Source of the DNA: an uncultured Ignavibacteria bacterium
Lineage (GTDB): Bacteria > Bacteroidota > Ignavibacteria > Tepidaquicellales > OLB5
Assembly (NCBI GenBank): GCA_937873695.1
Contig: CALMYL010000008.1
Location: 62,001-126,000, forward strand
Length of the DNA: 64,000 nt
Reading direction: 5' to 3'
In this document: positions 1 to 64,000 of the stretch, in pieces
How positions within the stretch are numbered: the first letter of the stretch is position 1
How the letters are laid out: every line of letters starts with the position of its first letter
Position numbers and translations under genes: made by a program
Notes under the pieces: model-generated
Told to the model about the DNA's origin: nothing
What the model saw: the letters and a program-made list of their open reading frames with translations, nothing else
Database searches by the model: none

Positions 1-20
1 GCAAATTAAACTGAATAGCC

Positions 21-155
21 ATGATAATAAACAAAAATACTGAACTTTTCAATGAACACATTGAAATTGAACGTGATGATGATAATGATGAAATCTACAA
101 GTGGTTAAGTTTGCTTTTACTTTTCATCTGGATCTTCACAATGTTCGCACTTTGA
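21..155 (+). CDS. small single-pass membrane protein, unknown
   Basis: A 44-residue frame with an acidic N-terminal half (a run of Asp/Asn/Glu) and one hydrophobic C-terminal segment (about residues 28-44, Trp-Leu-Ser-Leu-rich) that would span the membrane. It lies just ahead of the stress-type operon on the same strand. I see no strong Shine-Dalgarno and do not recognise a family. It could be a small membrane peptide co-expressed with the following genes or a chance frame. Confidence 0.4.
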   Translation: MIINKNTELFNEHIEIERDDDNDEIYKWLSLLLLFIWIFTMFAL

Positions 156-181
156 AAAACAAATTTACGGGGGTAAATTAA

Positions 182-319
182 ATGCTTTGGACTATTTTTA
201 TTTTTCTTATAATTCTGTGGGTGTTAGGAATTGTTTCTAATTTTCTTGGCGGTTATATACATATTCTTCTGATAATTGCAGTAATTGTCATAATTTTAAG
301 TTTTTTCAAAAGGAAATAA
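182..319 (+). CDS. lmo0937-type small membrane protein
   Basis: A 45-residue protein starting MLWTIF and consisting of two hydrophobic stretches separated by a short Gly-Gly-containing turn, ending in a basic FFKRK tail. This matches the lmo0937 family (DUF5670) of tiny membrane proteins, which are often found in stress-induced gene sets. The function of the family is unknown. A purine-rich GGGGG element lies about 8 nt before the ATG, and the stop is 3 nt before the sigma-factor start, so the two are very probably cotranscribed. Confidence 0.7.
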   Translation: MLWTIFIFLIILWVLGIVSNFLGGYIHILLIIAVIVIILSFFKRK

Positions 320-322
320 ACC

Positions 323-826
323 ATGAAAAATATCGTATGCAATAAGGATAATCTGTTCATGAATGAGATTTACATTCACCATAAATATTTCCTTAATATT
401 GCCAGGAAAATGACAATGAACGAATTTGATGCCGAAAATCTTCTTCAGGATACGTTTATAAGGGCATATCGTTTCCTGGATTCGTTTGAACCTGGCAGCA
501 ATTCTAAAGCGTGGGTGTTCAGGATAATGAAAAACCTGTTTATCAATTTTAACCGGAAAAAACAGGCGCATCCGTGCTACAGCATAGATACTCTGGTAAA
601 TGAACCATCTGAACAGCAAGAAGAAAGCAGACTTAAGTACTTCGAGATCGTAAAGATCATAGAAAGCATTAAGGACGATTATCGACAGGTAATAATTCTA
701 TTCCATTTGGAGGAATTTTCTTTGATAGAAATTTCAAAGAAATTGAATTGGCCTTTGGGCACTGTTAAAAGCAGGCTCCACCGGGCAAGAAAAGAATTCA
801 GGAAAGTGTTTGAAGAATCCATTTAA
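323..826 (+). CDS. ECF-type RNA polymerase sigma factor
   Basis: A 167-residue sigma-70 family protein of ECF size. Region 2 (about residues 10-80) has the core-binding helix with the pattern DAENLLQDTFIRAYR, followed by SKAWVFRIMKNLFIN. Region 4 (about 110-160) has the helix-turn-helix segment FSLIEISKKLNWPLGTVKSR. It would direct core polymerase to a dedicated regulon. No anti-sigma factor is obvious next to it; the following 108-residue protein is an untested candidate partner. Its position inside a run of stress-type genes suggests that it controls them. An AGGAAA purine tract precedes the ATG. Confidence 0.85.
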   Translation: MKNIVCNKDNLFMNEIYIHHKYFLNIARKMTMNEFDAENLLQDTFIRAYRFLDSFEPGSNSKAWVFRIMKNLFINFNRKKQAHPCYSIDTLVNEPSEQQEESRLKYFEIVKIIESIKDDYRQVIILFHLEEFSLIEISKKLNWPLGTVKSRLHRARKEFRKVFEESI

Positions 827-852
827 TAATACTTTAAAGTTCGGAGGCAGCA

Positions 853-1179
853 ATGGAAAAAATCGGCAGCCAGCTGTTTATTGAGGGTGAAGATAACAGT
901 CTATTCATTTACTTTCATTTGCAGGATTTCAGGATAAACAGAGCGCGCGAGATCCTGGAAAAGTACGCGGAAGATTTCAGGGATCGGGATTTTGAGAATA
1001 TAAGTATTGCCTTCTTCAACAAAGGGGCCCCGGGGGAGCATTTAAGCCTGTATAGAAAAACAAACAACAGGGTGCTGGGCAGGATATTGAAAGGGATAAA
1101 ATGCATAAGCGCTAAATTTCAATACAAGGATAATCTGAAAATTGTGAACAAACCCAGACTTCTAACCAACAGGAACTGA
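853..1179 (+). CDS. hypothetical protein, 108 aa
   Basis: A soluble, basic protein with no signal peptide or membrane segment. The middle (about residues 25-80) alternates charged and hydrophobic residues as a small alpha/beta domain might. A strong GGAGG Shine-Dalgarno lies 9 nt before the ATG, which supports real translation. The gene lies between the ECF sigma factor (26-nt gap) and the stress-type dehydrogenase (2-nt gap), so it belongs to the operon. I do not recognise the family; a sigma-regulating role is only a positional guess. Confidence 0.6.
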   Translation: MEKIGSQLFIEGEDNSLFIYFHLQDFRINRAREILEKYAEDFRDRDFENISIAFFNKGAPGEHLSLYRKTNNRVLGRILKGIKCISAKFQYKDNLKIVNKPRLLTNRN

Positions 1180-1181
1180 GT

Positions 1182-2051
1182 ATGCAAAAATCATCGGCAA
1201 AACGAAAAGTGAGGAAAGCAGCGCGTCAGAATAGACAGCCCGGACTGGAATACTTAATGGAGCCAAAGCCTGAGTTTTCATCTGATGCATACAAAGCTTC
1301 GGGCAGGCTCGCAGGAAAGATCGCACTTATTACAGGCGGTGATAGCGGCATAGGAAGAGCGGTGGCGGTTGCTTTCGCAAAAGAAGGATGTTCTACAGCG
1401 ATTGTATTTCTGAATGAAAAAAGGGACGCAGAATTTACTGCTGGAGCAATATCAAAACTGGGTGCTGAATGTTTGCTGATAAAAGGAGATATTTCAAAAG
1501 AACTTTTTTGCCGAAAGGCAATAAATGATTGCATAAAAAAATTCGGGAAGCTGGATATTCTGGTAAACAACGCAGCTGTGCAGTTTCCCAGGAGCGATAT
1601 TACCGAAATTACAGCCAAACAGCTTATGAAAACGTTCAGCGTGAACATCTTTTCTTATTTTTACATGGTAAAGGCAGCACTCAAATATCTTAAAAAGAAT
1701 TCAGCTATAATTAATACAACATCTGTAACAGCATACAGAGGCAGCGGACACCTGATTGATTATTCAGCAGCTAAGGGAGCAATTGTTTCCTTCACCAGGT
1801 CTCTTTCCGCAAGTCTCGTTAAAAAAGGGATAAAGGTTAACGGCGTAGCACCCGGCCCAATCTGGACACCCCTGATACCGGCAACATTTCCTCCTAAGGA
1901 CGTCGCTTCATTCGGTACGGATGTCCCTTTGGGCAGAGCCGGGCAGCCTGAGGAGGCTGCCCCATGCTACGTTTTCCTTGCATCCGGTGATTCTTCTTAT
2001 ATGACAGGCCAGGTACTTCATCCAAACGGAGGTGAAATAGTTAATGGCTAA
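1182..2051 (+). CDS. SDR oxidoreductase, general stress protein 39 / YghA type
   Basis: A 289-residue short-chain dehydrogenase with the 40-45 residue N-terminal extension typical of the YdaD/YhdF/YghA group of stress-associated SDRs. The extension includes a PGLEYLMEPKPE segment. The Rossmann motif TGGDSGIGR is at residues 51-59, NNAA at about 129-132, and the catalytic Ser181, Tyr194 and Lys198 are all present. It should reduce or oxidise a small carbonyl/alcohol with NAD(P). Its 3' end overlaps the next gene by 8 nt, so translation is probably coupled. The substrate cannot be read from sequence. Confidence 0.85.
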   Translation: MQKSSAKRKVRKAARQNRQPGLEYLMEPKPEFSSDAYKASGRLAGKIALITGGDSGIGRAVAVAFAKEGCSTAIVFLNEKRDAEFTAGAISKLGAECLLIKGDISKELFCRKAINDCIKKFGKLDILVNNAAVQFPRSDITEITAKQLMKTFSVNIFSYFYMVKAALKYLKKNSAIINTTSVTAYRGSGHLIDYSAAKGAIVSFTRSLSASLVKKGIKVNGVAPGPIWTPLIPATFPPKDVASFGTDVPLGRAGQPEEAAPCYVFLASGDSSYMTGQVLHPNGGEIVNG

Positions 2052-2493
2052 AAAGAGGAATAATGACATTTTTGAAAGGCTTTCAATTTTGCTCACCCGT
2101 TTTGCAGGAAGCACACCCGCTTTTATTTTCAGTTTATCAGTTGTTGCGCTGTGGGCTTTTTGCGGACCAATATTCAATTTTTCTGAAACATGGCAATTAG
2201 TAATAAACACCGGAACTACCATCATTACTTTTCTGATGGTTTTTCTGATACAAAGAACGCAGAACAAAGATTCGATGGCAATACAGCTGAAACTTAATGA
2301 ACTTATTGCTTCATCGGCCGGAGCCAGCAACAGGATGGTAGAAATAGAAGATATCAGCGAGGCTGAACTGGAAATTCTGAAAAGACATTTCAGTAAACTT
2401 GCCCGGTTATTTGAAGAAGAAAAAAACCTGAAAGTATCTCACTCTATTGAAGAAGCAGAGAACAGACACCGAAGAAAGGTATCCAAAAAATGA
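2044..2493 (+). CDS. low-affinity iron permease (Fet4-like) family membrane protein
   Basis: A 149-residue protein with an N-terminal FERLSILLTRFAGS segment, two transmembrane helices (about residues 25-45 and 55-75) and the conserved WQLVINTGTTIITFLMVFLI stretch. A cytoplasmic NKDSMAIQLKLNELI segment follows. This is the bacterial low-affinity iron permease family (PF04120). The name comes from yeast Fet4; the role of the short bacterial version is not well established. It overlaps the upstream SDR by 8 nt and the downstream small gene by 4 nt (ATGA). Confidence 0.8.
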   Translation: MAKKRNNDIFERLSILLTRFAGSTPAFIFSLSVVALWAFCGPIFNFSETWQLVINTGTTIITFLMVFLIQRTQNKDSMAIQLKLNELIASSAGASNRMVEIEDISEAELEILKRHFSKLARLFEEEKNLKVSHSIEEAENRHRRKVSKK

Positions 2494-2666
2494 AAAAATA
2501 TATATCTGTAATGTATATTGTTATTGTTTTTGCGGCGCTTCTGGTAATTTTGCCCGGGTGTGAATTTATTGGTGATGTATTTAAAGCAGGAATTTGGGTA
2601 GGGATCATAATTATTATAGCGATAATTGCTGTAGTCGCGTTCATAGTAAAAATGTTCAAAGAGTGA
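2490..2666 (+). CDS. small lipoprotein-like membrane protein
   Basis: A 58-residue protein starting at an ATG that overlaps the preceding stop (ATGA). It has a short signal-like hydrophobic stretch ending LPGC, so it may be lipidated. A short EFIGDVFKAGIWVG linker and a long Ile/Val-rich membrane helix follow. Comparable small proteins are common in Bacteroidota and are often mislabelled phosphatidate cytidylyltransferase. No enzymatic domain is present here. It belongs to the stress-type operon. Confidence 0.65.
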   Translation: MKKYISVMYIVIVFAALLVILPGCEFIGDVFKAGIWVGIIIIIAIIAVVAFIVKMFKE

Positions 2667-2673
2667 AAAGTGA

Positions 2674-3324
2674 ATGAAAAAAACTAAATTTCAAAATACA
2701 AAAAAAGAAACGTTTAATGTACTGATATTAAATGCATCTCTTAAACATACCGGAAAACTTTCAAACACAGAAGAATTATCAAGGCTTGTAGCGAAATACA
2801 TGAAAGAACTTCAAAAGGATATCCATTTTGAATTCGTGCGCCTTTCTGATCTTTATATACCACCGGGGGTTAAATACAGTGAGGATAAAAATGATAAATG
2901 GCCGCTGCTTTCAGAAAAAATCATTGCATCCGAAATAATCATTTTTGCAACACCAATCTGGTGGGGTTCAAGATCAAGTCTCATGCAGCGTATCATTGAA
3001 CGAATGGATTCATTTGACGAACAGTATAAGGAAAAGGGCAGAAGCGTTTTACTGAACAAAATAGCCGGCGTAGTTATCACCGGAAGCGAAGATGGTGCGC
3101 AGGCAACACTAGGCTCAATTCTTTCAGTTTTAACATTCATGAATTTTACAATTCCGCCGGAGTGCTGTACTTATTGGGTTGGAGAAGTCGGTAAGCCACC
3201 CGGAACAAACAGACGTGACCGACTTAAGAACAAGGCCTCACAAGTGATGGCCAGAAAAATGGCGCATAATATTTTGTACTTTGCAAAGCTTCTCAAAAAA
3301 CATCCACTTAGACTTTCCAAGTAG
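2674..3324 (+). CDS. flavodoxin-fold NAD(P)H-dependent FMN reductase family protein
   Basis: A 216-residue protein with the flavodoxin-like fold of the NADPH-dependent FMN reductase family. Features are a first beta strand VLILNASLKHTGKLSNTEEL (phosphate-binding loop), then FATPIWWGSRSSLMQRIIERMD (the typical P-I-W-W/Y-G-S flavin-contact segment) and a GVVITGSEDGAQATLGSIL strand and loop. It probably transfers electrons from NAD(P)H to a quinone or other acceptor through FMN. It lies 7 nt after the small lipoprotein-like gene and ends the operon. Confidence 0.75.
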   Translation: MKKTKFQNTKKETFNVLILNASLKHTGKLSNTEELSRLVAKYMKELQKDIHFEFVRLSDLYIPPGVKYSEDKNDKWPLLSEKIIASEIIIFATPIWWGSRSSLMQRIIERMDSFDEQYKEKGRSVLLNKIAGVVITGSEDGAQATLGSILSVLTFMNFTIPPECCTYWVGEVGKPPGTNRRDRLKNKASQVMARKMAHNILYFAKLLKKHPLRLSK

Positions 3325-3401
3325 TATGACAAATCTGTCATATATCGCCTGAATTCGGCAATTTTTAATATCCAATCTTCCAAATTTTCCTCATATAAGA
3401 A

Positions 3402-3416
3402 TGGCACGGTTTTTGA
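3402..3416 (+). promoter_or_regulatory. possible sigma-54 (-24/-12) promoter
   Basis: TGGCACG, then four bases, then TTGA. The GG and the GA dinucleotides are separated by exactly ten bases, as required for a -24/-12 promoter. However, the -12 element has GA instead of the expected GC. It lies about 97 nt before the outer-membrane protein at 3513. Confidence 0.35.
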
Positions 3417-3512
3417 AACATATTGATCAATATTGATAATTTTTTGGATTTTCTTGAAGATTCACGAAATAAATTTACATTTCATCTATAAAAATATAGA
3501 AAGGTTGCAATT

Positions 3513-4058
3513 ATGAAGGTCAATTTCAGGATTTTAATTCTTTTACTTGCCATATCAGCGGCAGGAATATTTGCGCAGTTAAAAGAAAAGGATAATCTGT
3601 TAGGTGGTTCTTTGGGTTTTTGGGCTAAAGGTAACGTGCCGATGTTTGGCGTGAATTTCGAATCTAATGTTGTGCAGGCAGGCATTGGTACAGTTGGAAT
3701 TGGGGGTATTTTCAGATACTACACTTTTACAAATACATATGGTAACGGAGATTCAAGAAAGTACTCATTCTCATCACTGGGTGCGCAATTTAACTATAAT
3801 TTTAATCAGATAGGTGATGGAAGTTTTGTTCCGTATTTTGGACTGGTGGCTGGATACAATTATGTTAATAACACTTACACGGATGTAACCAGGAATGCAG
3901 TTTATGTTACCGATGTATCGTACACAAGCGGAGCGTGGATATGGGGGCAGCTGGGAATGAGATATTTCTTCAGTCCAAAGGTTGCCGGAACCGTAAGGTT
4001 AGGTTTAGGTAATAATGATTTTAATACCCTTGAACTTGGTATGGATTTTAAATTATGA
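3513..4058 (+). CDS. outer-membrane beta-barrel protein
   Basis: A 181-residue protein with a clear Sec signal peptide (cleavage after about AAGIFA, residue 21). Short amphipathic strands rich in Gly, Tyr and Phe follow, for example the strands around FNYNFNQIGDGSFVPYFGLVAGYNY. The protein ends in a strand terminating with an aromatic/hydrophobic residue (GMDFKL). This pattern is typical of small eight-stranded outer-membrane barrels. No ligand or enzymatic function can be inferred. Confidence 0.7.
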   Translation: MKVNFRILILLLAISAAGIFAQLKEKDNLLGGSLGFWAKGNVPMFGVNFESNVVQAGIGTVGIGGIFRYYTFTNTYGNGDSRKYSFSSLGAQFNYNFNQIGDGSFVPYFGLVAGYNYVNNTYTDVTRNAVYVTDVSYTSGAWIWGQLGMRYFFSPKVAGTVRLGLGNNDFNTLELGMDFKL

Positions 4059-4101
4059 TTAAAAATTGATTTAATTTCATAAATTAACTAAGGGTTTTAC
4101 A

Positions 4102-5553
4102 ATGAATCACTCAAAAATAAAACTTACAGTTTCATTTTTCATAATCTTTCTGCTCAGCGGATTTGTATCCTGTACAAAAAAAACAGATGATACGGCTGAT
4201 AATACGGTAAAAGAAGCTGATATGACTGCACTAAGCAGCGAAGATATAAATGAATCTGATGAGGATTTGCTGAATGTTGACTACAAAGAATTCTACGATG
4301 AACTTGCTCCGCATGGTGAATGGATCGAAGTGAAGGATAGTGATATCGGGGTAGATCTGAAAAGGGAATCCTCTTCAGGAGAAAGCCTCAGATCGATCTC
4401 ATTTAGCGAGCTTTTCGGGGTCAAAGATGCACATGCTGAGGACGTAAGCTTTGGAGCCTTCTTTGTATGGAAGCCTGCTCCGAATCTTGCAGTCGGGATA
4501 GCAGCCGGAGAACCGGTAACTTATACGCCGTATTCCAACGGTCAATGGGTTTACACAAATAATGGCTGGTATTTCCGCGCACGCTCTGAACCGGAAGAGA
4601 TTACTCACCATTACGGCAGGTGGGTTTATACACCTGCTATGGGCTGGCTTTGGGTACCCGGCAGAGTGTGGGCACCGGCCTGGGTTGACTGGCGCGAAGA
4701 AGAAGATTATATAGCATGGACCCCTGTACCGCCAAGCGTGTACATTGTAAATAACGTAATAATTACTCCGCCGGTATATGAAGAAAGATTTGTAGTTGTG
4801 GAAAGAAGATATTTTATAGAGCCGGATGTGTATAAATATTCATATAAAGAAAACAAACATAAGATCAAGATAACAGAATGGAAAAGGTTAGACGGAATAA
4901 TGGTGGTAAACAAAACTGTTATTAACAAAGGTCCTGATGTTACCGTGATACAAAGTGTTACAGGCAGGACTTTTGAGCCGGTTGTGATAAATCATGTTAC
5001 AGGGAAGAGTAAGATCAAATACTCAGAACGGGAATATGATGTATATTCACCTGAATTCAGGAAGATCAAAAAAGAAGTTAAAGTTAAAGGTCCTGTAAGT
5101 AAACCCAGGGAATTCAGTGACTATAACAGTGCTTCACAAAAAGAATCCGGCCGCATAAGAAATGACCAGGGAAGCAGGGAAAACATAGAATATAACAGCA
5201 AAAGTGAGAATAAGTCAAAGGAAAACTCAAAAGAACATGAAAAACCGGGCAAGGAACGCAGGTATATAGATGATAAGAATATGAAGAACGGGAAAAATAA
5301 TGACGGAAACAAAAATCAAAAGCAAGACAAAGAGGAAAGGAACCAAGGAAATGATAACGGAAAGAAAAACAGGGATAAATCAGGTGACGTGAAATCAAAA
5401 CAAAAAGATCACAAAGTAAATGATGGCAAAGGAAAAGATAATATGCAGGGTAAGGATAAAGGAAACAAGAAATACAGGAATGACACATATAAAGATAACG
5501 GGAATAAGAATGGGGATTCAAACCATAGACAAAATAAACAAAAGAAACACTGA
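4102..5553 (+). CDS. lipoprotein with Trp-rich YxWxxx (DUF6600-like) repeats and Lys/Asn-rich tail
   Basis: A 483-residue protein. The signal peptide ends in a lipobox (SGFVSC). Residues about 55-80 hold FYDELAPHGEWIEV. Residues about 125-220 hold a run of Trp/Tyr repeats (GQWVY, GWYF, GRWVYTPAMGWLWVPGRVWAPAWVDWRE) seen in DUF6600-type envelope proteins. From about residue 340 to the end the protein is low complexity, dominated by Lys, Asn, Asp and Gly, and highly basic. It probably faces the periplasm or surface. The basic tail could bind polyanions, but that is inference. Confidence 0.7.
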   Translation: MNHSKIKLTVSFFIIFLLSGFVSCTKKTDDTADNTVKEADMTALSSEDINESDEDLLNVDYKEFYDELAPHGEWIEVKDSDIGVDLKRESSSGESLRSISFSELFGVKDAHAEDVSFGAFFVWKPAPNLAVGIAAGEPVTYTPYSNGQWVYTNNGWYFRARSEPEEITHHYGRWVYTPAMGWLWVPGRVWAPAWVDWREEEDYIAWTPVPPSVYIVNNVIITPPVYEERFVVVERRYFIEPDVYKYSYKENKHKIKITEWKRLDGIMVVNKTVINKGPDVTVIQSVTGRTFEPVVINHVTGKSKIKYSEREYDVYSPEFRKIKKEVKVKGPVSKPREFSDYNSASQKESGRIRNDQGSRENIEYNSKSENKSKENSKEHEKPGKERRYIDDKNMKNGKNNDGNKNQKQDKEERNQGNDNGKKNRDKSGDVKSKQKDHKVNDGKGKDNMQGKDKGNKKYRNDTYKDNGNKNGDSNHRQNKQKKH

Positions 5554-5597
5554 GAGCAGTTAAATAGGTAAAAATAACTAAATGATCAATAAACTAA

Positions 5598-6308
5598 ATG
5601 AACAAAAAAATGAAAACAAATGATCTGTGCAGAAAAGGTGTAATATTAATAGCATTATTATTTATATCACTTGCTTTTCACAGCTGCAAAGATAATGTTT
5701 CTACAATTGAGCCTGATAACCTCAGTATAAGCAGTCAAAGTTCGCAGGATTCAATTGGCGATATTCAGAACGTTCTGATACTTGATACAGTAAAGATATT
5801 AGTTAAAGATATAAAAATAAAAGTATCTAACAGCAGCGAAGATGAAAAAAATTTCAAAGTAGGACCTTTTGTACTGTTTCTTAATTTGAATTCTGATCTT
5901 AATGAAATAAGTACGGCACTAGTTCCTATAGGGACTTACCGAAAAGTAAAATTTGAGATACATAAATTAGAAGATGCAGAAGCGATTCCCGATCCTGAAT
6001 TTGCTGATGCAAACGGCAGATATTCAGTAATAGTTAAGGGAACATATCTTGGTGTATATTTTGTGTATAAATCATCAAAATCAGCGCATCAAATATTACA
6101 ATTGCCTGCTGATATGCCAATTTCAGTCGGGGCAGTCAGCAACATAACATTAACTGTTAAACCATATATCTGGTTCATTAAAGATAATGCTTATATGAAC
6201 CCCATGGACCCGGTTAATTCAAATGATATTGATAACAATATAAAAGATAATATCAAAAACTGTTTCAAAGTATTTAAAGATGACGATAGAAACGGAATTC
6301 CTGACTAA
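5598..6308 (+). CDS. lipoprotein, DUF4382-like
   Basis: A 236-residue predicted lipoprotein (lipobox LAFHSC near residue 30). The body looks like the DUF4382 type of beta-sandwich surface protein, with segments such as PIGTYRKVKFEIHKLEDAE and a late ITLTVKPYIWF strand. The C-terminus DDDRNGIPD is Asp-rich and resembles a single calcium-binding thrombospondin-3/EF-type loop. It follows the Trp-rich lipoprotein on the same strand. Exact function unknown. Confidence 0.6.
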   Translation: MNKKMKTNDLCRKGVILIALLFISLAFHSCKDNVSTIEPDNLSISSQSSQDSIGDIQNVLILDTVKILVKDIKIKVSNSSEDEKNFKVGPFVLFLNLNSDLNEISTALVPIGTYRKVKFEIHKLEDAEAIPDPEFADANGRYSVIVKGTYLGVYFVYKSSKSAHQILQLPADMPISVGAVSNITLTVKPYIWFIKDNAYMNPMDPVNSNDIDNNIKDNIKNCFKVFKDDDRNGIPD

Positions 6309-6322
6309 CCGGGCTTTAAGTA

Positions 6323-6354
6323 AAAAAGGAGAGGCGAAAACCTCTCCTTTTTTT
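6323..6354. terminator. bidirectional intrinsic terminator
   Basis: Stem GGAGAGG / CCTCTCC with loop CGAAAA, flanked by an A-run on the left and a T-run on the right. It can therefore stop the + strand lipoprotein gene and the convergent - strand SDR gene. Confidence 0.85.
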
Positions 6355-6418
6355 ATTCTGTAGCTTTTAGATTTACACGATTCATACTGGCAGAAACAGC
6401 TAATAGAATAATCACTAT

Positions 6419-7123
6419 CTATTGCGGGTTTGTTGCCCACACACCGGCTTCAGGGATAAATCCTTTGTCATCCATTTCAAGCATGGCTTTGATCAAATGC
6501 GCTATCTGCGCACCTTCAAGTTTGGTTGGATTAAAATCACGCGGCTTGCCGCCGGCATTTACGCCGAAATTGGTTTGTACTTCACTTGGATTTACAAGCA
6601 TCACGCGTATATTATGCTTCCGTAATTCTGCACGCCAGCACTCGTTCATTCCCCTTAGCGCGAATTTTGTGGCGCAGTAAGGTGATCCGTTTGCGAATCC
6701 GCCTGTACCTGCGCTAGATGCGATGTTTACAATATTACCATAGCCTCTTTCAACGAAATATTTTGCTGACTCTCTGCCGCAAACCATTGCGCCTGTGATA
6801 TTTGTCATTAATACTTCGTTGAATTTGGCTGTATCAATACTTGTTAATGGACTGAAATAACCATAAGCGGCGTTATTAATAAGTACATTGTATCCATCCA
6901 GGGCTTCAATTGTTTTTGTGATAAGTGAAATGACATCGTTTTCTTCGGAAACATCGGCCAAGACCGGCACTGCCCCTATTTCCTTAGCTGCGGCTTCCAG
7001 TCTTTTTGCATCCCTGCCGCAAATTACGACTTTCGCGCCGGATTCGATGAGTAATTTAGCTGCAGCATAACCGATTCCCAGGCTGCCTCCTGTAACAAGT
7101 ACTTTTGCGTTATTAATATCCAT
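6419..7123 (-). CDS. SDR family oxidoreductase
   Basis: A 234-residue classical short-chain dehydrogenase. The TGGSLGIG cofactor motif is at residues 11-18 and INNAA at about 81-85. The active-site Ser135, Tyr148 and Lys152 are in the usual spacing. CGRDAKR after the second strand (an Arg following the strand) suggests NADP preference. It is a stand-alone gene with its own promoter region, convergent with the lipoprotein gene. The carbonyl substrate is unknown. Confidence 0.85.
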   Translation of the reverse strand: MDINNAKVLVTGGSLGIGYAAAKLLIESGAKVVICGRDAKRLEAAAKEIGAVPVLADVSEENDVISLITKTIEALDGYNVLINNAAYGYFSPLTSIDTAKFNEVLMTNITGAMVCGRESAKYFVERGYGNIVNIASSAGTGGFANGSPYCATKFALRGMNECWRAELRKHNIRVMLVNPSEVQTNFGVNAGGKPRDFNPTKLEGAQIAHLIKAMLEMDDKGFIPEAGVWATNPQ

Positions 7124-7298
7124 TTAAGTTATCCTTTCGTTAGATTCATACAATTATAATGCTAATATGGTTTTAAAATTAGTCAATTTGCCGGGAAATA
7201 AACTTAAATTGTTTAATATCTGGTTTTATTGTGACATTGCAATAAAGGTAAGCAATTAGTAAATTTTGTAAATCAGAAAATAAACGAATAGATAAAAT

Positions 7299-7664
7299 AT
7301 GAAGACCACCGCAGCACATGATGAGAAAATTGCTAAAATGAGCTTCGCTTCAGTTTATCCTCATTATGTCACAAAGGTTCAAAGCAAAGGCAGGACAAAA
7401 AAGGAACTGCATGAAGTAATTGAGTGGCTTACAGGTTTTGATAATAAAAAGCTGCAGGCTTTGATAAAAGAAAAAGTTACATTTGAAGAGTTCTTTAAGA
7501 GGGCCAAACTGAATCCAAATGCTCACCTTATTACAGGTACTATTTGCGGTTACCGTGTTGAGGAGATAGAGAATTCTTTAACCAGGAAGGCAAGATACAT
7601 GGATAAGCTGATTGATGAGCTGGCCAAAGGCAGAAAGATGGAAAAAATACTAAGGAGTCCATGA
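7299..7664 (+). CDS. DUF2200 family protein
   Basis: A 121-residue soluble protein matching the DUF2200 pattern: an N-terminal KIAKMSFASVYPHYVTKVQSKGRTKKEL segment, then EVIEWLTGFDNKKL, TFEEFFKRAKLNPNAHLITGTICGYRVEEIE and a basic C-terminus RYMDKLIDELAKGRKMEKILR. Members are conserved cytoplasmic proteins of unknown function. It sits 70 nt ahead of an AraC-type regulator on the same strand. Confidence 0.8.
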   Translation: MKTTAAHDEKIAKMSFASVYPHYVTKVQSKGRTKKELHEVIEWLTGFDNKKLQALIKEKVTFEEFFKRAKLNPNAHLITGTICGYRVEEIENSLTRKARYMDKLIDELAKGRKMEKILRSP

Positions 7665-7733
7665 GCGATAATATGCTGATCACAAACAAATCAAGATTGC
7701 CGGTGCTGTTATTTAAGAGAGTAAAAATGTAAG

Positions 7734-8588
7734 ATGAAGAAAATTCCGGTAAGGGAGTTAAGAACAAAGCTTGAACCTGAATTAACTGAAAATTTCAATA
7801 TACGTGAAGTTTCGCAAATACTTTCGGGTAAATCCATGTCGCAGGAGCTCCACAGGCATGATCATTATTTCATACTTGTACTCAGTAAAGGAAAAGGAGT
7901 GCATGAAATAGATTTTAAGGAGTATAAAATTTGCGATAATTCAGTATTCATTCTCCGGCCCGGCCAGGTACACAAATTAACTTTAAGAGCGGGCAGTATT
8001 GGTTACCTTCTTCAGTTTAACAATAGTTTTTATTCTTACAAAGAAAAAACATCGGCTCAATTGCTGCGTTTTGCGGTTTCCAGGAATTTCTGCCCGGCAG
8101 CGGCGCCCGCTATAAAAAGACTATTTAATATTCTTGATACAATTTCCCGGGAATTTTCAGAAAAAAAAGAAGGATACAAAGAGATCATTAAGGCTGAACT
8201 CAGTGTATTCTTTATTGAACTGATGAGGCAGCGAACAAATAATAGCAAACCTGAAGGTCCGCTTTATGACCAGCAGAAAATTGACGAGCTATTAGAATTA
8301 TTGGATAATCATATCACTAATTATAAGCATGTCTCAAAATATGCTGAGTTAATGAAACTTACAATTTACCAGCTTAATGCATTAACAAAGGCATCTTTGG
8401 GCAAAACGTGTTCTGAATTAATAGATGAGCATATCATACTTGAATCCAAGAGGAACCTGCTTGCAGCATCAGACCAGGTAGGGCAGATAGCCTATTTGCT
8501 TGGGTATGAGGATGCTTCATATTTTATCAGGTTCTTTAAAAAACATACAGGTTACACCCCGGGTGCATTCAGAGAAAAATTCATATAA
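7734..8588 (+). CDS. AraC family transcriptional regulator with cupin sensor domain
   Basis: A 284-residue protein. Residues about 30-110 form a cupin-like effector domain (SQELHRHDHYFILVLSKGKGVHEIDF and RPGQVHKLTL). The C-terminal approximately 100 residues carry two helix-turn-helix motifs of the AraC/XylS type, ending VGQIAYLLGYEDASYFIRFFKKHTGYTPGAFR. It probably activates a nearby gene in response to a small molecule; the divergent or downstream small membrane genes at 8.7-9.4 kb are candidates. Confidence 0.9.
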   Translation: MKKIPVRELRTKLEPELTENFNIREVSQILSGKSMSQELHRHDHYFILVLSKGKGVHEIDFKEYKICDNSVFILRPGQVHKLTLRAGSIGYLLQFNNSFYSYKEKTSAQLLRFAVSRNFCPAAAPAIKRLFNILDTISREFSEKKEGYKEIIKAELSVFFIELMRQRTNNSKPEGPLYDQQKIDELLELLDNHITNYKHVSKYAELMKLTIYQLNALTKASLGKTCSELIDEHIILESKRNLLAASDQVGQIAYLLGYEDASYFIRFFKKHTGYTPGAFREKFI

Positions 8589-8637
8589 GTGCTATTAAAC
8601 TGCATTTTAGTCCTATCTGAATTACAGATATCCCGAT

Positions 8638-8645
8638 TATATTTG
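8638..8645 (+). promoter_or_regulatory. TAnnTTTG (-7-like) box
   Basis: TATATTTG lies 40 nt before the ATG of the small membrane protein at 8686. It matches the Bacteroidota -7 consensus TAnnTTTG. No clear -33 TTTG is seen at the usual spacing. Confidence 0.45.
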
Positions 8646-8685
8646 TAAACAATATAAATTGTGAACAAAATAAAAAAGGATCTGA

Positions 8686-8925
8686 ATGAAAACAAAAATG
8701 AAAATGATAGCTTCAATCAAGATATGGATTGTAATCTATCCTTCAATAACGCTGTTCCTGTACTTATTTGGTGAGCCGCTCTCCGGTTTGCCGCTGGTTC
8801 TCAGAACGCTTATCCTCACACTTTCACTTGTTCCATGGATTGTTTTTGCCGGTGTGCCGTTTGTAGATAAAATGATAAAGCTCATATCTAAAAAAGGTCT
8901 TGATAAACAGGTACAGAATGGTTAA
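8686..8925 (+). CDS. small two-helix membrane protein
   Basis: A 79-residue protein with two hydrophobic helices (about residues 10-28 and 38-60) and a Lys-rich tail. The segment IWIVIYPSITLFLYLFGEPL followed by LVLRTLILTLSLVP resembles the C-terminal membrane part of COG3224-type monooxygenase-like proteins. The enzymatic domain is absent here. Its last 8 nt overlap the next gene, so the two are translationally linked. Confidence 0.6.
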   Translation: MKTKMKMIASIKIWIVIYPSITLFLYLFGEPLSGLPLVLRTLILTLSLVPWIVFAGVPFVDKMIKLISKKGLDKQVQNG

Positions 8926-9415
8926 TATAGCTTATATACTAATCAATACGGTGATTATAGGCATTGGTGCTACAATTACATTTGACCTCTGGGCTCAGCT
9001 GCTTAAATTATTGTTTAAGATACCGCCTTCGAATATTTGCGTAGTCGGAAGGTGGCTGCTTCATATGCCTCGGGGAATTTTCAGGCATTCCAATATAATT
9101 AAATCACCCGAAAAAAAGGGAGAGTGTCTAGCGGGGTGGATTGCTCACTATATGATTGGTATCACGCTTGCTGCGATCTTCATTGTAATAGCAGGTGAGA
9201 GCTGGATTTCGAACCCTTCGGTTATCCCCGCTCTTCTCTTCGGGATCGTCACGGTAGCAGCCCCATTTTTCATAATGCAGCCTGCGTTTGGTTTCGGGTT
9301 TGCAGCTTCAAAAACACCACATCCCATGCAGGCAAGGCTTCGCAGCCTGCTGAATCATGCAGCTTTTGGAGTTGGGTTATATTTATCTGCAATTTTGGTT
9401 AATTCGAAATTTTAA
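8918..9415 (+). CDS. DUF2938 family membrane protein
   Basis: A 165-residue polytopic membrane protein with the DUF2938 pattern. Helix 1 is followed by FDLWAQLL, then a soluble stretch with VGRWLLHMPRGIFRH, then EKKGECLAGWIAHYMIGI, and late helices with PFFIMQPAFGFGFAASKTPHP. I chose the ATG at 8918 rather than an upstream in-frame TTG at 8900. It starts directly at the hydrophobic segment and gives the common short overlap with the previous stop. Function unknown. Confidence 0.75.
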   Translation: MVNIAYILINTVIIGIGATITFDLWAQLLKLLFKIPPSNICVVGRWLLHMPRGIFRHSNIIKSPEKKGECLAGWIAHYMIGITLAAIFIVIAGESWISNPSVIPALLFGIVTVAAPFFIMQPAFGFGFAASKTPHPMQARLRSLLNHAAFGVGLYLSAILVNSKF

Positions 9416-9429
9416 CTCTGTATCTAAAT

Positions 9430-10416
9430 ATGAGACTTATAGTCAAACAGTATAACTTCTTTTTGTTACTTATATTTACTAATATTGTTTCCTTTGCCCA
9501 AGATTCAGAAACGAGCACTATTAAAAGTGACAGTTTAGTTATTGTCGCGATGGATCCTGAAAAAGGGTTTTACCATGATTACATTTTGTTTATTCCCAAA
9601 GGGACTCCGCTAAATAGAAAGACATTTCTGCTTGTGGAACCTAACAACACAGGCAAGATAACTGATAGTATAGAAGTCCATAAAAAATATGCAATTGATC
9701 TGGCATCAGTAAGCTCGGTGGGTAATAATATTTCAACTGAGTTAAAAATCCCTTTGCTTGTTCCGGTTTTCCCAAGGCCGGCTTCACAGCCATTAATGTA
9801 TACACACGCTTTGGATAGAGACATAATGCTCGAAAAAACACCCGGCCTGAGGAGGCTTGACCTTCAATTATTGAAAATGATAAGTGATGCCGGAAATATT
9901 CTTAAGAGTATGAATATTCAGGTTGAACCAAAATTTTTCATGAATGGTTTTTCGGCTTCGGGTACGTTTACAAACCGTTTTTCATTTTTACATCCTGATA
10001 AAATAAAGGCATTGGCTATAGGCGGATTTAACGGAGAACTTATGCTGCCTCAAAAGAAGATAAACGGAATTAAGCTCAACTATCCGCTCGGGACAAACGA
10101 TTTCCTGGTGATCTTCGGTGATAAATTTGATATGGAATCATACAGTGAAATACCTCAATTTATTTATATGGGGGCTTTGGATGATAATGACGCAGTACAG
10201 TTTGATGATGCATACACTGAGGAAGAACGTAAAATAATCAATGAAAATCTTGGAAGTAACGTGCAGTCGAGATATCAGGAATGTCAGAAGATATACGCGA
10301 AGAAAAATATTAATGCGGTCTTCAGAACATATGAAAAAGCGGGGCATTGGACTACATCAGAAATGAATTTAGAAGTTATCAGGTTTTTCTTAGCCCAAAT
10401 GAAGGAATTTGAGTGA
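9430..10416 (+). CDS. secreted alpha/beta-hydrolase-like protein
   Basis: A 328-residue protein with an N-terminal signal peptide (cleavage after about SFAQ, residue 24). The likely nucleophile elbow is GFSASG at residues 173-178 (Ser175). A candidate catalytic histidine is in KAGHW near residue 306. The fold order (LFIPKGTP, LLVPVFPRP, a nucleophile elbow, a late His) fits an esterase or PHB-depolymerase-like hydrolase. The elbow has Ser where the usual GxSxG motif ends in Gly, so activity should be treated as probable only. Confidence 0.6.
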   Translation: MRLIVKQYNFFLLLIFTNIVSFAQDSETSTIKSDSLVIVAMDPEKGFYHDYILFIPKGTPLNRKTFLLVEPNNTGKITDSIEVHKKYAIDLASVSSVGNNISTELKIPLLVPVFPRPASQPLMYTHALDRDIMLEKTPGLRRLDLQLLKMISDAGNILKSMNIQVEPKFFMNGFSASGTFTNRFSFLHPDKIKALAIGGFNGELMLPQKKINGIKLNYPLGTNDFLVIFGDKFDMESYSEIPQFIYMGALDDNDAVQFDDAYTEEERKIINENLGSNVQSRYQECQKIYAKKNINAVFRTYEKAGHWTTSEMNLEVIRFFLAQMKEFE

Positions 10417-10464
10417 AATGCTTTCAGATAGCTTAAACAAAATAAACTAACATAGGATATTACA

Positions 10465-10914
10465 ATGGCAGAAAACAATTTACTCAGAATGGATAATATC
10501 AGCATTGTAGTAGAATCACTTGATGATGCTGTAGTTTTATTTGAAGAAATAGGCATGAAGCTTGAAGGCAGAGCCAAAATTGAAGGAGAGTGGGCAGGCA
10601 GGGTTACAGGGCTAGGCAATCAGACTGTAGAAATCGCAATGATGGTTACCCCGGACGGACACAGCAGGATAGAGCTTTCGAAGTTTATTACACCACCAGT
10701 AGTATCAGATCACCGGAATGCGCCTGTAAATTCGCTGGGGTATCTGCGGGTTATGTTTGCAGTGCAGGATATAGATGATATGGTATCCAGACTAAAAAAG
10801 CTTGGCGCTAAGCTGGTTGGTGAGATTGTTCAATATCAGGATACCTACAGGCTGTGTTATATTCGCGCAGCGGACGGGCTGCTGATAGGTCTTGCAGAGG
10901 AACTTAAAAAATAA
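10465..10914 (+). CDS. VOC (glyoxalase/bleomycin-resistance fold) family protein
   Basis: A 149-residue protein with two beta-alpha-beta-beta-beta modules of the vicinal-oxygen-chelate superfamily. The first module begins LLRMDNISIVVESLDDAVVLFEE. The second begins YLRVMFAVQDIDDMVSRLKKLGAKLVGE and ends YIRAADGLLIGLAEEL with a probable metal-ligand Glu. Members include glyoxalases, dioxygenases and resistance proteins; the substrate cannot be read. It lies 5 nt upstream of the DUF1801 gene and is likely cotranscribed with it. Confidence 0.8.
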   Translation: MAENNLLRMDNISIVVESLDDAVVLFEEIGMKLEGRAKIEGEWAGRVTGLGNQTVEIAMMVTPDGHSRIELSKFITPPVVSDHRNAPVNSLGYLRVMFAVQDIDDMVSRLKKLGAKLVGEIVQYQDTYRLCYIRAADGLLIGLAEELKK

Positions 10915-10919
10915 TTTAT

Positions 10920-11342
10920 ATGAATATAAAAGAACAGATCAAAGAGTATATCACAAGCCAGCCTGAGTCAAAACAGGGCGATATGCAGGAATTGCACAAA
11001 AGAATTCTGAAGTTGAAGCCAAAATGTAAGTTATGGTTCCTTGATGGTAAAAACAGCGAGGGCAAGATTGTTTCAAATCCAAATATTGGCTACGGATCAC
11101 AAGAGATAAAATATGCCGATGGAACAAGCAGGGAATTCTATCAAATCGGTTTGAGCGCAAACACAACAGGTATATCAGTTTATGTTATGGGAATTAGTGA
11201 TAAGATATACTTAGCCAAAACATTCGGTAAAAAACTCGGCAAAGCAAGCGTAACCGGCTATTGCATCAAGTTCAAATCAGTTAAAGATATTAATGTTGAA
11301 ATACTTATGGAAGCAGTAAGATATGGATTTACAAACACATAA
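10920..11342 (+). CDS. DUF1801 domain protein
   Basis: A 140-residue soluble protein with the DUF1801 (YdhG-like) pattern. It has an N-terminal helix that includes QELHKRILKLKPKCKLWFLDG, then a beta-rich core (SNPNIGYGSQEIKYADGT, REFYQIGLSANTTGISVYVMGI) and a late GKASVTGYCIKFKSVKDIN segment. Function unknown. Its TAA ends exactly where the stop of the convergent sugar-dehydrogenase gene begins, leaving no intergenic base. Confidence 0.75.
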   Translation: MNIKEQIKEYITSQPESKQGDMQELHKRILKLKPKCKLWFLDGKNSEGKIVSNPNIGYGSQEIKYADGTSREFYQIGLSANTTGISVYVMGISDKIYLAKTFGKKLGKASVTGYCIKFKSVKDINVEILMEAVRYGFTNT

Positions 11343-12743
11343 TTACTTTTTCAGCACCATTTTCCTTTCTTCCGAAAACTCACCGGCTGTTAATCTGTAA
11401 AAGTATACACCGCTTGGGTAGTTTTCTGCATTCCATTTCACTTCATATGTGCCCGCTGATTTATTTTCGCTAACAGGCCTGACTAATTCTCTGCCTAATA
11501 CATCAAATATCTGCAGCATTACGAATGAGCTTTTGGGAACTGTGAACTTAACGGTTGTTTCCGGGTTAAACGGGTTTGGAAAGTTCTGATCTAATTCAAA
11601 TTTCAATGGGGTTTGTTGATTATTTACGCCTGTAATATCATATTTCATACGAAATATCATTCCGTTAAAATTTGCAAATTTGGCAAAATATATAAATCCA
11701 TCTGGACCTTGTATGATAGATGTACAGGTTCTCAGCGGCGAAATTACAGAATATGTTGTTATTGTATCAAGGAACGGTGGATTACCAAGATTGAATTTTA
11801 AGGTACCCTGAACCGGACCGCTCCCAAATCCTGTAACGATCAATTTTCCATAAAGTTCGGGGAATTGGTTTCCGTTATATATCAAAATTCCCGTTGGAGC
11901 GTAGTTTTGAGCTCCTGTACCGCCAATTGTATCCATTGGCTGTTTATATAAAGGATTGTACGGCACGCAGTATCCCTGGCACACCGGCCACCCATAGTTT
12001 TTTCCCTTTTTGATGAAATTTATTTCATCATTGGCAAAACCACCATTTTCTGTTGCGTAAATTGAATCATTGAATGGGCTTATAACAAAATCATAGCTGT
12101 TTCTCAATCCATATACCCAGATTCTGTCATCATTACCGGTTTTAGGATTTCCATCATCATAAAAGGGATTATCCGCCGGAATTGTTCCGTCGGAATTCAA
12201 TCGTAATATCTTACCTTTGAAATTGCGAAGGTTTTGCGCATTAGCGTCAGTGCCATTATCCCCAATTGATATATATAGCTTATTATCACTGCCAAACTTT
12301 AAATTTCCGGCTACATGTACAACTCCCTGTGTGCCGCTGGAATCGCTGAAAATAATTTTTGGGTTTATACCGACATTATTATTTTCAGTTAGACGGATAA
12401 CCCTGTATAAATGTGATGTTGAATGAGTATAATAAAAATAAATATACCTGTTGACCGCGTAATTCGGGTCAAGACATACTCCAATTAAACCACGCTCACC
12501 ATTGCTTACGCAGGAATCATAAAAATTCCAGAAGCAAGAAATAAGCTGATTGTTAAGTGAATAAATTTTTGCGGAATCGTGTTTTTGTGTAACGATGATA
12601 TTCCCATTAGGAAGAAAAGTAAATGCTGAAGGTTCACGGATACCGGTAACCAAAGTATCGAAAGTATAATTTTGTGAGCAGATATTGATCGAAACTAACA
12701 ATAAAGCAAAAACAAAAGATGGGATGGATGAAGTTTTTCTCAT
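11343..12743 (-). CDS. secreted PQQ-type sugar dehydrogenase-like beta-propeller with T9SS sorting domain
   Basis: A 466-residue protein when started at the ATG at 12743, which begins directly with a signal peptide (MRKTSSIPSFVFALLL). An upstream ATG would add 23 poorly placed residues. The body is a soluble glucose/aldose-sugar dehydrogenase-like propeller: GIREPSAFTFLPNGNIIVTQ, NGERGLIGVCLDPNY, SDNKLYISIGDNGTDANAQN, GKILRLNSDGTIPADNPF, WVYGLRNSYDF. The last approximately 80 residues are a T9SS type A sorting domain (QNFPNPFNP and a terminal basic KKMVLKK-like tail). It probably oxidises sugars outside the cell. PQQ binding is inferred from the family. Confidence 0.85.
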   Translation of the reverse strand: MRKTSSIPSFVFALLLVSINICSQNYTFDTLVTGIREPSAFTFLPNGNIIVTQKHDSAKIYSLNNQLISCFWNFYDSCVSNGERGLIGVCLDPNYAVNRYIYFYYTHSTSHLYRVIRLTENNNVGINPKIIFSDSSGTQGVVHVAGNLKFGSDNKLYISIGDNGTDANAQNLRNFKGKILRLNSDGTIPADNPFYDDGNPKTGNDDRIWVYGLRNSYDFVISPFNDSIYATENGGFANDEINFIKKGKNYGWPVCQGYCVPYNPLYKQPMDTIGGTGAQNYAPTGILIYNGNQFPELYGKLIVTGFGSGPVQGTLKFNLGNPPFLDTITTYSVISPLRTCTSIIQGPDGFIYFAKFANFNGMIFRMKYDITGVNNQQTPLKFELDQNFPNPFNPETTVKFTVPKSSFVMLQIFDVLGRELVRPVSENKSAGTYEVKWNAENYPSGVYFYRLTAGEFSEERKMVLKK

Positions 12744-12852
12744 AAAATAATCAGGTTTGTTATGGAATAAAGTGTAACTTAGATATTTTATTGTAGAAAT
12801 TCCATACCTCAATATGAATTCTTAAATTTTATGTAAGTCAGGACTACTACTA

Positions 12853-12878
12853 CAAAAAAAGGGCGCCTAAGCGCCCTA
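12853..12878 (-). terminator. intrinsic terminator of glutamate dehydrogenase gene
   Basis: Stem GGGCGC / GCGCCC with a four-base loop, followed in - strand orientation by seven T residues, about 35 nt after the gdhA stop. Confidence 0.85.
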
Positions 12879-12912
12879 ATTGTACATTGCTCATTGTTAA
12901 TTGCACATTGTA

Positions 12913-14319
<1,407 letters not shown>

Positions 14320-14354
14320 TCAGGTTATTTGATAAAATTACCTGTTTTCATATA

Positions 14355-14362
14355 CAAAAATA
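14355..14362 (-). promoter_or_regulatory. TAnnTTTG (-7-like) box for gdhA
   Basis: On the - strand the bases read TATTTTTG, about 75 nt before the gdhA ATG. This matches the Bacteroidota -7 consensus. Confidence 0.4.
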
Positions 14363-14500
14363 CCGTTTTTTTACAACTTTAAACAATGATATTAGTCATA
14401 AATCTCAAACATTTGGGTTTAGTTTTCTTTGTAAATTACAGAAATTGTGTTTAAATTGTTTAAACATAATTTTTGTAATACTTAATAATTAAGGAATTTA

Positions 14501-15421
14501 ATGAAAATTAAGAAATTTACCTGCGTAAACTGCGGTGCGCCGAAAGTGAACGAGTATAAGTCACCCTATATAATGTGTGATTACTGCGGTTCTTTTACTG
14601 ATATTGATTATACCCTGGGGCTCGATAAGTGGAATGAGTCTACTGTAAAGACCCTGAACTACCAGGCAACCAAAATTGCACTGATGAATAAAATTCAGGC
14701 TGCTTTGCAGCGGGGTGATAAAGAGCAGTATTTCAGTCTGCAGAAAGATTTTTGGGATTATTATTACCGTACATTCCCTGCGTACCTTCCGCCATCAATT
14801 GATGACGGTTATAAGTACAGAGATTACCTCGAAGTGTGCGCTGAATCAAGCACAGAGTATGGCTTTGATCCCAAGTGGCAGCAGTATGGCGTTGAGCAGC
14901 AGCGTCTTCAGCAGATGCTTACGTATTACAATGATGGCACAGGGAATAAAGTTGAGAGCACTGGATTTTTCAGGCTGGCTGAGTTTTTTGTTGGAATGAC
15001 AAAAGATGGTATGAGAGTTTTCTATGAAAATCCGAAGTATGCTATAATGCATGACCTCATTCCCGAGCAGGTGCACATGAAAATGAAGATGTCAATGTTC
15101 GTGCAGGTTTGGATTCCGTACCTGACAGACGCTGACCAGGAGAAATTTCTTAAAATGACGGGGTTCAGCATGCAGTATGTTGATATTGAAAGACCTGCCG
15201 GCAGAACAGGGGAGTGCGAGCACTGCAAAGCGGAAATTTATATCCCGGAAGGTTCATACAAAGTACATTGCGAAAGCTGCCACAAGAACACAAAAGTTCA
15301 GCAGCAGTTCAAATGCATGTCCTGCGGCGCTGATAACAAAGTACCCGAGTTTCCCGCGAAGCCAATCGACTGCGAATTCTGCGGCGTTGAAAACAGGTTG
15401 ATACAAAGATTGTTTGGGTGA
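14501..15421 (+). CDS. zinc-ribbon protein of unknown function
   Basis: A 306-residue soluble protein. An N-terminal zinc ribbon has CVNCG (from Cys8) and CDYCG about 20 residues later. The last approximately 75 residues carry two more CxxC-pair ribbons (CEHC/CESC and CMSCG/CEFCG). The centre is helical and rich in Tyr, Phe and Gln. It is preceded by an AAGGA ribosome site. Three ribbons on one chain suggest a scaffold or nucleic-acid/protein-binding role. I do not recognise a named family. Confidence 0.7.
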   Translation: MKIKKFTCVNCGAPKVNEYKSPYIMCDYCGSFTDIDYTLGLDKWNESTVKTLNYQATKIALMNKIQAALQRGDKEQYFSLQKDFWDYYYRTFPAYLPPSIDDGYKYRDYLEVCAESSTEYGFDPKWQQYGVEQQRLQQMLTYYNDGTGNKVESTGFFRLAEFFVGMTKDGMRVFYENPKYAIMHDLIPEQVHMKMKMSMFVQVWIPYLTDADQEKFLKMTGFSMQYVDIERPAGRTGECEHCKAEIYIPEGSYKVHCESCHKNTKVQQQFKCMSCGADNKVPEFPAKPIDCEFCGVENRLIQRLFG

Positions 15422-15473
15422 TGGAAAAAAAGTACACGCAATGTCGCCAAGACGCTAAGTATAATAATGAAAG

Positions 15474-15523
15474 TAACCCGAAACGCCGTTTCGGGCAGTC
15501 GATTCAGCGATTCGACTTACATC
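15474..15523. repeat. family A double-palindrome repeat, copy 1
   Basis: Two adjacent palindromes: CCCG-AAACGCCGTTT-CGGG (15477-15495) and GTCGATTCAGCGATTCGAC (15498-15516), followed by TTACAT. The tail supplies the stop codon of the - strand aldehyde dehydrogenase (15517-15519). Copies 2-4 are at 17011, 22584 and 23191. Confidence 0.85.
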
Positions 15524-16938
15524 ACCAATATCTTCTCTTCAGTCATTTCATTTATCGCGTAGCGCACGCCTTCGCGGGTGTTACCTGAATCTTTAACACC
15601 GCCGTACGGCATTGCATCCATCCTGTAAGCAGATGCTTCGTTTATTATTACTCCACCGGTATGAATATTATTGTAAGCATACATAATATCAGTCATATTA
15701 TCAGTAAATAATCCAGCCTGCAGCCCGAACCTGGAATCATTAACTCTATTAACAGCGTCGCTAAAATCAGTGAACTGTTCAATTGTAATTACAGGAGCGA
15801 ATACTTCAGCGCACTTAACATTTGCGTTATCCGGAGCGTTTTCTATCACAGTTGGCTCAACTACAGCGCCATTTCTTGAGCCTCCTGTAAGTACCGCAGC
15901 TCCGCTTTGTTCTGCTTCATTTATCCATTTTTCAGCTCTTTTGGCTTCCTCTTCATTTATCATTGGTCCGGTTATTGTATCAGGTTCATACGGGTCGCCA
16001 AATTTAATTTTCTTTGCTGCAATAATTAATGTTTTCCTGAATTCATCATAAATATTTCTGTGAATGTAAACCCGCTGTACGGATATACAGCTTTGCCCGG
16101 CTTGTGAGAATCCCCCTATTGTAATTTTGGCAACTGCGGAATCAATATCAGCATCATAATTTACAATTACTCCCGCATTGCCGCCAAGCTCAAGCGATAC
16201 TTTCTGCCGGTCTGATTTCTTTTTAATTCCCCAGCCAACATCCCCTGAGCCGGTAAAGCTGATAAGCTTTATCCTGCTATCGGATATAAGTTTGTCCATC
16301 TTACTGCCTGATATTGGCAAAATGTTCACAGGAATTGAAGTAATTCCAAGCTCTTTGCTTGCATCAAAAACTATCCTGCCAAGCGCAATAGCGGTGAGCA
16401 TTGAGCTGGATGAGGGCTTTATCATTATTACATTACCCGAAGCCAGTGCCGGGGATATTTTGTGCGCCGCTAGATTTACCGGGAAGTTCCACGGAGTAAT
16501 GCCAAGAATCAATCCAACAGGGAACCTGCGGACCATACCTGTTTTATTTTCTGAACCGGGGAGCAGGTCAAGTGGCAGTACTTCACCGTAAATGCGTGAG
16601 CATTCTTCCGCGCCAAGCCTGAATGTAAAAATTGCGCGGTCAACTTCGATCATTGAAAATTTTATTGGCTTTCCTGTTTCATCTGTTATAAGTTTGGCAA
16701 GCTCATTTTTTTGAGCTTTAACTCTGCCCGATATGTTATAAAGCAACTCCTGCTTTTTATAAGTCGGCAGGTTTGCGTAGTCTTTTTCTATACTCCTCAG
16801 ATATTCTGCGGAAGTATTGAATTCAGCTTCGCCACCAATATAAACTTCCCCAACGGTTTTGTTGGTAAATGGATTTACAACGGATTTAACTTCATTGGTT
16901 GAAATGAATTCACCGCCAATTAATATTTTTTCTGGCAT
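15517..16938 (-). CDS. aldehyde dehydrogenase family protein
   Basis: A 473-residue NAD(P)-dependent aldehyde dehydrogenase. ITPWNFPVN (about 147-155), the cofactor segment IKPSSSS, FTGSGDVG (about 228-235), the general base Glu250 in SLELGG and the catalytic Cys284 in GQSCISVQ are all present. It oxidises an aldehyde to the acid; the substrate class cannot be assigned from sequence. The gene stands alone between two direct copies of the family A repeat, one of which supplies its stop codon. Confidence 0.9.
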   Translation of the reverse strand: MPEKILIGGEFISTNEVKSVVNPFTNKTVGEVYIGGEAEFNTSAEYLRSIEKDYANLPTYKKQELLYNISGRVKAQKNELAKLITDETGKPIKFSMIEVDRAIFTFRLGAEECSRIYGEVLPLDLLPGSENKTGMVRRFPVGLILGITPWNFPVNLAAHKISPALASGNVIMIKPSSSSMLTAIALGRIVFDASKELGITSIPVNILPISGSKMDKLISDSRIKLISFTGSGDVGWGIKKKSDRQKVSLELGGNAGVIVNYDADIDSAVAKITIGGFSQAGQSCISVQRVYIHRNIYDEFRKTLIIAAKKIKFGDPYEPDTITGPMINEEEAKRAEKWINEAEQSGAAVLTGGSRNGAVVEPTVIENAPDNANVKCAEVFAPVITIEQFTDFSDAVNRVNDSRFGLQAGLFTDNMTDIMYAYNNIHTGGVIINEASAYRMDAMPYGGVKDSGNTREGVRYAINEMTEEKILVM

Positions 16939-16957
16939 AATGTAATTGTTTTGTATA

Positions 16958-16965
16958 CAAATTTA
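16958..16965 (-). promoter_or_regulatory. TAnnTTTG (-7-like) box for aldehyde dehydrogenase
   Basis: TAAATTTG on the - strand, about 20 nt before the ATG at 16938. Confidence 0.45.
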
Positions 16966-17010
16966 GCTAAATATTGAAAGGGTTAAAAGAGAAAAGTGTG
17001 AGCCTCTATT

Positions 17011-17077
17011 GTAACTCGAAACGCCGTTTCGAGATTAGAAATTTTTGTTTAAGTCGAATCAGCGATTCGACATACAT
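17011..17077. repeat. family A double-palindrome repeat, copy 2
   Basis: CTCGAAACGCCGTTTCGAG (17015-17033) and GTCGAATCAGCGATTCGAC (17053-17071), here separated by 19 nt of A/T-rich sequence and followed by ATACAT. It lies between the aldehyde dehydrogenase promoter and the terminator of the Cys-rich gene. Confidence 0.85.
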
Positions 17078-17088
17078 ATCAGCCCACA

Positions 17089-17119
17089 AAAAAAGGAGAT
17101 TGTTGCCAATCTCCTTTTT
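17089..17119 (-). terminator. intrinsic terminator of Cys-rich protein gene
   Basis: AAAAAGGAGATT / AATCTCCTTTTT hairpin with a short GTTGCC-type loop, about 22 nt past the stop codon. The A and T runs on both sides make it potentially bidirectional. Confidence 0.8.
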
Positions 17120-17141
17120 GAAAAACTTCAATAGTTAAATA

Positions 17142-17714
17142 TTACAGTTGTTTTGAATCGTTTGATTTTTTGTTTTTGCTTGGGCATTCTTTATTTACAT
17201 CGCCGGAATTTTTGCCGTCTTTATCACAGCCTGTTTTGCCTGAGCAATCCATATTCTTTTCTTTTAATGATGCAGCGATATTTTCTTCGCTGGTTTCACC
17301 TGCTGCATACATTATTGTAACGCTTGTCATTTTTGATACATTACATGTTGAACCGAAATTAACTTCTTTTACACCTGCTATGCTCAGAATATTCTTCTGA
17401 AGATCCGCTTTCGAATCTTCGCAGGTAACCTTATCTGTAACAAACTGGTAGCTTGAATACTCGCCGCCGGCTTTAATGTTATTATCGCCGCATTTTGATT
17501 TGTCGCAGCTTGATTTATCGCAATCTGTTTTATCACCTGATGTTTCAATTGCTGCTGTTTTATCGCATCCGGTTTTGCCTGCATTTTGTGTGCACTCTTT
17601 GCTGCAATCTTTGCCGTCTTTATCGTTTGCAATTAAATAAGACTGGTTTAAATACAGAAATCCGAAGGCAAAAATTACAACAATTGCCGCTGCTCCGAGA
17701 AATTTTTTGTTCAT
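17142..17714 (-). CDS. secreted Cys-rich protein with HMA-like domain
   Basis: A 190-residue protein with an N-terminal membrane anchor or signal (about residues 4-26). A linker with repeated Cys-Asp-Lys units follows (TGCDK, DCDKSSCDKSKCGD), then a ferredoxin-like domain (about residues 88-155: TCEDSKADLQKNILSIAGVK, then a VTIMYAAGETSEENIAASLK strand/helix) and a second Cys-Lys tail. There are eleven cysteines outside the signal. The central fold resembles heavy-metal-associated domains but lacks their CxxC loop. A periplasmic metal- or thiol-handling role is plausible but unproven. Confidence 0.6.
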   Translation of the reverse strand: MNKKFLGAAAIVVIFAFGFLYLNQSYLIANDKDGKDCSKECTQNAGKTGCDKTAAIETSGDKTDCDKSSCDKSKCGDNNIKAGGEYSSYQFVTDKVTCEDSKADLQKNILSIAGVKEVNFGSTCNVSKMTSVTIMYAAGETSEENIAASLKEKNMDCSGKTGCDKDGKNSGDVNKECPSKNKKSNDSKQL

Positions 17715-17752
17715 AGCTATAGAATTTTAGGTTTGTTAATAAATTAGTAAGG

Positions 17753-17760
17753 CAAAGATA
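17753..17760 (-). promoter_or_regulatory. TAnnTTTG (-7-like) box for Cys-rich protein
   Basis: TATCTTTG on the - strand, about 40 nt before the ATG at 17714. Confidence 0.45.
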
Positions 17761-17857
17761 GAGATTTTTGGCAGTTAATTCAACAGTCCGGGAAAACTAA
17801 TTTCATAAGTACAGTTAAAACCTAATCTTAATCATATTATTTTAGGGCTATTTTAGC

Positions 17858-17865
17858 TATTTTTG
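17858..17865 (+). promoter_or_regulatory. TAnnTTTG (-7-like) box for methylmalonyl-CoA mutase
   Basis: TATTTTTG, 46 nt before the ATG at 17912; no convincing -33 element. Confidence 0.4.
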
Positions 17866-17911
17866 TCATGTAATTTTATGAATTATACCCATAAGGTAAT
17901 TTGAAATAAAT

Positions 17912-19492
17912 ATGAAAGAATTTAAGAATAGAAAAGAAAAATTTACCACCGATTCAGGAGTTGAGATCCCTGCTTTTATAGCCCGAAATACAGAAGAATA
18001 TAAAACTAAGTTAGGTGACCCGGGTTCATATCCTTTCACCCGCGGCGTGCATGAACAAATGTACCGCAGCAGGTTCTGGACCATGAGGCAGTATGCCGGA
18101 TTCGGCTCAGCTGAAGAATCTAACAAGCGCTATAAATTTTTGCTTGAGCAAGGAACTACAGGTTTAAGCATTGCATTTGACCTGCCTACACAAATCGGCT
18201 ACGATAGCGATGAACCAATCGCCGAAGGCGAAATAGGAAAAGTTGGCGTAGCTATTGATACTCTCAAAGATATGGAAATACTATTTGACGGTATCACACT
18301 GGATAAAATTACTACTTCCATGACGATCAACGCAACAGCAGCAGTGCTGCTTTGCATGTATGTTGCAATCGCCAAGAAACAGGGCGCTGATCTTAAGAAG
18401 ATAAGCGGTACAATACAGAACGATGTATTGAAAGAATACATCGCAAGGGGAACGTACATTTACCCACCCAAACATTCAATGAGACTTATCACCGATATAT
18501 TCGCATGGTGCAACCAGAACCTTCCGAGCTGGAATACTATTTCTATCAGCGGGTACCATATCCGCGAAGCGGGCAGTAATGCCATTCAGGAAGTTGCATT
18601 TACTTTGGCTGATGCTATTGCGTACATTGAGTCAGCCCAAAAAGCAGGACTCGACGTGGATAAGTTCGCTTCAAGGCTTTCATTCTTCTTCAACGGGCAG
18701 ATAAACTTCCTTGAAGAAATTGCAAAATACCGCGCGGCAAGAAGAATATATGCCAAGATAATGAAGGAACGCTTCAACGCAAAGAGTGATAAGAGCATGA
18801 TGCTGCGCTTTCATTGCCAGACGGCTGGTTCATCGCTCACCGCGCAGCAGGTAGAAAATAACGTTATCCGTACGACCATTGAAGCGATGGGCGCTGTAAT
18901 GGGCGGATGCCAGTCGCTTCATACCAATTCCAAAGATGAAGCGCTTGCGCTCCCGACTGAGGATTCAGTTACAACCGCATTGCGAACTCAGCAGGTAATA
19001 GCATATGAAAGCGGAATTGCGGATACTGTGGATGCCTTTGCAGGTTCATATTACATTGAGTATCTTACGGATGAAATAGAAAAGGGCGCTTGGGCTTACC
19101 TGAACAAAATTGATGAACTGGGCGGGGCAGTTAAATGCATTGAACTTAATTACCAGCAGGATGAAATTGCAGTAAGCGCGTATGAATTTGAGAAGGAAAT
19201 AGAATCAGGTGAGAGAGTTATTGTAGGTGTGAACAAATTTGTTGATGAAGATCACCCGGAAAAGCTTGACCTGATGCATATTGATGAAGCGATAGGCAGA
19301 CAGCAGATTGAAAAACTGAAAAAAGTTAAAGCTGATAGAGATAACGAAGAAGTGAAACGCGATCTTGAAGCGCTTAAAAATGCTGCTGAAGGAACTGATA
19401 ACATGCTGCCGTACATCCTGAAATGTGTTGAAAGTTATTGTTCTATTGGTGAAATTTCAAACACTCTCCGGGGAGTCTGGGGCGAGTATTAA
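17912..19492 (+). CDS. methylmalonyl-CoA mutase, catalytic (large) subunit without B12 domain
   Basis: A 526-residue protein corresponding to the substrate-binding TIM-barrel part of adenosylcobalamin-dependent acyl-CoA mutases. Conserved segments include [71 protein letters not shown] and a C-terminal LRGVWGEY. It ends there and lacks the approximately 130-residue cobalamin-binding domain with its DxHxxG motif. That part must be encoded elsewhere, as in two-gene mutases. It interconverts methylmalonyl- and succinyl-CoA. Two SDR genes follow on the same strand. Confidence 0.92.
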
Positions 19493-19522
19493 AACAGGCT
19501 AAGTTGAATTAAACTATAATTT

Positions 19523-20230
19523 ATGAACCGAGTTGTCTGGATCACAGGAGCGTCAACAGGAATTGGTTTTGAGCTCGCCAAGGTATTTGCAAAATCCGGT
19601 TACATTATTATTGCTACTGCCAGAAGAAAATCAAGGCTTGTAAGCCTTGTAAATGAGATACGTTTTGCGGGACATGAGGCATACGCTTTTGTATGCGATG
19701 TCCGCTCAGAGCGAAGCATAATCAGCACGAAGAAAAAAATTCTTGAAAAATGCGGCACTATTGATATACTTATTAATAATGCCTCAATTACCGCGTTCAA
19801 ATCCTTTATTGATACCAAACCGCCTGAATTTGATGATATCATAGAAACCAATCTTCGCGGAAGTTATCTGATGGCGCGTACAGTTCTTCCTTTGATGATG
19901 AAGAAAAAGCGTGGACATATTATCAATATTCTCTCTGTAGCAGCTCATACTGTGTTTACCAACAGTTCAGCATACGCAGCCTCAAAAGCGGGAATGCTTG
20001 CAATGTTCAACGGCTTAAGGGCAGAAGTGAGGAAGTTCAATATCAAAATTTCAAATATTATGCCGGGTGCAACTGATACCCCCATGTGGAGCCCCGCTGT
20101 ACGACAGAAATCCGCAAACAGAATGATGACACCCCGCGAAGTTGCGGATATCACTTTCGCAGTTGCAAATCAGCCCAAAAAGGTTGTGATAGAGGATGTT
20201 ATCATCAAGCCGATAAAAGGGGATTTGTAA
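19523..20230 (+). CDS. SDR family oxidoreductase
   Basis: A 235-residue short-chain dehydrogenase. Cofactor motif TGASTGIG is at residues 8-15, NNAS at about 85-88, and active-site residues are Ser138, Tyr151 and Lys155. ATARRKSRL after the second strand (Arg-rich) suggests NADP. It begins 30 nt after the mutase stop, so it may be cotranscribed. It is one of four SDRs in the first 21 kb of the window. The substrate is unknown. Confidence 0.85.
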   Translation: MNRVVWITGASTGIGFELAKVFAKSGYIIIATARRKSRLVSLVNEIRFAGHEAYAFVCDVRSERSIISTKKKILEKCGTIDILINNASITAFKSFIDTKPPEFDDIIETNLRGSYLMARTVLPLMMKKKRGHIINILSVAAHTVFTNSSAYAASKAGMLAMFNGLRAEVRKFNIKISNIMPGATDTPMWSPAVRQKSANRMMTPREVADITFAVANQPKKVVIEDVIIKPIKGDL

Positions 20231-20238
20231 TGATTTGT

Positions 20239-20258
20239 ATCCCCGCGAAAGCGGGGAT
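20239..20258. repeat. family B palindromic repeat, copy 1
   Basis: ATCCCCGC-GAAA-GCGGGGAT: 8-bp arms around a GAAA loop, directly after the SDR stop codon, followed by CTC. Other copies are at 21129 and, inverted, at 22455. Confidence 0.8.
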
Positions 20259-20339
20259 CTCTTTTTATATTGGTATCTGATTCCATAAAGGCATTTGAGA
20301 ATTCGTAAAAATAGATTCATAATTCAGATCAGAACTAGT

Positions 20340-20376
20340 GTTTCCCAAACTGGTCCGCTACTGCGGATTGGGAAAC
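20340..20376. repeat. 37-bp imperfect palindrome
   Basis: Outer arms GTTTCCCAA and TTGGGAAAC enclose a second small palindrome (TCCGC-TACT-GCGGA). It lies 20 nt before the ATG of the next SDR gene. It could be an attenuator/operator or a single copy of a dispersed palindromic element. Confidence 0.65.
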
Positions 20377-20395
20377 AGTAAATATAACATACTTA

Positions 20396-21121
20396 ATGAA
20401 ACTACTCAACAAAATAGCAGTAATCACAGGTGCTGGTAAAGGTATTGGCAAAGCAACAGCGGAGCTGTTCCTTAAAGAAGGCGCCAAGGTTGTGCTTACA
20501 TCAAGGAATAAAAGTGATCTTGAACAGGTCATTGCTGAAAATGAAAGCAAAAAAGATAATATCACAATTATTGCCGGAGATATTTCAAAGGAAGAAACCA
20601 TACAGAAAGTTATTGATGAGACTATATCAAAGTACGGCAAGGTTGATATACTTGTGAATAATGCCGGGTTTGGTATATTTGATAATATGGTTGATTCAAA
20701 ATTAGATGACTTTGACGCTGTATTTAACACAAATGTCCGTTCATTATACCTTATTACCAAAGGATTCCTGCCGCATATGATAAAAGAACAATCAGGTACT
20801 ATAATTAATATAGCTTCTGTTGCAGGTAAACAGGGATTCGCAACAGGCTCAATTTACTGCGCATCCAAGCATGCGGTAATGGGGCTAAGCCGCGCATTAA
20901 TGCTTGAAGTGAGGCAGTATAACATCAGAGTTTGCGCAATTTGCCCGGGCAGTGTTGCCACTGATTTTTTCAGGGCAGATTCACAAACTACGCTTTCCTC
21001 AAGCAAAGAATCCGTGCTGCAGGCTGAGGAAATTGCCGAAGCAATTCTGCTGGCAGCTTCGTTGCCTGAGAACGCGACCCTGCACGAAATTGAGATAAGA
21101 CCTACAAACCCGAGGAAATAA
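20396..21121 (+). CDS. SDR family oxidoreductase
   Basis: A 241-residue classical short-chain dehydrogenase with TGAGKGIG at residues 11-18, NNAG at about 88-91 and catalytic Ser141, Tyr154 and Lys158. It resembles FabG/YdfG-like enzymes in length and motif spacing. TSRNKSDL after the second strand suggests NADP. It is flanked by the 37-bp palindrome upstream and a family B repeat downstream. The substrate is unknown. Confidence 0.88.
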   Translation: MKLLNKIAVITGAGKGIGKATAELFLKEGAKVVLTSRNKSDLEQVIAENESKKDNITIIAGDISKEETIQKVIDETISKYGKVDILVNNAGFGIFDNMVDSKLDDFDAVFNTNVRSLYLITKGFLPHMIKEQSGTIINIASVAGKQGFATGSIYCASKHAVMGLSRALMLEVRQYNIRVCAICPGSVATDFFRADSQTTLSSSKESVLQAEEIAEAILLAASLPENATLHEIEIRPTNPRK

Positions 21122-21128
21122 CATAACT

Positions 21129-21148
21129 ATTCCCGCGAAAGCGGGAAT
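21129..21148. repeat. family B palindromic repeat, copy 2
   Basis: ATTCCCGC-GAAA-GCGGGAAT, 8 nt after the SDR stop and 8 nt before the ATG of the PLD-fold protein. Its 3' half may reduce access to that start. Confidence 0.85.
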
Positions 21149-21155
21149 CTCTGGT

Positions 21156-22439
21156 ATGATAGAAACCAAAATATTAGAAAGAGAAATAATTCTGCCGGGA
21201 TTGCATCGGAATAAATCCCGAAAGCTCGGTTTTTTCCTCGCAAAGATATCATTGATCTTGATAATTTTGACCTCATCAATTTATTCCCAGCAGAATAACA
21301 TCGAGCTTGTTGAAAGTATTCCCGTGGAAACTACCCTTGATAATCCCGATATACGCAGCACGCAGGAAGTTTGGCTTGAGATGATAAACTCCTCGCAAAA
21401 GACCCTTGACATAGAACAATTTTACATTTCCAACGAAAAAGGCGAACCGCTTGATACAGTACTTAACGCAATTGTTGCGGCAGCTGAAAGGGGAGTGATA
21501 GTCCGCATAATTGTTGATGGAGAAATGTACCGGACATATCCGGATGATGTAACATGGATGGAACAGCAAAGTCCAAATATTACAAAGCATGTCATCGATT
21601 TTAAATCACTTGCCGGCGGAATTCAGCACGCAAAATTCTTTATTGTTGATGGAAAAGAAGTATTCCTTGGCTCACAGAATTTTGACTGGAGGGCATTGAA
21701 GCATATTCATGAGCTTGGACTGAGAATATCAGGTGATAGGGATCTGATCCGGATATACTCTGATATTTTTAATGAGGACTGGAAGTATTCTGAAATAAAT
21801 GACGGCAAAACATGGAACCTGCCGATTTACACCATAAGCGGGCCTGACTTCATGATTTACAAAAGTATATACGGCGATTCAATTCACATAAAGCCAACTA
21901 TCAGCCCGAAAGAGTTTTACCATATCAATGGGGATAAAGATCTTGATGAGATCATTTTTATGATAAATTATGCAACCACAGAAATAACTCTGCAATTTCT
22001 TTCATACAATCCGGTTAATAAAGATGGCTACTGGGAAGAAGTTGATACAGCTTTAATTTCAGCAAGCAAAAGGGGAGTGAAAGTTAGATTGCTTGTATCA
22101 GACTGGAATCTTGGTAAAACCTCAGTTGAACATTTTAAGGAGCTAATTCAATATCCAAATTTCGAAGTACGATATACTGAAATTCCGGATCATTCGGGCG
22201 GGTTTATTCCTTATGCAAGAGTTGAGCATTGTAAATTCATTACGGCTGATTCTGTTTGCTGGATAGGCACAAGCAACATGAGCTATGATTATTTTTATGA
22301 ATCACGTAATGTTGGATTAGTTGTTGAAAGCGGAAAGTTTACCGAAAGAGTGCGGGATATATTTTACAAAAGCTGGAATAGTGAGTATGCGAGACCAATT
22401 GAGTCAACAGGAGAATATCGGTCAAGAGAGAGAAATTAG
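21156..22439 (+). CDS. phospholipase-D-fold protein, PLD3/PLD4-like
   Basis: A 427-residue protein with a membrane anchor or signal (about residues 25-44) and two HKD half-sites. The first half-site is His158-Lys160-Asp165 followed by LGSQNFDWRALKHIHELG. The second is His358-Lys360-Asp365 followed by IGTSNMSYDYFYESRN. The DWRAL-x-HELG and GTSN-x-YFxE patterns resemble eukaryotic PLD3/PLD4 and poxviral relatives more than cardiolipin synthases. A phosphodiesterase or exonuclease acting outside the cytoplasm is likely. The gene's last codons are partly repeated downstream (22484-22562) behind a palindromic repeat. Confidence 0.82.
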   Translation: MIETKILEREIILPGLHRNKSRKLGFFLAKISLILIILTSSIYSQQNNIELVESIPVETTLDNPDIRSTQEVWLEMINSSQKTLDIEQFYISNEKGEPLDTVLNAIVAAAERGVIVRIIVDGEMYRTYPDDVTWMEQQSPNITKHVIDFKSLAGGIQHAKFFIVDGKEVFLGSQNFDWRALKHIHELGLRISGDRDLIRIYSDIFNEDWKYSEINDGKTWNLPIYTISGPDFMIYKSIYGDSIHIKPTISPKEFYHINGDKDLDEIIFMINYATTEITLQFLSYNPVNKDGYWEEVDTALISASKRGVKVRLLVSDWNLGKTSVEHFKELIQYPNFEVRYTEIPDHSGGFIPYARVEHCKFITADSVCWIGTSNMSYDYFYESRNVGLVVESGKFTERVRDIFYKSWNSEYARPIESTGEYRSRERN

Positions 22440-22454
22440 TATTCTATATCAGAG

Positions 22455-22474
22455 ATTCCCGCTTTCGCGGGAAT
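22455..22474. repeat. family B palindromic repeat, copy 3 (inverted)
   Basis: ATTCCCGC-TTTC-GCGGGAAT, the opposite loop orientation to copies 1 and 2. It sits between the PLD gene stop and a duplicated piece of its 3' end. Confidence 0.85.
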
Positions 22475-22483
22475 GACAAAAAG

Positions 22484-22562
22484 CAAAAGCTGGAACAGCG
22501 AGTATGCGCATGCGATTGAATCAACAGGAGAGTATATTCCAAGGAAACGGAACCAAGATTAA
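22484..22562 (+). pseudogene. duplicated 3' end of the PLD-fold gene
   Basis: The sequence encodes KSWNSEYAHAIESTGEY followed by IPRKRNQD and a stop. The PLD protein itself ends KSWNSEYARPIESTGEY followed by RSRERN. The two copies are separated by the inverted family B palindrome. The second tail may be the ancestral end that was displaced when the repeat arrived. No start codon or full domain is present. Confidence 0.75.
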
Positions 22563-22583
22563 CCTGATTAAAGGTTTATATTT

Positions 22584-22638
22584 GTAACGCGAAACGCTGT
22601 TTCGCGTATTTTAGTCGAATTAGCGATTCGACATACAT
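22584..22638. repeat. family A double-palindrome repeat, copy 3
   Basis: CGCGAAACGCTGTTTCGCG (22588-22606) and GTCGAATTAGCGATTCGAC (22614-22632), followed by ATACAT. Its right end abuts the stop codon of the decayed toxin gene. Confidence 0.85.
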
Positions 22639-22888
22639 TAACAATAAGCATCTTTACGGTGTGCTATTTTGTATACTTTTATTTCCTTTTACTATCATCC
22701 ACTTCGTATAGAACCCTGTATTCACCAATTCTGATTCTATATCCTTTTTCGTTATGGAGCTTTTTGCAGGAATGTGGGCGCGGAAATTCCTTTAAACCTA
22801 TTATTTTATTTATTATGCGTTTTGCAGAAGAGATGCTTAATTTATCTAATTGCTTTTGCGCAAGATTATTTATTAATACCCGGTACAC
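22638..22888 (-). pseudogene. RelE/ParE-type toxin gene, frameshifted
   Basis: From a GTG at 22888 the frame encodes a RelE/ParE-fold start (YRVLINNLAQKQLDKL, PRPHSCKKL, GYRIRIGEYRVLYEVDD). It stops after SKRK at 22679. One frame away the expected C-terminus continues as KVYKIAHRKDAYC and ends at 22638. Restoring one A in the A-rich run near 22683 would join them into about 84 residues. It is either a real single-base deletion or a homopolymer sequencing error. The partner antitoxin is also damaged. Confidence 0.75.
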
Positions 22889-22912
22889 GCTTTCTTTTCT
22901 TATTTGTCTTCT

Positions 22913-23104
22913 TTATTCTAACCTGTTTTCTCTTTGCTTTATATAATCATCTATATTTAAGAAATACTTTGAATCTTTCTTAGCTTTTTCAAGTTCTGCT
23001 GTTTCTTCTATTACTTCAAGAAGTTCCTAATAATCTTTATCCTTTTTGAGAATATCCCAGGTTTTTTTGGTAATGATCACTTGTTTTCTATCAACTAAAA
23101 CCAT
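22913..23104 (-). pseudogene. cognate antitoxin gene with in-frame TAG
   Basis: The frame starts at the ATG at 23104 and runs 63 codons, but codon 26 (23029-23027) is TAG. Before it lies MVLVDRKQVIITKKTWDILK; after it lies ELLEVIEETAELEKAKKD and a basic end. Size, charge and the location just upstream of a RelE-type toxin fit a Phd/RelB-like antitoxin. Together with the toxin frameshift, this points to an inactivated module. CAG to TAG would be a single change. Confidence 0.65.
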
Positions 23105-23190
23105 ATCCTATCCTTTCTTCTTAAATATACAAAATCTAAAATTAAAAAATCCCGACTTTCAATTGGTTAATGAAGTGAAAGATAATTTCA

Positions 23191-23241
23191 TGACCTGAAA
23201 CGCTGTTTCGCATATTTATTCGAATCAGCGATTCGACATAC
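23191..23241. repeat. family A double-palindrome repeat, copy 4
   Basis: A slightly decayed first palindrome (CTGAAACGCTGTTTCGCA) and an intact second one (TTCGAATCAGCGATTCGA), followed by CATACA. It lies between the antitoxin start side and the groEL terminator. Confidence 0.8.
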
Positions 23242-23258
23242 AAGTTTTGATCTTATAA

Positions 23259-23286
23259 TAAAAAACCCCGAATTACTTCGGGGTTT
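23259..23286 (-). terminator. intrinsic terminator of groESL
   Basis: On the - strand, ACCCCGAA / TTCGGGGT hairpin followed by a run of T, about 45 nt after the groEL stop. Confidence 0.85.
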
Positions 23287-23331
23287 AATTTTTCAATCTG
23301 TAATTTGATAAATCTGTTAATCAGCGATCAA

Positions 23332-24996
<1,665 letters not shown>

Positions 24997-25020
24997 CTAA
25001 ATTTTTTGTTTGTTTTAGTG

Positions 25021-25308
25021 TTACCCGATAACTGCATAAACATCGCTTTCGCGCATTATTAAATATTCTTCATCGTTAACTTTTACTTCTGTGCCGCTGT
25101 ATTTGCCGTATAAAACTTTATCGCCGACTTTCAGATCCATAGCGATCCTTTTACCGTTATCATCTGATTTGCCGTTACCGATTGCTACGACTTCACCTTC
25201 CATGGGTTTTTCCTGGGCTGTATCAGGTAAAATAATACCGCCTTTTGTTACTTCTTCGGGAGCCTTAGGTTTTACAATTACCCTGTCTCCAAGTGGCTTT
25301 AAATTCAT
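25021..25308 (-). CDS. groES: co-chaperonin GroES (Hsp10)
   Basis: A 95-residue lid protein of the GroEL machine. It has the N-terminal [12 protein letters not shown] signature, the mobile loop [32 protein letters not shown] and a C-terminal DVYAVIG strand. The strong AGGAGG ribosome site is about 9 nt from the ATG. It is first in the operon, 39 nt upstream of groEL. Confidence 0.98.
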
Positions 25309-25364
25309 TTTTAGAATCCTCCTAAATTATTGTTTTTAATAAAATTGTGGTTGTCAGGTATTAG

Positions 25365-25391
25365 TTAGCACTCGCTAACTGTGAGTGCTAA
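25365..25391. promoter_or_regulatory. CIRCE operator (HrcA-binding site)
   Basis: A perfect TTAGCACTC - 9 nt - GAGTGCTAA inverted repeat, 57 nt upstream of groES. It overlaps the end of the predicted -10 box, so HrcA bound here would block transcription until heat shock. Confidence 0.97.
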
Positions 25392-25418
25392 AATAATATA
25401 ATTACTTTTGTAAGTCAA
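25390..25418 (-). promoter_or_regulatory. groESL sigma-70-type promoter
   Basis: On the - strand, TTGACT (25418-25413), a 17-nt spacer, then TATTTT (25395-25390), immediately upstream of and touching the CIRCE element. Confidence 0.65.
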
Positions 25419-25503
25419 TGGTTCCCAAAGTGCCCTAATATAGAGTAATTATTATTTAAATTAATGATTATATTAGTGTAATCACAACTGAAAAGGAGGT
25501 GAG

Positions 25504-26457
25504 ATGAAATTCCTTTTATTCATTTTACTCTGCATTGCCCTACATGGTAATACACGGGATACGTACGCTTGGGATTCAACCGCTGCAAAATATATGCCTT
25601 TGCAGGTTGGGAATATCTGGGTTTATTATTATAATTACACTGCACCAAGTACTGGAGGGAATGGTTATGAGAAATATAAAATCACGGGAATTACCGAGAT
25701 AAATGGAAAATTTTTTTACTCGTTCACTTTGGAAAGAAGAGTTATTTCGGGTCCGGCTATTTGCGATTCCAGAATATACTCAGCACCAATTCAATTAAGA
25801 CTCGATTCTGTATCAGGAAATTTATACAAAACTACAAATTGTGGACAGAATTTTGAAGGTGTTGTTGATAGCTTAAGATCAAAAATGTATGATTCAGCCA
25901 GCGTATGTGGTAATTTTCAGGGAAATGTTTCAAGATGTATTGATACATCTAATGTAACAATTTTCGGGCAAAGCAGAAAATCTAAGAAATTTTATGTACA
26001 GGGTTTCGAAGGTTCGAATTTACATGAATATACTCAAGATATAGGTTTAAGTTACTTTATTTATTCTCAACTAATGTCTCAATGCAGATTAAATCTTGTA
26101 GGTTGTTATGTAAATGGGTTATTCTTAGGAGATACAACTCTATTTGTTGGGATTGTTAGGACCAGCACAGGAATACCCGAAAATTTTTCATTATCCCAAA
26201 ACTACCCCAACCCGTTTAACCCGGTTACACATTTCAAATTTCAGATCGCGGAATCAGGATTAGTGAAACTAACAGTTTGCGATGCACTTGGTAAAGAAGT
26301 TGAAGTATTGCTGAACCGTGAACTGAATCCCGGCACCTATGAAGCAGATTGGGACGCATCAGCACATCCAAGCGGAGTGTATTATTATATGTTAAAAGTT
26401 GAGACGTCCCAGCTGGAAGTCTTTACAGAATCAAAGAAAATGGTTTTTATTAAATAG
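25504..26457 (+). CDS. T9SS-secreted protein, VGNxW family, paralogue 1
   Basis: A 317-residue protein with an excellent AAGGAGG ribosome site. The signal peptide ends near residue 22. The N-terminal domain begins KYMPLQVGNIWVYYY and has several paired cysteines, ending in a GCYVNGLFLGDT motif shared with three neighbours. Residues about 225-317 are a T9SS type A sorting domain (QNYPNPFNP, then an LxVCDALGKEV strand and YPSGVYYY). The domain carries a palindrome-derived VETSQLEV insert near its end. A surface-attached or released role is likely; the N-domain function is unknown. Confidence 0.75.
   Translation: MKFLLFILLCIALHGNTRDTYAWDSTAAKYMPLQVGNIWVYYYNYTAPSTGGNGYEKYKITGITEINGKFFYSFTLERRVISGPAICDSRIYSAPIQLRLDSVSGNLYKTTNCGQNFEGVVDSLRSKMYDSASVCGNFQGNVSRCIDTSNVTIFGQSRKSKKFYVQGFEGSNLHEYTQDIGLSYFIYSQLMSQCRLNLVGCYVNGLFLGDTTLFVGIVRTSTGIPENFSLSQNYPNPFNPVTHFKFQIAESGLVKLTVCDALGKEVEVLLNRELNPGTYEADWDASAHPSGVYYYMLKVETSQLEVFTESKKMVFIK
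26191..26344 (+). repeat. 154-bp direct repeat, copy 1 (sorting-domain DNA)
   Basis: This stretch is identical base for base to 27123-27276 in the next gene. It covers QNYPNPFNP through the NPGTYE segment of the sorting domain, whereas the flanking gene sequences differ. Confidence 0.9.
26401..26422. repeat. family D palindrome remnant inside coding sequence
   Basis: GAGACGTCCC-AGCT-GGAAGTCT, read in frame as VETSQLEV. It is a decayed copy of the perfect palindrome at 27333-27354. Confidence 0.75.
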
Positions 26458-26468
26458 GAGTAAGTAAA

Positions 26469-27389
26469 ATGAATAAAATCTTAGTGTTAATTTTGCTCAT
26501 ATCAATTTCAGAGAAAATTTATTCTCAGAATGATGTTCATAATTTTCTTCCGCTTAAAGTAGGCAATACCTGGATTTATACAGGTGGAAGCGGAGCGATA
26601 AGATTAAAGATAAATGGTACATCCATAGCCAATAATCATCTATATTATACTTTTGAACAGTCCGGTACCCTTGCTTCATGTGCACAGGGACCCTGTACAC
26701 CATTTTTGATAAATGCAATATACGCTATAAGGATTGATTCAATTACTGGAAATTTATTGATATTAACAAGCGGCAGTACATGTCCGTGGTTGAGCGGTGA
26801 AGTTTTGGTTGATTCTTTGAGAATGAAAACAGGAGACATGGTTAGCAATAGTTGTTTTTTTGCAAGCTGTTATGATACTAATTCTATGAGTATTTTCGGG
26901 ATATCAAGAAGAACCAAACAATTAGGTCAACCTGTTATGACATATTTCACTCAGAAAAGATATGTATATGGAATAGGAATATACAGTGCGCTTAAAGGAT
27001 GTTTTCATTCATCCTGTGGATATAGTTTAAACGGCTGTGTAATCGATGGCACAGTTTACGGTGATACTGGATTTATTGTCGGAATTAATCAGATTAACGC
27101 TGAAATTCCTGAAAATTTTTCTTTATCCCAAAACTACCCCAACCCGTTTAACCCGGTTACACATTTCAAATTTCAGATCGCGGAATCAGGATTAGTGAAA
27201 CTAACAGTTTGCGATGCACTTGGTAAAGAAGTTGAAGTATTGCTGAACCGTGAACTGAATCCCGGCACCTATGAAGTAGATTGGGACGCATCAGCATACC
27301 CAAGCGGTGTTTATTATTATAAAATACAAGTTGAGACGTCCCGGCGGGACGTCTTTACAGAATCAAAGAAAATGGTTTTAATAAAATAA
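26469..27389 (+). CDS. T9SS-secreted protein, VGNxW family, paralogue 2
   Basis: A 306-residue protein starting 11 nt after paralogue 1 with an AGGAG ribosome site. The signal peptide ends about residue 20 (IYSQ). The N-domain opens FLPLKVGNTWIYTG, contains about eight cysteines and closes with GCVIDGTVYGDT. The sorting domain follows, 154 bp of which is identical in DNA to paralogue 1. A perfect family D palindrome is read in frame as VETSRRDV near the C-terminus. The function of the secreted domain is unknown. Confidence 0.75.
   Translation: MNKILVLILLISISEKIYSQNDVHNFLPLKVGNTWIYTGGSGAIRLKINGTSIANNHLYYTFEQSGTLASCAQGPCTPFLINAIYAIRIDSITGNLLILTSGSTCPWLSGEVLVDSLRMKTGDMVSNSCFFASCYDTNSMSIFGISRRTKQLGQPVMTYFTQKRYVYGIGIYSALKGCFHSSCGYSLNGCVIDGTVYGDTGFIVGINQINAEIPENFSLSQNYPNPFNPVTHFKFQIAESGLVKLTVCDALGKEVEVLLNRELNPGTYEVDWDASAYPSGVYYYKIQVETSRRDVFTESKKMVLIK
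27123..27276 (+). repeat. 154-bp direct repeat, copy 2 (sorting-domain DNA)
   Basis: Identical to 26191-26344. Recent duplication or gene conversion of the sorting domain is the simplest explanation. Confidence 0.9.
27333..27354. repeat. family D palindrome inside coding sequence (perfect copy)
   Basis: Arms AGACGTCCC and GGGACGTCT around a GGC centre, preceded by G. It is translated as part of ETSRRDVF in the last hairpin of the sorting domain. A related intergenic copy is at 62946-62966. Confidence 0.85.
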
Positions 27390-27438
27390 TTTTTCGATAA
27401 TCTTAATCTTTTAATTAACTGATTTTTAAGGAGAATTT

Positions 27439-28842
27439 ATGAAAACTTTATTTTCAGTATTAATTTTGCTGTTATTTATTATTACCAATAACTATTCTCA
27501 ATATGGTTATCAAAAAATCTACAGCGACGATACTTCAGGTAAGGGTGTAGTTACCATGAACAGCATCAAAATGAGTACCGGCGGTTTGAAGCATATTTAT
27601 ATCCAAAGGGGAGTCTCATTCCCCGATGGTAATCCTAATACAAGCGGGCAATACCTTAAACTTAACAGGCAGAACAACAGCTGGTATGAACCTCTAAACG
27701 GATTTGCAAAAGCAAACTGGTGTTTTTGTTTTTGTACTTTCACGTGTAACCCACCCAGATATGTCTGTAACAGAGTATTACTGTTTGTTCCATCTCCGCT
27801 TGATACACAATATGCCATCAAAAATTTAATGGGTAACTGCGGTTGTGATGCAGGAGATAAGGTTGCTTACACCGTTAATAACGGAATGAATTCATCGGAT
27901 CTCACGCAGTTCAGCAATGATTTCGCTGGGCAAATGTGTTTTGGAATTGATATCGATCCTGTAAATGATGCAATTGCTTATGTTGGTTATCCTATTTTGG
28001 GAACAAGTTACAAAGTTATTCATAAAACCACGAATAAAGGCAGCACTTGGGTTCCGGTCGATACAAATTCTCAATTTTTCAGATACATTAAAATTAATCC
28101 TATAAAAAGAACAAATATATTCTGCGGAGCCTCCGGGCAAACAATGCTGAGTACAAATTCAGGGGTTGATTTCTTCCCTGTCGGCGGTCAGAATTTCAAT
28201 GAAATGAAATTTTGTTATTCCGACAGCACAATTTACGGATTGGCGTTTAACGGAGTATACAAATCAACTAACCATGGCTTAAACTGGAGCCAGGTTTGGA
28301 ACAATAATACTTTAAGATGTATTGAAGTATCACCTGATAACAGCAATCTTTTGTATGCGGGTAATCCTTCCGGGCTTTACCGCTCAACCAACGGCGGATT
28401 AAACTGGGTGCTATACAATGACCATTTTTCACCATCTAAAAATGTACTTGGAATTTCCAAAGATGTTTCATCCGGTGATACTGTAATAATTTCAACTACA
28501 GATGCTGTATATAAAGTATGGGGAAGTTTTGTAGGGATAAATGTTGTTTCATCCGAGATTCCCGCAGAGTATTCTCTTTCACAAAACTATCCAAACCCGT
28601 TCAATCCGATAACTCATTTCGGATTTCGGATTGCGGAATTCGGGTTGGTGAAATTAACAATATACGATGCCCTTGGCAAGGAAGTAGCTTTACTTGTAAG
28701 CCAGCAACTACAGCCTGGCACTTACGAAGCCGAATGGGACGCAACGGCATACCCAAGCGGAGTTTATTATTATAAAATACAGGTTGAGACGTCCCAGCAG
28801 GACCTCTTTACAGAAACTAAAAAGATGGTTTTAATAAAATGA
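27439..28842 (+). CDS. T9SS-secreted BNR/VPS10-like beta-propeller protein
   Basis: A 467-residue protein with a signal peptide (to about residue 20). The propeller body carries repeated Asp-box-like motifs (KTTNKGSTW, STNSGVDFF, KSTNHGLNW, RSTNGGLNW) as in sialidase/sortilin-type repeats. A Cys-rich segment at about residues 95-140 is unusual. The C-terminal sorting domain has QNYPNPFNP and a palindrome-derived VETSQQDL insert. It probably binds or degrades a polymer outside the cell; enzymatic residues cannot be assigned. The stop overlaps the next start (ATGA). Confidence 0.75.
   Translation: MKTLFSVLILLLFIITNNYSQYGYQKIYSDDTSGKGVVTMNSIKMSTGGLKHIYIQRGVSFPDGNPNTSGQYLKLNRQNNSWYEPLNGFAKANWCFCFCTFTCNPPRYVCNRVLLFVPSPLDTQYAIKNLMGNCGCDAGDKVAYTVNNGMNSSDLTQFSNDFAGQMCFGIDIDPVNDAIAYVGYPILGTSYKVIHKTTNKGSTWVPVDTNSQFFRYIKINPIKRTNIFCGASGQTMLSTNSGVDFFPVGGQNFNEMKFCYSDSTIYGLAFNGVYKSTNHGLNWSQVWNNNTLRCIEVSPDNSNLLYAGNPSGLYRSTNGGLNWVLYNDHFSPSKNVLGISKDVSSGDTVIISTTDAVYKVWGSFVGINVVSSEIPAEYSLSQNYPNPFNPITHFGFRIAEFGLVKLTIYDALGKEVALLVSQQLQPGTYEAEWDATAYPSGVYYYKIQVETSQQDLFTETKKMVLIK
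28786..28807. repeat. family D palindrome remnant inside coding sequence
   Basis: GAGACGTCCC-AGCA-GGACCTCT, translated within VETSQQDLF, at the same sorting-domain position as in the two preceding genes. Confidence 0.75.
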
Positions 28843-29783
28843 GGAAATTTCTTTTCATATTTACATTTACGTTTGCAGTTTGTGTCTTCTTTCAGTGTAT
28901 TGAAGCCGGATCTGCATGGGATGTCGAAACAGCAAAGTATTTTCCGCTCCAGGTTGGGAATAAATGGGTATACAGAGGGACATCTACTGGATATACTGCG
29001 TTTGGAAGGTCATACCAAACATATACTGTTACAGGTGTTAAAGATACACTTGGCAGAAGATATTACGAAATTGAAGTAAGGGTATTTATGATAACTGGTA
29101 CGCTTTCATCAGGAGTAATGCAATTTGACAGATTTATCAGGATCGATTCATCCTCAATGAACTTATTTAAACTGCAGACATATTGCAGCAGAAATGAATG
29201 GCTTATTGACAGCCTGAGAGCCGGAAAGAATGATTCTCTTAAAATCTGCCCATTTGAGTTTTATACTGCGAACAGCGTTTGTACCGATACCTCAAATCAT
29301 AATCTTTTTGGGACGTCTTACCCCTCAAAAAGATTTTCGGAGTTTTTTGGTCCTGGTTACAATACTGTATACGTTAAAGGAATAGGTATTGCATACAGCA
29401 GTTATGGATATCAAATGAATCAGACACATGATACAATTAGAGGATGTATTATAAATGGTATAATTTACGGAGATACAAATGTACTTGTTGGAATTAACCA
29501 GTTAAGTTCAGAAGTTCCAAAACTATTTTCACTTTCCCAAAACTATCCAAATCCGTTCAACCCGGTTACGCATTTCGGATTTCAGATCGCGGAATCCGGA
29601 TTGGTTAAGTTAACAGTATACGATGCACTTGGCAAAGAAGTTGAAATACTCGTTAATCGACAGCTTCAATCCGGAAGCTATGAAGCAGATTGGGACGCAT
29701 CAACATTCCCAAGTGGTGTGTATTGTTATAAACTTGAAAGCGGCAGTTTCACAGAAACAAAAAAAATGGTTTTGCTTAAGTGA
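28839..29783 (+). CDS. T9SS-secreted protein, VGNxW family, paralogue 3
   Basis: A 314-residue protein whose ATG overlaps the previous stop. The signal peptide ends about residue 23. The N-domain starts YFPLQVGNKWVYRG and ends GCIINGIIYGDT, matching the other paralogues. Its sorting domain has QNYPNPFNP but lacks the palindrome insert (KLESGSFTETKKM). This gives the uninterrupted form of that hairpin for comparison. The stop overlaps the GTG start of the next gene, so the three genes are translationally coupled. Confidence 0.75.
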   Translation: MRKFLFIFTFTFAVCVFFQCIEAGSAWDVETAKYFPLQVGNKWVYRGTSTGYTAFGRSYQTYTVTGVKDTLGRRYYEIEVRVFMITGTLSSGVMQFDRFIRIDSSSMNLFKLQTYCSRNEWLIDSLRAGKNDSLKICPFEFYTANSVCTDTSNHNLFGTSYPSKRFSEFFGPGYNTVYVKGIGIAYSSYGYQMNQTHDTIRGCIINGIIYGDTNVLVGINQLSSEVPKLFSLSQNYPNPFNPVTHFGFQIAESGLVKLTVYDALGKEVEILVNRQLQSGSYEADWDASTFPSGVYCYKLESGSFTETKKMVLLK

Positions 29784-31135
29784 AAATTGTATTAAAAATG
29801 CTATTTGTATTTGTGCTCATGCAGAATATTGTTTCTGCGCAGCAAAGCCATAACATAAAAGTGCTGGCTCACTTCAATCATAACACTTTTCATTCTTCAT
29901 GCTGGGGGTATGAAACGGGGGGAAGAGAATACGCCATTTACGGATGGTTCGAAGGTACATCGATTGTTGATATAACGGATGAAAATGATATCCGTGATGT
30001 AGTTTTTCTGCCGGGCAGGTACAGCGGCTGGCGTGAAATGAAGGTTTACAAAAACTACCTGTATATCGTATCTGAAGCTGACAGCAGCGGGATACAGATA
30101 GTTGATCTGACCAGACTGCCTAATACTGTTGATCTTGTTAACACGTATTCATTTGATGGATTCAGAAGAGCGCATACAATTTCACAGAACGGCAGGTATT
30201 TGTACATTAATGGTGGCAACTACCGCGAAGGCGGAATAGTTGTGCTGGATGCCGGCGCTGATCCTGAAAGGCCCGTTAAACTTAGCGAGTGGGAGGCGGA
30301 TTACGTGCACGATTGCCGGGTAGTCAATGATACGATCTGGGCATGTAATCCTTTAACAGGAAAAGTAAGTGTAATTGATGCTGTTGACAAGAATAACCTT
30401 TTTACCATAACAACATGGGTGAACGGTCAGTATCCTGTGCCGCATAATTGCGCTCTTACTGATGATCATAAGTATCTTTATGTGTGCGACGAAAATTTTA
30501 ATAATCCGGGCAGACTGAAGATCTGGAATATCTCCGATAAAAGAGATATCATATATGCCAATGAATGGAAGATTAACGGTTCAACAGAATCTGTACATAA
30601 TATAGAAATATTCGGCAACTATGCATTTCTTTCCTATTACGGAGAGGGCGCGATTGTATTGGATATAACTGACCCTGTTTACCCCGTGGAAATAGCTTCA
30701 TTAAAAACCACTGCTTGCTGGCAGGTTTATTGTTTTCCTTCCGGTAAAATTATTGCTTCTGATATTTATGACGGGTTGTATGTTTTAAAAACCCTTGATC
30801 CAATCAGTGTTCACAACAACAGAGCCATCGCAGAAGGTTTTTCATTATCGCAAAACTACCCTAATCCGTTCAATCCGGCAACGAAAATAAAATTCAGCAT
30901 TCCGCAAAGTGAGTCTGCCCACAGGGTCGTCTCTACAAGTCTGATCGTATATGATGCACTTGGCAGAGAAGTACAGATACTGTTAGATAAACAGCTACAG
31001 CCCGGCACATATGAAGCGGATTGGGATGCAGCAGCATATCCCAGCGGTGTTTATTATTACAGGCTTCAAGTCCTTCGATCTGACTATTCGAAAGATGTTT
31101 TTACAGAAACAAGAAAAATGGTATTGATAAAATAA
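29780..31135 (+). CDS. T9SS-secreted choice-of-anchor B (LVIVD-repeat) protein
   Basis: A 451-residue protein with a GTG start inside the previous stop (GTGA). The signal peptide ends VSAQ. The body has repeated LVIVD-type propeller blades (TSIVDITDENDIRDV, IQIVDLTRLPN, IVVLDAGADPERPV, VSVIDAVDKNN, AIVLDITDPVYPV) as in choice-of-anchor B proteins. The sorting domain contains two extra segments relative to relatives (around 30913 and 31071) that look like palindrome remnants. Probably a surface adhesion or binding protein; no catalytic site seen. Confidence 0.8.
   Translation: MKIVLKMLFVFVLMQNIVSAQQSHNIKVLAHFNHNTFHSSCWGYETGGREYAIYGWFEGTSIVDITDENDIRDVVFLPGRYSGWREMKVYKNYLYIVSEADSSGIQIVDLTRLPNTVDLVNTYSFDGFRRAHTISQNGRYLYINGGNYREGGIVVLDAGADPERPVKLSEWEADYVHDCRVVNDTIWACNPLTGKVSVIDAVDKNNLFTITTWVNGQYPVPHNCALTDDHKYLYVCDENFNNPGRLKIWNISDKRDIIYANEWKINGSTESVHNIEIFGNYAFLSYYGEGAIVLDITDPVYPVEIASLKTTACWQVYCFPSGKIIASDIYDGLYVLKTLDPISVHNNRAIAEGFSLSQNYPNPFNPATKIKFSIPQSESAHRVVSTSLIVYDALGREVQILLDKQLQPGTYEADWDAAAYPSGVYYYRLQVLRSDYSKDVFTETRKMVLIK
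30913..30932. repeat. possible family D remnant inside coding sequence
   Basis: TCTGCCC-ACA-GGGTCGTCT resembles the intergenic palindrome at 62946 (AGACGACCC / GGGTCGTCT). It is translated in an extra loop of about eight residues between two sorting-domain strands. Confidence 0.5.
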
Positions 31136-31148
31136 AATATTATCCAAA

Positions 31149-32069
31149 ATGAAAACTCTGATTGTTTTATTAATGGTTCTAGCAGGCGGAATATATACCA
31201 ATTTATATTCATTGGATACCGCTGCCGTAAAATACTACCCATTAGCAGTTGGCAACACATGGACATACAGTCATTTTGCCACGAATGGACCTGCTTACAG
31301 ATACAAAGAAAAGATCACCGGTACAATTGTAACAAATGGTCACTTTTATTATGTGTTTACTTATTACAGAACAGGTTATTCTGAGACAGTTTCATACAGA
31401 AGAATAGATTCTGTGAAGAATATTGTACTTATCTACAGCTCAAACTCAGGCTGCCAGTGGCTGCAGAATGAAGAAACTGCTGACAGCCTCAGTGCGAGGA
31501 AAGGAGATTCATCCCGGGTAAGCTGTGTATATTATTACCGTGCTGATACTATAACAAAATCATTATTTGGAAGTCCGAGGAAGACCAAAAAATACAACTG
31601 GTCTAACTATTTTGAAGCGGGTGCAACCAGAGAACTGACCAGGGATTTCGGGTTTACTTACGAGTATTCTTTCGCGCATACTAACCAATCATACAATAGT
31701 CTTATCGGGTGCATTATTAACGGAATAATGTACGGCGATACATCATTGGTGGGAGTTACACCCATCAGCAGCGAGATTCCTGTGCATTTTGAGTTATATC
31801 AAAACTATCCAAACCCGTTTAATCCGGTTACGAAAATCAAATTCCAAATCCCCCTCATGAAGGGGGTGACTGATGGGAGTGGTGCGTTAATACAGATAAC
31901 AATTCATGATGCTCTTGGCAGAGAAGTTGCTGTACTTGTCAATCAGCACCTGCAGCCGGGTACTTATGAAGCTGACTGGGATGCATCGGCATATCCAAGC
32001 GGTGCATATTTTTATACAATTCGCTCCGGCAGTTATAATAAGTCAAAAAAAATGGTTATTATAAAATAA
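31149..32069 (+). CDS. T9SS-secreted protein, VGNxW family, paralogue 4
   Basis: A 306-residue protein with a signal peptide (to about residue 22). The N-domain begins YYPLAVGNTWTYSH and ends GCIINGIMYGDT. The sorting domain (QNYPNPFNP) has an extra loop LMKGVTDGSGAL encoded by a C-run/G-run palindrome at 31850-31866. It lies 13 nt after the LVIVD protein and closes the coupled run of surface-protein genes. Confidence 0.75.
   Translation: MKTLIVLLMVLAGGIYTNLYSLDTAAVKYYPLAVGNTWTYSHFATNGPAYRYKEKITGTIVTNGHFYYVFTYYRTGYSETVSYRRIDSVKNIVLIYSSNSGCQWLQNEETADSLSARKGDSSRVSCVYYYRADTITKSLFGSPRKTKKYNWSNYFEAGATRELTRDFGFTYEYSFAHTNQSYNSLIGCIINGIMYGDTSLVGVTPISSEIPVHFELYQNYPNPFNPVTKIKFQIPLMKGVTDGSGALIQITIHDALGREVAVLVNQHLQPGTYEADWDASAYPSGAYFYTIRSGSYNKSKKMVIIK
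31848..31876. repeat. in-frame palindromic element in sorting domain
   Basis: CCCCCTCATGAAGGGGG (31850-31866) is a palindrome of 5-C and 5-G arms, followed by TGACTGATGG. The same loop is absent from the other paralogues, so the element looks inserted without breaking the frame. Confidence 0.65.
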
Positions 32070-32376
32070 TTTGGTTTGAATTTGTGAGGCATTGCCTCAT
32101 AATTTGATAAAATTATTAATGAGCGAAATTCAGGATCAATTGTATATAGATCAGTAAGTGCCCGTAAGAATTTTCTTACAAATGTTTTTTTTCTGTATAA
32201 AAAGGCAATTAGTTCTGCATAAACTAATATTTACCTGTACTTTTATTTAGATTTATTTATTATTATCGTACAATATTCATTAACCTTTTACATTAACTAT
32301 TCATTGATATTTTATATTGTAAGAAACTATTTTTAAAACTAGATTGCATACTGCAATTTATAAAATAATTCACTAA
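32070..32376. other. AT-rich intergenic gap with small palindromes
   Basis: No gene seen in 307 bases. TGAGGC-ATT-GCCTCA lies at 32084-32098. GTAAGAA-TT-TTCTTAC (32164-32179), followed by a T-run, may be a weak terminator for the preceding operon. The right half (32200-32360) is very AT-rich and probably holds the promoter of the arylsulfotransferase-like gene. Confidence 0.5.
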
Positions 32377-34206
32377 ATGAAGAATACTTTTATAATTTTT
32401 CTGATCCTGACCGGTTTTACATCATTGATTTTTTCCTCACAAAAAAGATCCGCAAATGAAATCTTCACATATGTTGACCCTGTACTGAATTCACAGTTTG
32501 TGAAAAATAATACAACAATAGCATTCAGCCTTACAGCCGGGATTGATATCAGCTCTGTATCCCCAAAAACAATAGAAATTTCAGGCAGCTTTGGAGGCAA
32601 CTACAGGTATGAACTTGTTTATCTGGATGATGAAAATCTATTTATCATTAAACCTGCTGCTGCTTTTAAGAACGGTGAAGTAATTACTCTGAATTTTTCT
32701 GCTGGTATTAAGGAAAGAAACGGGAACAGAATTGAACCTTTTGCTCATACCTTTAGAATACAGAAACAACAGCTGCCCAATGAGCCCCTACTGGGATTAG
32801 TAAATGAGATTCCCGAAGCAGAGTATAAACAATTAACTGAAAATACATACATAGGAACGGAAGCATTTCCTGTGATAACCGTCAATTATTCCAATAACCC
32901 CTCGCCGGGTAAAATACTTTTTAGTAATATTGTATTTAATGTTCAAATACCCAATACTCCTCATCTTATCATAATGAATAACGACGCTTCTGTTGTGTTT
33001 TCCAGGCAAATGGGAGGCCAGATCTTTGATTTTAACATGCAGCCAAACGGAAGATTCACATATTTCAGCCGTGTAAGGGGAAAGTACTTCGAGCTTGATT
33101 CTAATTATGTTATTACTGACAGCTTCTATACGGGTAATGGATATCTTACCGATATTCATGAGCTGAGAGTATTTTCAAACAGGCATGCGCTGCTTATGAG
33201 CTATGATAAACAGGTTGTTGATATGTCACTGCTATATCCCGGTGGGAATCCAAATGCACTTGTGACAGGTTTGATTGTTCAGGAAATAGATGAAAATAAA
33301 AATGTGGTTTTCCAATGGAAGAGCTGGGATCACATTCCAATTCTTGATGCGACACATGAAGATTTTACCGCTGACGAAATTGATTATATTCACGGTAATG
33401 CACTTGAACTTGATAATGACGGCAATATCCTGCTTTCGTCAAGGCATCTTGATGAGATAACTAAAATAAACAGAAGTACCGGTGAAATTATATGGAGAAT
33501 GGGAGGCAAGAAAAATGAATTTCAGTTCCCGAATGATCTTTTCAGGTTTTCACACCAGCACGGTATAAGGAGATTGTTTAATGGAAACATTATTATGTTT
33601 GATAACGGTAATTATCATTCTCCCCAGCAGTCGCGGGCAGTAGAATACTTGCTGGATGAATCAAATAAGATCGCAACAATGGTATGGGAATACAAAAATG
33701 TTCCTGCGATATACGGCAATGCGATGGGTTTCGCCCAGCGGCTTGAAAACGGAAATACTTTGATAAGCTGGGGGTCAACTAATCCAACTCTGACTGAAGT
33801 AAAACCTGATGGCAGCAGGGCGCTTGAAATTTCATTCTCAACAGGTGTGTTTTCTTACAGGGCTTTCAAATACAGTTATGGCGGTGGTTTTACCGGAATT
33901 CACCCGGTAAGTAATGAATCTCCGTCAGGTTATAAGCTATCCCAGAATTTTCCCAATCCGTTCAATCCTGTGACAAAGATAAGATTCAGTATTCCGGCCG
34001 GGCAGAATGGAGCATACGCTTCGGCTTCCGTTTTGAAGTTATATGACGCTCTTGGCAAAGAACTGAGGGTTTTGGTGAATGAGGAATTGAGGCCCGGAAG
34101 TTATGAAATTGACTTTGACGGCAGCGGTCTTTCAAGCGGAGTTTATTTTTACCGGTTGAGTTCTGGTGCATTCACTGATATGAAAAAGATGGTTTTGGTT
34201 AAATAA
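32377..34206 (+). CDS. T9SS-secreted arylsulfotransferase (ASST)-family protein
   Basis: A 609-residue protein with a signal peptide (to about residue 22) and an Ig-like module (about residues 30-125). A long propeller follows with ASST-family hallmarks: IHGNALELDNDGNILLSSRH, TGEIIWRMGGK, FSHQHGIRRL, YGNAMGFAQRLENGNTLISW and TEVKPDGS. A T9SS sorting domain ends the chain (QNFPNPFNP). The family moves sulfuryl groups between phenolic donors and acceptors, but some members are structural. The conserved His residues around IHGN and HQHG are present. It is followed by a terminator. Confidence 0.82.
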   Translation: MKNTFIIFLILTGFTSLIFSSQKRSANEIFTYVDPVLNSQFVKNNTTIAFSLTAGIDISSVSPKTIEISGSFGGNYRYELVYLDDENLFIIKPAAAFKNGEVITLNFSAGIKERNGNRIEPFAHTFRIQKQQLPNEPLLGLVNEIPEAEYKQLTENTYIGTEAFPVITVNYSNNPSPGKILFSNIVFNVQIPNTPHLIIMNNDASVVFSRQMGGQIFDFNMQPNGRFTYFSRVRGKYFELDSNYVITDSFYTGNGYLTDIHELRVFSNRHALLMSYDKQVVDMSLLYPGGNPNALVTGLIVQEIDENKNVVFQWKSWDHIPILDATHEDFTADEIDYIHGNALELDNDGNILLSSRHLDEITKINRSTGEIIWRMGGKKNEFQFPNDLFRFSHQHGIRRLFNGNIIMFDNGNYHSPQQSRAVEYLLDESNKIATMVWEYKNVPAIYGNAMGFAQRLENGNTLISWGSTNPTLTEVKPDGSRALEISFSTGVFSYRAFKYSYGGGFTGIHPVSNESPSGYKLSQNFPNPFNPVTKIRFSIPAGQNGAYASASVLKLYDALGKELRVLVNEELRPGSYEIDFDGSGLSSGVYFYRLSSGAFTDMKKMVLVK

Positions 34207-34282
34207 CACAAAATCAGCAGAATTTAGATAATCACAGATCGTTTCATCCGGGTACAGCAGTTATGTACCACGTTAATTGATT

Positions 34283-34320
34283 GGCCCCGCCCGGTTTACA
34301 GGTGTGGGGCTTTATTTTTT
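34283..34320 (+). terminator. intrinsic terminator
   Basis: GCCCCGC / GTGGGGC stem followed by TTTATTTTTT, about 77 nt after the ASST-like gene and before the ABC exporter operon. Confidence 0.75.
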
Positions 34321-34347
34321 GGTATAGCAACATTTTTACAATTACGC

Positions 34348-34355
34348 TAATTTTG
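34348..34355 (+). promoter_or_regulatory. TAnnTTTG (-7-like) box for ABC exporter operon
   Basis: TAATTTTG, only 5 nt before the ATG at 34361. If used, the mRNA would have almost no leader. Confidence 0.4.
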
Positions 34356-34360
34356 TGTAA

Positions 34361-36130
34361 ATGATTTATCTCAGGCGTCTTTTACCATATCTAAAAAGAT
34401 ACAGGAAAATGCTTGCTATTGGGTTTGTTGTTATAACCCTTAGCGCAGTGTTTACCAATCTGATTCCGTTTGTTATTTCAAAAGCTATTGACAGGATTAA
34501 GGACCATACAGAAGGGACTTCACTTCTTAATTACGCATTGCTTACAGTAGGCTTTGCAGTTATAAGCGGTGTATTCCTTTATTTGACACGCCAGATGATA
34601 ATAGTAGTATCCCGCGAAATTGAAAATGATCTGCGCAATGATTTCTTCGCACATATACTTCAGCAGGACCAGCAGTATTTCCATTTTCACCCGACGGGAG
34701 ATATCATGGCACTTGCCACAAATGATATATCCGCGGTTAGGAATTTTCTGGGCCCGGGAATCATGTATACAGCCGAGACTTTCATAAATTTCTCAATGGC
34801 AATTTCTCTGATGTTCTCATTTAATGCAGAGCTTACCCTGATAGCAATTGTGCCGATTCCATTGATATCATATGTAGTGTACAGGATCGGCAAGAGCATC
34901 AATTACAAGTTCGAAAGAGTACAGGAACAGTTTTCTGATCTGACTACCAGGGCGCAGGAAAATCTTTCAGGTATTAAGGTTGTAAAGGCCTATGTAAGAG
35001 AAGAAAGCGAAACCGAAGGTTTCAAAAAAATATCTGCTGAATACATGAAAAAGAACCTGGAACTGGCGAAGGTTCAGTCATTTTCATATCCTATTATGTT
35101 CCTGTTAACAGGATTTTCGGTAATTATTGTGCTTTATTTTGGCGGCAATAAAATAATCAGCGGAGAGCTTACAATTGGCGAACTTACGGCATTTATAATT
35201 TATCTTGGTTTGTTAACATGGCCGATAATTTCCCTGGGCTGGATAATTAACCTGACTCAGCGTGCTGAAGCATCCATGAAAAGACTGTGTGAGGTTTTTG
35301 ACAGTAAGCCCGGAATTGAAAGTCCTGATACAGAAAGCACAAGTGCCGGCACTGATGACGGAGTATCAGAGAAGATTAGGGGCGAAATTGAATTCAGAAA
35401 TGTGAATTTCAGGTACCATCATAACTTCCCTTATGTGCTTAAAAATGTGAATGTAAAGATAAAAGCAGGCGAAACCATTGGTATTATTGGTCACACAGGT
35501 TCAGGCAAAACAACTTTAATTAACCTTATCTCAAGGTTGTTTGATATAGATGAAGGTGAGCTTCTGGTAGATGGTAAAAGCGTAAAACAGTATGACCTCA
35601 ACAGGTTAAGAACATCTATTGGCGCAGTACCGCAGGAAACTTTTCTTTTTAGCGATACCATAGAAAATAATATAGCCTATGCAGAAAATATATTTAATAA
35701 GGATAAAGTAGTAACAGCAGCGAAGATCTCGCAGATATACAAAGATGTGGATAAGTTCCCCGGCAGATTTGATACTATGCTTGGAGAGCGCGGGATAAAC
35801 CTTTCCGGCGGTCAGAAACAAAGGACATCCATTGCCCGCGCTATAGCGGCTGATCCTGAAATTCTGATACTTGATGATGCTTTTTCAGCCGTAGATACAT
35901 ACACCGAGGAAGAGATCCTGAAAGGACTGAAAGAAGTTATGAACGGAAGAACAACAATACTTATCAGCCACAGAATTTCAACTCTTAAGAACGCAGACAG
36001 AGTAATTGTGCTTAAAGAAGGCTCTGTTGCTGAAGAAGGAACTCATGAGGAACTTGTTAAGAAGGAAGGTATATACGCTGATATTTACCTTAAACAGCTT
36101 CTTGAAGAGGAACTTAAAGAACTGGAATAA
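34361..36130 (+). CDS. ABC exporter half-transporter, degenerate-ATPase subunit
   Basis: A 589-residue type IV ABC exporter subunit with six predicted membrane helices (about residues 15-310) and a C-terminal ATPase. Walker A is GHTGSGKT (about 377), the signature is canonical LSGGQ (about 479) and Walker B is LILDDAFSAVD (about 500). In Walker B the catalytic Glu is replaced by Asp. The switch His (ISHR) is present. This composition belongs to the subunit carrying the inactive site of a heterodimer with the next gene. The cargo could be a drug, lipid or peptide. Confidence 0.88.
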   Translation: MIYLRRLLPYLKRYRKMLAIGFVVITLSAVFTNLIPFVISKAIDRIKDHTEGTSLLNYALLTVGFAVISGVFLYLTRQMIIVVSREIENDLRNDFFAHILQQDQQYFHFHPTGDIMALATNDISAVRNFLGPGIMYTAETFINFSMAISLMFSFNAELTLIAIVPIPLISYVVYRIGKSINYKFERVQEQFSDLTTRAQENLSGIKVVKAYVREESETEGFKKISAEYMKKNLELAKVQSFSYPIMFLLTGFSVIIVLYFGGNKIISGELTIGELTAFIIYLGLLTWPIISLGWIINLTQRAEASMKRLCEVFDSKPGIESPDTESTSAGTDDGVSEKIRGEIEFRNVNFRYHHNFPYVLKNVNVKIKAGETIGIIGHTGSGKTTLINLISRLFDIDEGELLVDGKSVKQYDLNRLRTSIGAVPQETFLFSDTIENNIAYAENIFNKDKVVTAAKISQIYKDVDKFPGRFDTMLGERGINLSGGQKQRTSIARAIAADPEILILDDAFSAVDTYTEEEILKGLKEVMNGRTTILISHRISTLKNADRVIVLKEGSVAEEGTHEELVKKEGIYADIYLKQLLEEELKELE

Positions 36131-36168
36131 AAGAAACTGAATTAACGATACGGAATCAAATTAAAAAA

Positions 36169-37977
36169 GTGGCAGAAGAACAGAAGAAAAATTCAGGTGA
36201 GCCTGACGAAAACGAACAGGAAGAAGTTTTAGGGAAGGCATATGATGCCCGGTTGATGAAAAGGCTTATAAGGTATCTTAAGCCCTACACAAAATGGGTA
36301 ATATTTGCCATTATTCTTACAGTGGGAGTAGCCCTTCTTAGTACAATCAGACCATACCTGACAAAAATTGCAATAGATAATTATATTGTGAATAAAGATT
36401 CAAGCGGGCTGACGAATATAATACTTATCCTGCTTGCAACGCTGATCTTCCAGGGGCTGCTGCAGTACACTATGACCTACCTGACGCAATGGATAGGGCA
36501 GAAGACCATATATGACCTTAGGATGGAACTCTTTGAGCACATCCAGAGGCTTTCAATGAGTTTTTTTGATAAAAACCCGGTTGGAAGACTGGTAACAAGG
36601 CTTACTAATGATATAGAGGTACTCAATGAAATGTTTTCAAGCGGTATTGTAATGGTATTTGCAGATGTTTTCATTATCGGGGGAATATTGTTCTTTATGT
36701 TCTCTTTAAGCTGGCAGCTTACGCTTATAGCCCTGTCAGTTGTTTTCCCGCTTATTTACGCCACAATAATTTTCAGGCGTAAAGTCAGAACTGCATTCCG
36801 TGATGTTAGATTTTACCTTGCCAAAATGAACGCATTTTTGCAGGAGCATATCAGCGGCATTCTTGTAGTTAAAATATTCGGTAAGGAAAAAAGAACACTC
36901 GATGATTTCAGGAAAATAAACTACGACCATACAAAGGCCAACAAGAAATCTGTGTTCTATTATTCTATCTTCTTTCCGGTGGTCGAGCTTATCGGGGCTC
37001 TCTCAGGAGCGCTGATAATATGGTATGGCGGCGGAGAGGCAATTAAGGGCGCATTAACTATTGGTATTCTTGTTTCGTTTATCCAGTATTCCGAAATGTT
37101 CTTCAGACCTATCAGGGACCTTTCGGAAAAATATAATATTATGCAGACCGCAATGGCGTCATCAGAGAGGATATTTAAGCTGCTTGACAGGCAGGCTGTG
37201 ATCCGCGATCCGGATAAGCCAATAGCACTGGATAAATGCAAAGGTGTTATAGAATTCAGGGATGTTTCATTTGCTTACGTCAAACAGGATTATGTCCTTA
37301 AAGATATTTCTTTCAATATCAGGCAGGGAGAAAAGGTTGCATTTGTAGGTGCAACAGGTGCAGGAAAATCTTCTATTATGAATCTTCTTTGCAGGTTTTA
37401 CGACGCCCAAAAGGGTGAGATCACAATTGATGGAATTAACATTAAGGATCTTAAACAAAGTGAGCTAAGGAAGAACATTGGGCTGGTTGTTCAGGATATT
37501 TTCCTGTTCAGTGATTCAATTTCAAACAATATCAGTCTCGGTAACAATTCAATACCGGAAAGCAGGATAAGAGAAGCTGCTTCTGTGATCGGAATAGATA
37601 ACTTCATTGAAAAGCTTCCGTTGAAATACGGACAGAACGTAAAAGAGCGAGGTGTTACGCTTTCGCAGGGCGAGCGTCAGCTCATAACTTTTGCCAGAGC
37701 GCTGGCTTATGATCCTAAGATCCTTATACTCGATGAAGCTACCTCCAGTGTTGATACTCACAGTGAAATTCTTATACAGAATGCAATAGACAAATTAATG
37801 GAAGGCAGAACCTCTATTATAATTGCGCACAGACTGTCAACAATCCAGAAATGTGATAAGATAATTGTGATGCACAAAGGGGAGATTAGAGAAACCGGAA
37901 CTCACCAGCAGCTTCTTGAGCTTGGCGGAATATATTCAAAGCTGTACCAGCTTCAGTATAAGGAATCATTTGCCTGA
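36169..37977 (+). CDS. ABC exporter half-transporter, catalytic partner subunit
   Basis: A 602-residue partner starting at a GTG 38 nt after the first subunit. A charged N-terminal cap, six helices and an ATPase follow, with Walker A GATGAGKS (about 393) and Walker B LILDEATSSVD with catalytic Glu (about 517). The signature is degenerate: LSQGE instead of LSGGQ (about 497). Combined with subunit 1, one composite site is fully consensus and the other doubly degenerate, as in TmrAB/TM287-288-type exporters. Confidence 0.88.
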   Translation: MAEEQKKNSGEPDENEQEEVLGKAYDARLMKRLIRYLKPYTKWVIFAIILTVGVALLSTIRPYLTKIAIDNYIVNKDSSGLTNIILILLATLIFQGLLQYTMTYLTQWIGQKTIYDLRMELFEHIQRLSMSFFDKNPVGRLVTRLTNDIEVLNEMFSSGIVMVFADVFIIGGILFFMFSLSWQLTLIALSVVFPLIYATIIFRRKVRTAFRDVRFYLAKMNAFLQEHISGILVVKIFGKEKRTLDDFRKINYDHTKANKKSVFYYSIFFPVVELIGALSGALIIWYGGGEAIKGALTIGILVSFIQYSEMFFRPIRDLSEKYNIMQTAMASSERIFKLLDRQAVIRDPDKPIALDKCKGVIEFRDVSFAYVKQDYVLKDISFNIRQGEKVAFVGATGAGKSSIMNLLCRFYDAQKGEITIDGINIKDLKQSELRKNIGLVVQDIFLFSDSISNNISLGNNSIPESRIREAASVIGIDNFIEKLPLKYGQNVKERGVTLSQGERQLITFARALAYDPKILILDEATSSVDTHSEILIQNAIDKLMEGRTSIIIAHRLSTIQKCDKIIVMHKGEIRETGTHQQLLELGGIYSKLYQLQYKESFA

Positions 37978-37985
37978 TATAGAAT

Positions 37986-38582
37986 ATGAAAAAGATATTT
38001 ATTGCTTCAAAAAACAAAGGTAAGATAAATGAAATAAGGTCATACCTTGCCCCGCTGGCATATGAAATTTTTTCTTTGATCGATATGCCAAATATACCTG
38101 ATATTGAAGAAACGGGTTCTACCTTTGAAGAAAATGCGGTGATCAAAGCAAAAGCTGTATTTGAAGTTGTGAAGATACCGGTTCTGGCAGATGATTCAGG
38201 ACTTGAAGTTGATTTTCTTAGCGGCAGGCCCGGCGTTTATTCGGCAAGGTACAGCGGTATAGGCGCAACAGATGAAAAAAATAATGCAAAGTTAATCCTG
38301 GAATTAGGCGATGCTGAACCCCAAAGCAGAACTGCGCGGTTCAAATGTGTGATTGCTTTATATGATGGAATGAATGAAAGATTTTTTGATGGTGTATGTG
38401 AAGGTAAAATTGCTAACAATCCTGCAGGTTCATCAGGATTCGGTTATGACCCGTTGTTTATTCCGGAAGGATACAATTTAACTTTTGGTGAGCTAGGTCC
38501 TGATGTCAAAAACAGGATATCGCACCGCGGCAAAGCACTGGAAAGTCTTAGGAAGTTTCTTGAACTGGAAAATAATATGTAG
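37986..38582 (+). CDS. rdgB: RdgB/HAM1 non-canonical purine NTP pyrophosphatase
   Basis: A 198-residue enzyme that hydrolyses ITP, dITP and XTP to monophosphates, keeping deaminated purines out of DNA and RNA. The N-terminal ASKNKGKINEI nucleotide-binding loop, the acidic metal site DDSGLEVDFL, GRPGVYSARY and the late FGYDPLFIPEG plus NRISHRGKAL segments are intact. It starts 8 nt after the ABC exporter gene and is probably cotranscribed. Confidence 0.93.
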   Translation: MKKIFIASKNKGKINEIRSYLAPLAYEIFSLIDMPNIPDIEETGSTFEENAVIKAKAVFEVVKIPVLADDSGLEVDFLSGRPGVYSARYSGIGATDEKNNAKLILELGDAEPQSRTARFKCVIALYDGMNERFFDGVCEGKIANNPAGSSGFGYDPLFIPEGYNLTFGELGPDVKNRISHRGKALESLRKFLELENNM

Positions 38583-38652
38583 TTTTTTAAGTATTGAAGG
38601 TTTTTGATAATATTTTTATGTTTGTAATCTGTTTTAAAACACAGCATTTGTT

Positions 38653-38724
38653 GCTGGCGTAGCTCAGTGGTAGAGCAGCGCACTTGTAATGCGCAGGTCG
38701 GGGGTTCAACTCCCTTCGCCAGCT
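38653..38724 (+). tRNA. tRNA-Thr (UGU)
   Basis: A full cloverleaf: acceptor GCTGGCG / CGCCAGC, D-stem GCTC / GAGC, anticodon stem GCGCA / TGCGC with loop CTTGTAA and anticodon TGT at 38685-38687, and T-loop TTCAACT. CCA is not encoded. A hairpin terminator follows at once. Confidence 0.95.
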
Positions 38725-38731
38725 CTCAGGA

Positions 38732-38759
38732 AAAACCCGCCTATTTTGGCGGGTTTTTT
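38732..38759 (+). terminator. intrinsic terminator after tRNA-Thr
   Basis: CCCGCC / GGCGGG stem with TATTTT loop and a six-T tract. Confidence 0.9.
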
Positions 38760-38822
38760 GTTTATTTTACAGTCATTTTCCTTACAATAGCTGAAAATAC
38801 AATTAAAGTGGCTTTTTTTAAA

Positions 38823-38842
38823 TAAATTTGTAGTTAATTTTG
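38823..38842 (+). promoter_or_regulatory. two TAnnTTTG (-7-like) boxes
   Basis: TAAATTTG (38823-38830) and TAATTTTG (38835-38842), about 90 nt before the hybrid kinase ATG. Confidence 0.35.
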
Positions 38843-38924
38843 CTTTAAATATATGATAATTTATGTTTTTTAACCACCATACGGTGTGCTCAATTCTAAT
38901 TGATGATAATTCAGCTTTGATCCT

Positions 38925-41900
38925 ATGCCTATAGCCAAAGTTTTTATCATAGAAGATGAAGCAATTACGGCTCTGGATATCAAGAGGACACTTGAGAAAC
39001 TTAACTATGAAATTGTTGGTATAAAAGACCGCGGCGAAGTTGCTTTAAAGGAGTTTCAGCAGGCTGCTCCAGATATTGTATTAATGGATATATCCCTGAA
39101 AGGTGAACTTGACGGAATAGAAACCGCAAGACTATTGAACATACAGAAGAGGGTGCCGGTTGTGTATCTTACGGCGCATTATGATGATGAGACAATAGAA
39201 AGAAGTAAATCAACAAATCCATACGGTTTTCTGCTTAAACCGCTTAACGAAAGAGATCTGAATTCCTGTATAAGAATGGCTTTATACAGGTTTGAAACAG
39301 AAAATAAGCTGCGCGAAGTTGAAGATCAGTTAATTTCAGCAAAAAGGAAATCAGGGGTATTATTCAATTCACTGCAAAAAACCGCAATGACAGTAAATGG
39401 CGAAGGGATCATCACTGCTGTTAACAATAGTGCCGCTTACGAGAATTTCCCAGCAGCGCATTTTTTGAATTCAGATGTGAAAAAAGTTTTCCCTGGCAGG
39501 ACAGGTAACAAATTTTTCTTGCTGATCGAAAACACATTGCAAACCGGTAATGAGAATTCTTTTGAGCATATCGTGAAAGTCCATGAAAATAAGTTCAGGT
39601 ACAAAACGGATTTTATACCGTATACTGAAAATGAAGTGCTCGTCATATTCACTGATGTAACATCTGCCGCTGATATTGAACTGGCTCTTAAAGGCAGCGA
39701 AATGAAATACAGGAACCTGATAAAAAATTCACCGCTTGCAATAACAAGGCTGCTCATAAAAGGCAACAAGTATGAATTTGTAAATAACGAGTTCATCAAA
39801 CAATCCGGTTATACTCTGGAAGAGTTTAATGCTCTTTCAAATGAAGAATATTACAACACAATATATCCTGATGACAGAGATAACCTGATAAAGGAATATT
39901 CTGAATGGATAAGAAGCGGATGCAAAGGACTTAAAAACCTTGTATATCGAATAAAAAATAAAAGGAACGAATTGATATGGCTTGATAGCTATCATTATGC
40001 TGATATTCTTCCTGATGGAACGATAGAGGCTGTGAACCAGATATATCTGAATCTTAATAAACAGAAGCAATATGAAGAAATACTGGCTGAATCAAAACAG
40101 TATTTAGATGCGTTTTTCCAGCAGTCACTGGACGGAATTTTTATCGCCAAGTTAGATAAGCCGGTAAACTGGAATAAAAGTAAAAACGATGACAAACTGG
40201 TTGATCACATAATGAAGAATGTTAAGATAGTGCGGGCTAATGAACCATTGGCAAAGCAGTTTGGAATGGATGCTGATGAGGTTATTAATATCAACACAGA
40301 AACTTACTACGGCAGAAATAATTCGGAGTCCAGGAAGAAATGGAAGCTTTTTCTTAATAAGGGATTTTCGCATTCAACAGATTATTATACCAGGCCGGAT
40401 GGAACTGTTATTTATATTGAAGGAGATTATTACTGCCTGTATAACAGTACCGGCGAATTTATCGGGTATCTTGGCATACAAAGAGATATGACTGATAGAA
40501 AAAAAGCAGAAGAGTTGCTGAAGCTTAGTGAAGAGAAATTCAGAGCTGTTGCCGAGTCAATGCCTGCGCAAGTTGTGATCTTTCAGGATAACAGATTTGT
40601 GTATGCAAATCCTTATTCCGAAGTTCTGACGGGTTACAAGACTCAGGAGATACTTAAAAAGAATTTTTGGGACCTCGTACATGATGACTACAAAAATACA
40701 GCAAAAGAACGCGGAGAAAAAAGGCTGAAGGGGGAAAGTGTTCCGGATAATTATGAGCTGAAAATAATAACCAAAAGTAAAGAGGAAAAATGGCTTAATT
40801 ACAGCGCCAGGATAATTGAATTTAACGGTAAGAAAGCGGTGCTAGGTATAGCCACTGATGTTACCGAAAGCAAAAGATCACAGGAAAAGATAAGATTAAG
40901 CGAAGAGAAATACAGAAATTTTGTTGAACACAGCTCTGAAGGAATATTCAGACTGGAGTTCAGGGAGCCTGTTCCGGTCAATCTTGCCGCCGATCAGCAG
41001 GTGGAGATGATCAGGAAAAACGTATTTATTGCCGAATGCAACAGTGTTTTTGCACGAATGTACGATGAAGAAAGCCCTGAAAAAATGATCGGAAAAAATG
41101 TCTTAGAACTTAATTATATGAGCCCTGATTATTCTTCACGAATATTGAAGTTTGTAACACAGGATTATAATGTAATTGAAGATGAAACTGTAGAATACGA
41201 TAATACCGGGAAAGAGAAATTCTTTGTGATAAATATTTCAGGAGTAATAGATGGCGGGTATTTAACAAGTATATGGGGAGTTCAAAGAGATATTTCTGAT
41301 AAGAAGAGATCTGAGGAAGCGATCAAACGTTCATTGATAGAGAAGGATATACTTCTTAAAGAGATCCATCACAGGGTTAAGAACAATCTCCAGATCGTGA
41401 CCAGTCTTTTGAAACTGCAGGCAGGTTATGTTAATGATGAACGGGTTAAGCAGCTTTTCAGGGAAAGCCAGAACAGGGTGCAATCAATGTCTCTGATTCA
41501 CCAGAAGCTATACCAAACCAAGGACCTTGCTCACATTGATTTCAAGGAATATATAGAAACAGTGACCATCCATCTGCAGCATTCTTATGGTATACTAGAA
41601 GACAGGGTGAAGATTTTTGCAGAGGTGAAAAATATGGTAATGTCAATTGATAACGCAATACCGGCCGGTCTTATCATTAACGAGCTGGTTTCTAATTCGC
41701 TTAAACACGCCTTCCCTAACGGCAGACACGGGAGTATTTACATTAACGCTGCGTACGATGAATATAATAAAGAATATTGGCTTTTGATAAGGGATGACGG
41801 CATTGGAATGAAGGAAAAACCCGACATAGAAAATTCGAATTCCTTTGGTCTTAAACTTGTTAATACGCTGGTAAAACAGCTGGAAGGTATTATCGAGATA

Positions 41901-41969
41901 GTATTATCCGGAGGAACAGAGTTCAGGATTCATTTCAGAAGCGCTGATTACAAAGAACGAAATTCATGA
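38925..41969 (+). CDS. REC-multi-PAS hybrid sensor kinase (HisKA_2 type)
   Basis: A 1014-residue cytoplasmic protein. Its N-terminal receiver domain (about 1-125) has the phosphoacceptor Asp in IVLMDISLKG and a conserved Lys in LLKPL. About five PAS modules follow (about 145-255, 262-385, 390-530, 535-655, 660-800). A HisKA_2 dimerisation domain carries the phosphorylatable His in LKEIHHRVKNNLQIV (about 812), followed by an HATPase domain with NELVSNSLKHAF and a Gly box. There are no membrane helices, so it senses intracellular signals or is controlled through its own receiver. Confidence 0.9.
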   Translation: MPIAKVFIIEDEAITALDIKRTLEKLNYEIVGIKDRGEVALKEFQQAAPDIVLMDISLKGELDGIETARLLNIQKRVPVVYLTAHYDDETIERSKSTNPYGFLLKPLNERDLNSCIRMALYRFETENKLREVEDQLISAKRKSGVLFNSLQKTAMTVNGEGIITAVNNSAAYENFPAAHFLNSDVKKVFPGRTGNKFFLLIENTLQTGNENSFEHIVKVHENKFRYKTDFIPYTENEVLVIFTDVTSAADIELALKGSEMKYRNLIKNSPLAITRLLIKGNKYEFVNNEFIKQSGYTLEEFNALSNEEYYNTIYPDDRDNLIKEYSEWIRSGCKGLKNLVYRIKNKRNELIWLDSYHYADILPDGTIEAVNQIYLNLNKQKQYEEILAESKQYLDAFFQQSLDGIFIAKLDKPVNWNKSKNDDKLVDHIMKNVKIVRANEPLAKQFGMDADEVININTETYYGRNNSESRKKWKLFLNKGFSHSTDYYTRPDGTVIYIEGDYYCLYNSTGEFIGYLGIQRDMTDRKKAEELLKLSEEKFRAVAESMPAQVVIFQDNRFVYANPYSEVLTGYKTQEILKKNFWDLVHDDYKNTAKERGEKRLKGESVPDNYELKIITKSKEEKWLNYSARIIEFNGKKAVLGIATDVTESKRSQEKIRLSEEKYRNFVEHSSEGIFRLEFREPVPVNLAADQQVEMIRKNVFIAECNSVFARMYDEESPEKMIGKNVLELNYMSPDYSSRILKFVTQDYNVIEDETVEYDNTGKEKFFVINISGVIDGGYLTSIWGVQRDISDKKRSEEAIKRSLIEKDILLKEIHHRVKNNLQIVTSLLKLQAGYVNDERVKQLFRESQNRVQSMSLIHQKLYQTKDLAHIDFKEYIETVTIHLQHSYGILEDRVKIFAEVKNMVMSIDNAIPAGLIINELVSNSLKHAFPNGRHGSIYINAAYDEYNKEYWLLIRDDGIGMKEKPDIENSNSFGLKLVNTLVKQLEGIIEIVLSGGTEFRIHFRSADYKERNS

Positions 41970-42064
41970 TCACCGGTTCGTGAATTTCATATTCATTGGG
42001 CACGGCGGAAATCAAAGTTTTTTTGAAATATTAATTATAAACAAAGTATTCACATACCTAACAC

Positions 42065-43354
42065 ATGAAAAAAATATCAATAAGCAGTTCTCTGTTTAAA
42101 GAAAACCGCAAACGGCTTTTATCACTGATGATGAAAAATTCTGCGGCAGTGATAAATTCAAACGACATCCTTCCATCTAATGCAGATGGAACAATGAAAT
42201 TCAAACAGAACAGTGACCTTTTCTATTTGACTGGAATTCAGCAGGAAGAAACGATCCTATTATTGAATCCCGGAAACAAAAATGAGGACTATAGGGAAAT
42301 ACTCTTTATAAGAGACCACAATCCGGACCTTGAAGTGTGGGAAGGGAAAAAGCTGTCGCTTCAGCTTGCATCAGAAATTTCCGGTGTGAAGACGGTATTT
42401 GAGCTTTCAAGGTTCAAAGATGCGCTGCATGATGTAATGTGCTCAGTTGAAAACATCTACCTGAATACAAACGATCATGACAGAGCCAGGAACATTGTTG
42501 AAAGCAGGGACGTAAGGTTTATCAATTACTGTAAAAAATACTATCCGCTGCATTCTTACAACAGGTTATCTCCTCTGGTATACAGTCTTAGGGCAGTAAA
42601 ATCAAAAGAAGAAATTGAATTACTCCGGAAAGCATGTGATATAACAGGCGATGGTTTTAGAAGACTGCTTAAATGTGTTAAGCCTGGGATGATGGAATAT
42701 GAAATTGAAGCTGAATTGGCGTATGAGTATATCAGACAGGGTTCAGGTTTTGCTGATTATGAACCTATTATAGCCTCAGGAGAAAACGCCTGCTTTTTAC
42801 ATTATATTAAAAATGATGACCCCTGTAATGAAGGCGAGGTGCTTTTGCTTGATGTTGCCGCCGGTTGGGCCAATTACAATGCGGATATGACACGTTCAAT
42901 TCCGGTAAGCGGCAGATTTACCCAAAGGCAGAAAGATGTTTATAGCAGCGTTTTAAGGGCTATGCGGGGTACGATTAATGAAATGAAGCCGGGCAAAACC
43001 GTGAAGGATATTATCATGATTACAAGGGAACTGTTGGCTAAGGAGCTTGTAGACCTGAAGCTTCTTAAACCTGCTGATGTGAAGGATGTTAAGAACAAGT
43101 CCGCCGAATTCAAGAAATATTATCCGCATGATGTATCTCATTTCCTGGGGCTCGGAGTTCACGATGTTGGAGTATTTGATGAGCCTGTCAGAGCGGGAAT
43201 GGTCTTAACGTGTGAACCCGGAATATACATACGAGAAGAGAAACTTGGCATTAGGTTAGAAAATGACATACTTATAACAGAAGACGGCAATCATGATTTC
43301 ATGGCAAATGTGCCGGTAGAAGCTGATGAAATTGAATCCCTAATGAACTCATGA
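42065..43354 (+). CDS. pepP: Xaa-Pro aminopeptidase (M24B)
   Basis: A 429-residue metallopeptidase that removes N-terminal residues preceding proline. The aminopeptidase P N-domain (about 1-140: LFYLTGIQQEETILLLNPG) precedes a pita-bread catalytic domain. Metal ligands are visible: two Asp in LLLDVAAGWANYNADMTRS, His in DVSHFLGLGVHD, Glu in LTCEPGIYI and Glu in IRLENDILI. It is monocistronic, between two signalling genes, and likely unrelated to them. Confidence 0.93.
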   Translation: MKKISISSSLFKENRKRLLSLMMKNSAAVINSNDILPSNADGTMKFKQNSDLFYLTGIQQEETILLLNPGNKNEDYREILFIRDHNPDLEVWEGKKLSLQLASEISGVKTVFELSRFKDALHDVMCSVENIYLNTNDHDRARNIVESRDVRFINYCKKYYPLHSYNRLSPLVYSLRAVKSKEEIELLRKACDITGDGFRRLLKCVKPGMMEYEIEAELAYEYIRQGSGFADYEPIIASGENACFLHYIKNDDPCNEGEVLLLDVAAGWANYNADMTRSIPVSGRFTQRQKDVYSSVLRAMRGTINEMKPGKTVKDIIMITRELLAKELVDLKLLKPADVKDVKNKSAEFKKYYPHDVSHFLGLGVHDVGVFDEPVRAGMVLTCEPGIYIREEKLGIRLENDILITEDGNHDFMANVPVEADEIESLMNS

Positions 43355-43382
43355 ACCTGACAAAATGAACATATTCTCATTA

Positions 43383-43417
43383 TAGCCTGAAATTTCTCAT
43401 TATTTCAGGCTATTTTG
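43383..43417 (+). terminator. intrinsic terminator after pepP
   Basis: TAGCCTGAAAT / ATTTCAGGCTA stem with a short loop, followed by TTTTGGGTTTT. The tail is only moderately T-rich. Confidence 0.6.
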
Positions 43418-43625
43418 GGTTTTAGTGAACATTTTAAATAACGTATACACTGTATGGCATATAAAATGATTAAATTATTATTTATATTGTAATTGCAATT
43501 TTGCAGGTCTAATTACCAAGGCTCGTACAGCAAATTCAATCCCCTGCAAATTTTAATTAATGATATTGCCCCTCTTTGAAATTTAGAAGAATAAATAAAT
43601 CAGATTTTGCTTATTTAAGTATCTA
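43418..43625. other. intergenic region upstream of sensor kinase
   Basis: About 208 bases, AT-rich, with no gene or clear repeat. It presumably carries the kinase promoter, but I cannot place one. Confidence 0.4.
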
Positions 43626-46600
43626 TTGGTTTTGAAAAAGCTGAAAATAAATAAAAGCAGATCATCTGCCCTTTTTGTTTCCGTGATATATCTTATCTTT
43701 GGAACTTTGTGGATAGCAGTTTCCGGAGAGCTGGTTCAATATTTCACACATGGGTCAGAGCTTGGCCCGAGATTTGAACTGTACAAAGGTTTATTGTTCA
43801 TTTTTGTTACATCATTACTGCTTTATTTCACAATTAGAAGGCGTGAAATACAGCGGGAAAAGCTGGAATCTGAGGTATCAGAATCTGAAATAAAGTGGAA
43901 AAATATTTTTGATAGCGCAAATGACCCTATATTTATACTTGATAAAAATTACAGGATAATAGTTGCAAACTCTAAAGCCAGCGCCCTCTATGGTTATACC
44001 CTGGAAGAGTTTCTTAAACTTGGATTAAAGGACATCCATGAATATGAAGATACCGGGTTTATTACCGGAAAAATGAATGAAGCCGCGGAAACTACCGGAG
44101 CAGAATTTGAGATAAATCATAGGAAGAAGGACGGAACCAGAATACCGGTTGAGATAAGCACCAGAGCCGTGTTACGTGAAAGCAGCATGGAGTATATCTA
44201 TATTGTCCACGATCTATCTGCGAGAAAAAGTATTGAAGAAAAACTTATCAGCAGTGAAAGCAAATACCGTACTTTGGTAGAGGCCTCACATGAACTGATA
44301 TGGTCAACCGATGAGAACAATTTTATTTCGTTTGTCAATAACGCTTCGGCAGAAATTTACGGACTTCAGCCTGAAGACATGATCGGGAAAAAGTTCTCTG
44401 ATTTTGCCACTAAAGAACAGCTTGAAGTTGATTTTAAGAGCATCCGGGAAGCGATAAAGAAGGGAGACGGTTTTCTGCAGTATGAAAGCAGAATTACTGA
44501 TTCAGCAGGGAAAGAAAAATATTTACTTACAAATTGCCTGATAAACAAAGATCAAAACGGCAAACTTACCGGAATGTTTGGAACTTCTCTTGATATAACT
44601 GAAAGGTTTGAATCCGGAGAGCGGGTGAAATTTCATAACAGGGTTTACTCGCTGATGACAAACATGAATCAGCTTATAGTAAGAGCCAAAAACAAAGAGC
44701 AGATCCTTAACGATGCATGCAGGCTGGCTGTTGAGTATGGCATGTTCAGGCTGGCGTGGATCGGGATACCGGATGAAGGAACCCGCAATATACTGCCTGC
44801 TTATCAATTTGGTGATTCAGAAAATTATCTGGAAAACATTTGTATATCAACAGATGAGCCTGAAGGCACAAGGGGACCGATAGTAAGGGCATTTAACGAT
44901 AAAGTATATTTTGTCAGTAACGATGTTGAAAATGACCCGCTGCTGGTTCGCTGGAAGGATTCAACATTGGCTAAGGGTTTCAGATCTTTTGCAACTTTTC
45001 CTATAGAAGTAAAGGATAAAGTTGTTGCTGTATATAATATCTATTCAGAAAAAAAGAATTTTTTCGGAAAAACCGAAACTGAACTGCTGCTTGAGCTGGC
45101 TGAAGATATTTCGTTTGCGCTTGAGTACATTGAACTTGAACAGGAAAGACAGATTATTGAAGACCGTTACAAGAATATTGTTGAAAAAGCGCCTATTGGA
45201 ATCTATGCCCATCTGGATAATGTAGTTACTTATATCAACCCTGAAGGGTATAAGATCCTGGGGGCTGATTCTTATAAAAGTATTGTCGGTAAAAATATTA
45301 ATGAATTGATCCACCCGGATTTCAAAGAAATTGTTGATTTGAGACTGGAGCAGATAAGATCAGGTAAATCTGCGGCAGAATTAGAAGAGAAATTCATTAA
45401 AACAGATGGCGGTGAAATTGAAGTTATGGTTTCAGCTATTCCGTACTTTCATGAGGGCAAAAAGGGAGCCCAGGTCTTTTTCAGGGATCTTACCGAACAG
45501 AAAAGAGCGCAGAGGGAAATTATTGAATCTAACGAACGTTTTGAGCTGATAACTAAGGCTACCAATGACGCCCTTTGGGATTGGGATCTGCAGACTGATC
45601 ATGTTTGGTGGAATGACGGTTTTAAGGACCTGTTTGGCTATAAGGAAGAAGAGATCGGAACGAAGATCTCTGATTGGGAAGGCAGAATTCATGATGATGA
45701 CAGGAAGAGAATTGTTGATGGTATGAGTCATGCGATAGTATCCGGCCAGGAGTTCTGGTTTGATGAATATTCATTCCTTAAAAGGGACGGATCATATGCC
45801 TATGTTTTTGACAGAGGATACATCCTGAAAGATGCTGACGGGAAACCGTACAGGATGGTTGGCAGCATGCTTGATATTTCTTTCAGGCGGAAAATGGAAA
45901 ACGAACTGAAAGTGAGCGAAGAAAAATGGCGTTCTTTGTTTGAAAACAGCCCCAGTATTATTTTTACAATTGACAGGAATTACAGAATCACAGGCATTAA
46001 CCGCTCATTCGTGAGCGTTTATGATAGTGATCAGATAATAGGGATGAACGGATTTGAGCTTATACATGAAGATGAAAAACCGGCAGTAATGGAGATCATT
46101 GAAAGAGTTATTGCAGAAAAAAAAGCGGAAAGTTTCACTGCTAGAAGTTCTGAAACAGACAATGAAAGATTTTATTCAGTGCAGGCAATTCCGCAGGTAA
46201 AAGAAGAGGTTGTTGAAGGGCTTACTTTGATAGCTACAGACATCACAGATAAAATTATCGCAGAAGATAAACTAAAGGAATCAAACCAGAGGCTTCATGC
46301 GCTTGCGGCGCATTTGCAGATAATAAGGGAGGAGGAAAGAACAATGATCTCAAGAGAGATTCATGACCAGTTGGGACAGGAACTTACCGCCCTTAAGATG
46401 GATATAGCTTTCCTTTCACGGCAGATAGATAAGATAAAGATCAGCGGAAAACCGGATTGGGTTGAACTGCAGAATGGACTTAAATCAATGTCTGATATTA
46501 CAGACCAGACGATCAATTCTGTAAGAAGGATAGCCCGTGAATTAAGGCCTGATGTGCTGGATAAACTTGGATTGAAGGATGCAATAGAGTGGCAGGCAGA

Positions 46601-46958
46601 GGAATTCACCAAAAGAACTGGAATAGACTGCATAGTATCAATTTCTCACAATGAATTGAAATTCAGGCGTGAACTGGAAAATACTATTTTCAGGATCGTG
46701 CAGGAATCTTTGACCAATGTTGCAAGACACTCCGGGGCAAAGAGATCTAAAGTAGCCTTTTCTATCAGGGGTGAAAGTATTTATCTTACAATAGAAGATA
46801 ACGGCAGGGGTATTACAGAAAGTGAGATCAACAACGCGAAATCTCTTGGGTTAGTTGGAATAAAGGAAAGGGTGTATTCTGTTAAAGGAAGCCTCACCAT
46901 CAGCGGCGTGAAAGATTCAGGTACAACAATTAAAATAATCATACCAACCAAACAATAA
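43626..46958 (+). CDS. membrane-anchored multi-PAS/GAF sensor kinase (NarX-type HisKA_3)
   Basis: An 1110-residue kinase. Two N-terminal membrane helices (about 15-37 and 54-72) bracket a short periplasmic loop. Two PAS domains (about 85-200, 210-330), a GAF domain (about 340-505) and three more PAS domains (about 515-630, 638-760, 768-885) follow. HisKA_3 carries the phosphoacceptor His in SREIHDQLGQEL (about 921), followed by an HATPase domain (VQESLTNVARHSGAKRS, GRGITES). I see only TTG starts (43626 or 43632), because a stop lies just upstream. It overlaps the response regulator by one base (TAATG), giving a classic cognate pair. Confidence 0.9.
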   Translation: MVLKKLKINKSRSSALFVSVIYLIFGTLWIAVSGELVQYFTHGSELGPRFELYKGLLFIFVTSLLLYFTIRRREIQREKLESEVSESEIKWKNIFDSANDPIFILDKNYRIIVANSKASALYGYTLEEFLKLGLKDIHEYEDTGFITGKMNEAAETTGAEFEINHRKKDGTRIPVEISTRAVLRESSMEYIYIVHDLSARKSIEEKLISSESKYRTLVEASHELIWSTDENNFISFVNNASAEIYGLQPEDMIGKKFSDFATKEQLEVDFKSIREAIKKGDGFLQYESRITDSAGKEKYLLTNCLINKDQNGKLTGMFGTSLDITERFESGERVKFHNRVYSLMTNMNQLIVRAKNKEQILNDACRLAVEYGMFRLAWIGIPDEGTRNILPAYQFGDSENYLENICISTDEPEGTRGPIVRAFNDKVYFVSNDVENDPLLVRWKDSTLAKGFRSFATFPIEVKDKVVAVYNIYSEKKNFFGKTETELLLELAEDISFALEYIELEQERQIIEDRYKNIVEKAPIGIYAHLDNVVTYINPEGYKILGADSYKSIVGKNINELIHPDFKEIVDLRLEQIRSGKSAAELEEKFIKTDGGEIEVMVSAIPYFHEGKKGAQVFFRDLTEQKRAQREIIESNERFELITKATNDALWDWDLQTDHVWWNDGFKDLFGYKEEEIGTKISDWEGRIHDDDRKRIVDGMSHAIVSGQEFWFDEYSFLKRDGSYAYVFDRGYILKDADGKPYRMVGSMLDISFRRKMENELKVSEEKWRSLFENSPSIIFTIDRNYRITGINRSFVSVYDSDQIIGMNGFELIHEDEKPAVMEIIERVIAEKKAESFTARSSETDNERFYSVQAIPQVKEEVVEGLTLIATDITDKIIAEDKLKESNQRLHALAAHLQIIREEERTMISREIHDQLGQELTALKMDIAFLSRQIDKIKISGKPDWVELQNGLKSMSDITDQTINSVRRIARELRPDVLDKLGLKDAIEWQAEEFTKRTGIDCIVSISHNELKFRRELENTIFRIVQESLTNVARHSGAKRSKVAFSIRGESIYLTIEDNGRGITESEINNAKSLGLVGIKERVYSVKGSLTISGVKDSGTTIKIIIPTKQ

Positions 46959-47602
46959 TGGAAGAAAAAATAATCAACATTGTTATTGCGGATGATCATG
47001 CGTTTTTAAGAGAAGGAATAAAAAAGACCATCCAGGATGAGATAGATATGAAGATCATAGGTGAAGCTTCAAACGCAATTGATGCAATTGCGATCATTAA
47101 AGAGCTTGACCCCGATGTAGTGATAATGGATATTTCAATGCCCGGAAAAAGCGGACTTGAAGTGCTGAAGGACCTGAAAGCCATGAAGAAAAAATACCGT
47201 GTATTGATCTTAAGCATGCACCCTGAAGACCGTTTTGCAATTAGAGCTCTTAAAGCGGGCGCCGCAGGGTACCTGACAAAAGAAAGCGCGCCGGATGAAC
47301 TGGTAAAAGCCATAAGGACGGTCCTGACCGGCAGAAAATACGTGAGTAAAGCACTAGCAGAAAAACTGGTTGATATTCTTTCTGATGACATGGATAAGCA
47401 GCCTCATGAGCTTCTTTCTGATCGTGAATACGAAGTTTTCATCAAGATCGCTTCAGGTAAAAAGGCAGTGGAAATTGCTGCTGAAATTTCCATAAGCGTT
47501 CATACTGTAAATACCTACAGGGCAAGAATACTTGAAAAACTTAACATGAATTCTAATGTTGAACTTACTCAATATGCCATGCACAATAATTTAATTGATT
47601 AA
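46958..47602 (+). CDS. NarL/FixJ-type response regulator
   Basis: A 214-residue DNA-binding response regulator. Its receiver domain has acidic residues in IADDHAFLREG, phosphoacceptor Asp in DVVIMDISMPGKSGLEVL and Lys in YLTKESAPDEL. The C-terminal LuxR-type helix-turn-helix (about 150-210) has LLSDREYEVFIKIASGKKAVEIA and ISVHTVNTYRARILEKLNM. Its start shares one base with the kinase stop, so the two are coupled partners. The regulon cannot be read. Confidence 0.95.
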   Translation: MEEKIINIVIADDHAFLREGIKKTIQDEIDMKIIGEASNAIDAIAIIKELDPDVVIMDISMPGKSGLEVLKDLKAMKKKYRVLILSMHPEDRFAIRALKAGAAGYLTKESAPDELVKAIRTVLTGRKYVSKALAEKLVDILSDDMDKQPHELLSDREYEVFIKIASGKKAVEIAAEISISVHTVNTYRARILEKLNMNSNVELTQYAMHNNLID

Positions 47603-47691
47603 CAAACATATACTTAAATCTTACTTTTGTAACACATTTAACTACAGGCAATTCATACTTTCTGCTCTTACCAAATTCCCGGATTTAACGA

Positions 47692-47699
47692 TATATTTG
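47692..47699 (+). promoter_or_regulatory. TAnnTTTG (-7-like) box
   Basis: TATATTTG, 21 nt before the ATG of the single-domain response regulator at 47721. Confidence 0.45.
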
Positions 47700-47720
47700 C
47701 AGTAAGAAATTTATAATTAA

Positions 47721-48134
47721 ATGCCTTACAACATGCTAATTGTCGAAGATTCTGATCTGGTTGTTCAAAAACTGACTAAACTGCTGGAACCTCTTGAGAA
47801 TATCAGGATAGTAGGACGCGCCTCAGACGGATATACAGCTGTAAAGCTGATAAAAGAAATGCATCCGGATTATGTTATTCTGGATATTTCTCTGAAATAC
47901 GGCCATGGTATAAAGGTTCTGGAAGAAATATCTCATTTCGAACATAAGCCTTATGTTATTGTACTTTCCAATCTCAATTACCAATACTACAGAGATAAAT
48001 GCAGGAAACTTGGTGCTATGCATTTTTTCGATAAAGCCATGGAATTTGAGAAGGTTTACGATGTGTTAAATGAAAGAACAAAACAAAGATCAAAAGAAAC
48101 TACCAAAAGCAAAGCTGATGCAGCAGGCTCTTAA
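47721..48134 (+). CDS. single-domain (CheY-like) response regulator
   Basis: A 137-residue stand-alone receiver with no output domain. It has acidic residues in LIVEDSDLV, phosphoacceptor Asp in YVILDISLKYGHG, Ser in IVLSNLNYQ (the Thr/Ser switch) and Lys in FFDKAMEF. The basic Lys/Thr tail overlaps the next kinase's coding start by up to 65 nt. It probably relays phosphate to or from the following kinase. Confidence 0.88.
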   Translation: MPYNMLIVEDSDLVVQKLTKLLEPLENIRIVGRASDGYTAVKLIKEMHPDYVILDISLKYGHGIKVLEEISHFEHKPYVIVLSNLNYQYYRDKCRKLGAMHFFDKAMEFEKVYDVLNERTKQRSKETTKSKADAAGS

Positions 48135-49650
48135 AAATAAAATATATATTCCGCACAATTATGCTGAACCGGAAGATCTTCAGCCGGGGCCGGTTATTAA
48201 CAATAAAATACAGTATGAAAATACAGCAAGCAAACTGAGTATCTTGAATGTTAACAGCAGCCCGATAACTGATGACGTTCTGAAATCTCTGCTTAATCTT
48301 TCCACAGATATAATCACTGTTCTTACCGATCAGGGGATTATTTTATATGAAAGCTATTCAATTGAGACACTGCTTGGCTTTAAACAGGATGAATTGGTTG
48401 GGCATTGTGCTTTTGATTTTGTGCATAAAGATGATCGGAACCGCGTGATAGAAGATTTTATGCGGGGCATGAATTCTCCCGGCAAGTCAATTATAAGCGC
48501 ATTCCGGTTCAGAAAAGCAGATGGGGGATATATCTTTCTTGAGTCTTCCGGTTCAAAGTACGAAACCGAGTATAGTAATAATGTCGTTATAATATCCCGG
48601 GATATGACACCGAGAATTGAATCAGAGAGAAACATAAAGAGATTGACTGCAGCAGTTGAACAGTCTTCAAATACAATAGTTATTACAGATATAGACGGTA
48701 AAATAGAATACGTTAACAAGAAATTTGCAGATCTTACCGGATACACTAAGGAAGAAGCTCTGGGCGGTAACCCGGGTTTGCTGAGTTCCGGAAATACATC
48801 GAATGAAACATACCGGGATCTTTGGACTACAATACTGACCGGAAAGGTCTGGCAGGGTGAAATTAAGAACAGGAAGAAATCAGGTGAAGAGTACTGGGAG
48901 CGCATAAAGATAACCCCGGTTGTGGATGAAAATGACCTGATCACTAATTTTATTGCTATCAAAGATGATATAACTCAGGAAAAGATCTTTTCCAACAAAC
49001 TTCAGCAAAGCCTGGAAGAAAAGGAGATAATGCTGAAGGAAATTCACCACAGAGTGAAAAATAACCTGCAGATAGTAATCAGTCTGCTCAACCTTCAGGC
49101 AGCATCTGTTGAGGACAGAAAGCTCAGATCACAACTTACGATCAGCCAGAACAGGGTTAGATCAATGGCGCTGATACATCAGCATTTATATCGTTCCACG
49201 GATCTTGCAAAAATAAATATGCAGGAATATCTTCTGGGACTATCCAGCCAGCTGCTTGCCAGTTACGATGAAAAAAGAGACAATGTCAATTTTTCTGTAA
49301 ATGCCGAAGACATTGATTTTACGATTGAAACGGCAGTACCATTCGGGCTATTGGTTAATGAAATTGTAACCAATTCGCTGAAGCACGGTTTCCCGGGCGG
49401 CAGAAAAGGGAAAATTGGTATTACACTTAAGAAAACTGGCGAAAACGATTACGAACTCTTTTATATGGATGATGGAATTGGTATTCCAATGAATATTGTG
49501 AACGGCCATGTTGTCAGTTTTGGAATGCATCTTATTGAAATGCTTGTTAGCCAGCTTGAAGGCAAAATTGAACTTTTACCTTCAGAAGGAACAAAATATA
49601 AAATTAATTTCCGGGGAAGTAATTATCAGACAAGATTTCATTACTCCTAA
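48070..49650 (+). CDS. soluble PAS-PAS sensor kinase (HisKA_2 type)
   Basis: A 526-residue kinase. A basic N-tail precedes two PAS domains (about 78-190 and 195-312; the second has NTIVITDIDGKIEYVNKKFADLTGY). HisKA_2 with His in LKEIHHRVKNNLQIV (about 325) and an HATPase domain (NEIVTNSLKHGFPGG) follow. It closely resembles the C-terminal half of the hybrid kinase at 38925. The start is uncertain: the ATG at 48070 overlaps the regulator by 65 nt, and an ATG at 48118 would overlap by 17. There are no membrane helices. Confidence 0.88.
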   Translation: MKEQNKDQKKLPKAKLMQQALKNKIYIPHNYAEPEDLQPGPVINNKIQYENTASKLSILNVNSSPITDDVLKSLLNLSTDIITVLTDQGIILYESYSIETLLGFKQDELVGHCAFDFVHKDDRNRVIEDFMRGMNSPGKSIISAFRFRKADGGYIFLESSGSKYETEYSNNVVIISRDMTPRIESERNIKRLTAAVEQSSNTIVITDIDGKIEYVNKKFADLTGYTKEEALGGNPGLLSSGNTSNETYRDLWTTILTGKVWQGEIKNRKKSGEEYWERIKITPVVDENDLITNFIAIKDDITQEKIFSNKLQQSLEEKEIMLKEIHHRVKNNLQIVISLLNLQAASVEDRKLRSQLTISQNRVRSMALIHQHLYRSTDLAKINMQEYLLGLSSQLLASYDEKRDNVNFSVNAEDIDFTIETAVPFGLLVNEIVTNSLKHGFPGGRKGKIGITLKKTGENDYELFYMDDGIGIPMNIVNGHVVSFGMHLIEMLVSQLEGKIELLPSEGTKYKINFRGSNYQTRFHYS

Positions 49651-49761
49651 TTAATTGTCCCCACATTTAATAATGCAGTACATATATAGCTTTTTAACCT
49701 TTGCGAAGATATGTTTGATGTTGTTTCCCGGAAATTCTTTTAACTTTTATGAATATTAATT

Positions 49762-49992
49762 ATGAAAAACACATCATTTCTGGAAGAACTGGAAAAACGC
49801 CTGAGCGATCTTGAAAAAGAGATAAACAAGACGGTAACAGAGCGGAACAGAAAAGACCTGGTTATGGAGAATTTACTCCATAATTTCGATGAAGCTATGG
49901 ATAGCTCTTCAGGATCAGCGGGAAATGAGCATAATGCCGGAGTCGGGTCATCTGACTTATATGAAAAAAACCTGAGGTTTTTGGATTTCTAG
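49762..49992 (+). CDS. small coiled-coil protein, unknown
   Basis: A 76-residue soluble protein. Residues about 5-45 have a clear heptad pattern (FLEELEKRLSDLEKEINK, then further charged/hydrophobic repeats) and should form a coiled coil. The rest is Ser/Gly/Asn-rich and probably disordered, ending YEKNLRFLDF. It lies between the kinase and an AraC gene. No family recognised. Confidence 0.55.
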   Translation: MKNTSFLEELEKRLSDLEKEINKTVTERNRKDLVMENLLHNFDEAMDSSSGSAGNEHNAGVGSSDLYEKNLRFLDF

Positions 49993-50046
49993 GAGAGCAA
50001 TTTTCATTACATTTCTTTTAAGTACCCTGTTAACTAAATTTGGCAT

Positions 50047-50862
50047 ATGTCAGAATCGGTTAAGAACACGGGATACAAATATAAAGAATACGCACCTCCC
50101 GCCGAATTCCTGAATGCTATAGAAAAGTTCTGGGTTTTTGAATCAGCTTCTTTTACAGGCAGCAAAACCCATTTTCATTTATTATCCGATTATACGACTT
50201 CACTGATCTTTACTTTTCCTCAGTCAAAGGAAAGAAATGAGATCTTTGTTTCAGGACCAAATCTATCGAATTGTCCATTCAGGAACTTACCTTATCTTAT
50301 AACTATCGGTGCCCGTTTTCATCCCTCGGTTTTTCAAAAAATATTTCCCATTGCAGCAATTGCGGCAAAAAATAAAGCTGTAAAACTGCAAAGTTTCTTT
50401 ACATCACCTAAGATAAAACAATTGAAAATTTCATTAGGGAATGTAAAGAGCACTGCTCAAAAGTTGTCTGTTATTTCCGGATTTCTGAAAGGAGAGCTGC
50501 ATGGTTTTACTTTACCGGCAGATCCGGTTTCTTCAGTCATTGAAAAAATAACAAATAGTGATGGATCATTGAAGCTTGAGCAGGAATACTCCAATTTACC
50601 GATAAGCCCCAGACAATTTCAGAGGAATTTTGCAAAGGCAACCGGCCTTACACCAAAGGAATTTTGCCGTTTGGTAAGATTTCACACCGTGACCAGAAAA
50701 CTCGTAAAGAATAACTTCAGGCATTTTGATACACTGATTGAATCGGGTTATTATGACCAATCACACTATTACAGGGAATTCAGAGAGTTTCTTGGGATGC
50801 TGCCATCCGGGTTTGAAAGCAGGCAGAAGTTGATCGATCATAAATACCTGGTAGCAGAATGA
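50047..50862 (+). CDS. AraC family transcriptional regulator
   Basis: A 271-residue regulator. The N-terminal approximately 150 residues resemble the DUF6597-type ligand domain (YAPPAEFLNAIEKFWVFE and a conserved TIGARFHPSVF). The C-terminal domain has the AraC double helix-turn-helix, with ISPRQFQRNFAKATGLTPKEFCR and ESGYYDQSHYYREFREFLGMLPSGF. A neighbouring secreted protease-like gene on the same strand is a possible target. Confidence 0.85.
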   Translation: MSESVKNTGYKYKEYAPPAEFLNAIEKFWVFESASFTGSKTHFHLLSDYTTSLIFTFPQSKERNEIFVSGPNLSNCPFRNLPYLITIGARFHPSVFQKIFPIAAIAAKNKAVKLQSFFTSPKIKQLKISLGNVKSTAQKLSVISGFLKGELHGFTLPADPVSSVIEKITNSDGSLKLEQEYSNLPISPRQFQRNFAKATGLTPKEFCRLVRFHTVTRKLVKNNFRHFDTLIESGYYDQSHYYREFREFLGMLPSGFESRQKLIDHKYLVAE

Positions 50863-50910
50863 GCGCGGTCATATGTCGCTTTTTTACAATACATTTCTCT
50901 TACAATAAAT

Positions 50911-50918
50911 TAATTTTG
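50911..50918 (+). promoter_or_regulatory. TAnnTTTG (-7-like) box
   Basis: TAATTTTG, 18 nt before the ATG at 50937. It supports that start over the upstream frame start at 50859, which overlaps the AraC gene. Confidence 0.45.
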
Positions 50919-50936
50919 TGTATAAATAATAACAAT

Positions 50937-52241
50937 ATGAAACTGACAATTTTCCTGATATTAGTACTGGCAGCCGGCACTTGGGCAGAAACTATTTCAA
51001 CAGGACAAGGCTGCCGAGAGAGGCTATCTGCAAGTAATGGTTTTACTGATTTGCTGGTATTGCTCGAAAATAAAGATCTTTTCAGGTTCTGTGAAAATTT
51101 TGATAACACGGTGCTGAATGATTGGGAAAGATCATACATTAATGCGCTGATACTCAATCTGAGACATAAAAACTATGAGTCTAACAAGACGATTTCAGAA
51201 GTCATTGAAAAGTACGGAAGTGAACTTCACGATTCCCTCAAAATGCAGCTTTATGAAACGAGAATGAAAAACTCTGTGAATTTGTTTGATTATAAAGATG
51301 CTTTATACTGCACTGAGTATATTTTGAAGAATTATGCCTCACTGCTTGATTCTGCTGAGGATGAAGATATGAGGAACTCTATGGTAATTTGGAAGGCTGC
51401 AGAGAATATTCAAAAGCAGAGCATTGTAATTGCCGGGGATTCAAAGATCCCGCTAAAAAAAGATCTGGCCGGACTTATCAATATCCCTGTAAAGTGCGGA
51501 GGCGATAATGAAGATTTCATTTTTGATACAGGCGCTAATTTTTCTGTGGTTAATGAAACATATGCAAAGAAGATGAAGCTAATAATGCTTGAGGGAAGTA
51601 TTGAAGTAGGTTCAGTTACAGGTAAAAAGGTCAAATCAAAGCTTGCCTGTGCAGAATTGCTTGAAATAGGAGGTATGAAATTAAGCAATGTGCTGTTCCT
51701 GGTTCTGCCGGATGAATCGTTAAGCTTTGCAGGAGGACTATACGCAATAAACGGGATAATCGGATTTCCGGTAATCAAAGAAATGAAAGAAATTCATATC
51801 AGGAGAGAGGAAGTATTCATACCAAAAGAAAAAACATCCGGCACACTTTCAAATATGCTGATAGACGGTTTTATTCCATCAATAGAAATCATTGATGGAA
51901 ATGATTCACTCGCATTTACATTTGATACAGGTGCCAAAGCTACAATGCTTTATTCATCGTATTACCGGCGCAACAAAACAAACATTGAAAGTAAGTATGA
52001 GATAGAGGAAATAGAGTTCGGCGGGGCAGGTGGTACAATTAAGGTTAAGGGGTTCAGACTTGACAATATTGTTTTTAAAATAGGAAATTCAAAGCTTAAG
52101 CTTGATGACGTAAGAGTTATTGCTGAAAATATCAAAGATCATGATAAGGGATATTTTGGTAATCTCGGTCAGGATTATATGGGCGAATTCAATGAAATGA
52201 TACTAAATTTTGAAGATATGTACGTGGATTTTAAAAAGTAG
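50937..52241 (+). CDS. secreted double retropepsin-like aspartic protease
   Basis: A 434-residue protein. Starting at 50937 it opens with a clear signal peptide (MKLTIFLILVLAAGTWA). A helical region (about 30-175, TPR-like) precedes two retropepsin-like half-domains. The active-site motif FDTGANFSVVN is at about 196-206 and FDTGAKATMLY at about 328-338. Each single domain normally has to dimerise, so two on one chain could form an intramolecular active site. It probably cleaves or binds peptides in the periplasm; the substrate is unknown. Confidence 0.75.
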   Translation: MKLTIFLILVLAAGTWAETISTGQGCRERLSASNGFTDLLVLLENKDLFRFCENFDNTVLNDWERSYINALILNLRHKNYESNKTISEVIEKYGSELHDSLKMQLYETRMKNSVNLFDYKDALYCTEYILKNYASLLDSAEDEDMRNSMVIWKAAENIQKQSIVIAGDSKIPLKKDLAGLINIPVKCGGDNEDFIFDTGANFSVVNETYAKKMKLIMLEGSIEVGSVTGKKVKSKLACAELLEIGGMKLSNVLFLVLPDESLSFAGGLYAINGIIGFPVIKEMKEIHIRREEVFIPKEKTSGTLSNMLIDGFIPSIEIIDGNDSLAFTFDTGAKATMLYSSYYRRNKTNIESKYEIEEIEFGGAGGTIKVKGFRLDNIVFKIGNSKLKLDDVRVIAENIKDHDKGYFGNLGQDYMGEFNEMILNFEDMYVDFKK

Positions 52242-52394
52242 GGTGAAGCTACATGGTGTCAGGTTTTAATCATTTCACCATGTCCACTTAACTCCGTGAA
52301 AATCATACCAATTGTTAAGAACAAAGTAATTTATAAATCTACATTACATTGAGGCATAAAAACAAGGGACTGATGCCTCTTGTTTTATTTCTAT

Positions 52395-52516
52395 GGAGAG
52401 GGAGGGATTCCTCCGAAGGTCCAAGGACTCTTCGAGAGTCCCTTTGGGAGAACCCTCGATAGAGGTTAACCTCCTATTACGTTTTAGTCCGCCAACTGGC
52501 GGATTGATTTGAGCCA
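52395..52516 (-). pseudogene. truncated tRNA-Ser-like copy 1 with hairpin insertions
   Basis: Matches tRNA-Ser from the 3' acceptor strand through the T-arm, variable arm and anticodon 3' stem, then lacks the D-arm left side and 5' acceptor. The T-loop is replaced by a nested palindrome (GGACTC-TTC-GAGAGTCC within 52419-52450). The anticodon loop region holds TCCGCC-AACT-GGCGGA. It cannot fold as a tRNA. Confidence 0.8.
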
Positions 52517-52520
52517 AAAA

Positions 52521-52546
52521 AAGCAAGTATTTGCATACTTGCTTTA
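52521..52546. terminator. hairpin after truncated tRNA copy 2
   Basis: AAAGCAAGTA / TACTTGCTTT stem with TTTGCA loop. On the - strand it is followed by T residues. It is a copy of the tRNA-Ser terminator at 52654-52679. Confidence 0.75.
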
Positions 52547-52556
52547 AAATACTTGC

Positions 52557-52648
52557 GGAGAGGGAGGTCCCTTCGGGAGAACCCTCGTGGTATGGGTTGA
52601 CCCCCTATGACGGTTTAGTCCGCCCACTGGCGGATTGGATTGAGCCAA
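52557..52648 (-). pseudogene. truncated tRNA-Ser-like copy 2 with hairpin insertions
   Basis: The same 3' two-thirds of tRNA-Ser as copy 1 with fewer changes. The T-loop carries TCCC-TTC-GGGA, and the anticodon stem-loop 5' side is replaced by TCCGCC-CACT-GGCGGA. The 5' acceptor and D-arm start are missing. The intergenic hairpin is repeated behind it. Confidence 0.8.
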
Positions 52649-52680
52649 TAAAAAAGCAAGTATCTGCATACTTGCTTTAA
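52649..52680 (-). terminator. intrinsic terminator of tRNA-Ser
   Basis: AAAGCAAGTA / TACTTGCTTT hairpin followed on the - strand by six T residues, about 10 nt after the tRNA 3' end. Confidence 0.85.
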
Positions 52681-52689
52681 AATACTTGC

Positions 52690-52779
52690 GGAGAGGGAGG
52701 GATTCGAACCCTCGATAGAGGTTGACCCCCTATGACGGTTTAGCAAACCGTTGGTTTGAGCCACTCACCCACCTCTCCG
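52690..52779 (-). tRNA. tRNA-Ser (GCU)
   Basis: A full class II tRNA of 90 nt: acceptor GGAGAGG / CCTCTCC, discriminator G, anticodon stem ACGGT / ACCGT with loop TTGCTAA (anticodon GCT; forward bases 52743-52745), a long variable arm and T-loop TTCGAAT. CCA is not encoded. Two truncated copies follow it in the direction of transcription. Confidence 0.95.
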
Positions 52780-52872
52780 GTCAATGATTTAGCTCAAAGT
52801 TGACAAAATTAATCATTTTCTAAGAATTATAAAAGAACGTTTTTTTACCCTAATTTCGCTAAGAAAACAGAC

Positions 52873-53769
52873 TCAAAACTTATAATTCAATATTTTGTAT
52901 ATAAGTTTAGCCGTCATAAAGTCCGGGAATGCGTAATCCTTCTGAGGAGCTAACTCAACCACATCAAAGCCAACCAGGTTTCTTTCTTCGCAAACTTTCC
53001 ACAGCAGGCGCATGGTTTCATCCCAGTAAAACCCGTTCGGCTCAGGGGTGCCAGTTGAGGGCATTATTGAAGGATCAAAGTAATCGACATCAAAAGTAAT
53101 ATACACGTTATTTTTAAGTGTGCTGACGATCTTTTCGATAAGCGTACCATCAAAGCCTTCATTGCGTATTTGGTGAGCATAAAAGGTATTAATACCTTTA
53201 TTTTTAATGAACTCAAATTCTTCTTTACATTGTGCCCTTATACCAACCTGTGTGATATCAGACGAAAATTCTGCAACCCTTGCGGCAAATGATGCATGTG
53301 AGTACTTAGAACCTTCGTACTCTTCGCGTAAGTCTGAATGAGCGTCAAAATGAAGGATTGATAGCTCGGGGTAATTATCAAAATGCGCCTGTATAGGCGC
53401 GGTACTTATGGAATGCTCACCGCCAAGTGTAATTACAAATTTTCCGTTCTTTATATGTTCATTCACATTCCCGTATATAAGCTCCAGCGCTTTTTTACCC
53501 CTAAGCTTACCGAATTTCATAGGTTCAATTGCGGCAATGCCGATATCAAAACAAACTTCCTTTTCGGTTTCCTCATCAAAAAACTCCACGTAATGCGATG
53601 CTTCAAGTATCGCACCCGGACCTTTCGCTGTACCCTTACCATAAGAAGTGGTCTTCTCATACGGTGCAGAAAGTATCACTACTTTGGAATTTTCGTAAGA
53701 TGAATACTCTTTTTCAATTGCAAGAAAATTCTTTTTTAAAGGTAATGTTCTGTATTTATTCTTTGACAT
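52873..53769 (-). CDS. speB: agmatinase-type ureohydrolase
   Basis: A 298-residue member of the arginase/agmatinase family; agmatinase would give putrescine plus urea. Binuclear manganese ligands are visible in order: GGEHSIS (His), HFDAHSDLR (Asp, His, Asp) and FDVDYFDPSIMP (two Asp), then a substrate-side GTPEPNG loop and DVVEL. Agmatinase is the commonest assignment for this length and motif set, but other guanidino substrates are possible. It starts one base inside the dnaX stop. Confidence 0.82.
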   Translation of the reverse strand: MSKNKYRTLPLKKNFLAIEKEYSSYENSKVVILSAPYEKTTSYGKGTAKGPGAILEASHYVEFFDEETEKEVCFDIGIAAIEPMKFGKLRGKKALELIYGNVNEHIKNGKFVITLGGEHSISTAPIQAHFDNYPELSILHFDAHSDLREEYEGSKYSHASFAARVAEFSSDITQVGIRAQCKEEFEFIKNKGINTFYAHQIRNEGFDGTLIEKIVSTLKNNVYITFDVDYFDPSIMPSTGTPEPNGFYWDETMRLLWKVCEERNLVGFDVVELAPQKDYAFPDFMTAKLIYKILNYKF

Positions 53770-55550
53770 CAGTTAATATCTTTTGTATTGATTTCTTTTC
53801 CGTGAAAATCTTTTATCAAGATGCTTCTGATTCTCTCAAAATTATCCGGACTGGCTGATTTTCCGGAGTCACTTACTTCATGCTCTTCAATTCCATGTGG
53901 ATCGTTTTCTTCGTAATGCGTACCGGAATTGCTTGAAATGAATTCAGAACTTTTCACAAGTCCTATGCTTAGGGACTGGCCAAAATATTTCGATATCTTG
54001 CCGGCAAGGTAATCTCTGTAGCCGTCTATCAGTTCAAATGATGTATCATCAACTCTTATTAACAGATTACGCTTTTCATCCTGCTCAAAAGTAGTATCTT
54101 TAATAATGCTGTAAACCCATTTACGTTCGGTCTTTATCTGGTCCTTAATGCTCAGCCAATGCGAGTTCAGGTCGCCCTCGGCATTTTCAAAGTTTACAGC
54201 CGGGTCCGGGTTTTCGTTTACTGCCTGCGAAACACTCACCTGTCCAATATCACCGGCAGGCTGTTTTGGAGCGGAGTGTTCATACGTTACCTGCACCTTA
54301 GTTTCATTCTTAAGAGGAGCGCTTACTCGGCTGGCTGACTGTATGGTACCTGTATTCTTGCTGCCGCCGGAGTAACTGCCTGAGCCAAGCTCTTTAAGCT
54401 CCTCGAGTATCTGCGAAATATCGCGGGTATCGGTGAACTTAATAAGTTCAACCAGCAGTGCCTCTATCAGCGTACGCTGGTTTGATGAATATTTAAACGT
54501 ATATTCAGTTTGCAGGATCAGCTTCAATGAATTAATTATTTCAAGCTGAGAGAACTTACTTATATTTTCTGAGTATTTTTGTTTAACTGATTCTGATTCG
54601 ATAATTAGCTCAGCTGAACCGGTTGAGCATACTATTAACAGATTCCTGTAATGCTCAGTGAGCCCGTCAAGGAAGATCTGCATATCATAGCCTTTATCCA
54701 TCAGACCATCAAAGTAGTTAAGTAAGCCCTTTGCATCCTTATTTTTTACCAGGTCAGAAATTGTAAAGTAAACATCACTTTGCGCAAGATTAAAGAATGA
54801 TTTCAGCTTTTCAAATGATATATCATTATCACAGTAAGCGGCGGACATATCAAAAAGTCCCTGCGCGTCGCGCATTGAGCCATCACCTTTTTTCGCTATG
54901 AAAAAAAGTGATTCGTTATCAACTTTAATTTTTTCTTCGCCTGCTATGAATTTCAATCTTGAGGATATTTCATCAATTGTCAGCCTTTTGAAATCAAATT
55001 TCTGGCATCTGCCCAAGATAGTAAGCGGTACTTTTTCAGGTGAAGTTGTCGCGAATATGAATACAACATACGGGGGCGGTTCTTCCAGCGTTTTTAAAAG
55101 CGCGTTGAATGATGCCCCGGTAAGCATATGAACTTCATCTATGATAAAAATCTTGTATTTGGAGCGAACCGGACCGTACTTCACTTTTTCTTTCAGTTCC
55201 CGTACATCTTCGATATTCCTGTTTGATGCGCCGTCAATTTCAAATACATCGGGGTGATTGCGGTTATCGTTGGTGATCTCTCTGCAGCTGTCACAAACAT
55301 TACACGGCTCGCCGTTAGGCTGCCTATTGGTGCAATTCAGCGATTTGGCAAGCAGCCTTGCCACGGTAGTTTTACCTACACCCCTCGGGCCCGAGAAAAG
55401 ATACGCATGAGATATCCTGTTATTCTTAATCGCATTGCGCAGTGTTTTGGTAATGAATTCCTGCGAGGTCACGTCATCAAACTGCCCGGGTCTCCATTTC
55501 CTTGCTGTTACAAGGAAGCCATCATGCTCAGGAAAAAGTTCTTCTGCCAT
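53769..55550 (-). CDS. dnaX: DNA polymerase III subunit gamma/tau
   Basis: A 593-residue clamp-loader ATPase of the replicative polymerase. Walker A is GPRGVGKTT (about 53), the zinc-binding module has four Cys in CTNRQ, CNVC and C-REI (about 73-90), Walker B is IIDEVHML, and SRC-like GRCQKFDFKRL is present. The C-terminal tau-type tail (after about 390) is low complexity, then a folded end (SLSIGLVKSSEF). Stop and next start overlap as TGATG, so dnaX and the ureohydrolase gene are coupled. Confidence 0.96.
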   Translation of the reverse strand: MAEELFPEHDGFLVTARKWRPGQFDDVTSQEFITKTLRNAIKNNRISHAYLFSGPRGVGKTTVARLLAKSLNCTNRQPNGEPCNVCDSCREITNDNRNHPDVFEIDGASNRNIEDVRELKEKVKYGPVRSKYKIFIIDEVHMLTGASFNALLKTLEEPPPYVVFIFATTSPEKVPLTILGRCQKFDFKRLTIDEISSRLKFIAGEEKIKVDNESLFFIAKKGDGSMRDAQGLFDMSAAYCDNDISFEKLKSFFNLAQSDVYFTISDLVKNKDAKGLLNYFDGLMDKGYDMQIFLDGLTEHYRNLLIVCSTGSAELIIESESVKQKYSENISKFSQLEIINSLKLILQTEYTFKYSSNQRTLIEALLVELIKFTDTRDISQILEELKELGSGSYSGGSKNTGTIQSASRVSAPLKNETKVQVTYEHSAPKQPAGDIGQVSVSQAVNENPDPAVNFENAEGDLNSHWLSIKDQIKTERKWVYSIIKDTTFEQDEKRNLLIRVDDTSFELIDGYRDYLAGKISKYFGQSLSIGLVKSSEFISSNSGTHYEENDPHGIEEHEVSDSGKSASPDNFERIRSILIKDFHGKEINTKDIN

Positions 55551-55583
55551 TTATAGAATTTTAGTACTTATTGAGTTGTTTTT

Positions 55584-56861
55584 CTAATATTTATTGCCGG
55601 CGTATATTACGCTTAGCTTGCCTTTATCAAGTCTCTGCCAGATACAGGCAGTAAAATCATTGTATGCATTAACGCCGATATAGTCACCAAAGAAAACGCT
55701 CTTAACAGGTGTGAAAGGTGATTCCGAAATCTTCACGTTTTCAAATGTTGTGCCGCCATCTGTTGATCTTGCCAGGTAAACATCAGTGTTCAGATCTTCG
55801 TAATTTCTTCTGTCATAATAGATGATATTAACAGAGCCTGTTACGGGGTCAACTGACATCCAGCTCATGAATTGTTGTTTGCCATTTCCTACAGGGTCAT
55901 CATTTATGCGAATTGGATCGCTCCACGAGCTGCCTCCGTCTGAAGATCTCAGCAAAAAAACATCCACATCATTTTCTCCGTTTGTCTTATCAGAGTAATT
56001 GATATAGATCGTTCCTCTATAAGGCGAATTGCTTATATCACACTGTGTAATTGGCAGGCCGTTGCATCTGAAAATTCCTTCAATTTCGTAAACCCATCCG
56101 CCGATCTGTGTGCCCGCGGTAATATCTTCATCCAGCCAGGTCGTTCCGCCATCAAGTGATCTGTCAAAGTACAGTTTATCATGGGCAGACCAGCTTACAT
56201 AAATCTCCCCGTTTGGTCCTACACATGGAACTGCACCTTCTGTAGTATTGGATGAATCCACGCAGTCTCCCGGAATCTTGTTTATTCTCATTGCATCGCT
56301 CCAGGTTGAACCTGCATCTGAACTGAATGAGAACATAATGTTTGAAAGATCTTCGGGCAGCCGGGAATCGTATGCATCAAACTGGGTCCATGTAACGTAA
56401 ATATTATCACGCCATTTGCTGTTTGAATTATCCACACAAGCCCAGGGTTTATCCTGCTTTTTAGGAGGATTGAGTCCCATGTATGTTCCGGGGTTTCCAA
56501 AAGTCATACCGCCATCAGTCGATCTTTGACAGACTATCCTGTCTATCCACTGGCCGTTTGATGGTCTTGAAAGGTGGAAGTAATAAGCGGCGCCGTTATT
56601 ATCAAATATCAGTACGGGGTCACCCCAGACGCCGTTTTTGCTGTCTGATATTTCCTTGTTTATCCATGTACTGCCGCCATCAAATGAATAATAGTAATTA
56701 TTAATATTAGCCCCGGCAACCAGGTTATTGGGATGCCGGGGATTGATAGCTATCGATACTTCTTCAGGACTGTTGCTGATCGAGTTAACCTTAATATTCT
56801 TGTACTGCGATAAGGAAATTGAGGGCAATATCAGTAATACTAAAATTAAGTTTTTTATCAT
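55584..56861 (-). CDS. secreted six-Asp-box (sialidase-like) propeller protein
   Basis: A 425-residue protein with a signal peptide (to about residue 19). It has six Asp-box motifs of the S-x-D-x-G-x-T/S-W/F type: SFDGGSTW, STDGGMTF, SSDAGSTW, SLDGGTTW, SSDGGSSW, STDGGTTF. This fits a six-bladed sialidase/BNR propeller. It ends without a sorting domain. It is paralogous to the next two genes upstream. Typical sialidase Arg-triad residues cannot be confirmed by eye, so it may only bind glycans. Confidence 0.75.
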   Translation of the reverse strand: MIKNLILVLLILPSISLSQYKNIKVNSISNSPEEVSIAINPRHPNNLVAGANINNYYYSFDGGSTWINKEISDSKNGVWGDPVLIFDNNGAAYYFHLSRPSNGQWIDRIVCQRSTDGGMTFGNPGTYMGLNPPKKQDKPWACVDNSNSKWRDNIYVTWTQFDAYDSRLPEDLSNIMFSFSSDAGSTWSDAMRINKIPGDCVDSSNTTEGAVPCVGPNGEIYVSWSAHDKLYFDRSLDGGTTWLDEDITAGTQIGGWVYEIEGIFRCNGLPITQCDISNSPYRGTIYINYSDKTNGENDVDVFLLRSSDGGSSWSDPIRINDDPVGNGKQQFMSWMSVDPVTGSVNIIYYDRRNYEDLNTDVYLARSTDGGTTFENVKISESPFTPVKSVFFGDYIGVNAYNDFTACIWQRLDKGKLSVIYAGNKY

Positions 56862-56906
56862 TTATTTCTTCCTGATTATATTTTGTATTCTTTAAAAGCA
56901 AAACAG

Positions 56907-58493
56907 CTACTTTGCCAGGATCATCTTTTTTGTTTCTGAATAGCTGCCCGACTGCATTTTATAGAAGTACACACCGCTTGGCTGCGTTGATGCATCCCAT
57001 TCATATTTGTACGAACCCGCTGAAAGTTTTCCGTTTACAATAACTGCCGTTTCATTTCCCAGAATATCATAGATCTTTATTGATACATCCTGCTGCCCGT
57101 TACCGGCAAATGACGGAATATCAAACTCAAACGTTGTGTTTGGGTTGAACGGGTTTGGGTAATTCTGCTTCAGGCTGAAGGATGCCGGAATTTCTGTAGA
57201 AACCGGTTCGACTCCAACAGGGAAATTCATTATTGCCGTTAATACACTTAATGTACCTGATACAAGCCTTATCCAAATTGGTCTCACAACACCGTTATGT
57301 GATGATATGTTGGTGTAATCACCAAAGAATATGTTTGACTGCGGTGTGAACGGGGCTGCACTGATCCTTTCATTGACCCATGTGGTTCCGCCGTTCGTTG
57401 AACGGGCTATGTAAACATCAGTCTGTGTGTTCGTGTAATTTCTTCTGTCATAGAATACGCAATAAAGATATCCGGTTACCTGGTCTATTGACATCCAGGT
57501 GAAAAATTGTTCTTTTCCTGCAGGGTCGTCGTTAATTCTTATTGGTGCGCTCCAGGTATTACCGCCATCGGTTGACTTAATAACCATCACGTCATGGTCT
57601 GCGGGTCCGGCGCTATCGGTATAATTAATGTATATCGTTCCGCGGTATGGTGAATTGCTGATATCACAAAGTGTGATAGGCAAACCGTTGGATCTGTAAA
57701 TGCCGGCTACAACATAATCCCAGCCGCCGCGCTGTGTGCCTGCTACAATATCGTTTTCAAGCCAGGTATTGCCGCCATCTGTTGACTTATCAAAGAATAA
57801 TTTAAAATTATTGATTCCCAGCGGACCCGACCAGGCGACATAAACTTCACCATTTGGACCAACCGCGGGTACTGAGCCTTCAGTTGTGTAATCTTCATCT
57901 ACACAGTTGCCGCCATAACGGCTTAATCTTTTAATACCGGTAAAAGTTGCACCCATATCAGTAGAACGTGCGAATAATATCCTTGAGCTATCATTTGGAT
58001 TGCTTGTGCCGTAATTATCAAATTCTGTCCAGGCAACGTATATCCAATTGCCGCGGGGACCGTGTGTGAAATCCGTGATAGCCCATTCTTTATCCTGCTG
58101 TTTAGGTGAATTGAACTGCCAGTATGTTCCGGCATTCCATGTTGCGCCTGCATTTGTTGATTTATTTACTCCCATTCTGTCAATAAAGCTTGCGCCGTTT
58201 ACCAAATGGAAATAATAGAAGTTACCAACGGTATCTGTAATGATACAAGGGTCACCCCAGACTGTATATGTGCCTGTCAGGATGCTGCTTACCCATGTTT
58301 GGCCGCCATCGGACGAGCGGTAAACTTTATCGGTATTCGCTCCTGCGACTATCTGGTTAGTGTTTTTCGGATTCACACAAATAGAAGGTTCATTCGGGCC
58401 TCCTGTTGCGCTTATGGTAATATTGGTATAGGATGATTGTGAATAAATGGATGTGGTGAGGATGAACAATAGTGTAAATACTGTAGTTTTCAT
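56907..58493 (-). CDS. six-Asp-box propeller protein with T9SS sorting domain
   Basis: A 528-residue paralogue of the two flanking genes. The signal peptide ends about residue 18. Six Asp-boxes are present (SSDGGQTW, STNAGATW, STDMGATF, two STDGGNTW, STNGGTTW). Unlike its neighbours it ends in a T9SS sorting domain (QNYPNPFNP, IYDILGNETAV, PSGVYFYKMQSGSYSETKKM). The conserved ISNSPYRGTIYINY segment between blades is shared by all three. Probable surface-exposed glycan-interacting protein. Confidence 0.78.
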   Translation of the reverse strand: MKTTVFTLLFILTTSIYSQSSYTNITISATGGPNEPSICVNPKNTNQIVAGANTDKVYRSSDGGQTWVSSILTGTYTVWGDPCIITDTVGNFYYFHLVNGASFIDRMGVNKSTNAGATWNAGTYWQFNSPKQQDKEWAITDFTHGPRGNWIYVAWTEFDNYGTSNPNDSSRILFARSTDMGATFTGIKRLSRYGGNCVDEDYTTEGSVPAVGPNGEVYVAWSGPLGINNFKLFFDKSTDGGNTWLENDIVAGTQRGGWDYVVAGIYRSNGLPITLCDISNSPYRGTIYINYTDSAGPADHDVMVIKSTDGGNTWSAPIRINDDPAGKEQFFTWMSIDQVTGYLYCVFYDRRNYTNTQTDVYIARSTNGGTTWVNERISAAPFTPQSNIFFGDYTNISSHNGVVRPIWIRLVSGTLSVLTAIMNFPVGVEPVSTEIPASFSLKQNYPNPFNPNTTFEFDIPSFAGNGQQDVSIKIYDILGNETAVIVNGKLSAGSYKYEWDASTQPSGVYFYKMQSGSYSETKKMILAK

Positions 58494-58649
58494 TTGTGAT
58501 TTTTATGATTATACCGTAAAATACCTAATTTAGTTGTGATTTTAAAGGGAGAATTTTTGTTAATTGCCGATGGTGATATAATGCTCAGATGGAATACCTA
58601 ACTATTGATATTTCATGGCCTGTTTTTATGTCGGGAGGACTGAGGCGGT

Positions 58650-59948
58650 TCATTTATCTATAATAGCGCTCCAAATACTCAGAGAGTTGCTGTCAAGCCT
58701 TGTCCAAATGGGCCTTATCATGCCGTTAACAGCTATAATGTTCGTGTAATCGCCCATAAATGTTTCAGAAAGCGGAAAGAATGGTTTTTCGCTGATTCGT
58801 TCGTTAAGGAATGTTTTGCCGCCATCGGAAGATGATGCAAGGTAAACATCGGTCTGTTCATCATCATAATTTCTTCTGTCATAAAACACAACATAAATTA
58901 CTCCGGTTTCCTGGTCAATGGTAAGCCAGTTATAGAATTGATGTTTACTCCCGTTGTCATCGTTAACACGGGCAGGTGTACTCCATGTAAGCCCTTCATT
59001 TACAGAACTGCTTATCCATATATCGGTATTATCATATCCGTTCTTCTGGTCAGCCCAGCTTATATAGAGGGTTCCTCTGTATTTGCCGCTGCTCATATCA
59101 CATGCCATTGAAGGAAATCCAAATGTTCTGTAAACACCGGGTACAGACATTTTGAAAGTACCGGGAAGATCAGCTACTTTGATATCTTTATCAAAGAAAG
59201 TTAATCCTCCATCAGTTGAGCGGTCAAGCATAATTCCGTATGGTGAGCACCATGCCAGGTAAACTTCGCCGTTCAGTCCAACGCAGGGTACTACGCCAAG
59301 AACAGTAGCACCCGCATCAGAGCACTCAGCACCCGAGAGTTCATTAACGCGTTTTCTTTCAGCCCAGGTTTCGCCGCCATCGCTTGATAAACTGAAGATA
59401 ATGTTTGATGCGCTATCCATTGGATTTAAAGCTGACCCCTCATCGGAAAATTTATTCTGTCCGCATTGTGTCCATGCCGCGTAAATATTGTTTCTGTAAG
59501 GAGAAAATGAGTGATCGACAGCAGCCCACTCTTTATCCTGCAGGTGAGGGGAGTTTGCTCCCATATAAGAGCCGTTGCTCCAGGAAATGCCGCCATCTTC
59601 TGACTTTTGGCAAATAATTCTGTCAAGCCAGGTTCCGCCTTCGCTGTATGAATTAGATAAATGAAAATAATAGAAGTTACCCCTGAGGTCTGAAACTATG
59701 CACGGGTCGCCGTATACTCCGTAAGTTGAAGTAAGTTTTCGGGCCGCCCAAGTGTAACCGCCATCGAAGCTGTAGAAGTATGTCTCAATATTTGCAGCAG
59801 CAACCAGGTTAAGCGGATTAATAGGGTTGAAAGAGATTGTCACTTCGCTTGGAGTATTTTCATCCGTAATTTTAATATTCTTATATAATGACTGTGAAAA
59901 GGCAGCTGAACATAGTATAAATGCTGTTAAAATGACCAGGTTTTTCAT
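58650..59948 (-). CDS. secreted six-Asp-box propeller protein, no sorting domain
   Basis: A 432-residue third paralogue. The signal peptide ends about residue 18 (AAFSQ). Asp-boxes are SFDGGYTW, SEDGGISW, SSDGGETW, STDGGLTF, a decayed SVNEGLTW and SSDGGKTF. It stops right after the last blade, with no QNYPNPFNP domain. It is on the same strand as the other two with 156 nt between. It would be exported to the periplasm unless another route is used. Confidence 0.75.
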   Translation of the reverse strand: MKNLVILTAFILCSAAFSQSLYKNIKITDENTPSEVTISFNPINPLNLVAAANIETYFYSFDGGYTWAARKLTSTYGVYGDPCIVSDLRGNFYYFHLSNSYSEGGTWLDRIICQKSEDGGISWSNGSYMGANSPHLQDKEWAAVDHSFSPYRNNIYAAWTQCGQNKFSDEGSALNPMDSASNIIFSLSSDGGETWAERKRVNELSGAECSDAGATVLGVVPCVGLNGEVYLAWCSPYGIMLDRSTDGGLTFFDKDIKVADLPGTFKMSVPGVYRTFGFPSMACDMSSGKYRGTLYISWADQKNGYDNTDIWISSSVNEGLTWSTPARVNDDNGSKHQFYNWLTIDQETGVIYVVFYDRRNYDDEQTDVYLASSSDGGKTFLNERISEKPFFPLSETFMGDYTNIIAVNGMIRPIWTRLDSNSLSIWSAIIDK

Positions 59949-60090
59949 GTTTGCGGCAATGATTTATGTATTATTGGTTTATACAGCTTTTCATAAAGGA
60001 AAGTTCCGGTGAAGAACTTATGCCGGTTTAAAAAGATTGCCGCGTCGAATTCGCTCCGCAAATTCTTTCCGCAAACAGAGCATACTTTTA

Positions 60091-60119
60091 CGCAGAGTCT
60101 CCCGATAGGGGACTCTGCG
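60091..60119. repeat. 29-bp palindrome
   Basis: CGCAGAGTC arms with extra CC/GG pairing inside (12-bp stem, one G-T pair, GATA-containing loop). Lies between sppA and the propeller gene, 15 nt past the sppA stop on the - strand. It has no T-run, so it is probably a repeat element rather than a terminator. Confidence 0.6.
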
Positions 60120-60133
60120 ATAAATGAACCAGA

Positions 60134-62764
60134 TCAATATTTTATATCAATACCATCGCTGTTGGTTTCATCTATTCCAAGCATATCAATTAAATGAGAC
60201 TGAAAATAACTGATTACCGAAGATGTCATAATCTCATTTATTTTATTGCCTCCGGGTACCGCGTAATATACAATTTTGTATCTACCGCTTAACCCAGCCT
60301 TCTTCCGGGCATACTTAAGCGCTTCATACAAACCTCCTATTTCATCAACAAGTTTTTTGTTGTATGCATCTGTGCCAAGCCAAACTCTTCCCTGTGCGAT
60401 CTGTTCAACTTCGTCACGTGTCAGGTTCCTGCCTTCTGAAACTGCGGAGGTAAAACGGTCATAATAAAAGTCAATTATCCCCTGTATGATCTCAATTTCT
60501 TCTTCATCAAGCTTTTTATAAAATGATCCAATATCGGAATTATCACCGCGTTTAAAATTCTCTACCTTAACCTTCTGACCTTTAATGAGACTGTCCAGAT
60601 TGGGTCTTGCGGTAAATACACCTATACTGCCTGTAATGGTAAGCTCATCTGAAAATATTTTATCTGCGCTAACTGAAACGTAATACCCGCCGGATGCCGC
60701 AGCTCCGCCCATAGAAACGATAAATGGTTTTTTGTATTTTTTCTTCAGCCGTATTATAGCCGAATTAATTTCAGCTGAGCCTAATGCAGAACCGCCGCCG
60801 GAATCTACCCTTAATACAACTGCTTTTACTTTCGGATTCGAGAATGCTTCTTCAAGCTGCTTTACAACAGTTTCACTGCCAGTTGAGCGGCTTCCGCCAA
60901 CAAAAGGTATGGGCAGTGATACAGGCGGAGGCGGTTCGCTTTCGCCTGTTGTAATGCTTGCATAAACGCCAATTATCGCTATCTGCGAAGGCTCGCCCCA
61001 GTCATTATCCCACTGGCTGCGGTTAAAATTCCTGACAATGTTAGTTGTCTTAGAGTTCATTCCCGATAATTCCTTTGCGTCTTCGTACCAGCCAAGTTTA
61101 TCCACAAGGCCAAGTCTTAAAGCTTCAGAACCGGTCAATGGCTGTGATAGTTTCGATTTCAGATAATCATCCAGAGTTAGATTCCTCCCTGAGACAATAC
61201 GCGAAAGCATTTTTTCGTAAACAATATCAAGAACCCGGTTTATAACTTCTTTGCCTTCTTCGGTTGTGGAATCCAGCAGCCCCTGGAATGTAAGCTTATA
61301 CTTACCGGCATAGAAAGTCTGCAGGTCTATGCCGTATTTTTCAAGCAGTGAATTATAATTAAAAACATTTATGCTGAGTCCGTAAAAGAAGATAGCTTCA
61401 GGCGGCATTATTATATCATTAGCAAAAGTGGAAATGTAATAACTTCCGGGGCCAACATCCTGCGGAAAATATACTGTAATGTTTTTATTTTTTGCCCTGA
61501 AACGTGTCATTGAGGCTGTAAGTTCTTCTATCGCGGCATTGAGCTCAAACCTGCCTGATGAAATGGGATATATCTTCAGGATCATACCTTTTACAGATGG
61601 ATCGGCGGCTGCATAGTCAATATCGGCAATTACCTCATGGATGCTGCGTCTGCCGCTGCCCAGCAGGCCGAAGAAAACATCTTCAGTGTTGTAATCCTGC
61701 AATGATCCGGATAATGTTATTTCAATTACTTTTTTTCTTTCCGGTATGATGCTTTTTCTGCGTTCAAGATTGTATGAAAGCGAAAACTGCGAACCTATGT
61801 AGGCGTAATTATGCCCGCCTGTTTTACGGTAAACATCATAATCACGGTTGAAACCGTCACTGAAGTAGAGCCTTGTCCTGCTGTTATTGAAAAAATGATT
61901 ATACCTGAAGCTTCCATTAGGAAGGTCAAATCTTAAGCCGGCACCAACGTATTCATTCTTATCCCTTTCTTCATTCCTCATATAATTAACGTTCAGGTAA
62001 AGCCCGTTTAACAACTTAAGATCAAGGCCGGCTTTGAACTGGTTATTATCAAAGAAGTTATCGTGATAGCGGAACAGAGAAAAATCTGCCATCAGAGTTA
62101 TCCTGTCGCTCTTTAAGGGTCTTACAGCCGCGCCAAATGTGAATTTATCGGTTGAGTAATATTCAACACTTGCAGATTCATCATTTTTGTACACAAAAGA
62201 AAATGAAGCAAACGGAAGCGGACGGAAAAGTATTCCCAGTCCCATGCGGAAGTTGGGAAAAGATGAATATTGATCTGAAGGTGAGCGGGTATTATCCCGC
62301 TGCAGCATTTCAAATAATATGCCGGCGGAAAAAGCTTTGCTGCCGGCGCCAAATCCCAGTGAAAATGTGCTTACGTTATAGTTTTGGGTGAAACCTGTTC
62401 CGGTATATTCTACAATTTCATTATTACTGTTTATATCATAATTTCTTATGAAATCTGTATAGCCGGTATACTTACGGTAAGCCAGCCCAAGGAATCCCGC
62501 ACTGATAGAAAGATCAAGCTCATTTAAACCATTGAATTTAGCCCTGTGCATAAGGCCGCTTATAGTGAAATTCAGCCTGTGCCCGAGCCCAAGAACTGCC
62601 GGATTGTATCGAAATGCATTAGAGCCTTCATCATATGCCGAAAACAGATACATTTCATTGGATGGATTGAAGAGGTTGAAATCCTGTGAATCAGATTTAT
62701 TTGGGGAAAATATCAAAAATAAAACCGCTAAAAATAATACCGGGTAAGCAGGAATTTTTTTCAT
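60134..62764 (-). CDS. beta-barrel-SppA fusion (signal peptide peptidase domain)
   Basis: An 876-residue protein from the ATG at 62764, chosen because the signal peptide (MKKIPAYPVLFLAVLF) begins there; an ATG 10 codons earlier is less likely. About residues 25-340 are Gly/aromatic-rich antiparallel strands of an outer-membrane-barrel-like domain. Residues about 345-876 are a duplicated SppA protease. The probable catalytic Lys is in FYAGKYKLTF (about 488-490). The nucleophile Ser is in MGGAAASGGYY (about 691), after LRVDSGGGSALGS. SppA normally clears signal peptides at the inner membrane, so this fusion is unusual. Confidence 0.75.
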   Translation of the reverse strand: MKKIPAYPVLFLAVLFLIFSPNKSDSQDFNLFNPSNEMYLFSAYDEGSNAFRYNPAVLGLGHRLNFTISGLMHRAKFNGLNELDLSISAGFLGLAYRKYTGYTDFIRNYDINSNNEIVEYTGTGFTQNYNVSTFSLGFGAGSKAFSAGILFEMLQRDNTRSPSDQYSSFPNFRMGLGILFRPLPFASFSFVYKNDESASVEYYSTDKFTFGAAVRPLKSDRITLMADFSLFRYHDNFFDNNQFKAGLDLKLLNGLYLNVNYMRNEERDKNEYVGAGLRFDLPNGSFRYNHFFNNSRTRLYFSDGFNRDYDVYRKTGGHNYAYIGSQFSLSYNLERRKSIIPERKKVIEITLSGSLQDYNTEDVFFGLLGSGRRSIHEVIADIDYAAADPSVKGMILKIYPISSGRFELNAAIEELTASMTRFRAKNKNITVYFPQDVGPGSYYISTFANDIIMPPEAIFFYGLSINVFNYNSLLEKYGIDLQTFYAGKYKLTFQGLLDSTTEEGKEVINRVLDIVYEKMLSRIVSGRNLTLDDYLKSKLSQPLTGSEALRLGLVDKLGWYEDAKELSGMNSKTTNIVRNFNRSQWDNDWGEPSQIAIIGVYASITTGESEPPPPVSLPIPFVGGSRSTGSETVVKQLEEAFSNPKVKAVVLRVDSGGGSALGSAEINSAIIRLKKKYKKPFIVSMGGAAASGGYYVSVSADKIFSDELTITGSIGVFTARPNLDSLIKGQKVKVENFKRGDNSDIGSFYKKLDEEEIEIIQGIIDFYYDRFTSAVSEGRNLTRDEVEQIAQGRVWLGTDAYNKKLVDEIGGLYEALKYARKKAGLSGRYKIVYYAVPGGNKINEIMTSSVISYFQSHLIDMLGIDETNSDGIDIKY

Positions 62765-62791
62765 AGTAATATATTTTAAGAATTGTGTATT

Positions 62792-62799
62792 CAAATATA
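62792..62799 (-). promoter_or_regulatory. TAnnTTTG (-7-like) box for barrel-SppA gene
   Basis: TATATTTG on the - strand, 28 nt before the ATG at 62764. Confidence 0.45.
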
Positions 62800-62945
62800 G
62801 CTATATTTTATGATTGGAAAAGTGGAGTAAGTAGAATCCTGACGATACTATTTAAAACAAGAAGCGCGACACAAAGGATAGAAGGCAACACTAAGATGTT
62901 AAATCACAACAATTTTAGAAGATCTATTATTGATTTTCCATGTAG

Positions 62946-62966
62946 AGACGACCCGGTGGGTCGTCT
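62946..62966. repeat. family D palindrome, intergenic copy
   Basis: AGACGACCC - GGT - GGGTCGTCT, perfect 9-bp arms. It is the same architecture as the in-frame copies in the sorting domains at 26401, 27333 and 28786. Confidence 0.8.
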
Positions 62967-63039
62967 TAGGGAAGATAACTAATGATTTTCATACTGTTAA
63001 CTTACTGGTTTAGAATCCCGGGATTCTACTCATTTAGAG

Positions 63040-63170
63040 ATGCAACCTTACCTCGGCAGGATATGTATTCAAGCCCCGTAGGCCTATGGACTGGCTTAGA
63101 CAGTGGTGAAATGTTTGTAGGAAAGGTTTCCCGGGACAATCAGAGCTCCGTAGGAGCGGCATGTTAATAT
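63040..63170. repeat. degenerate tandem units with CCGTAGG palindromes
   Basis: AAGCCCCGTAGGCCT (63071-63085) and GAGCTCCGTAGGAGC (63143-63157) with similar trailing segments GAAATGTTTGTAGG and GGCATGTTAATA. At least two, possibly three or four, units spaced by about 40-70 bases. Confidence 0.55.
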
Positions 63171-63196
63171 TTGTTTTCTCGAAAAAGTAAAAGATA

Positions 63197-63288
63197 TTCG
63201 TGCCACGAAATGTGAAATTTATGTATGTACTGTTTAATAAAGTTGTATTTTACCAAAAACAATAGGCTGTAACGATTCGTGGCACGAA
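63197..63288. repeat. pair of TTCGTGsCACGAA palindromes
   Basis: TTCGTGCCACGAA at 63197-63209 and TTCGTGGCACGAA at 63276-63288. They are exact reverse complements of each other, 66 nt apart. They could be a dimeric-regulator operator pair or a repeat element. Confidence 0.6.
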
Positions 63289-63301
63289 AAATCTGCTATA
63301 T

Positions 63302-63331
63302 AAAAAAAGAGCGTCCAATGGACGCTCTCTA
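63302..63331 (-). terminator. intrinsic terminator
   Basis: AGAGCGTCC-AAT-GGACGCTCT hairpin followed on the - strand by seven T residues, 27 nt after the T9SS gene stop. Confidence 0.85.
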
Positions 63332-63357
63332 CAAATAGTTATCTCTTTCAAAACTTC

Positions 63358-64000
63358 TTACTTCACAAGTGTCATTTTCTTTACATCTGAAAATTCACCT
63401 GCGGAGAGTTTATAGAAATAAATTCCGCTTGGTACATTTACAGCGTTGAAATCATAAGTATAATTTCCAGCAGCAAGATTCATATTATTGATAAGCGAAG
63501 CAACTTCTCTGCCAAGCATATCGTAGATCTTTAAAGTTACAAATGAACCTTTTGGTAACCCGAATTTTATGTTAGTTACCGGGTTAAAAGGATTCGGATA
63601 GTTCTGCTGAAGTGAATAAACCTGCGGAACTTCTGTGTTTGTCTGCTGGATACCCACAAAATTGCCAACTCTAATCTGGTATGTTCTTATGTGAACCCTT
63701 GGTCCGCCTGTTTCTGTTCCCGTAACTGTAACAGTGTAAAGACCCTGCGGTACATTAGCTGTTGAAGTAGTATTAATTAAAACTGAATCAGATACACCGG
63801 TAAATGTCCTTACGTTGCCAGGTGAAAATGTAGGTGTCAATGTTCCCGGTGCAGGGGATGGTGAAATGTTCGTTGTATATGTTACCTGTCCTGAATATGG
63901 TCCCATAACCGGATTTCTCATTCTTACAACTGATGTTGATGTTGGGTTAATGCTATCAATCGTTTTATTGAAAGAAATGCCGTAATCAGGCAGATATGCA
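63358..64000 (-). CDS. T9SS-secreted protein, 3' end only (partial)
   Basis: Open from the window edge (codons from 63999 downward, reading AYLPDYGISFNKTIDS) with no start, so the N-terminus lies outside. About 214 residues are visible. A beta-rich domain with a FTGVSDSVLINTTSTANVPQ and VTVTGTETGG segment (Ig/PKD-like) precedes a T9SS sorting domain (QNYPNPFNP, IYDMLGREVASL, PSGIYFYKLSAGEFSDVKKM). The internal ATG at 63921 is unlikely to be the true start because the frame continues upstream. Confidence 0.85.
   Translation of the reverse strand, partial: AYLPDYGISFNKTIDSINPTSTSVVRMRNPVMGPYSGQVTYTTNISPSPAPGTLTPTFSPGNVRTFTGVSDSVLINTTSTANVPQGLYTVTVTGTETGGPRVHIRTYQIRVGNFVGIQQTNTEVPQVYSLQQNYPNPFNPVTNIKFGLPKGSFVTLKIYDMLGREVASLINNMNLAAGNYTYDFNAVNVPSGIYFYKLSAGEFSDVKKMTLVK

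Follow-up and report, generated by a model that had tools for sequence, protein, structure and literature searches.

Probable recent gene conversion between type IX secretion sorting domains of neighbouring cargo genes, and REP palindromes in sorting-domain loops, in an Ignavibacteria genome

ORGANIZATION OF THE CARGO GENE ARRAY

The window, a stretch of 64,000 nucleotides from an Ignavibacteria genome, contains groES and groEL (named by eye from the open reading frames), which are adjoined by an array of seven genes that encode secreted proteins ending in a C-terminal sorting domain of the type IX secretion system (T9SS), type A (TIGR04183; hereafter CTD); the remaining secreted protein is termed the passenger (Table 1). 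All seven genes exceed the TIGR04183 cut-off (23 bits) at their C-termini and five of the seven exceed that of Pfam PF18962 (27 bits); the CTD of gene 1 scores 25.4 bits with the former and 25.8 bits, under the cut-off, with the latter. The paralogous genes 1, 2, 4, and 6 have passengers of a single family, about 200 residues long, for which Pfam gives no match; in gene 3 the passenger matches sortilin-like and glycosylhydrolase-like families below threshold. SprA/Sov, the translocon of the T9SS, is also encoded in the genome (916.5 bits summed over its pieces; cut-off 200 bits). A perfect match to TTAGCACTC-N9-GAGTGCTAA, which we take to be a CIRCE operator, was identified at 25365-25391, ahead of groES-groEL and between groES and gene 1, indicating that the array begins beside a likely heat-shock promoter.

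Table 1. Coordinates of the genes, identical tract copies, and REP palindromes in the window.
Feature	Position	Strand	Evidence
Gene 1: secreted passenger (without Pfam match) and T9SS type A CTD	25504..26457	+	ORF
Gene 1 CTD coding region used in the mosaic test, stop codon excluded	26173..26454	+	
Identical tract, gene 1 copy	26191..26344	+	Direct comparison
Decayed REP palindrome, gene 1, encoding ETSQLEV	26403..26421	+	
Gene 2: passenger homologous to gene 1 (33% amino acid identity) and CTD	26469..27389	+	ORF; TIGR04183 30.0 bits
Identical tract, gene 2 copy	27123..27276	+	Direct comparison
Intact REP palindrome, gene 2, encoding ETSRRDV, residues 289-295, beta6-beta7 hairpin tip	27335..27353	+	
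Gene 3: T9SS cargo gene with CTD	27439..28842	+	ORF; orthologue comparison with G002
Decayed REP palindrome, gene 3, encoding ETSQQDL	28788..28806	+	
Gene 4: passenger family of genes 1 and 2; CTD without REP	28839..29783	+	ORF, homology
Gene 5: choice-of-anchor B passenger and CTD; decayed REP in loop beta2-beta3	29780..31135	+	
Gene 6: passenger family of genes 1, 2, and 4; CTD loop insert with 17-nt inverted repeat	31149..32069	+	
Gene 7: arylsulfotransferase-like passenger and CTD; last of the array as drawn	32377..34206	+	
Further REP copy with two compensating arm changes; no ATG-started frame >28 aa	62947..62965	+	L014

THE IDENTICAL TRACT IN GENES 1 AND 2

A preliminary description of this DNA reported 154 bp of sequence repeated without mismatch in neighbouring sorting domains. 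Direct comparison confirmed that the two copies, which lie at an offset of 932 inside the CTDs of the adjacent paralogues, genes 1 and 2, are identical at 154/154 positions and are bounded by mismatches at 26190 and 26345, the identity and the edges alike being directly observed; the pair was also found in the longest direct-repeat family in a repeat search of the window. Similarity between the two genes fades upstream of about 26180 and past the stop codons. When the order of the 96 sites that vary among genes 1–4 in the CTD coding region was shuffled, the longest run of identity between genes 1 and 2, which spans 51 variable sites, was reached with p = 2e-4, and the other five pairs among these genes gave values of p from 0.003 to 1.0. 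Among all 18,915 pairings of the 195 CTDs taken from the genome, only 3 share an exact stretch longer than this tract, which together with the run test indicates that the tract did not arise by chance. Inside the tract genes 2 and 3 match at 111/154 positions; in the next 51 nucleotides gene 2 is slightly closer to gene 3 (45/51) than to gene 1 (42/51), a switch that rests on these 51 bases.

Other repeats in the window comprise a 51-nt direct repeat at 52517-52567 and 52650-52700 (98% identical), the second copy of which overlaps the 3′ end of a tRNA-Ser(GCT) gene (52688-52778) and the first of which could be the remnant of a tRNA end, of the kind that integration or duplication leaves behind, and three 137-nt copies about 70% alike within 55744-58946, beginning at 55744, 57379, and 58810.

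The preliminary description held in addition that the N-terminal domains have clearly diverged, and it called for a comparison of synonymous divergence along the two genes. The passengers were found to share 33% amino acid identity with a dS of 2.1, and the CTDs have a dS of 0.147, which falls to zero inside the tract. Such a contrast could have arisen if genes were duplicated in tandem and their passengers then diverged fast while the constrained CTD changed slowly, as the paralogy of genes 1, 2, 4, and 6 and the protein-level constraint on the tag would allow; however, the identity extends to synonymous sites, and in the nearest relative found (G005) the orthologous CTD of gene 2 has a dS of 1.08 despite a passenger dS of 0.69. 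This course of events is extremely unlikely for genes 1 and 2, although certain other pairs may have arisen in this way.

The palindrome that lies close by might suggest that selection acts directly on the DNA or RNA, as on a conserved signal within the coding region, but the palindrome is situated outside the tract, and the tract is conserved neither in the CTD of the orthologue nor in genes 3 and 4 (72–79% identical), making this the least probable of all the explanations considered. The suggestion that the tract boundary coincides with the palindrome was rejected: in gene 1 the palindrome begins at 26403, 58 bases beyond the end of the tract, and its copies in genes 1 and 2 differ at 3 of 19 bases.

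SIMILARITY OF NEIGHBOURING CTDs ACROSS THE GENOME

CTD genes were extracted from the genome of the window (G000) on the basis of TIGR04183 search regions and DNA matches, and 3 of the 198 candidate ORFs were dropped (one without a CTD, and two true CTDs ending in QM that were missed by the filter). Because only 150 of the 330 candidates in this genome, and 150 of the 338 in G009, a congener assembled in two contigs, were scored against TIGR04183, both CTD sets are incomplete. Exact stretches of at least 40 bp are shared by 15 pairs among the 195 CTDs; the two members are less than 5 kb apart in 11 of these pairs and less than 10 kb apart in 14, and the lone distant pair shares 62 bp, is separated by 226 kb on opposite strands, and has paralogous passengers that are 72% identical. 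A filter that retains only passengers without homology (blastp E > 1e-3), and thereby sets aside tandem gene duplication, left the distance dependence directly visible: CTDs at least 75% identical were found in 6 of 81 pairs closer than 5 kb (6 of 139 closer than 10 kb) and in none of 17,389 beyond 5 kb. In G009, for which the distance cut was 10 kb instead of 5 kb, the corresponding counts were 9 of 112 pairs and 0 of 6,335; the sample comprised 121 CTD genes from 39 of 86 clusters (at least two matches each; 103 of 150 matches) plus two further regions, and exact matches were sought there only in pairs more than 65% identical. Below 2.5 kb, mean CTD identity between genes with non-homologous passengers is 0.617 on the same strand versus 0.517 on opposite strands, which may reflect a same-strand preference, the opposite-strand pairs being few (8).

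The pair in the window is not a one-off but one case of many in the genome. The CTDs of further pairs likewise have lower dS than their passengers (0 versus 0.48 in contig C5, 0.04 versus 1.7 in C6, and 0.43 versus saturation in C7). A separate locus, G000:C6:366895-377659 (L041), carries six tandem CTD genes whose passengers are 71–77% identical in the three pairs compared; its first and last CTDs, 9 kb apart, are identical over 299 bp, and the four middle CTDs carry other palindromic inserts.

As the tract is close to a short read in length and the assembly consists of 30 contigs, a repeat consensus could have been placed in both genes during assembly. Flanking differences are, however, resolved within both CTDs, and the same pattern occurs in several other assemblies as well as in the two-contig G009, in which its dependence on distance makes assembly error an unlikely cause; for the tract itself such an artefact is very unlikely.

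SEPARATE HISTORIES OF TAG AND PASSENGER IN RELATED SPECIES

The preliminary description had proposed that the same identity in all sister species would speak for selection on the nucleotide sequence. In G005, the gene 2 orthologue has a passenger 81% identical at the amino acid level, whereas its CTD is only 75% identical and lacks the palindrome insert. Similarly, gene 3 and its orthologue in G002 have passengers that are 93% identical (dN 0.035) and CTDs that are 71% identical (dN 0.227, dS saturated); the CTD of the G002 orthologue shares 68 bp exactly with that of a gene two genes away, and the best CTD match of gene 3 is its orthologue in G003 (80%). In other species, different neighbour pairs have been homogenised.

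Best matches and a CTD tree were obtained for 71 CTD genes from 12 genomes (that of the window, ten of the genus, and one of the family), drawn from 13 of 20 retrieved regions and including the seven genes of the window; two of the 71 had no passenger match. For 1 of 69 genes the best passenger match comes from the gene's own genome, whereas for 37 of 71 the best CTD match does, a number reached in none of 5000 label shuffles; for 32 of 69 genes neither best match comes from the gene's own genome. On the CTD tree, genome labels require 36 changes against a shuffled mean of 53.8 (0 of 200 shuffles as low); clustering is weak for G011, G013, G009, and G003, for each of which 34 to 65 of 500 shuffles gave as low a value, while no shuffle did so for G008. 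This homogenisation specific to each genome, which was directly observed, indicates that the CTDs are subject to concerted evolution, being more alike within than between species, albeit partially (37 of 71 CTDs).

A passenger gene might alternatively acquire its neighbour's whole CTD through short tandem duplication or illegitimate recombination at the domain border, as is suggested by CTD-only similarity that starts near this border where passengers are unrelated (for example C7:54072/55551, with a passenger E value of 0.41 and CTDs 92% identical). For pairs with unrelated passengers, conversion is indistinguishable from such capture of a whole tag, that is, of the duplicated 3′ end of a neighbour. 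In the case of genes 1 and 2, however, the perfect identity ends inside the CTD, after which gene 2 leans slightly towards gene 3, and the orthologues of genes 2 and 3 in relatives have CTDs of their own that differ, so that a tag was more likely replaced than newly gained; acquisition of a whole tag is accordingly an unlikely origin of the tract.

Gene conversion of the tag is supported by the exact tract, the dS contrast, the distance dependence, and the within-genome CTD matches. Genes 1 and 2 would be old tandem paralogues whose CTDs have remained homologous enough for recombination, and a patch of one CTD would have been copied onto the other by gene conversion, leaving the passengers unaffected. 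A continuing short-range process of this kind would rewrite CTDs within arrays of T9SS cargo genes, and its outcome would be that many CTDs resemble those of neighbours in the same genome while the passengers resemble orthologues elsewhere. The 154-bp tract is thus, judging from sequence comparisons, very probably a recent gene-conversion tract and one event of this continuing rewriting, and recent copying of the tag only, as first surmised from the identity at synonymous sites, remains the best fit now that sister species have been found to differ. We infer a direction of copying and a route, presumably homologous recombination without crossover, and the tag would be expected to remain functional after copying.

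THE GTAG REP PALINDROME AND A RAYT-LIKE TRANSPOSASE

The palindrome of gene 2, GACGTCCCNNNGGGACGTC, belongs to a repeat that carries GTAG at one foot and represents a GTAG-tagged REP; its insertion is in frame and falls on the last beta-hairpin of the CTD, at the tip. REPs of this type were detected in 13/13 genomes of the genus (at most two mismatches; control 0 in each), and a longer REP pattern gave 15 matches in the genome of the window against 1 for the control. With up to three mismatches, the 28 matches in this genome are exceeded by 261 for a reversed-pattern control, and this count therefore shows nothing on its own. From 102 REP readings, the 55 starting with GT were kept, of which 43 have GTAG and 9 have GTAA; one variable stem pair is A-T in 26, T-A in 25, and otherwise in 4, and is thus compensatory, and the remaining pairs hardly vary. 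At the 17 of 28 sites read in the genome of the window (C19:1720, C20:3680, and nine others lying outside this set), eight REPs are in frame in CTDs, one is within a transposase-like ORF, and eight are outside any ATG-started frame of more than 44 residues. Across the genus, 5 of 30 REP loci, which include one CTD of the window's genome already counted, fall in open frames of at least 150 residues, namely four CTDs and one transposase of the same kind.

Two clustered arrangements were also observed. In G002:C6:396063-401900, ten one-mismatch REP copies with a GTAC foot occur within 6 kb, the last seven alternately 53 and 184–187 bp apart, like a regular array; in G010, at least 18 pairs of CACAGACATTC palindromes with a GTGG foot are spread over many contigs, the two copies of each pair being oppositely oriented and separated by 48 bp, like REPIN pairs.

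The transposase-like ORF (G000:C8:413431-413967; positions 2432-2968 of L123) contains the same REP in frame, with an inverted copy about 320 bp away, and a RAYT-like transposase in G010 (L179) also carries it. Both show the motifs NHFH, WQ, and YIHYNP (YIIYNP in G010) and score 63.1 and 61.9 bits with the RAYT family NF047646, under its NCBIfam cut-off of 80 bits; the Pfam Y1_Tnp score is 18.3, under the cut-off of 23. The putative transposase is RAYT-like by its motifs and its REP and, with scores under the cut-offs, is not classed as a RAYT member. The gene was located by means of the REP itself and is absent from the list of eight Pfam Y1_Tnp genes in the genome, next to which no REP was found within about 1.5 kb on each side; the nearest REP lies 3 kb from the gene at C20:95045.

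INSERTS IN TWO LOOPS OF THE SORTING DOMAIN

The inserts are situated in two CTD loops, beta2-beta3 and beta6-beta7, the strands being assigned in this analysis with the names of the seven-strand sandwich described in the available part of PMC11285876. A second family, a palindrome of the CACAGACATTCC type with a GTAG or GTGG foot, is dispersed in 11/13 genomes and encodes a recurring insert of the VAQTFLS type, and two further types of inverted repeat, CCCCTCTNNAGAGGGG and CCTTCGACNNGCTCAGG, were found in the CTDs of relatives. By approximate matching, one of these four palindrome families is present in 18 of 195 CTDs of the window's genome versus 1 of 188 passenger windows (270 nt), and in 30 of 74 CTDs versus 0 of 73 passenger windows in relatives, with motifs and thresholds that were set after the inserts had been seen; among the 18, C7:82978 (F2), which has no loop insert, is probably a chance match. 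This family-based count was used in place of a general inverted-repeat test of long loops, which is only suggestive, because the scores of relatives overlap widely with those of random CTD windows; loop parsing left out six CTDs for loop 1 and nine for loop 2.

In an AlphaFold model of gene 2 (5 sequences), the palindrome encodes the SRRD turn together with the residues that close beta6 and open beta7. The mean pLDDT is 52.8, with an unusable passenger, values of 63–84 for the blocks from residue 231, and 63–76 at the hairpin tip. CTD identity extends over 288 bp in the pair C5:6635/8025 and over 299 bp in the pair C6:366895/375890, in each case including a long loop 1, which indicates that copying can spread inserts.

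The available part of PMC11285876 reports that export in P. gingivalis requires the C-terminus and the beta3-beta4 loop but tolerates an 11-residue replacement in the beta5-beta6 loop; the apparent retention of inserts in other loops would be consistent with these data. On a broader view, loops beta2-beta3 and beta6-beta7 might be preferred coding landing sites for several unrelated REP families, with the turn of the palindrome becoming the tip of a protein hairpin, conversion spreading altered tags to neighbours, and each genome drifting to its own tag dialect while passengers are inherited normally, a scenario that we judge about equally likely to hold or to fail.

IMPLICATIONS AND COMPARISON WITH KNOWN SYSTEMS

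These observations suggest that export tag and cargo may have separate histories, two signals that whole-protein trees, HMMs, and orthology calls of T9SS cargo would mix. The inserts, which spare the C-terminus and the beta3-beta4 loop and lie in two other loops, offer a natural experiment on which parts of the CTD tolerate change, and the approximately two hundred related recipients in a single genome provide a bacterial system for the study of short-range conversion. Gene conversion and genic REPs are each already known on their own; in searches confined to an open-access collection and judged mostly from listings, no report of either in T9SS sorting domains was found.

The homogenisation of segments within a genome, the short tracts, and the distance dependence resemble the concerted evolution of paralogues, but here the process is confined to the C-terminal export tag of otherwise different cargo genes. 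Rickettsia palindromic elements are small palindromes that are inserted within varied protein genes. The inserts described here share with them the insertion in protein genes and differ in being concentrated in two loops of one domain family.

The available part of PMC3733652, in which Rickettsia palindromic elements in coding genes are named, describes GTAG REPs as RAYT-linked repeats with a GTAG foot, a short stem-loop, and alternative complementary stem bases, mostly intergenic and in some cases within genes, and surveys them in Proteobacteria, Cyanobacteria, Chloroflexi, and PVC; unlike in that portion of the survey, the GTAG REPs reported here occur in a genus of Ignavibacteria, and those genic copies that were examined are located either in loops of T9SS CTDs or in a transposase. 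In TnpA-REP subclass 2.4, as characterized in the available part of PMC6006769, the REP is located within the transposase ORF and the motifs are NH[IFV]H, WQ, and YIxNNP; the RAYT-like genes are similar in the REP inside the gene and in NHFH and WQ, but have YIHYNP or YIIYNP instead of YIxNNP and thus agree only partly with this subclass. Recombination among T9SS cargo genes also has a parallel in the rearrangement of gingipain and adhesin genes in P. gingivalis, where, according to the available part of PMC5266723, adhesin modules and alleles are shuffled, whereas in the array described here copying affects the tag and leaves the passengers in place.

Follow-up and report, generated by a model that had tools for sequence, protein, structure and literature searches.

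Broken tRNA-Ser copies in an Ignavibacteria genome as probable remains of a tRNA-linked GIY-YIG element

Results

Two broken copies follow the tRNA-Ser(GCT) gene

The window analysed here, a stretch of 64,000 nucleotides from an uncultured Ignavibacteria bacterium, contains a tRNA-Ser(GCT) gene that is followed, in the order of transcription, by a terminator-like hairpin, a broken tRNA-Ser copy (unit 2), the hairpin again and another broken copy (unit 1; Table 1). As described in the first-pass annotation, the three units lie in tandem in one orientation, with starts at 52395, 52557 and 52690 on the plus strand; only the third is called as a tRNA by ARAGORN and Rfam. The 5′-truncation of units 1 and 2 and the palindromes in their anticodon arm and T-loop, likewise reported there, are seen in both copies. 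The first 15 nt of tRNA-Ser are missing from either unit. The anticodon-arm sequence of the intact gene reads CCAA[CGGTTTG]CTAAACCGT, and the same stretch of units 1 and 2 reads (C/T)CAA[TCCGCC-N4-GGCGGA]CTAAA(A/C)CGT, the 7 nt CGGTTTG of the 5′ half of the arm being swapped for a 16-nt palindrome. Moreover, the T-loop of unit 1 (GGGTTC-GAATCCC) is split by 39 nt of nested hairpins, to which related sequence is present elsewhere in the genome, and the T-arm of unit 2 has an 11-bp palindrome in place of the GAATCC side. A 51-nt repeat at the first terminator-like hairpin is 98% identical to positions 52517-52567.

Table 1. Features of the tRNA-Ser(GCT) locus (positions in the window)
Feature	Position	Strand	Basis
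Intact tRNA-Ser(GCT)	52688..52778	-	ARAGORN; Rfam RF00005, 59.6 bits
Terminator-like hairpin AAAGCAAGTATGCAGATACTTGCTTTTTT, 3′ of the intact tRNA-Ser	52650..52687	-	sequence
Unit 2, broken tRNA-Ser copy, tRNA positions 16-91, without 5′ end	52555..52647	-	
Palindrome TCCGCCCACTGGCGGA in place of the anticodon-arm 5′ half, unit 2	52619..52634	.	
Palindrome TCCCTTCGGGA in the T-arm of unit 2, 3′ of TTC (RNA sense)	52568..52578	.	
Terminator-like hairpin, second copy	52517..52554	-	
Unit 1, broken tRNA-Ser copy	52395..52516	-	
Palindrome TCCGCCAACTGGCGGA in place of the anticodon-arm 5′ half, unit 1	52488..52503	.	
Nested hairpins of 39 nt splitting the unit 1 T-loop exactly between GGTTC and GAATCC	52411..52449	.	

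Folding of the locus, a check suggested in the first-pass annotation, revealed that the 384-nt strand is much more stable than its shuffles (z -7.3). The seven neighbouring proteins (a response regulator, a histidine kinase, an AraC-type protein, an aspartyl protease, a member of the arginase family, DnaX and a BNR repeat protein) include no integrase, and the integrase gene adjoining the tRNA that would mark a tyrosine-recombinase integrative element is thus absent from this locus. The aspartyl-protease-like gene and tRNA-Ser point in the same direction in G009 (L016) and G011 (L008); in the window (50859-52778) and in G001 (L009), the tRNA and its array are inverted relative to this gene.

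Broken copies accompany many tRNA species

A search for the same tRNA-Ser locus in relatives, many of the genomes compared being MAGs, recovered similar broken copies. They carry the junction CCAA-palindrome-CTAAACC beside the same tRNA gene in G000, G002, G010 and G012, and the form TCAA-palindrome-CTAAACC upstream of tRNA-Ser in G013, a member of another genus. The palindromes of the relatives differ from those of the window, and the junctions are identical. Since units 1 and 2 are only 88% identical across 130 nt and relatives have their own versions with differing hairpins, an assembly duplicate or artefact is ruled out.

A peculiarity of tRNA-Ser was rejected, as many isotypes have broken copies. 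In this genome, 12 of 41 tRNA species are affected, namely Val, Cys, Ile(GAT), Ile(TAT), Ala(GGC), Ala(TGC), Pro(CGG), Arg(ACG), Arg(CCT), Gln(CTG), Leu(CAA) and Leu(GAG), against 0.45 expected from a control in which each tRNA was set against the flanks of the others. The corresponding figures are 11 of 32 (0.42 expected) in a genome of a distant family and 3 of 30 (0.07 expected) in G009, which belongs to the same genus, whereas a relative with a single strong GIY-YIG match yielded 0 of 31. Among these four genomes, the excess is present in the three GIY-rich ones and absent from the GIY-poor one.

The first-pass annotation had proposed a repeated duplication of the tRNA 3′-end. This holds for the copies downstream of the gene, which are 3′ halves (64 of 72 are 5′-truncated), but is not the sole form, as upstream of the gene 5′ halves occur instead (32 of 41 copies 3′-truncated); consequently, one tRNA stays whole. 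Both the anticodon arm and the T-loop are intact in just one of the 113 copies. The T-loop is intact in 17 of the 113 and in fMet units, and a universal T-loop cut site is therefore unsupported. Several contigs of G000 (C1, C4, C13, C14, C22 and C23) end at or near tRNA genes or tRNA-copy arrays, which suggests that these arrays break the assembly.

A short GIY-YIG ORF adjoins the broken copies

Several of the broken copies adjoin a short ORF of about 80 aa, barely more than the GIY-YIG catalytic domain. The ORF of relatives matches PF01541 with 64 bits, and the residues Y, YxG, R, H and E are conserved in alignments. The full element comprises approximately 0.3-0.45 kb beside an intact tRNA gene, in which the ORF adjoins an incomplete copy of that tRNA, often together with the tRNA's own terminator. 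ORFs of this kind begin or end inside tRNA fragments. The start lies within the T-loop of the broken copy at Ile(TAT) (GGTTCATAAAATATG) and at most about 15 nt from the tRNA 3′-end at Cys and Gly(TCC), and the fMet ORF is located 3′ of a fragment with TCCGCCGACTGGCGGA in the anticodon arm. Locus L137 consists of the 5′ part of tRNA-Gly, a hairpin, the ORF and the intact tRNA-Gly without a gap, and L139 represents the mirror form, in which the intact tRNA-Ser is followed by the ORF, a 3′ tRNA-Ser part with a T-loop double hairpin and the next ORF.

The ORFs are not inside an intron or intein, but adjoin tRNA genes or sit in fused tRNA fragments. In L141 (Berkelbacteria, 1600-2300), the anticodon region of a tRNA gene beside a GIY-YIG ORF apparently contains a group I intron, the only one at the loci read and one that belongs to the neighbouring tRNA; a nearby tRNA copy carries TCCGCCAGCTGGCGGA in its D-loop.

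In a single scan of named genomes with one nuclease, all nine loci recovered (9/9) lie beside a tRNA gene or fragment; they derive from Ignavibacteria, an unclassified bacterium, a MAG labelled Rikenella, Neomarinimicrobiota and Patescibacteria. A phage or plasmid origin was rejected: 50,697 phage records contained no match, plasmids gave just two weak ones, and two scans of viral contigs yielded no relative of the nuclease. The open-licence literature searched contained the phage enzyme SegB and no report of such chromosomal elements, and the chromosomal tRNA-linked GIY-YIG element is apparently undescribed so far.

Nuclease lineages follow the tRNA isotype

Linkage was assessed for 116 GIY-YIG ORFs, some of which were fetched via their tRNA; they were divided into 98 short and 18 long ones after the data had been seen, by a crude rule that left some long-type proteins in the short group. 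A tRNA or tRNA fragment is located within 150 nt on the same strand of 72 of the 98 short-type ORFs, against 1/98 for antisense tRNAs and 7/98 for positions far away, and 0 of the 18 long-type ORFs have a tRNA sequence so placed. In a tree of 101 nucleases, the 26 rows without tRNA linkage form one clade (99). The isotype labels require 38 changes on this tree compared with a mean of 72 after shuffling (0 of 200 shuffles as low), a clustering to which near copies contribute and in which many forks are unresolved. The Ser and Cys lineages each occur in families f1 and f10, the Gly(TCC) lineage in f1, f10 and f25, and the fMet lineage in f1 and the Rikenella-labelled MAG.

The fMet lineage served for a prospective test that was set beforehand, for which 392 genomes of the phylum were searched for relatives of its nuclease. 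In the newly sampled genomes, 18 of 20 loci are at tRNA-Met and 0 of 20 at another isotype; the remaining two, both on short stretches, had no tRNA that was found. As for the other loci of the fMet list, some are at Asn and represent the neighbouring clade, and the rest are at Met (G010 and G049). Thus, the nuclease lineages follow the tRNA isotype.

Occupied, empty and nuclease-less sites

One locus, Gly(TCC), allowed a comparison of occupied and empty sites between species. In G009 the site is empty and reads ...CTCCCGCTCAAATAAAAAAATAATAGC..., whereas in G000 and L135 the nuclease and a 3′ Gly copy with TCCCGCGAAGCGGGA are inserted after ...CCCGCTCA; the downstream genes are the same in all three. 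The genomes compared contained no presence/absence pair inside a single species. Tandem arrangement is illustrated by G246 (C34, 6988-9769), where eight fMet-type GIY-YIG ORFs follow one another about 365 bp apart.

In contrast to the window, whose own tRNA-Ser array lacks a GIY-YIG ORF, the nuclease is still present downstream of tRNA-Ser(GCT) in G009 and G002 of the same genus, and in G002 it is followed by broken Ser copies with hairpins at the junctions seen in the window. A relative of the Ser nuclease is likewise at tRNA-Ser in a genome of family f10, and three further Ser-linked nucleases share 65-78% identity with that of G009. Because G009 and G002 have the nuclease at this tRNA and the window only the copies, the window array is, as judged by sequence comparison, a nuclease-less remnant, and the nuclease would formerly have been present at this tRNA-Ser gene in the window's lineage.

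The hairpins insert into loops within and outside tRNAs

Of 37 T-loop inserts, 26 are located exactly 3′ of TTC. The inserts consist of double hairpins, 22 nt long in the window's genus (TCCCGAAGGGA CTCCTTTGGAG) and 18 nt long in another family (TGCGAAGCA TCCTTCGGA and similar). Among twenty variants of the 22-nt set, pairing is kept in 97.5% of cells, and both partners have changed in 5 of 8 pairs (1.3 on average after shuffling, 0 of 500); the agreement is weaker in the 18-nt set (2 of 6 pairs). Hairpins with a stem of at least 5 are present in 28 of 34 anticodon-arm inserts and 22 of 24 D-arm inserts, compared with 15-20% of shuffles.

The 22-mer occurs at 26 sites in this genome (reversed control, 0), and outside tRNAs it is mostly located in the loop of another hairpin, e.g. 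CCCCTCTCCTTT[22-mer]TAGGAGAGGGG. This dispersed repeat is found on G000 contigs at L324, L325, L329, L331, L333, L334 and L338, and near L333 and L334 a hairpin of this type occurs unfilled (CCCTCTCCTGTGAGGAGAGGG), so that the 22-mer looks inserted into the hairpin loop. By their sequence, the hairpins appear to be a small repeat, dispersed in the genome, whose insertion sites are hairpin loops, whether of tRNA origin or not. The first-pass suggestion of palindromic elements that target tRNA copies is correct in that hairpin elements do enter the loops of copies, but the tRNA as such is no target, the 22-mer residing mostly in unrelated hairpin loops. As the 22-mer is not tied to tRNAs, the window locus joins a loop-inserting hairpin repeat to a separate entity, the nuclease-tRNA element.

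Two further ideas about the hairpins were rejected. The motif TCCGCC..GGCGGA is not specific for tRNAs (23 sites against 4 in the control, mostly in other palindromic repeats), and the double hairpin does not represent the fused ends of a deleted GIY element, as no ORF was seen between its two hairpins. Palindromes of the type TCCCCGCGAAAGCGGGGA / ATTCCCGCGAAAGCGGGAAT are dispersed between genes at window positions 20239, 21129 and 22455.

Discussion

We consider units 1 and 2 to be probably (at a probability of about 0.62) the remains of a tRNA-Ser-specific, SegB-like free-standing GIY-YIG homing element that has lost its nuclease. The linkage to tRNA genes, the isotype fidelity, the empty site, the tandem units and the disarmed copies support this; cutting, gene conversion and protection by hairpins would complete the picture as follows. 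The nuclease would recognise its own tRNA gene in an element-free allele and cut there, comparable to phage SegB. The element-bearing copy would then template the repair, with the tRNA halves serving as homology, whereby the unit is installed and the tRNA left whole. Recombination between the repeated halves could generate tandem units, from which the ORF might subsequently be deleted or worn away; the end product would be bare arrays as in the window, and both bare arrays and an ORF-bearing counterpart at the same tRNA are observed. The short loop-inserting hairpin repeats would enter the copies, of which nearly none retains both anticodon arm and T-loop, and hairpin-filled copies may then be neither usable as tRNA nor cuttable. 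Against homing, the protein of 80 aa is devoid of the extra DNA-binding region usual in homing endonucleases, and the adjacent intact tRNA should itself be cuttable. Moreover, the disarming of the copies may reflect loss and hairpin entry and play no part in nuclease resistance.

SegB of phages T4 and T6 is a free-standing GIY-YIG homing endonuclease that is encoded in a tRNA cluster and cuts inside tRNA genes (PMC13096335). It prefers the motif RAWTSGAAC, the reverse complement of which, GTTCSAWTY, is T-loop sequence, and tandem amplification of a tRNA segment depends on its nuclease activity (PMC13096335). The survey in that study covered proteins of phages and archaeal viruses (PMC13096335). 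The elements described here share with SegB the free-standing GIY-YIG gene beside tRNA genes and the tandem tRNA units. However, SegB is a phage gene, whereas these elements are chromosomal, encode about 80 aa, are isotype-specific by lineage and are joined to broken tRNA halves with hairpins. Solitary GIY-YIG proteins of the UPF0213 type (PDB 1ywl, 1zg2) are likewise small and barely more than the domain, and match the tRNA-linked type weakly in sequence (E 3.5e-4); in the class sampled here, the long types (GYT..WSRKKKEAL and GFT..NP.W) differ from it, as they make up a clade of their own that lacks tRNA linkage. The hairpins resemble REP/REPIN and other small dispersed palindromes in being short repeats spread through the genome, but the double hairpin, of 22 or 18 nt, is lodged in the loops of other hairpins and of tRNA copies.

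Other explanations deserve consideration. Elements of the tyrosine-recombinase type also use a tRNA gene as target, leave a partial copy and keep one tRNA whole, and the downstream copies, being 3′ portions up to the tRNA 3′-end, resemble the attachment-site duplications that repeated integration of such elements would leave as scars. The first-pass annotation, which had invoked an integrating element of this kind, was right that a mobile element using the tRNA gene is involved; yet with a solitary GIY-YIG nuclease as the recurrent partner instead of an integrase, 5′ halves upstream of the gene, hairpins in loops and units of 0.1-0.45 kb with a GIY-YIG ORF that recur across phyla, we regard integrase scars as very improbable. 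It is less far-fetched, though still unlikely, that the tRNA region was duplicated by slippage, that hairpins later entered the neutral copies and that GIY-YIG genes merely prefer tRNA neighbourhoods without a causal role. The units do resemble tandem duplications, the window array is devoid of a nuclease and the hairpins, as dispersed loop-inserting repeats, do not depend on tRNA. However, the excess of copies is confined to GIY-rich genomes (among the four analysed), ORFs begin or end inside tRNA fragments, and the isotype fidelity holds across families.

The arrangement could also operate at the level of RNA. The order of parts resembles a type III toxin-antitoxin system, the antidote of which is a tandem array of structured RNAs. 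The GIY-YIG protein would then cleave or guard its own tRNA, with the pseudo-tRNAs as transcribed decoys or antidotes. The operon-like succession of tandem structured repeats, terminator and small ORF, the strict pairing of nuclease and isotype, the compensatory changes in the T-loop double hairpin, the very stable fold of the locus strand and the almost invariable destruction of the anticodon arm are in line with such a function. Nevertheless, GIY-YIG enzymes are known as DNA nucleases, many copies are mere 5′ or 3′ halves that cannot adopt a tRNA-like fold, the same inserts are contained in non-tRNA hairpins, and the nuclease is missing from many arrays including that of the window, which renders this reading distinctly unlikely. 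Slightly less doubtful, but unlikely all the same, is that the hairpin-bearing pseudo-tRNAs are active RNA or DNA antidotes, bound yet uncut by their GIY-YIG partner, and that bare arrays guard the host tRNA gene against invading copies, all within a widespread, isotype-specific class of elements that pair tRNA and nuclease.

If the homing element proposed above is real, the solitary short GIY-YIG nuclease, which is common and unexplained, would gain a target, one tRNA gene per lineage. It would represent a selfish element of very small size, resident in essential bacterial chromosomal genes that it does not destroy, and would account for broken tRNA copies able to break assemblies. Through its pairing with an isotype, the nuclease offers a direct test of how a minimal GIY-YIG domain recognises its target. 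A separate question, raised by the loop-inserting double hairpin, is how a 20-nt hairpin comes to be moved into other hairpin loops.
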